From positions 1 through 12,098 of the forward strand of contig JALRLY010000230.1 in the NCBI GenBank assembly GCA_023647555.1: a stretch of 12,098 nt of DNA, written 5' to 3'. Position numbers and translations under genes: made by a program. Source of the stretch: Pancytospora philotis (taxonomy: Eukaryota > Microsporidia). Below the pieces are notes generated by a model that saw nothing but the letters and a program-made list of their open reading frames with translations, ran no database searches and was not told where the DNA came from. Shown piece by piece: positions 1 through 12,098 of this stretch; within the stretch, counting starts at the first letter, position 1, and each line of letters opens with the position of its first letter.

Positions 1-1025
1 ACATCCTCAAGGTAATACTGATCTGGTAGATTGGCTGATTTGGGGTCTATCGAATGTAATAAAATACGCTCGACAAATCCATCCAATAATGTATCTTCGT
101 TCAATGCAGCAAGTTTGATGATGTCCGAATGGATGCCTTTCAACGCTAAATCAAACTCACGTATGATAACTACCCACATATCGACTCTATTCCATAAAGC
201 AAAAATAGCTTCAGATGCAACATCCTGTTTAAACAAGTCGCATAGCTTTCTAGTATCCTGATATTTTGAAATCCTCGATTTTTGCTTATAAAAATAGTCG
301 ACAAGTTTGCTCTTGAAATCAGTGTACCACTCAGTTGTGAAGCAGCTATCGTTCAGTTTAACGTACTGCGCCCAGACCATCTGATTGTTGTGTTTTGACC
401 ACGTGGTTGCCCCTTTTCTGCTCAAAATGATATCGCAGTCATCGCTATACGCTCGTAACACGCCTATACAGCCAGCTACAAAAGTCTGCAAAAGTTCGAC
501 AGTTTCATTACTTGTGAATAACTTTGATAGTTTTTCTTTAAATGCTATGCAAACGCTCTTAACCCCCTCCTCGCGACTCCCGCTCGAAGTGAGCCTAAAA
601 TATTCATCTATGGAATCGCGAAGTGCTGCAGACATGCCCTGCCTAATATTACCGTACCATATCTCATAAGCGGCCCGCAGTTTATCGAGACTATGATTGA
701 TCGACGTTAGATCCAAATAAATGTCGGCCCCGGGGTCTGTTCCCTGAAACTGGCAATAAGCAAGCGCTGGCGGTGCTGCATTGACAGTAATGTCCTGCGC
801 AGCGCTGCTGCTTGCCGCGGCATCACTAGAGCTGCAAGGTAAAGACTGGTCGGGGTTAGCCGCGCTGGCAACGCAGCTCAGCTGCAAAATTTTTACCGCT
901 GCTGCAATCATGGGCTCGCCTGATTCCAATTTTTTACGATGCTGCGTGGATGGAGCCGTCGCATTGTTGAGTATCAACGCTTTACCAATTAGTGGGCAGA
1001 GTGAGCACCATCGTCTATGGAGCAT
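1..1025 (-). CDS. Hypothetical protein, 5' part, runs off left edge
   Basis: The reverse strand has one frame with no stop from a TAG at about 1085 down to base 1. The first in-frame ATG is at 1025-1023 and gives at least 341 residues. I do not recognise the family. The start contains a small Cys motif (CSLCPLIGKAL) and a basic stretch (QHRKKLE). A Ser/Ala-rich linker follows, then mostly helical sequence, including a segment near residue 120 (SINHSLDKLRAAYE ... AALRDSIDEYF), and finally Trp/Tyr-rich helices. A faint resemblance in pattern to SRP68 (basic RRLR stretch, then repeated helices) is only a hypothesis. Codons are clearly less GC-rich at third positions than in the neighbours, which suggests relaxed or fast evolution or a different origin. 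The frame is real coding sequence in my view because it stays open for 1 kb with ordinary protein composition, while the forward-strand frames here are short and broken. Confidence 0.7.
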   Translation of the reverse strand, partial: MLHRRWCSLCPLIGKALILNNATAPSTQHRKKLESGEPMIAAAVKILQLSCVASAANPDQSLPCSSSDAAASSSAAQDITVNAAPPALAYCQFQGTDPGADIYLDLTSINHSLDKLRAAYEIWYGNIRQGMSAALRDSIDEYFRLTSSGSREEGVKSVCIAFKEKLSKLFTSNETVELLQTFVAGCIGVLRAYSDDCDIILSRKGATTWSKHNNQMVWAQYVKLNDSCFTTEWYTDFKSKLVDYFYKQKSRISKYQDTRKLCDLFKQDVASEAIFALWNRVDMWVVIIREFDLALKGIHSDIIKLAALNEDTLLDGFVERILLHSIDPKSANLPDQYYLED

Positions 1026-1070
1026 ACATGCTGTACCGTTAACAAACTGACTTTCGATGCATCTGTTCAC

Positions 1071-1128
1071 CAGCACGGCAAATCCCTAAATTTCGACGGT
1101 ATATGTCACGCAAGCGCCGTGAAGCCAT
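1071..1128 (-). other. Possible upstream coding exon of the left-edge gene
   Basis: A second reverse frame, offset by one base from the main frame, has an ATG at 1128-1126 and encodes MASRRLRDIYRRNLGICRA before it would stop at 1041-1039. Removing a 40-base segment at 1070-1031 would join it in frame to the gene ending at base 1. That segment starts GTGAAC and ends TTAACGGTACAG, with a TTAAC branch-like element nine bases from the end. This is inference: the 5' site is not a canonical GTAAGT, and a sequencing frameshift or a genuine start at 1025 are equally possible. Confidence 0.3.
1083..1097 (-). promoter_or_regulatory. AAATTT/GGG-type start-proximal motif
   Basis: On the reverse strand this reads CGTCGAAATTTAGGG, about 60 bases upstream of the ATG at 1025. 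It resembles the AAATTT plus GGG/CCC blocks next to the other starts in this window. If the gene instead starts at 1128, this copy would lie inside coding sequence, and a second block (TTTTTTGCAAATTGGCC, around 1157-1173) would serve. The role is inferred from resemblance only. Confidence 0.3.
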
Positions 1129-1327
1129 TAGAGAGTGCTCACGATACTGTAGAGGCCAATTTGCAAAAAATGATACGAAATTTTTGTACACGTGGCCAAA
1201 CGAAAATAAGCAACTGTACCTCACCAAACGGGGCAGCTCACATCCACACGGCTGCTGATAGTGTTATGGTGGTACCCAAGCATATAATGAACGCCGGACG
1301 GCGCTCGCTAATGGCGAGATCAGCAGC

Positions 1328-1354
1328 GCAAAATTATTTATTTATCATTTTCGG
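1328..1354 (+). promoter_or_regulatory. AT-rich promoter element before the 1355 gene
   Basis: A strongly AT-rich run (GCAAAATTATTTATTTATC, then ATTTTCGG) sits immediately before the ATG at 1355. The surrounding DNA is more GC-rich. It is a degenerate match to the AAATTT-type block seen at other starts and could also act as a TATA-like element. The very short distance to the ATG implies a tiny 5' untranslated region. Confidence 0.4.
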
Positions 1355-1873
1355 ATGCAAATGAGCCCTAAGATGCCAAGTTTAGACTTGAGCAGCGAGA
1401 GCGTGTGCGCGACGGGGCGCCTGCGCGAGGACCTGAGCACGATAAAGAGCAAGTTCGAGCGGATGGTTGCGATCCAGCACGGCATCCTCAACGATTTTTT
1501 GGAGATCAACAACAGGCTCGACAGCGAGGACTACGAGGAGCAGTCCGAGGAGCCGGGCAAGCGGCGCAAGAAATGGGGCAACCGGGACTACGAGTTTGTG
1601 GGCGTGTCGCCGAAGGCTGCGCTCGAGGACATCGCGGAGATCTTCGAGGAAAAGTTTGTCAGAACTGCGAAGAGCGCGTCGACGAGCTTCAAGAAGAACG
1701 ACGCGGTCACGTGCATCCTGGGCAAGCGCAAGTACAGCGGGATTGTGTTCAGCGTCAACGACAAGGAGGTGACCATAAAGACGACCGACCGCAAGAAGAT
1801 CAAAATTTCGTGGGAGAAGGTCGTTAAGGGCGATATCCAGCTGCTCAAGAGCAGAGATGACAATAAATACTAG
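1355..1873 (+). CDS. Small coiled-coil protein with SH3/Tudor-like C-terminus
   Basis: This encodes 172 residues. Residues 20-55 look helical (LREDLSTIKSKFERMVAIQ and following). Next come an acidic stretch (EDYEEQSEEPG, 58-68) and a basic KRRKKW patch (69-74). Residues 112-156 alternate short beta strands with a KND turn (FKKNDAVTCILGKRKYSGIVF, then KEVTIKTTD), as expected of a small SH3/Tudor/KOW-like barrel. A chromatin reader such as an SGF29-like subunit or an SMN/SPF30-type Tudor protein is possible, but SGF29 has a tandem Tudor and no diagnostic residues are visible, so I leave the family open. The start could be either ATG, 1355 or 1361 (MQMSPKM). The forward frame is preferred over the open reverse frame because of its GC-rich third positions and hydrophilic, Lys/Glu-rich product. 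An AATAAA overlaps the last codons. Confidence 0.8.
   Translation: MQMSPKMPSLDLSSESVCATGRLREDLSTIKSKFERMVAIQHGILNDFLEINNRLDSEDYEEQSEEPGKRRKKWGNRDYEFVGVSPKAALEDIAEIFEEKFVRTAKSASTSFKKNDAVTCILGKRKYSGIVFSVNDKEVTIKTTDRKKIKISWEKVVKGDIQLLKSRDDNKY
1862..1867 (+). terminator. Possible polyadenylation signal AATAAA
   Basis: AATAAA lies within the last codons of the 1355-1873 gene, a few bases before its stop codon. In compact microsporidian-like genomes, 3' untranslated regions are very short and such signals can overlap the coding end. Chance occurrence cannot be excluded. Confidence 0.3.
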
Positions 1874-1970
1874 GGACATAGCCGATTTTATGCGTAAATG
1901 ATGATTTTTTGCTCTAACTGCTTATCATTCTACGCACTAGGCTGCCTGAAACACCAGTCGGGTTAACGCT

Positions 1971-1988
1971 GTTTCACCGGCGTGAAAC
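1971..1988. repeat. Inverted repeat upstream of the acid phosphatase
   Basis: GTTTCAC-CGGC-GTGAAAC is a perfect 7-base inverted repeat with a four-base spacer, ending 36 bases before the ATG at 2025. It could be a binding site for a dimeric regulator or a hairpin in the leader. This gene is the one without a clear AAATTT-type block next to its start, so a different control element is plausible. The function is inferred. Confidence 0.45.
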
Positions 1989-2024
1989 CCAGACTTCGTA
2001 AAAGCCGGGCTGCTGGCGGGCTGA

Positions 2025-3908
2025 ATGCGCCTATCTCGCTGTATTCTAGCCGTGTCGAGCGCGTGTGCGGCCATGTATACTGTTAGTGGCGCGAGGAATG
2101 GCAGGCAGCGGGAGTATTGCCGGCCCGCGTACGGGATACCGAAAACAGACATGACTGTTAGTAAAGTGCTTGTGCTCTTCCGCCACGGCGACAGAGCACC
2201 GCTTGCCGGCGGAAGCAAGGCGTGGGAGGGCAAAGAGTGCATTGGCTGCGCCAATGGGACATGTGCCAAAACAAAGTGCGAAAACGGAATGCTGACGTCC
2301 CTGGGATACAAACAGGGCCAGACACTGGGCGCATTCCTGAAGAAGAACTACGGCGGGCTTTTCGCTGACACGAGCACCGTTGAGGCCAGATTCAGCGGCG
2401 TTGATCGCACCGAGGCGATGCTTACGGCAGTGCTGCAGGGGCTCGGGCTGAGAGGAAGCGCGTATGCCGCGGACCCGGCGCTACTCGCCGACCAGGCATG
2501 CTACAAGCTGCACTCCGCTTGGGAGATCGAGAGCAACGCGCGCATCAACTACCTGGAAGTGGACGGCTACCTCACGAGCATGTGCAACCGCATCCCGATA
2601 GAGTGCAGCACGCGCAGCTGTGGAAAAGGCAAAATTATGGAAATGGTCAACTCCATGATGGGAAACTACAAGAAGCTCATGGAGCGCTTCCACGACGATT
2701 TGCCCGTAATGGCTGCGCTGTTCAAAGAGTATGCCCAGCTTCTGCTCAGTGTTATCGATGGCAAACCCAGCGCGGTGCTCCTTTCAGCGCACGATTCTAC
2801 CGTTTCAAAGCTGCTGAACGGCCTCAATACAAACATCCGTACGGTGCCTTCGTACGCGAGCACTGCTATTCTGGAGGTGCTTTCGGACCGCGCGGGCGCG
2901 CAGCATGCCCGGCTGCTCTACGAAGGAAAGGCGGTCGCCTTCGGCCCGAAAAAGGGGCTTCTGGTGCCGCTCGACGAGCTCCGGGCCTACCTGAGCAGCA
3001 TTGCCGCGCAGAAACCGGCGATTGACGCGGTGTGTGCGGACTACAGAGAGAACCGTGTGGACTCGGCCGCCGCGAGAGCTTCGATCGCCGAAGCACTCGA
3101 CCCCGGCCTTACTGCGAGCTGGAGCCGAACTGATAAGCCAGGCGTGGCGGCCCCTTTCAGCATGAGGAAGACACTGGTCGTCAGCTTAGAGCATGTCAGG
3201 AACTATCTGCTCGACGCCAACCGGTCCCTTCTCTTCGCAACCGGCTGGGAGGTGCCGCGGGACAGCCTGCTAGCTGCCAAAGCCGAGAAAGTCAGTGAGC
3301 CTCCCTCTGAGCAGGAGAACGCGAGGCCAGCTAAGAAGCCCAGGAAGAAGAAAAAGACCAAGCCACGCAAAGCGAGCAGCAGCTCAGACGCTAAAGCAGA
3401 CGCCGAATGCAGCGATATTGCAGAGAAAAAGACAGAATGCGACAGTGCGCCCAGCTGTAGCTGCGGCAATAAATGTCCTGCACGCAATGCTTGCTCCTGC
3501 GGCGATAAGTGCACCTGTGGCGATAAGTGCACCTGTGGTAGGGGCGCACCCCAAGCCGCTGGAGCAGCTGCCACATGCAACTGCGGCTGCCAGGCCTCAC
3601 GCCCGCAGGGAAACAGTGATAACTGCTCAGAAGCTAAGCCCTCATGCTCAAAATGCAGCTGTGGCGCGGAGCAGGGAACCTTGTGCGAGCAGGCTGAGAG
3701 CGCGGTTGACAATGGTTGCGGCTGTGCAAAGCGTCGCAACAAGCCACGCTGCGGCGTAATAGAAGGCTGCAAAAAGGAGGACGCCTCCTCGAAGTTCTGC
3801 GGATTCTCTAGGCAAGTAGAAACATACACCTATTCAGAAATAGAGCCCGTGCCGGTTCCAGTGTGCAACAATAATTCGAGCACCTTTTGCCCCACTTGCG
3901 CTGCATAG
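2025..3908 (+). CDS. Secreted histidine acid phosphatase with Cys-rich tail
   Basis: This encodes 627 residues. Residues 1-23 look like a signal peptide (MRLSRCILAVSSACAAM...). The histidine acid phosphatase core is clear: RHGDRAP at 53-59 with nucleophile His54, a second conserved Arg region (RFSGVDRTEAM, 122-132), and the acid-catalyst motif AHDSTVS at 255-261 (His256, Asp257). The family hydrolyses phosphomonoesters by a phosphohistidine intermediate, usually outside the cell or in the secretory path. The core seems to end near residue 410. Residues 437-449 form a Lys/Arg cluster (KKPRKKKKTKPRK) that contains heparin-binding-like XBBXBX spacing. Residues 462-625 carry 27 cysteines in CxC, CGDKC and CSC patterns, like a metallothionein or a disulfide-linked wall protein. 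The tail shares the frame and base composition of the core, so it is a true fusion and not a read-through. A spore-wall or host-contact role is inference. The convergent DusA-like gene follows after 173 bases. Confidence 0.9.
   Translation: MRLSRCILAVSSACAAMYTVSGARNGRQREYCRPAYGIPKTDMTVSKVLVLFRHGDRAPLAGGSKAWEGKECIGCANGTCAKTKCENGMLTSLGYKQGQTLGAFLKKNYGGLFADTSTVEARFSGVDRTEAMLTAVLQGLGLRGSAYAADPALLADQACYKLHSAWEIESNARINYLEVDGYLTSMCNRIPIECSTRSCGKGKIMEMVNSMMGNYKKLMERFHDDLPVMAALFKEYAQLLLSVIDGKPSAVLLSAHDSTVSKLLNGLNTNIRTVPSYASTAILEVLSDRAGAQHARLLYEGKAVAFGPKKGLLVPLDELRAYLSSIAAQKPAIDAVCADYRENRVDSAAARASIAEALDPGLTASWSRTDKPGVAAPFSMRKTLVVSLEHVRNYLLDANRSLLFATGWEVPRDSLLAAKAEKVSEPPSEQENARPAKKPRKKKKTKPRKASSSSDAKADAECSDIAEKKTECDSAPSCSCGNKCPARNACSCGDKCTCGDKCTCGRGAPQAAGAAATCNCGCQASRPQGNSDNCSEAKPSCSKCSCGAEQGTLCEQAESAVDNGCGCAKRRNKPRCGVIEGCKKEDASSKFCGFSRQVETYTYSEIEPVPVPVCNNNSSTFCPTCAA
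3501..3536 (+). repeat. 18-base tandem repeat in the Cys-rich tail
   Basis: Two identical 18-base units (GGCGATAAGTGCACCTGT) stand in direct tandem and continue into a partial third unit (GG). They encode the CGDKCT repeat of the phosphatase tail. Identity at the DNA level, including synonymous positions, points to recent duplication and therefore to possible copy-number variation between strains. Confidence 0.8.
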
Positions 3909-3984
3909 AATCAGCGCTCAGCCGATGAGCCAGGCAGCACAGCCCAGAATTGTCTAAGGCCAAAGAATGGCGCACCGCTACTGA

Positions 3985-3990
3985 AATAAA
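3985..3990 (+). terminator. Possible polyadenylation signal AATAAA
   Basis: AATAAA lies 77 bases after the stop of the acid phosphatase, in the 173-base gap between two convergent genes (3909-4081). The rest of this gap is AT-rich and I see no RNA gene or other open frame in it. Confidence 0.4.
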
Positions 3991-4081
3991 TTATGCAATA
4001 TCATTTTAATTTGACGGGGTAATTTTACATTGATCGTCGACTGAGGCAAGCCGTTTGGCCTCTTACAACCACCCTTTAAAG

Positions 4082-5056
4082 CTAGCAGAGGTGCGGCTCT
4101 AACTGCGCCATGATCTGGTCGAAGCCGAGCTCGTTGTGCGCCATCTCCGACAGCAGCTTCCGAAATGCCTTGTTATTGCCCTTTCCGCGCCGCACGTTGT
4201 TGAGGGGAAGCAGCACTTTCGACTTCGAGCAGAAGAAGTCGGCAGCCTCAGAGAGGTAGCCGCGGACAGCAGCGCCCAGCAGCTGCAGGCTGGCAAGCTC
4301 TGCATACTCGTGATCCGCAGCATGCTCAGCCGCGAGCAGCGCATCGTAGTAGCTGAAGATGAAGGGGTCGTCCACCGCGTGCCGGCCGATCATGAGGCCG
4401 TCGAGGTTGCCGAGCACATCCAGCCCGTTCCGCGCGATGCCGCCGTTGAGGGCTATGAAGAGATGCGGCATGGCCGCCTTGAGGTCGTACACGAACTGGT
4501 AGTTCAGGGGCGGAACCGTCCTGTTCTGCTTCGGGTTCAGGCCCTTGAGCCAGCACTTGCGTGCATGCACGTAGAACTTGCGGCACGGCGTTTCCCGCGA
4601 TATGCGCTCGACGAAGCCGCGGAAGAAGTCGTAGGAGTCGAGCTCGTCGACGCCGATCCGGATCTTCAGAGAGAGGACCGCGCCCGTGCGCCCGTGCACG
4701 GCGTTGATGATATCGACGACCCGGCCGGCGTCGCGCATCAGGATCGCGCCGAAGCAGCCCGACTGCACGCGGTCCGACGGGCAGCCGCAGTTGAGGTTGA
4801 AGTCGTGCCAGCCGAGCGCCACCAGCTTCTCCACCGCGCGCGCAACATCATCGGGCTCGCTCCCGCCGATCTGCACAACGGTGCGCGGCTCGGGCTGGCC
4901 GAGAATGTGCTGCAGCTTCTCGTCGCTCGCGTAAATGACCGTGTTGGCCACGATCATCTCCGTGAACAGCACTGCGCTCGGCGCCATCTTCCGCGTGAAG
5001 AGCCGGAACTGCGGCGTGGTGACTTTGAGCATCGGCGCTAGACTGAGCTCCACCAT
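4082..5056 (-). CDS. dusA-like: tRNA-dihydrouridine synthase, DusA type
   Basis: This encodes 324 residues of an FMN-dependent enzyme that reduces uridine to dihydrouridine in the tRNA D-loop. Visible family motifs: APML (7-10), TEM (32-34), QIGGSEP (62-68), NLNCGCPSDRVQSGCFGA (87-104) with catalytic Cys92, KIRIG (131-135), VHARKCWLKGLNPKQNR (163-179) and NGG (204-206). CPSDRVQ and HARK-WL-GL-PK-NR are hallmarks of bacterial DusA; eukaryotic Dus1-3 have different sequences around the catalytic Cys. The C-terminal helical tRNA-binding part is also DusA-like (KAFRKLLSEMAHN). The open frame extends upstream to 5221, but I place the start at 5056: family homology begins about five residues later and a promoter-like block ends at this ATG. 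A six-codon upstream frame (5079-5062) overlaps the leader. It lies in tandem behind the Bre1 gene with a 183-base gap. Confidence 0.9.
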   Translation of the reverse strand: MVELSLAPMLKVTTPQFRLFTRKMAPSAVLFTEMIVANTVIYASDEKLQHILGQPEPRTVVQIGGSEPDDVARAVEKLVALGWHDFNLNCGCPSDRVQSGCFGAILMRDAGRVVDIINAVHGRTGAVLSLKIRIGVDELDSYDFFRGFVERISRETPCRKFYVHARKCWLKGLNPKQNRTVPPLNYQFVYDLKAAMPHLFIALNGGIARNGLDVLGNLDGLMIGRHAVDDPFIFSYYDALLAAEHAADHEYAELASLQLLGAAVRGYLSEAADFFCSKSKVLLPLNNVRRGKGNNKAFRKLLSEMAHNELGFDQIMAQLEPHLC

Positions 5057-5073
5057 CTGGGCTAAAAATGTGC
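5057..5073 (-). promoter_or_regulatory. ATTTTTAGCCC block at the DusA-like start
   Basis: On the reverse strand this reads GCACATTTTTAGCCCAG directly before the ATG at 5056. It closely matches the block before the Bre1-like start (AAAATTTTATAGCC). A second, stronger copy (AGAAAATTTTTGGGC) lies at 5110-5096. The position beside the ATG supports the shorter start. Confidence 0.45.
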
Positions 5074-5183
5074 ACGCATTTTCAAGCAGCCAACGGCCCA
5101 AAAATTTTCTAAACCGTGGGCGCGAGACAGCACATCCGCCGAGCAAGAGAGAGCGAGCGCCAAAATCGGTCCATACCATATGA

Positions 5184-5189
5184 TTTATT
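5184..5189 (-). terminator. Possible polyadenylation signal for the Bre1-like gene
   Basis: AATAAA on the reverse strand, about 50 bases beyond the stop of the RING ligase gene and upstream of the DusA-like start. This position supports separate transcripts for the two tandem genes. Confidence 0.35.
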
Positions 5190-5239
5190 TTCCAAGCTGC
5201 ACAGCGCAGCAGGCCAAACAAAAGCGCACGTACGCACTT

Positions 5240-6745
5240 TCATACCTGGCCCGTAGACGAGGTGTTCAGATAGAGCTTCTTGACGTCGCTCATCGCGAAG
5301 TCGACGTCGCACGTGGGGCAGCGCCTGTGCCGCGACTTGAACTGGCTCGTGACGCAGTCCATGCAGAAGCAGTGCATGCACTTGACGATTGTGCAGTTTT
5401 TGATATTTGTGTTGCAGAGCGAGCACCGGAGCGCGCGCTGGTACATCTCTATGTTCTCGAGCGCGGAGGCGAGGCCGTCCCGCTGGCATATGCTCTTGTA
5501 CGTGCCCACCGTCTTCTCGTACTTCATGTTGTTCTGCTCGCTGAGCGCCAGCTTGGCCTGCACGCGCTCGAGCTCCGCCAGCGACGCCCTGTGCGCGGCC
5601 TTAGCGTTCTGCAGCTCGCCGCCGAGGGCCGCCAGCTTGTGCTCCGCCTCTGCGAGCGCAGCCCTGTGGCGCTGCGTCCGGGTGTCCTGCTCCGCCTGCG
5701 CGGTGGCGAGCGCCCTCTCGCGCTCGGCCAGCGCGCCGCTCATCTCCGAGAGCTCCTCGCGGCAGCCGTCGAAGCGCCGCTTCTCGCGCTCGATGAAGGC
5801 GCGGTCGTCGTCGAGCAGCTTGAGCTTGTTCTGCAGCTGCGCGTTGTCGGCAAACATGGTCTGCTGCCGCTTCTGCAGCCCGGAGATCTGCGTCTCGAGC
5901 TCCTGGTTCGTCCGCACCGACCTCTCAAACGCCTCGGCAACGCTGCGCAGCTCCTCCGTGAGAATGGCCTCCACGCCGTCGGCAGGCGCGGCGCTGATGT
6001 GCGATTTGGCGCGCAGGAGGCTGTCCTTCTCCTTTATTTGATCCTCGAGCATGCGCACCATCTTCATCGCGTCGCGCGTCGTCTTGTCCGCGACGGCGAG
6101 ATCGGCCGTCATCGTGAGAAAGCGCTCGCGGTACTTGGAGACCTCCAGCTGCGCCTCGTGCACGGCGCCGGCGGTCGCTGCGATATCGAGCGCGGCCGGC
6201 GCCTCGGCGGCGGGGCGCACGCTCTCGCGCAGGCTCTTCTCCAGCCGCTCGATCTTGTCCTTGTAGCGGCCGGCGCGGTTCTGGTGCTCGAGCCTCAGAT
6301 CCGCGGCCTCCTGGCGCTGCCGGTCGCACTGCTTCTTGAGCTGCAGATTCTCCGCGCTGAGCTCCGCCAGTATCTCCTTGTCGGCGACGGACTGCTCGCT
6401 GATGCAGACCCGCTTCGCCTGCGAGTCCTCGAGCGTCCGCTGGCGCTCCTGCAGCGCGCGCACCGTCGTCTGCAGCGCGCGGATCGACTCGTCGCGGCTC
6501 TTCAGCTCGGCGCCGGTGTCCTTCGGGCACCAGAGGTTCTCGCTGCTGTTGACGGGGTTCTCCTGCTCCATGCCGAGCGCGCCGCAACCGCCGGCGCCGT
6601 GCTTGTACTCGCCCATGCGCCGGTAGAGGTACTCCTGCTGGCGCGCGCCGAGCCCGGACTTGTCGAGCAGCGATCTGAGCTCAGAAACGGCCGCGCGCAG
6701 CTTGGCTTTGAACGCCTTCGCGTGTATTTTGTTCGCAGCAATCAT
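5240..6745 (-). CDS. BRE1: Bre1/RNF20-type E3 ubiquitin ligase
   Basis: This encodes 501 residues. Almost the whole length up to residue 430 is coiled coil, with Glu/Lys/Gln-rich heptads and only short breaks (an AAEAPAALDIAATAG linker near 180). The C-terminus has an intact C3HC4 RING at 441-479: Cys441, Cys444, Cys456, His458, Cys461, Cys464, Cys476, Cys479, followed by DVKKLYL. The arrangement (C-terminal RING after long coiled coils, with NIKN between the first Cys pairs and DVKKLYL after the last) is that of Bre1, which ubiquitylates histone H2B with the E2 Rad6 during transcription. It is shorter than the usual 700-1000 residue family members, as expected in a reduced genome. The start at 6745 is fixed by an AAAATTTT block that ends at this ATG. 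A long forward-strand frame across the same DNA is a GC-driven shadow. It is divergent from TAF2. Confidence 0.9.
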   Translation of the reverse strand: MIAANKIHAKAFKAKLRAAVSELRSLLDKSGLGARQQEYLYRRMGEYKHGAGGCGALGMEQENPVNSSENLWCPKDTGAELKSRDESIRALQTTVRALQERQRTLEDSQAKRVCISEQSVADKEILAELSAENLQLKKQCDRQRQEAADLRLEHQNRAGRYKDKIERLEKSLRESVRPAAEAPAALDIAATAGAVHEAQLEVSKYRERFLTMTADLAVADKTTRDAMKMVRMLEDQIKEKDSLLRAKSHISAAPADGVEAILTEELRSVAEAFERSVRTNQELETQISGLQKRQQTMFADNAQLQNKLKLLDDDRAFIEREKRRFDGCREELSEMSGALAERERALATAQAEQDTRTQRHRAALAEAEHKLAALGGELQNAKAAHRASLAELERVQAKLALSEQNNMKYEKTVGTYKSICQRDGLASALENIEMYQRALRCSLCNTNIKNCTIVKCMHCFCMDCVTSQFKSRHRRCPTCDVDFAMSDVKKLYLNTSSTGQV

Positions 6746-6762
6746 GGCTATAAAATTTTGCA
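6746..6762 (-). promoter_or_regulatory. AAAATTTT/GCC block at the Bre1-like start
   Basis: On the reverse strand TGCAAAATTTTATAGCC abuts the ATG at 6745. The AT core contrasts with the GC-rich coding DNA around it. It is one of the best copies of the shared start-proximal motif, with no room for a long leader. Confidence 0.5.
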
Positions 6763-7102
6763 GAAAATATTTAGTTGCTCGATCACCGCGCCCAGCGGCG
6801 GCAGCGTGCTATGCTATGAAAGGGGCGCTCACGATTGATGGGCCGGGTGCGCATGGACTCAACCAGAAACTATAACCGCCTATTAATGTGAGGCAATAAT
6901 TAAGCAGTGATTAAATAATTTAGGCGCTAGTTTGAACCTAGATGTAAACTGAGCTATTTAACGCTCGCTACTGCATCCATAGCACAGCTATTGTAATATT
7001 AGCATGCGCACCGCCAGCATCCGCTGCCCAGAGCTGGATCTACTGCCATGCGAAGGAATCCGCGCCGCAGCGCTGCCCGCGAGAGCGCAGGACTCAGGGC
7101 TG
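6763..7102. other. Intergenic region between divergent Bre1 and TAF2
   Basis: About 340 bases with AT-rich stretches (for example ATTAAATAATTT near 6911-6922) between two divergent transcription-related genes, so it should hold both promoters. A frame in phase with TAF2 is open from an ATG at 7004, but its third positions are much less GC-rich than those after 7124. I see no convincing RNA gene: a tRNA-like TAGCTCAG ... GGTTCAAA pair on the reverse strand is too close together. Confidence 0.5.
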
Positions 7103-7120
7103 AAAATTTTGCATGGCCCC
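7103..7120 (+). promoter_or_regulatory. AAAATTTT/GGCCCC block before the TAF2 ATG at 7124
   Basis: AAAATTTTGCATGGCCCC ends three bases before an ATG that is in frame with TAF2. It carries both halves of the shared motif (AAATTT, then CCC) at the spacing seen elsewhere, and marks a sharp rise in third-position GC. It is the main reason for choosing 7124 rather than 7004 as the start. Confidence 0.5.
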
Positions 7121-7123
7121 AAT

Positions 7124-10100
7124 ATGAGGGTCCGCGGCCAGAAGAATGTGTACTACATCGACCTAGGGAAGGGCGTGTGCTGCGGCTACATCGAGACCAG
7201 CATAACCCGCGAGCCGCACGAGAGCCGCGTGGTCTACGAGTGCCGCTACCAGCAGGTAGAGAGCATCGCGGTGCTGAACGACGACGGCGCCCCGCTCAGC
7301 GTGGACTTTGCGTGCCGCGCGGGCAGCTGCGGGACCGTGCAGATTCTGTGTGGGTCTGAAGCGACAGGCGCTGTGGCAGGTGAGAATAAAAAGAGCAGTG
7401 CCGAGCCTGCGCTGGATGCCGCAACAGACGGCCAGCCCGCAGCAGAAGCGACCGAACCCCCAAAGGAAGAGGCTGATCCGCAGCCCAGCAGCGGCTTCGC
7501 GATCGAGCTGCCTGGGTCTTTCAGCGAGGAGAAGTTCGTGCTCCGCGTTGCGTTCCGCGCTACGGCCGACAACCCGGACCTGCGCTGGTACCGGCCGGTC
7601 GACGCGGGCGACCGGCACCGCGAGGTCGTCGGCTTCGGCGCATGCCCCTTCGATGCCCCGGGCGGCGCCTCTGCGCTCGCGCCGTACATCGGCGTAGCCA
7701 CGCAGTTCGAGCTCATTTACGTGGTGCCCAACAAGGAGGATGTCCGCGTGGCCTCCTCTGGCGCGCTGTACGCCATCAAGGAGGAGGACCAGAACATCGT
7801 CCACTCCTACCGCGTGTTCGCGCATCCCGCGCACCTCGTGTTCTCCGTGGGCACGTACGAGCAGACCGACATCTTTGCCGACAGCGATGCGCGGCGGATC
7901 CTCTCGCCTGCGGGCACCGAGGACCTGGCGGACGTGCAGTCTGACCTGCAGGGTACCGTACGGTGCATCGAGTCGTTCACCAGAACCGATGCGCTGCGCG
8001 CGCTCACCGTGGTGTTCACTATGGTGGACTTCTCTGTGGTGCGGAGCGCGCCCGACGTCATCATCCTCGGCGCCGCGCGCATTCCCGGGCCGACGGCCGT
8101 CGAGCCCGCCTACGATTTTAAGCAGACGCTGTGCGACGCCCTGTCGTACAACGTGTACGGCTTTCTGCGCTGGGACGCCTTCGACTCGTGGATCAAGCAC
8201 GGCCTGGCGGGCTACCTCTCCGACCACGCGTACCGCAGCATCCTCGGTATGAACGAGTTTCTGTCCAACTACAAGCAGGACCGCGACTATGTGCTGGACA
8301 ACGATGTGTACGAGCCGCCGCTCTTCTACACGCAGCGCCCCGCGGTGGACTACCAGAGCCGCTTCTTCAGGACGAAGAGCAAGCTCGTGTTCCACTGTCT
8401 GGAGGCGCAGCTCAGCCTCGCCTTTCTGCAGAAGATCTCCGACGAGGTGGTCGGTGCCAAGAAGCAGGGCGCCTCCAGTCTGGGGAGCAGCGTTGCGCAG
8501 GGCAGCGCGTCGCCCGGCCAGCCCACGCTCTTCACGCCGCAGTTCATAAAGATCATAAAGGACGCGACGGGCAAGGACATGAGTCTGTTCTTCGACATGT
8601 ACGTCTTCTGCCCCGGGCTTCTGCGCGTCAAGCTCGCGCTGCAGATCAACCGCAAGAAGAACACGGTGCGGGTCACGCCGTCGGTGCTTCCGACCAGCAG
8701 GCTCCAGGGCTGCAACACGCACTACAGCGGCGCCATTCTGCTGAAGACGTCCGAGATCGAGGGCGCCTTCGACCACGATGCCAGCCTCGATGCCGAGACC
8801 ACGTTCTTCTACCACACGCGCGCCAAGAAGAAGAAAAAGGAGGACGAGGAGGAGGTGATGCCGCTGCTCTTCGTGCGCGCTGATCCGAAGCGCGAGTATC
8901 TGTTCGACATCGCCGTGGAGCAGCCCGACTACATGCACATGGAGCAGCTGTCGGAGAAGAACGTGCTCGGGCAGCTCGAGGCGATCGATGCGCTGCGCGG
9001 CAAGCCCACGGTGCTATCGTGCGAGGCGCTGGAGCGGGTGCTGGACAATACACACGTGTTCTACAAGGTGCGTGTGAAGATCCTGTACGTCCTGCGCGAG
9101 GTCGCGATCGAGGGGTACAACGGGCTGCAGCGCCTCATCCAGTACTTTGTGCGGACGCGCTGCGTGCCGAACTCCACGGTCATCAAGGCCAATGAGTTTG
9201 GGCTGGTGAACTACTTCGTGCAGAAGCATCTCGTAAGGGCCATCGCCTCGTTTGCGGCACCCCCGGGCAGCGTTTTCGCGGGTCGCAGCAGCGCAGGTGA
9301 GGGCCTAGGAATGGCGGCTGGGAGTGCAGGCAGTGGAATCGACCAGCTGCTGAAAGGCGGCACAGCAAAGGAGCGGTATGGCGCAACCGGCGCTGCTGCT
9401 GCGCTTCCTAAGCTCGTCCAGGACTGCAGGATGGTGGTAGCCTTTTTGACGAATATTCTCAAGTTCAACGACAATTCGCTGAGCACATTCGACGATTCGT
9501 GGTACCTTGCCACGGTGATCAACTGTCTGAGCTCGCAGATGGTTCTGCTGCACCAGTGCGGCGCGCTGGAGCCCAGGGCGCTCGAAGACTGCCTTTCTGA
9601 GATGGAGCGCTTCCGGATCCTCGACATGCTCTTCCCATCGAGCAACAACATCATCTCACAGAGCTGCCTCATTTCTCTCCTCCGCCTGGCCTACAACGGG
9701 CTCATCACGCTCGACAAAGGCATTTTGCTCTCGCTCTGCGGGTACCCGAACCACCCGTCGATCAGGCTCGTTGCGATCGAGGGCCTCCTTATTCTCTACG
9801 AGGATGCGGCCCTGGACGTGCTGGGGTCCATCCAGACGGACACTGTCTACTTCCAGCTGCGCGTTTTTGAGCTCATTGCGCGGCTTCTGAGCATGGATCT
9901 GTGCAGCTTCTACAGGGCCAAAGACAGCGCAGCTGGCAGCGCAACGCTCGGCGAGGTGAGGATGCGCCTCGATTCGTTCCGGGAGCTCCATGCGTGCCAT
10001 CCACCGATGAGGCATCTGCTCGGAAACATCTTGCAGTTTCTGGAAGGCCACGGCATCAGCATTGCAGCGTTCAAAGAATCGGTGGTGAGCAACTTCAGCC

Positions 10101-11359
10101 TTGCCGAGGAGGAGGGCATAAGGCGCACGATGCTGCACATCACCAGGACGCACCGCGCGGTCAGGGTGGTCGGCTTCGACGAGCTGCGGCTTGGCCTGCT
10201 GTCCCAGCTCGGCAGGATCAGGCTGCCCAGATGCGCGAGGATCGTCATCAAGCTGCAGAACAAGAGCAGCCCGCAGATCCGTCTGCCGTATTCCAGCTAC
10301 GTCACGAAGAACATCAATGCGACGGTCTTCCGCTTCAAGGTCTCCACCAAGCCGATCCAGTACCGCCGCGCCGACATTCCCACCCTTCTGATTTCGAAGA
10401 TCCGCGGCCACCACTCGGTGTCGTACGTGGAGGAGTTTTTGAAATCGGCGAAGCTGGTGGGCTTCTTCGACTGGCAGCCGGCGACCCTCGGCTCCATCCA
10501 GGAGGCGCTGCTGGTGCGCCCCTCCTGCACGATGGCGCCGCCGGTGCCTGCCGTTTACCTGCACCCGCACTCAGAGCAGGCCGCGGTGCTGCGCTCGCTC
10601 AACGACCCGAACTCGCTCAGTCAGGTGTACAGGCGCATAGAAAAGGCACTCGTGTACGCGCTCAGCTACACGGAGTTCAAGAGCAAGATCTACTACGCTG
10701 CCAAGGTGATCTTCAATCTGCTGGAGCGCACCGCCTTCCAGCACGCCTACATCGAGGCGGCCGTGATACCGATGAGCGACCAGCTGCGCGCTGAGTGCTA
10801 TGCACTGGTGGATAGCCTCATTGCCGACGGCCGATTCGTGGCTTTCGTAGAGCCGGTGAACTGCGCAGAGCTGAAGACGTACCCCGACATCGTGCGCTTC
10901 CCCGTGTCCCTCAGTGAGGTGCGCGCCAATCTCAGCTTCTACTGCAGCTATAACAGCTTCATTCTGGAGCTCGACCGTGTCCACCAGAACTGCCTCAACT
11001 TCAACAACGTGGCTTCTGACATCGCGAAGGCGGCCATCGCGCTGCGCGGGCTGGTGGACGCGTTCAAGGGCAGGATAGTCTCTGCCCAGAACGAGCTGGA
11101 GCTGGTCGACAGCTACAAGGTCCTCGAGAGCATCATCAGCTCGGTCGACGATGCCGGGTGCTTCAGCGGGCTTCTCGCCAGCCTCAAAAGCCTGCGCGCA
11201 TGGGGCGATATCGATAACGAGCTTTTGGAGATCAAGCGGAAGTACTCGCGCAATGCATCAGACGCGAAGGCGTATCTGGGCGGCATCAAGGAGATCCGCC
11301 GGCAGATCAGGTACTGGTTTTCAGTCGACAGCGGCAGAGTGCTGGGTGTTTGCGAGTAG
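7124..11359 (+). CDS. TAF2: TFIID subunit TAF2 with C-terminal bromodomain
   Basis: This encodes 1411 residues from the preferred start (1451 from 7004). TAF2 is the TFIID subunit related to M1 aminopeptidases that contacts core promoter DNA. The N-terminal beta domain opens with QKNVYYIDLGKGVCCGYIET, matching the TAF2 start, and holds a low-complexity insert (about 83-123, Pro/Glu/Ala-rich). The peptidase zinc motif is replaced by ALSYNVYG (339-346), followed by WIKHGLAGYL (356-365), so it is catalytically dead like other TAF2s. A Lys-then-Glu run (568-577) and EQPDYM (599-604), with VLDNTHVFYKVRVKILYVLREVA after it, match TAF2 closely. Helical ARM/HEAT-like sequence follows to about 1150. 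Residues about 1205-1315 fit a bromodomain: YPDIVRFPVSL (1253-1263) and NCLNFN (1289-1294), with Asn1294 at the acetyl-lysine position. The forward frame is GC-rich at third positions; the reverse frames are shadows. Confidence 0.92.
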   Translation: MRVRGQKNVYYIDLGKGVCCGYIETSITREPHESRVVYECRYQQVESIAVLNDDGAPLSVDFACRAGSCGTVQILCGSEATGAVAGENKKSSAEPALDAATDGQPAAEATEPPKEEADPQPSSGFAIELPGSFSEEKFVLRVAFRATADNPDLRWYRPVDAGDRHREVVGFGACPFDAPGGASALAPYIGVATQFELIYVVPNKEDVRVASSGALYAIKEEDQNIVHSYRVFAHPAHLVFSVGTYEQTDIFADSDARRILSPAGTEDLADVQSDLQGTVRCIESFTRTDALRALTVVFTMVDFSVVRSAPDVIILGAARIPGPTAVEPAYDFKQTLCDALSYNVYGFLRWDAFDSWIKHGLAGYLSDHAYRSILGMNEFLSNYKQDRDYVLDNDVYEPPLFYTQRPAVDYQSRFFRTKSKLVFHCLEAQLSLAFLQKISDEVVGAKKQGASSLGSSVAQGSASPGQPTLFTPQFIKIIKDATGKDMSLFFDMYVFCPGLLRVKLALQINRKKNTVRVTPSVLPTSRLQGCNTHYSGAILLKTSEIEGAFDHDASLDAETTFFYHTRAKKKKKEDEEEVMPLLFVRADPKREYLFDIAVEQPDYMHMEQLSEKNVLGQLEAIDALRGKPTVLSCEALERVLDNTHVFYKVRVKILYVLREVAIEGYNGLQRLIQYFVRTRCVPNSTVIKANEFGLVNYFVQKHLVRAIASFAAPPGSVFAGRSSAGEGLGMAAGSAGSGIDQLLKGGTAKERYGATGAAAALPKLVQDCRMVVAFLTNILKFNDNSLSTFDDSWYLATVINCLSSQMVLLHQCGALEPRALEDCLSEMERFRILDMLFPSSNNIISQSCLISLLRLAYNGLITLDKGILLSLCGYPNHPSIRLVAIEGLLILYEDAALDVLGSIQTDTVYFQLRVFELIARLLSMDLCSFYRAKDSAAGSATLGEVRMRLDSFRELHACHPPMRHLLGNILQFLEGHGISIAAFKESVVSNFSLAEEEGIRRTMLHITRTHRAVRVVGFDELRLGLLSQLGRIRLPRCARIVIKLQNKSSPQIRLPYSSYVTKNINATVFRFKVSTKPIQYRRADIPTLLISKIRGHHSVSYVEEFLKSAKLVGFFDWQPATLGSIQEALLVRPSCTMAPPVPAVYLHPHSEQAAVLRSLNDPNSLSQVYRRIEKALVYALSYTEFKSKIYYAAKVIFNLLERTAFQHAYIEAAVIPMSDQLRAECYALVDSLIADGRFVAFVEPVNCAELKTYPDIVRFPVSLSEVRANLSFYCSYNSFILELDRVHQNCLNFNNVASDIAKAAIALRGLVDAFKGRIVSAQNELELVDSYKVLESIISSVDDAGCFSGLLASLKSLRAWGDIDNELLEIKRKYSRNASDAKAYLGGIKEIRRQIRYWFSVDSGRVLGVCE

Positions 11360-11940
11360 CTGTGTGCAGCCTTCTGTTCAATAGATTAAACTGGTTAGTA
11401 GTAGCGTGGTGTTGTTTATGTGTATTCTATTGTATGTTGCAAACGCCTGGGAATATTTCTGTCGGATACCGGCACGTGGATATCTGCAGGACAAGAGGCT
11501 GAGGCGGCAGAGAGAAAAGGAACAGAAGCGGGTGTAGCCGACGGAATTGTCGCATAAACTTGATAATAGCCCGCCCTTCAGTATATTCATTATTGAAACG
11601 GCAACTCGGCAGCTATACAACTGGCCGGTCCATCTGTCATACCAACTGCAGTCCTCTATTCGGGCAGTTGAATTATTGTCCATAAGAGATAGAAGCAGAT
11701 GAATTGGTGCAGCAGCTACGCTTCTGCTTGCTGCACTGCAGCTTTGCAGCTTTGCTCTACAGCCGATCATCGCCGGTGTGTTTGCCCGCGCTATTATATA
11801 GTGCCTCAGCTCCATGCCAACATAACATGAAAATAGGTAGAATTTCTACGAATCTTGTCAGCCTATGTCTTAAATATCAACATTTTGATCAGAGGTACCC
11901 CTACCCCTACCCCCATTCAGGGCTGGCTATAAATGTGAGT
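11360..11940. other. Long intergenic region, no convincing gene
   Basis: About 580 bases, less GC-rich than the coding DNA. It begins with AATAGATTAAA near 11380-11390, a weak candidate 3' signal for TAF2. A reverse open frame (11815-11378, 145 codons) is Ser/Arg/Cys-rich with no recognisable domain, and I do not accept it as a gene. The stretch also contains a small GCAGCTTT tandem (11738-11753) and a TACCCC triplet repeat (11896-11913). No tRNA or rRNA was seen. Confidence 0.5.
11896..11914. repeat. Three tandem TACCCC units
   Basis: TACCCC occurs three times in direct tandem with one extra C. The units are telomere-like in composition (GGGGTA on the reverse strand), but three copies are too few to claim a telomeric origin. 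The position, 41 bases before the ATG at 11955, would also suit a CCC-type promoter element. Confidence 0.5.
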
Positions 11941-11954
11941 GAAAAATTTACCCC
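11941..11954 (+). promoter_or_regulatory. AAAAATTTACCCC block abutting the right-edge ATG
   Basis: GAAAAATTTACCCC stands directly before the ATG at 11955. It is the cleanest copy of the AAATTT plus CCC start signal in the window, and it is what draws attention to the otherwise short open frame that follows. Confidence 0.5.
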
Positions 11955-12098
11955 ATGCGCTGCACGACCAAGCTCACATGCATTGCACAGTGCCTCGCGG
12001 GATCCATGCTGCACGAGGCCGGATTACTAACAGATAAAGACTATGCACTACTAACCAGTGCTGGCGCCATCAGTCCATCTGCCAACGATAGCATAGGG
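11955..12098 (+). CDS. Start of a hypothetical gene, runs off right edge
   Basis: From the ATG at 11955 the frame stays open for all 48 codons to the end of the window. The product begins MRCTTKLTCIAQCLAGSML and continues through LLTDKDYALLTSAGAIS. The early hydrophobic, Cys-containing stretch is compatible with a weak signal or helix, but no family is recognisable. Support comes from the motif that ends at the ATG, from uninterrupted reading to the edge, and from the absence of an open reverse frame over the last 60 bases. It could still be a chance frame. Confidence 0.5.
   Translation, partial: MRCTTKLTCIAQCLAGSMLHEAGLLTDKDYALLTSAGAISPSANDSIG

Follow-up and report, generated by a model that had tools for sequence, protein, structure and literature searches.

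Many histidine acid phosphatases (HAPs) are soluble enzymes that are secreted or reside in lysosomes, and the closest known enzymes to the protein described here are those of HAP branch 2 (prostatic acid phosphatase, ACP6, PXYLP1-like). The components of the microsporidian wall and polar tube, as in the PTP passages cited hereafter, are known for the most part as structural proteins that evolve fast and are difficult to trace. In passages of two publications (PMC7040029, PMC10229552), the polar tube is described as being solubilised by DTT, PTP1 and PTP2 as having many cysteines, PTP2 as Lys-rich and basic, and PTP1 as divergent between species. The locus compared here with these systems encodes a HAP core followed, in the same frame, by a Cys-rich tail, a layout that was also found in four related proteins.

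Predicted gene and genomic setting

The window (the whole stretch of DNA that was analysed, 12,098 nucleotides) contains an unbroken frame, from ATG to TAG, encoding in order a probable signal, a HAP core, a linker, a basic cluster and a Cys-rich tail (Table 1). The earlier note had placed the core, the Lys/Arg cluster and the tail in one frame, and the open frame bears this out. Residues 6-15 are hydrophobic (KD 2.13) and fit a signal peptide as judged by hydropathy, and on this start the protein is probably secreted. Pfam His_Phos_2 was matched over residues 45-140 (35.3 bits for a cut-off of 23.6, E 1.1e-8), and the RHGDRAP motif with H54 and the H256-D257 motif were both found, in agreement with the complete HAP core containing H54 and D257 that had been described previously. 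H54 is presumably the nucleophile and D257 the proton donor, by the phospho-histidine mechanism of the HAP family. The predicted model gives a confident core, whose fold, as modelled, is that of a HAP, and residues 402-627 are under pLDDT 50.

Table 1. Coordinates of the features of the phosphatase gene in the window
Feature	Position	Strand	Remark
Whole gene, 627 aa	2025..3908	+	Open frame; four relatives with the same layout
Probable signal peptide, residues 1-22	2025..2090	+	Hydrophobic stretch 6-15; end set by eye
HAP core, about residues 30-372	2112..3140	+	
RHGDR, presumed nucleophile H54	2181..2195	+	R53, H54, R57 invariant in 34/34 rows
Loop C72-x2-C75-x4-C80-x4-C85, after the RHG motif	2238..2279	+	In 5/5 close rows
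R122	2388..2390	+	R in the window protein; R in 21/29 outside HAPs
HD motif, H256-D257	2790..2795	+	Invariant in 34/34 rows
Lys/Arg cluster RPAKKPRKKKKTKPRK, residues 434-449	3324..3371	+	7 basic in 8 residues
Cys-rich tail, C462 to C625	3408..3899	+	27 Cys in 164 aa; low model confidence
18-bp tandem repeat, 2.6 copies, coding CTCGDK	3492..3538	+	Tandem Repeats Finder
AATAAA, possible poly(A) signal	3985..3990		76 bases between stop and AATAAA

Searches of the 3.68 Mb, 83-contig assembly, in which the best candidates were scored, found His_Phos_2 in no second place and the tail, at E 1, in no further copy. A phage origin was considered and rejected, a tblastn search against 50,697 phage records giving no match, and no Rfam family reached the gathering threshold in the window, nor did the SSU rRNA model RF02542 match anywhere in the assembly. 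The hexamer AATAAA occurs 9 times on the two strands of the window versus 1.8 in shuffles (0 of 200 shuffles reach 9), and the copies at 1862 and 3985 are located at or just past gene ends.

The convergent neighbour of the phosphatase gene (4082-5221) encodes a tRNA-dihydrouridine synthase (Dus). Among the best 120 of 3,630 matches, the best named relatives of this protein are from Pancytospora epiphaga (59%), Glugoides intestinalis (56%), Enteropsectra breve (55%) and Vittaforma corneae (53%), and two matches are closer than the named ones (64% and 60%). These relatives are microsporidian, as expected for the microsporidian-like parasite that the earlier note had supposed, and the DNA was thus assigned, on one gene, to a microsporidian near Enteropsectra, Pancytospora and Vittaforma, other than P. 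epiphaga. Passages of PMC10393165 place Enteropsectra and Pancytospora in the Enterocytozoonida.

Upstream, a 172-aa protein (1355-1873, plus strand) has weak matches to KOW and SH3-like families, below the Pfam cut-offs. The minus strand encodes at 5240-6745 a long protein that ends in a C3HC4 RING finger, also below Pfam cut-offs, and that we take by eye to be BRE1-like. A TAF2-like protein (7004-11359, plus strand; TPR_TAF2_C 1.2e-24, TAF2_3rd 8e-7) carries in the same frame a bromodomain near its C-terminus (1.2e-9).

Close relatives and the shared layout

A single-sequence search returned P0001 (588 aa, 31%, E 1.9e-58), and a two-row profile returned P0003 of E. breve (1.8e-80), P0004 (6.6e-76) and P0005 (7.3e-62), the next match after P0005 being P0006 of Trinorchestia (4.2e-9). 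These four relatives are 22-31% identical to the window protein. E. breve, which is kept in the laboratory, has Oscheius as its host in passages of PMC5179134. For comparison, the window protein was aligned with 33 of 49 matches, giving 34 rows (5 close members and 29 outside HAPs); the 16 matches omitted by eye were mostly additional mammalian testicular acid phosphatases and weak matches, with one cyanobacterial protein. The five members form one clade (100/100), and from their position with P0003 and the window protein we infer that P0001, P0004 and P0005 are microsporidian.

The homologue search with the full protein, which the earlier note had proposed, yielded four proteins with both core and tail; the tail is in the same frame in all four, contrary to the possibility raised there that phosphatase and Cys-rich segment might always be separate genes in homologues. 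The tails of the relatives contain 17-23 Cys. With tail starts placed by hand, protein by protein, the number of Cys over the number of residues is 27/222 in the window protein and 23/195, 17/192, 19/229 and 17/251 in the four relatives. The maximum per 150 aa is 13-25 Cys in the five members and at most 7 in 28 of the 29 outside HAPs, P0006 having 12. No tail-less close member was seen among 7,998 candidates scored, with lengths of 0.55-1.75 times the query. The statement that members of the family end after the core thus stands for the 29 outside HAPs compared, but not for the four close relatives.

An artefact, in which two genes would have been joined by assembly or read-through, is very improbable. 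Third-position GC, obtained from GC by codon position, is 0.72 in the core versus 0.61 in the tail, and an internal AATAAA at 3468, inside the tail, could end some transcripts early; however, the same fusion is present in four other proteins, including that of E. breve, and it was therefore not considered as a chance read-through. In E. breve, the contigs that carry HAP and Dus are both 45,437 long, so both genes are probably on one contig and linked as in the window, which suggests that the HAP-Dus linkage is conserved between the two genomes.

Among the 7,998 candidates scored, those with the most shared words, the outside matches with names are mostly animal. Because of this sampling of candidates, and because the tree contains no row named as fungal and has long branches that meet, we make no claim that the core came from an animal host. 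The name “2-phosphoxylose phosphatase” of the E. breve protein is a database label. The spider protein P0046 (annotated 2-phosphoxylose phosphatase 1-like) is found in a set of 10 rows with the five members (99/99), a grouping that may give a hint, and only a hint, as to this name, P0046 having the longest end branch. In NCBIfam, no family was found for the window protein or P0001, and the match of P0003 was far below the cut-off.

Within the core, the position of R122, presumably that of the second catalytic Arg of prostatic acid phosphatase, is occupied by M, Y, V and Y in the four relatives, and 8 of the 29 outside HAPs are also without this Arg; judging from the alignment, the activity of these four members may differ. 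The residues after this site are His-Thr in P0001, P0003 and P0004, and Arg-Thr in P0005. C159 and C337, a pair often seen in HAPs, are present in the window protein, P0001 and P0004, and have been lost in P0003 and P0005.

The five members have in addition four cysteines in a loop beside the active-site motif (Table 1). C72, C75 and C80 are found in 0 of the 29 outside HAPs and C85 in 3 of them; 26 of the 29 have a gap at C72, so that most outside HAPs seem to lack the loop as such. The spacing of these cysteines is 2,4,4 in four members and 2,3,4 in P0005. The predicted model draws the loop as two short strands, and it could form a lip at the active site that disulfides pin in place. A zinc knuckle, which we take the CX2CX4CX4C spacing to resemble, was rejected for this loop, the likeness being one of spacing only and the spacing in P0005 being different.

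Composition of the tail and the basic cluster

Cys density was compared over 209,000 bases, made up of the window, two other stretches of the same contig and the first 10 kb of each of contigs C1-C18. They gave 122 mechanical ORFs of 150 aa or more, among which N-bearing frames may be included, as 3,991 of the bases are N. The phosphatase gene has the highest density, with 26 Cys per 160 aa (next 15, median 5). Outside the window, a 249-aa frame on the minus strand (L004:5659-6408) appears gag-like by eye; half of L004 consists of N.

The tails keep composition more than sequence, since most pairs of tails are reached by shuffles: none of 300 shuffles reaches the pair P0001-P0005 and 6 reach P0001-P0003, and for the other 8 of the 10 pairs the number is 17-128. 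No Cys spacing is conserved across the tails of the clade, and the whole proteins contain 0 CC pairs in the window protein and 0, 0, 1 and 0 in the relatives. Modelled alone, without an alignment, the tail has a mean pLDDT of 43, and confidence is low also when it is modelled with the core. The tail thus appears, from modelling, to be disordered; it evolves fast and has a high content of Cys, Lys, Ser and Pro. In P0001, repeats at about residues 469-489 match the Pfam DUF1388 repeat with 23.8 bits for a cut-off of 25.9.

The lack of conserved Cys spacing and the low model confidence are unlike a compact disulfide domain, and they count against a soluble secreted phosphatase that would act on host or vacuolar phosphate esters, with the tail serving for disulfide stability or as a surface region and not as an anchor. 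Such an enzyme would be suited by the signal-like start with a HAP core, and by a window tail in which no known domain was found and whose hydrophobic content is 9%; we consider it unlikely, while keeping it as a serious alternative.

The tail had been called metallothionein-like in the earlier note, on the basis of its Cys content and CxC patterns. The window protein has 8 CxC for 3.1 in shuffles (35 of 5000 shuffles reach 8), and the core loop recalls a zinc knuckle, which could favour a metal-binding tail, with a role in storing or supplying metal or in protecting the enzyme. However, CxC counts in the four relatives are 0, 1, 1 and 0, and three of the eight in the window (C490, C496, C502) fall in the 18-bp tandem repeat, and the name metallothionein is for these reasons unsupported. 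The window tail also matched no Pfam family even at E 10, and the protein would probably be secreted into an oxidising setting, which makes metal binding as the role of the tail quite improbable.

Binding of glycosaminoglycans (GAG) by the basic cluster had also been proposed. A density of 7 basic in 8 residues is reached by 0.0015 of the shuffles of the window tail; the cluster is less marked in P0001, P0003 and P0004, and in P0005 it does not rise above shuffles (0.92 of them reach it). The strict motifs XBBXBX and XBBBXXBX have 0 and 0 occurrences in the window tail and none in the tails of P0001 and P0004, and the tails of P0003 and P0005 have one strict GAG-binding motif each, so that the conserved strict motif to be expected of a GAG-binding adhesin was not found. 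The loose BBXB motif occurs 5 times in the window tail and 4, 2, 2 and 0 times in those of the relatives, counts that for the first four tails are reached by 0.0015, 0.029, 0.092 and 0.07 of shuffles. The loose motif is enriched in the window tail, and GAG binding is weakly supported by these sequences.

An adhesin, in which the cluster would bind host glycosaminoglycans and the phosphatase would be carried along or be a pseudo-enzyme, could draw on the strong basic cluster of the window, on this enrichment, on the loss of the second catalytic Arg in 4 of the 5 members, and on the spore wall proteins with heparin-binding motifs known from passages of PMC7040029. Yet R53, H54, R57, H256 and D257 are kept in all five members, and the second Arg is wanting in outside HAPs as well, which, with the motif counts, makes an adhesin improbable.

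Proposed role and comparison with known systems

The reading that we prefer, with a probability of about 0.5, is that of a secreted phosphatase whose fast-evolving tail tethers it through disulfide cross-links, in the manner of polar tube or spore wall proteins. The enzyme would pass through the secretory pathway, and its core would fold as a HAP with H54 as nucleophile and D257 as donor. In an oxidising environment, the cysteines of the tail would form inter-chain disulfides, which would lock the enzyme into an insoluble structure (spore wall, polar tube or parasite-surface matrix), much as is thought for PTP1 and PTP2. From the high Cys density, the varying spacing, the apparent disorder and the Lys/Pro content, we infer such a cross-linking tail, and secretion, disulfides, location and activity are to be taken in the same way. 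Counting against a tether, P0001 as predicted is without the hydrophobic start present in the other 4 of 5 clade members, the C159/C337 pair is lost in two members and R122 in four, and there is the AATAAA inside the tail. Alternatively, the cysteines of the tail could bind metal, or serve only for its internal stability.

A bolder form of the tethered phosphatase is more tentative, and somewhat unlikely as a whole: a clade near Enteropsectra and Pancytospora would have built a covalently immobilised phosphatase into a disulfide-welded invasion apparatus or wall, with the tail as a self-assembling, sequence-free Cys/Lys/Pro cross-linker. If this were true, the immobilised phosphatase would be an enzymatic, and not a structural, protein of the polar tube or wall.

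No account of a Cys-tailed microsporidian HAP was found in those titles and abstract openings of open-licence papers that were read, and the words “phosphatase” and “cysteine” have 0 occurrences in the main text of the genome paper for the named relatives (PMC10393165). The core belongs to a known family, and its form with a Cys-rich tail, kept within this group of parasites, appears to be new. With a recognisable enzyme core on such a tail, the evolution of the tail can be traced via the core, and its role assayed by activity; if the enzyme is bound to wall or tube, a group of microsporidia with nematode parasites among them would have a phosphatase at the surface.

Compared with metallothioneins, the window tail is likewise Cys-rich with CxC, but the pattern is unconserved, no model is matched and the protein is probably secreted. 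Spore wall proteins with heparin-binding motifs, as presented in passages of PMC7040029 and in the entry for PMC5848443, resemble it by their basic clusters and by the surface role proposed for it; they differ in that the window tail is without a strict motif, and in that these texts mention no phosphatase. PTP1 and PTP2 are secreted, as the window protein probably is, and share with it a Cys-rich and Lys- or Pro-rich composition in passages of PMC10229552 and PMC7040029, which mention no enzyme core; this likeness is one of description. With respect to HAP branch 2, the clade has in addition the four-Cys loop and, over about 190-250 aa, a tail rich in Cys, and 4 of its 5 members have lost the second Arg.
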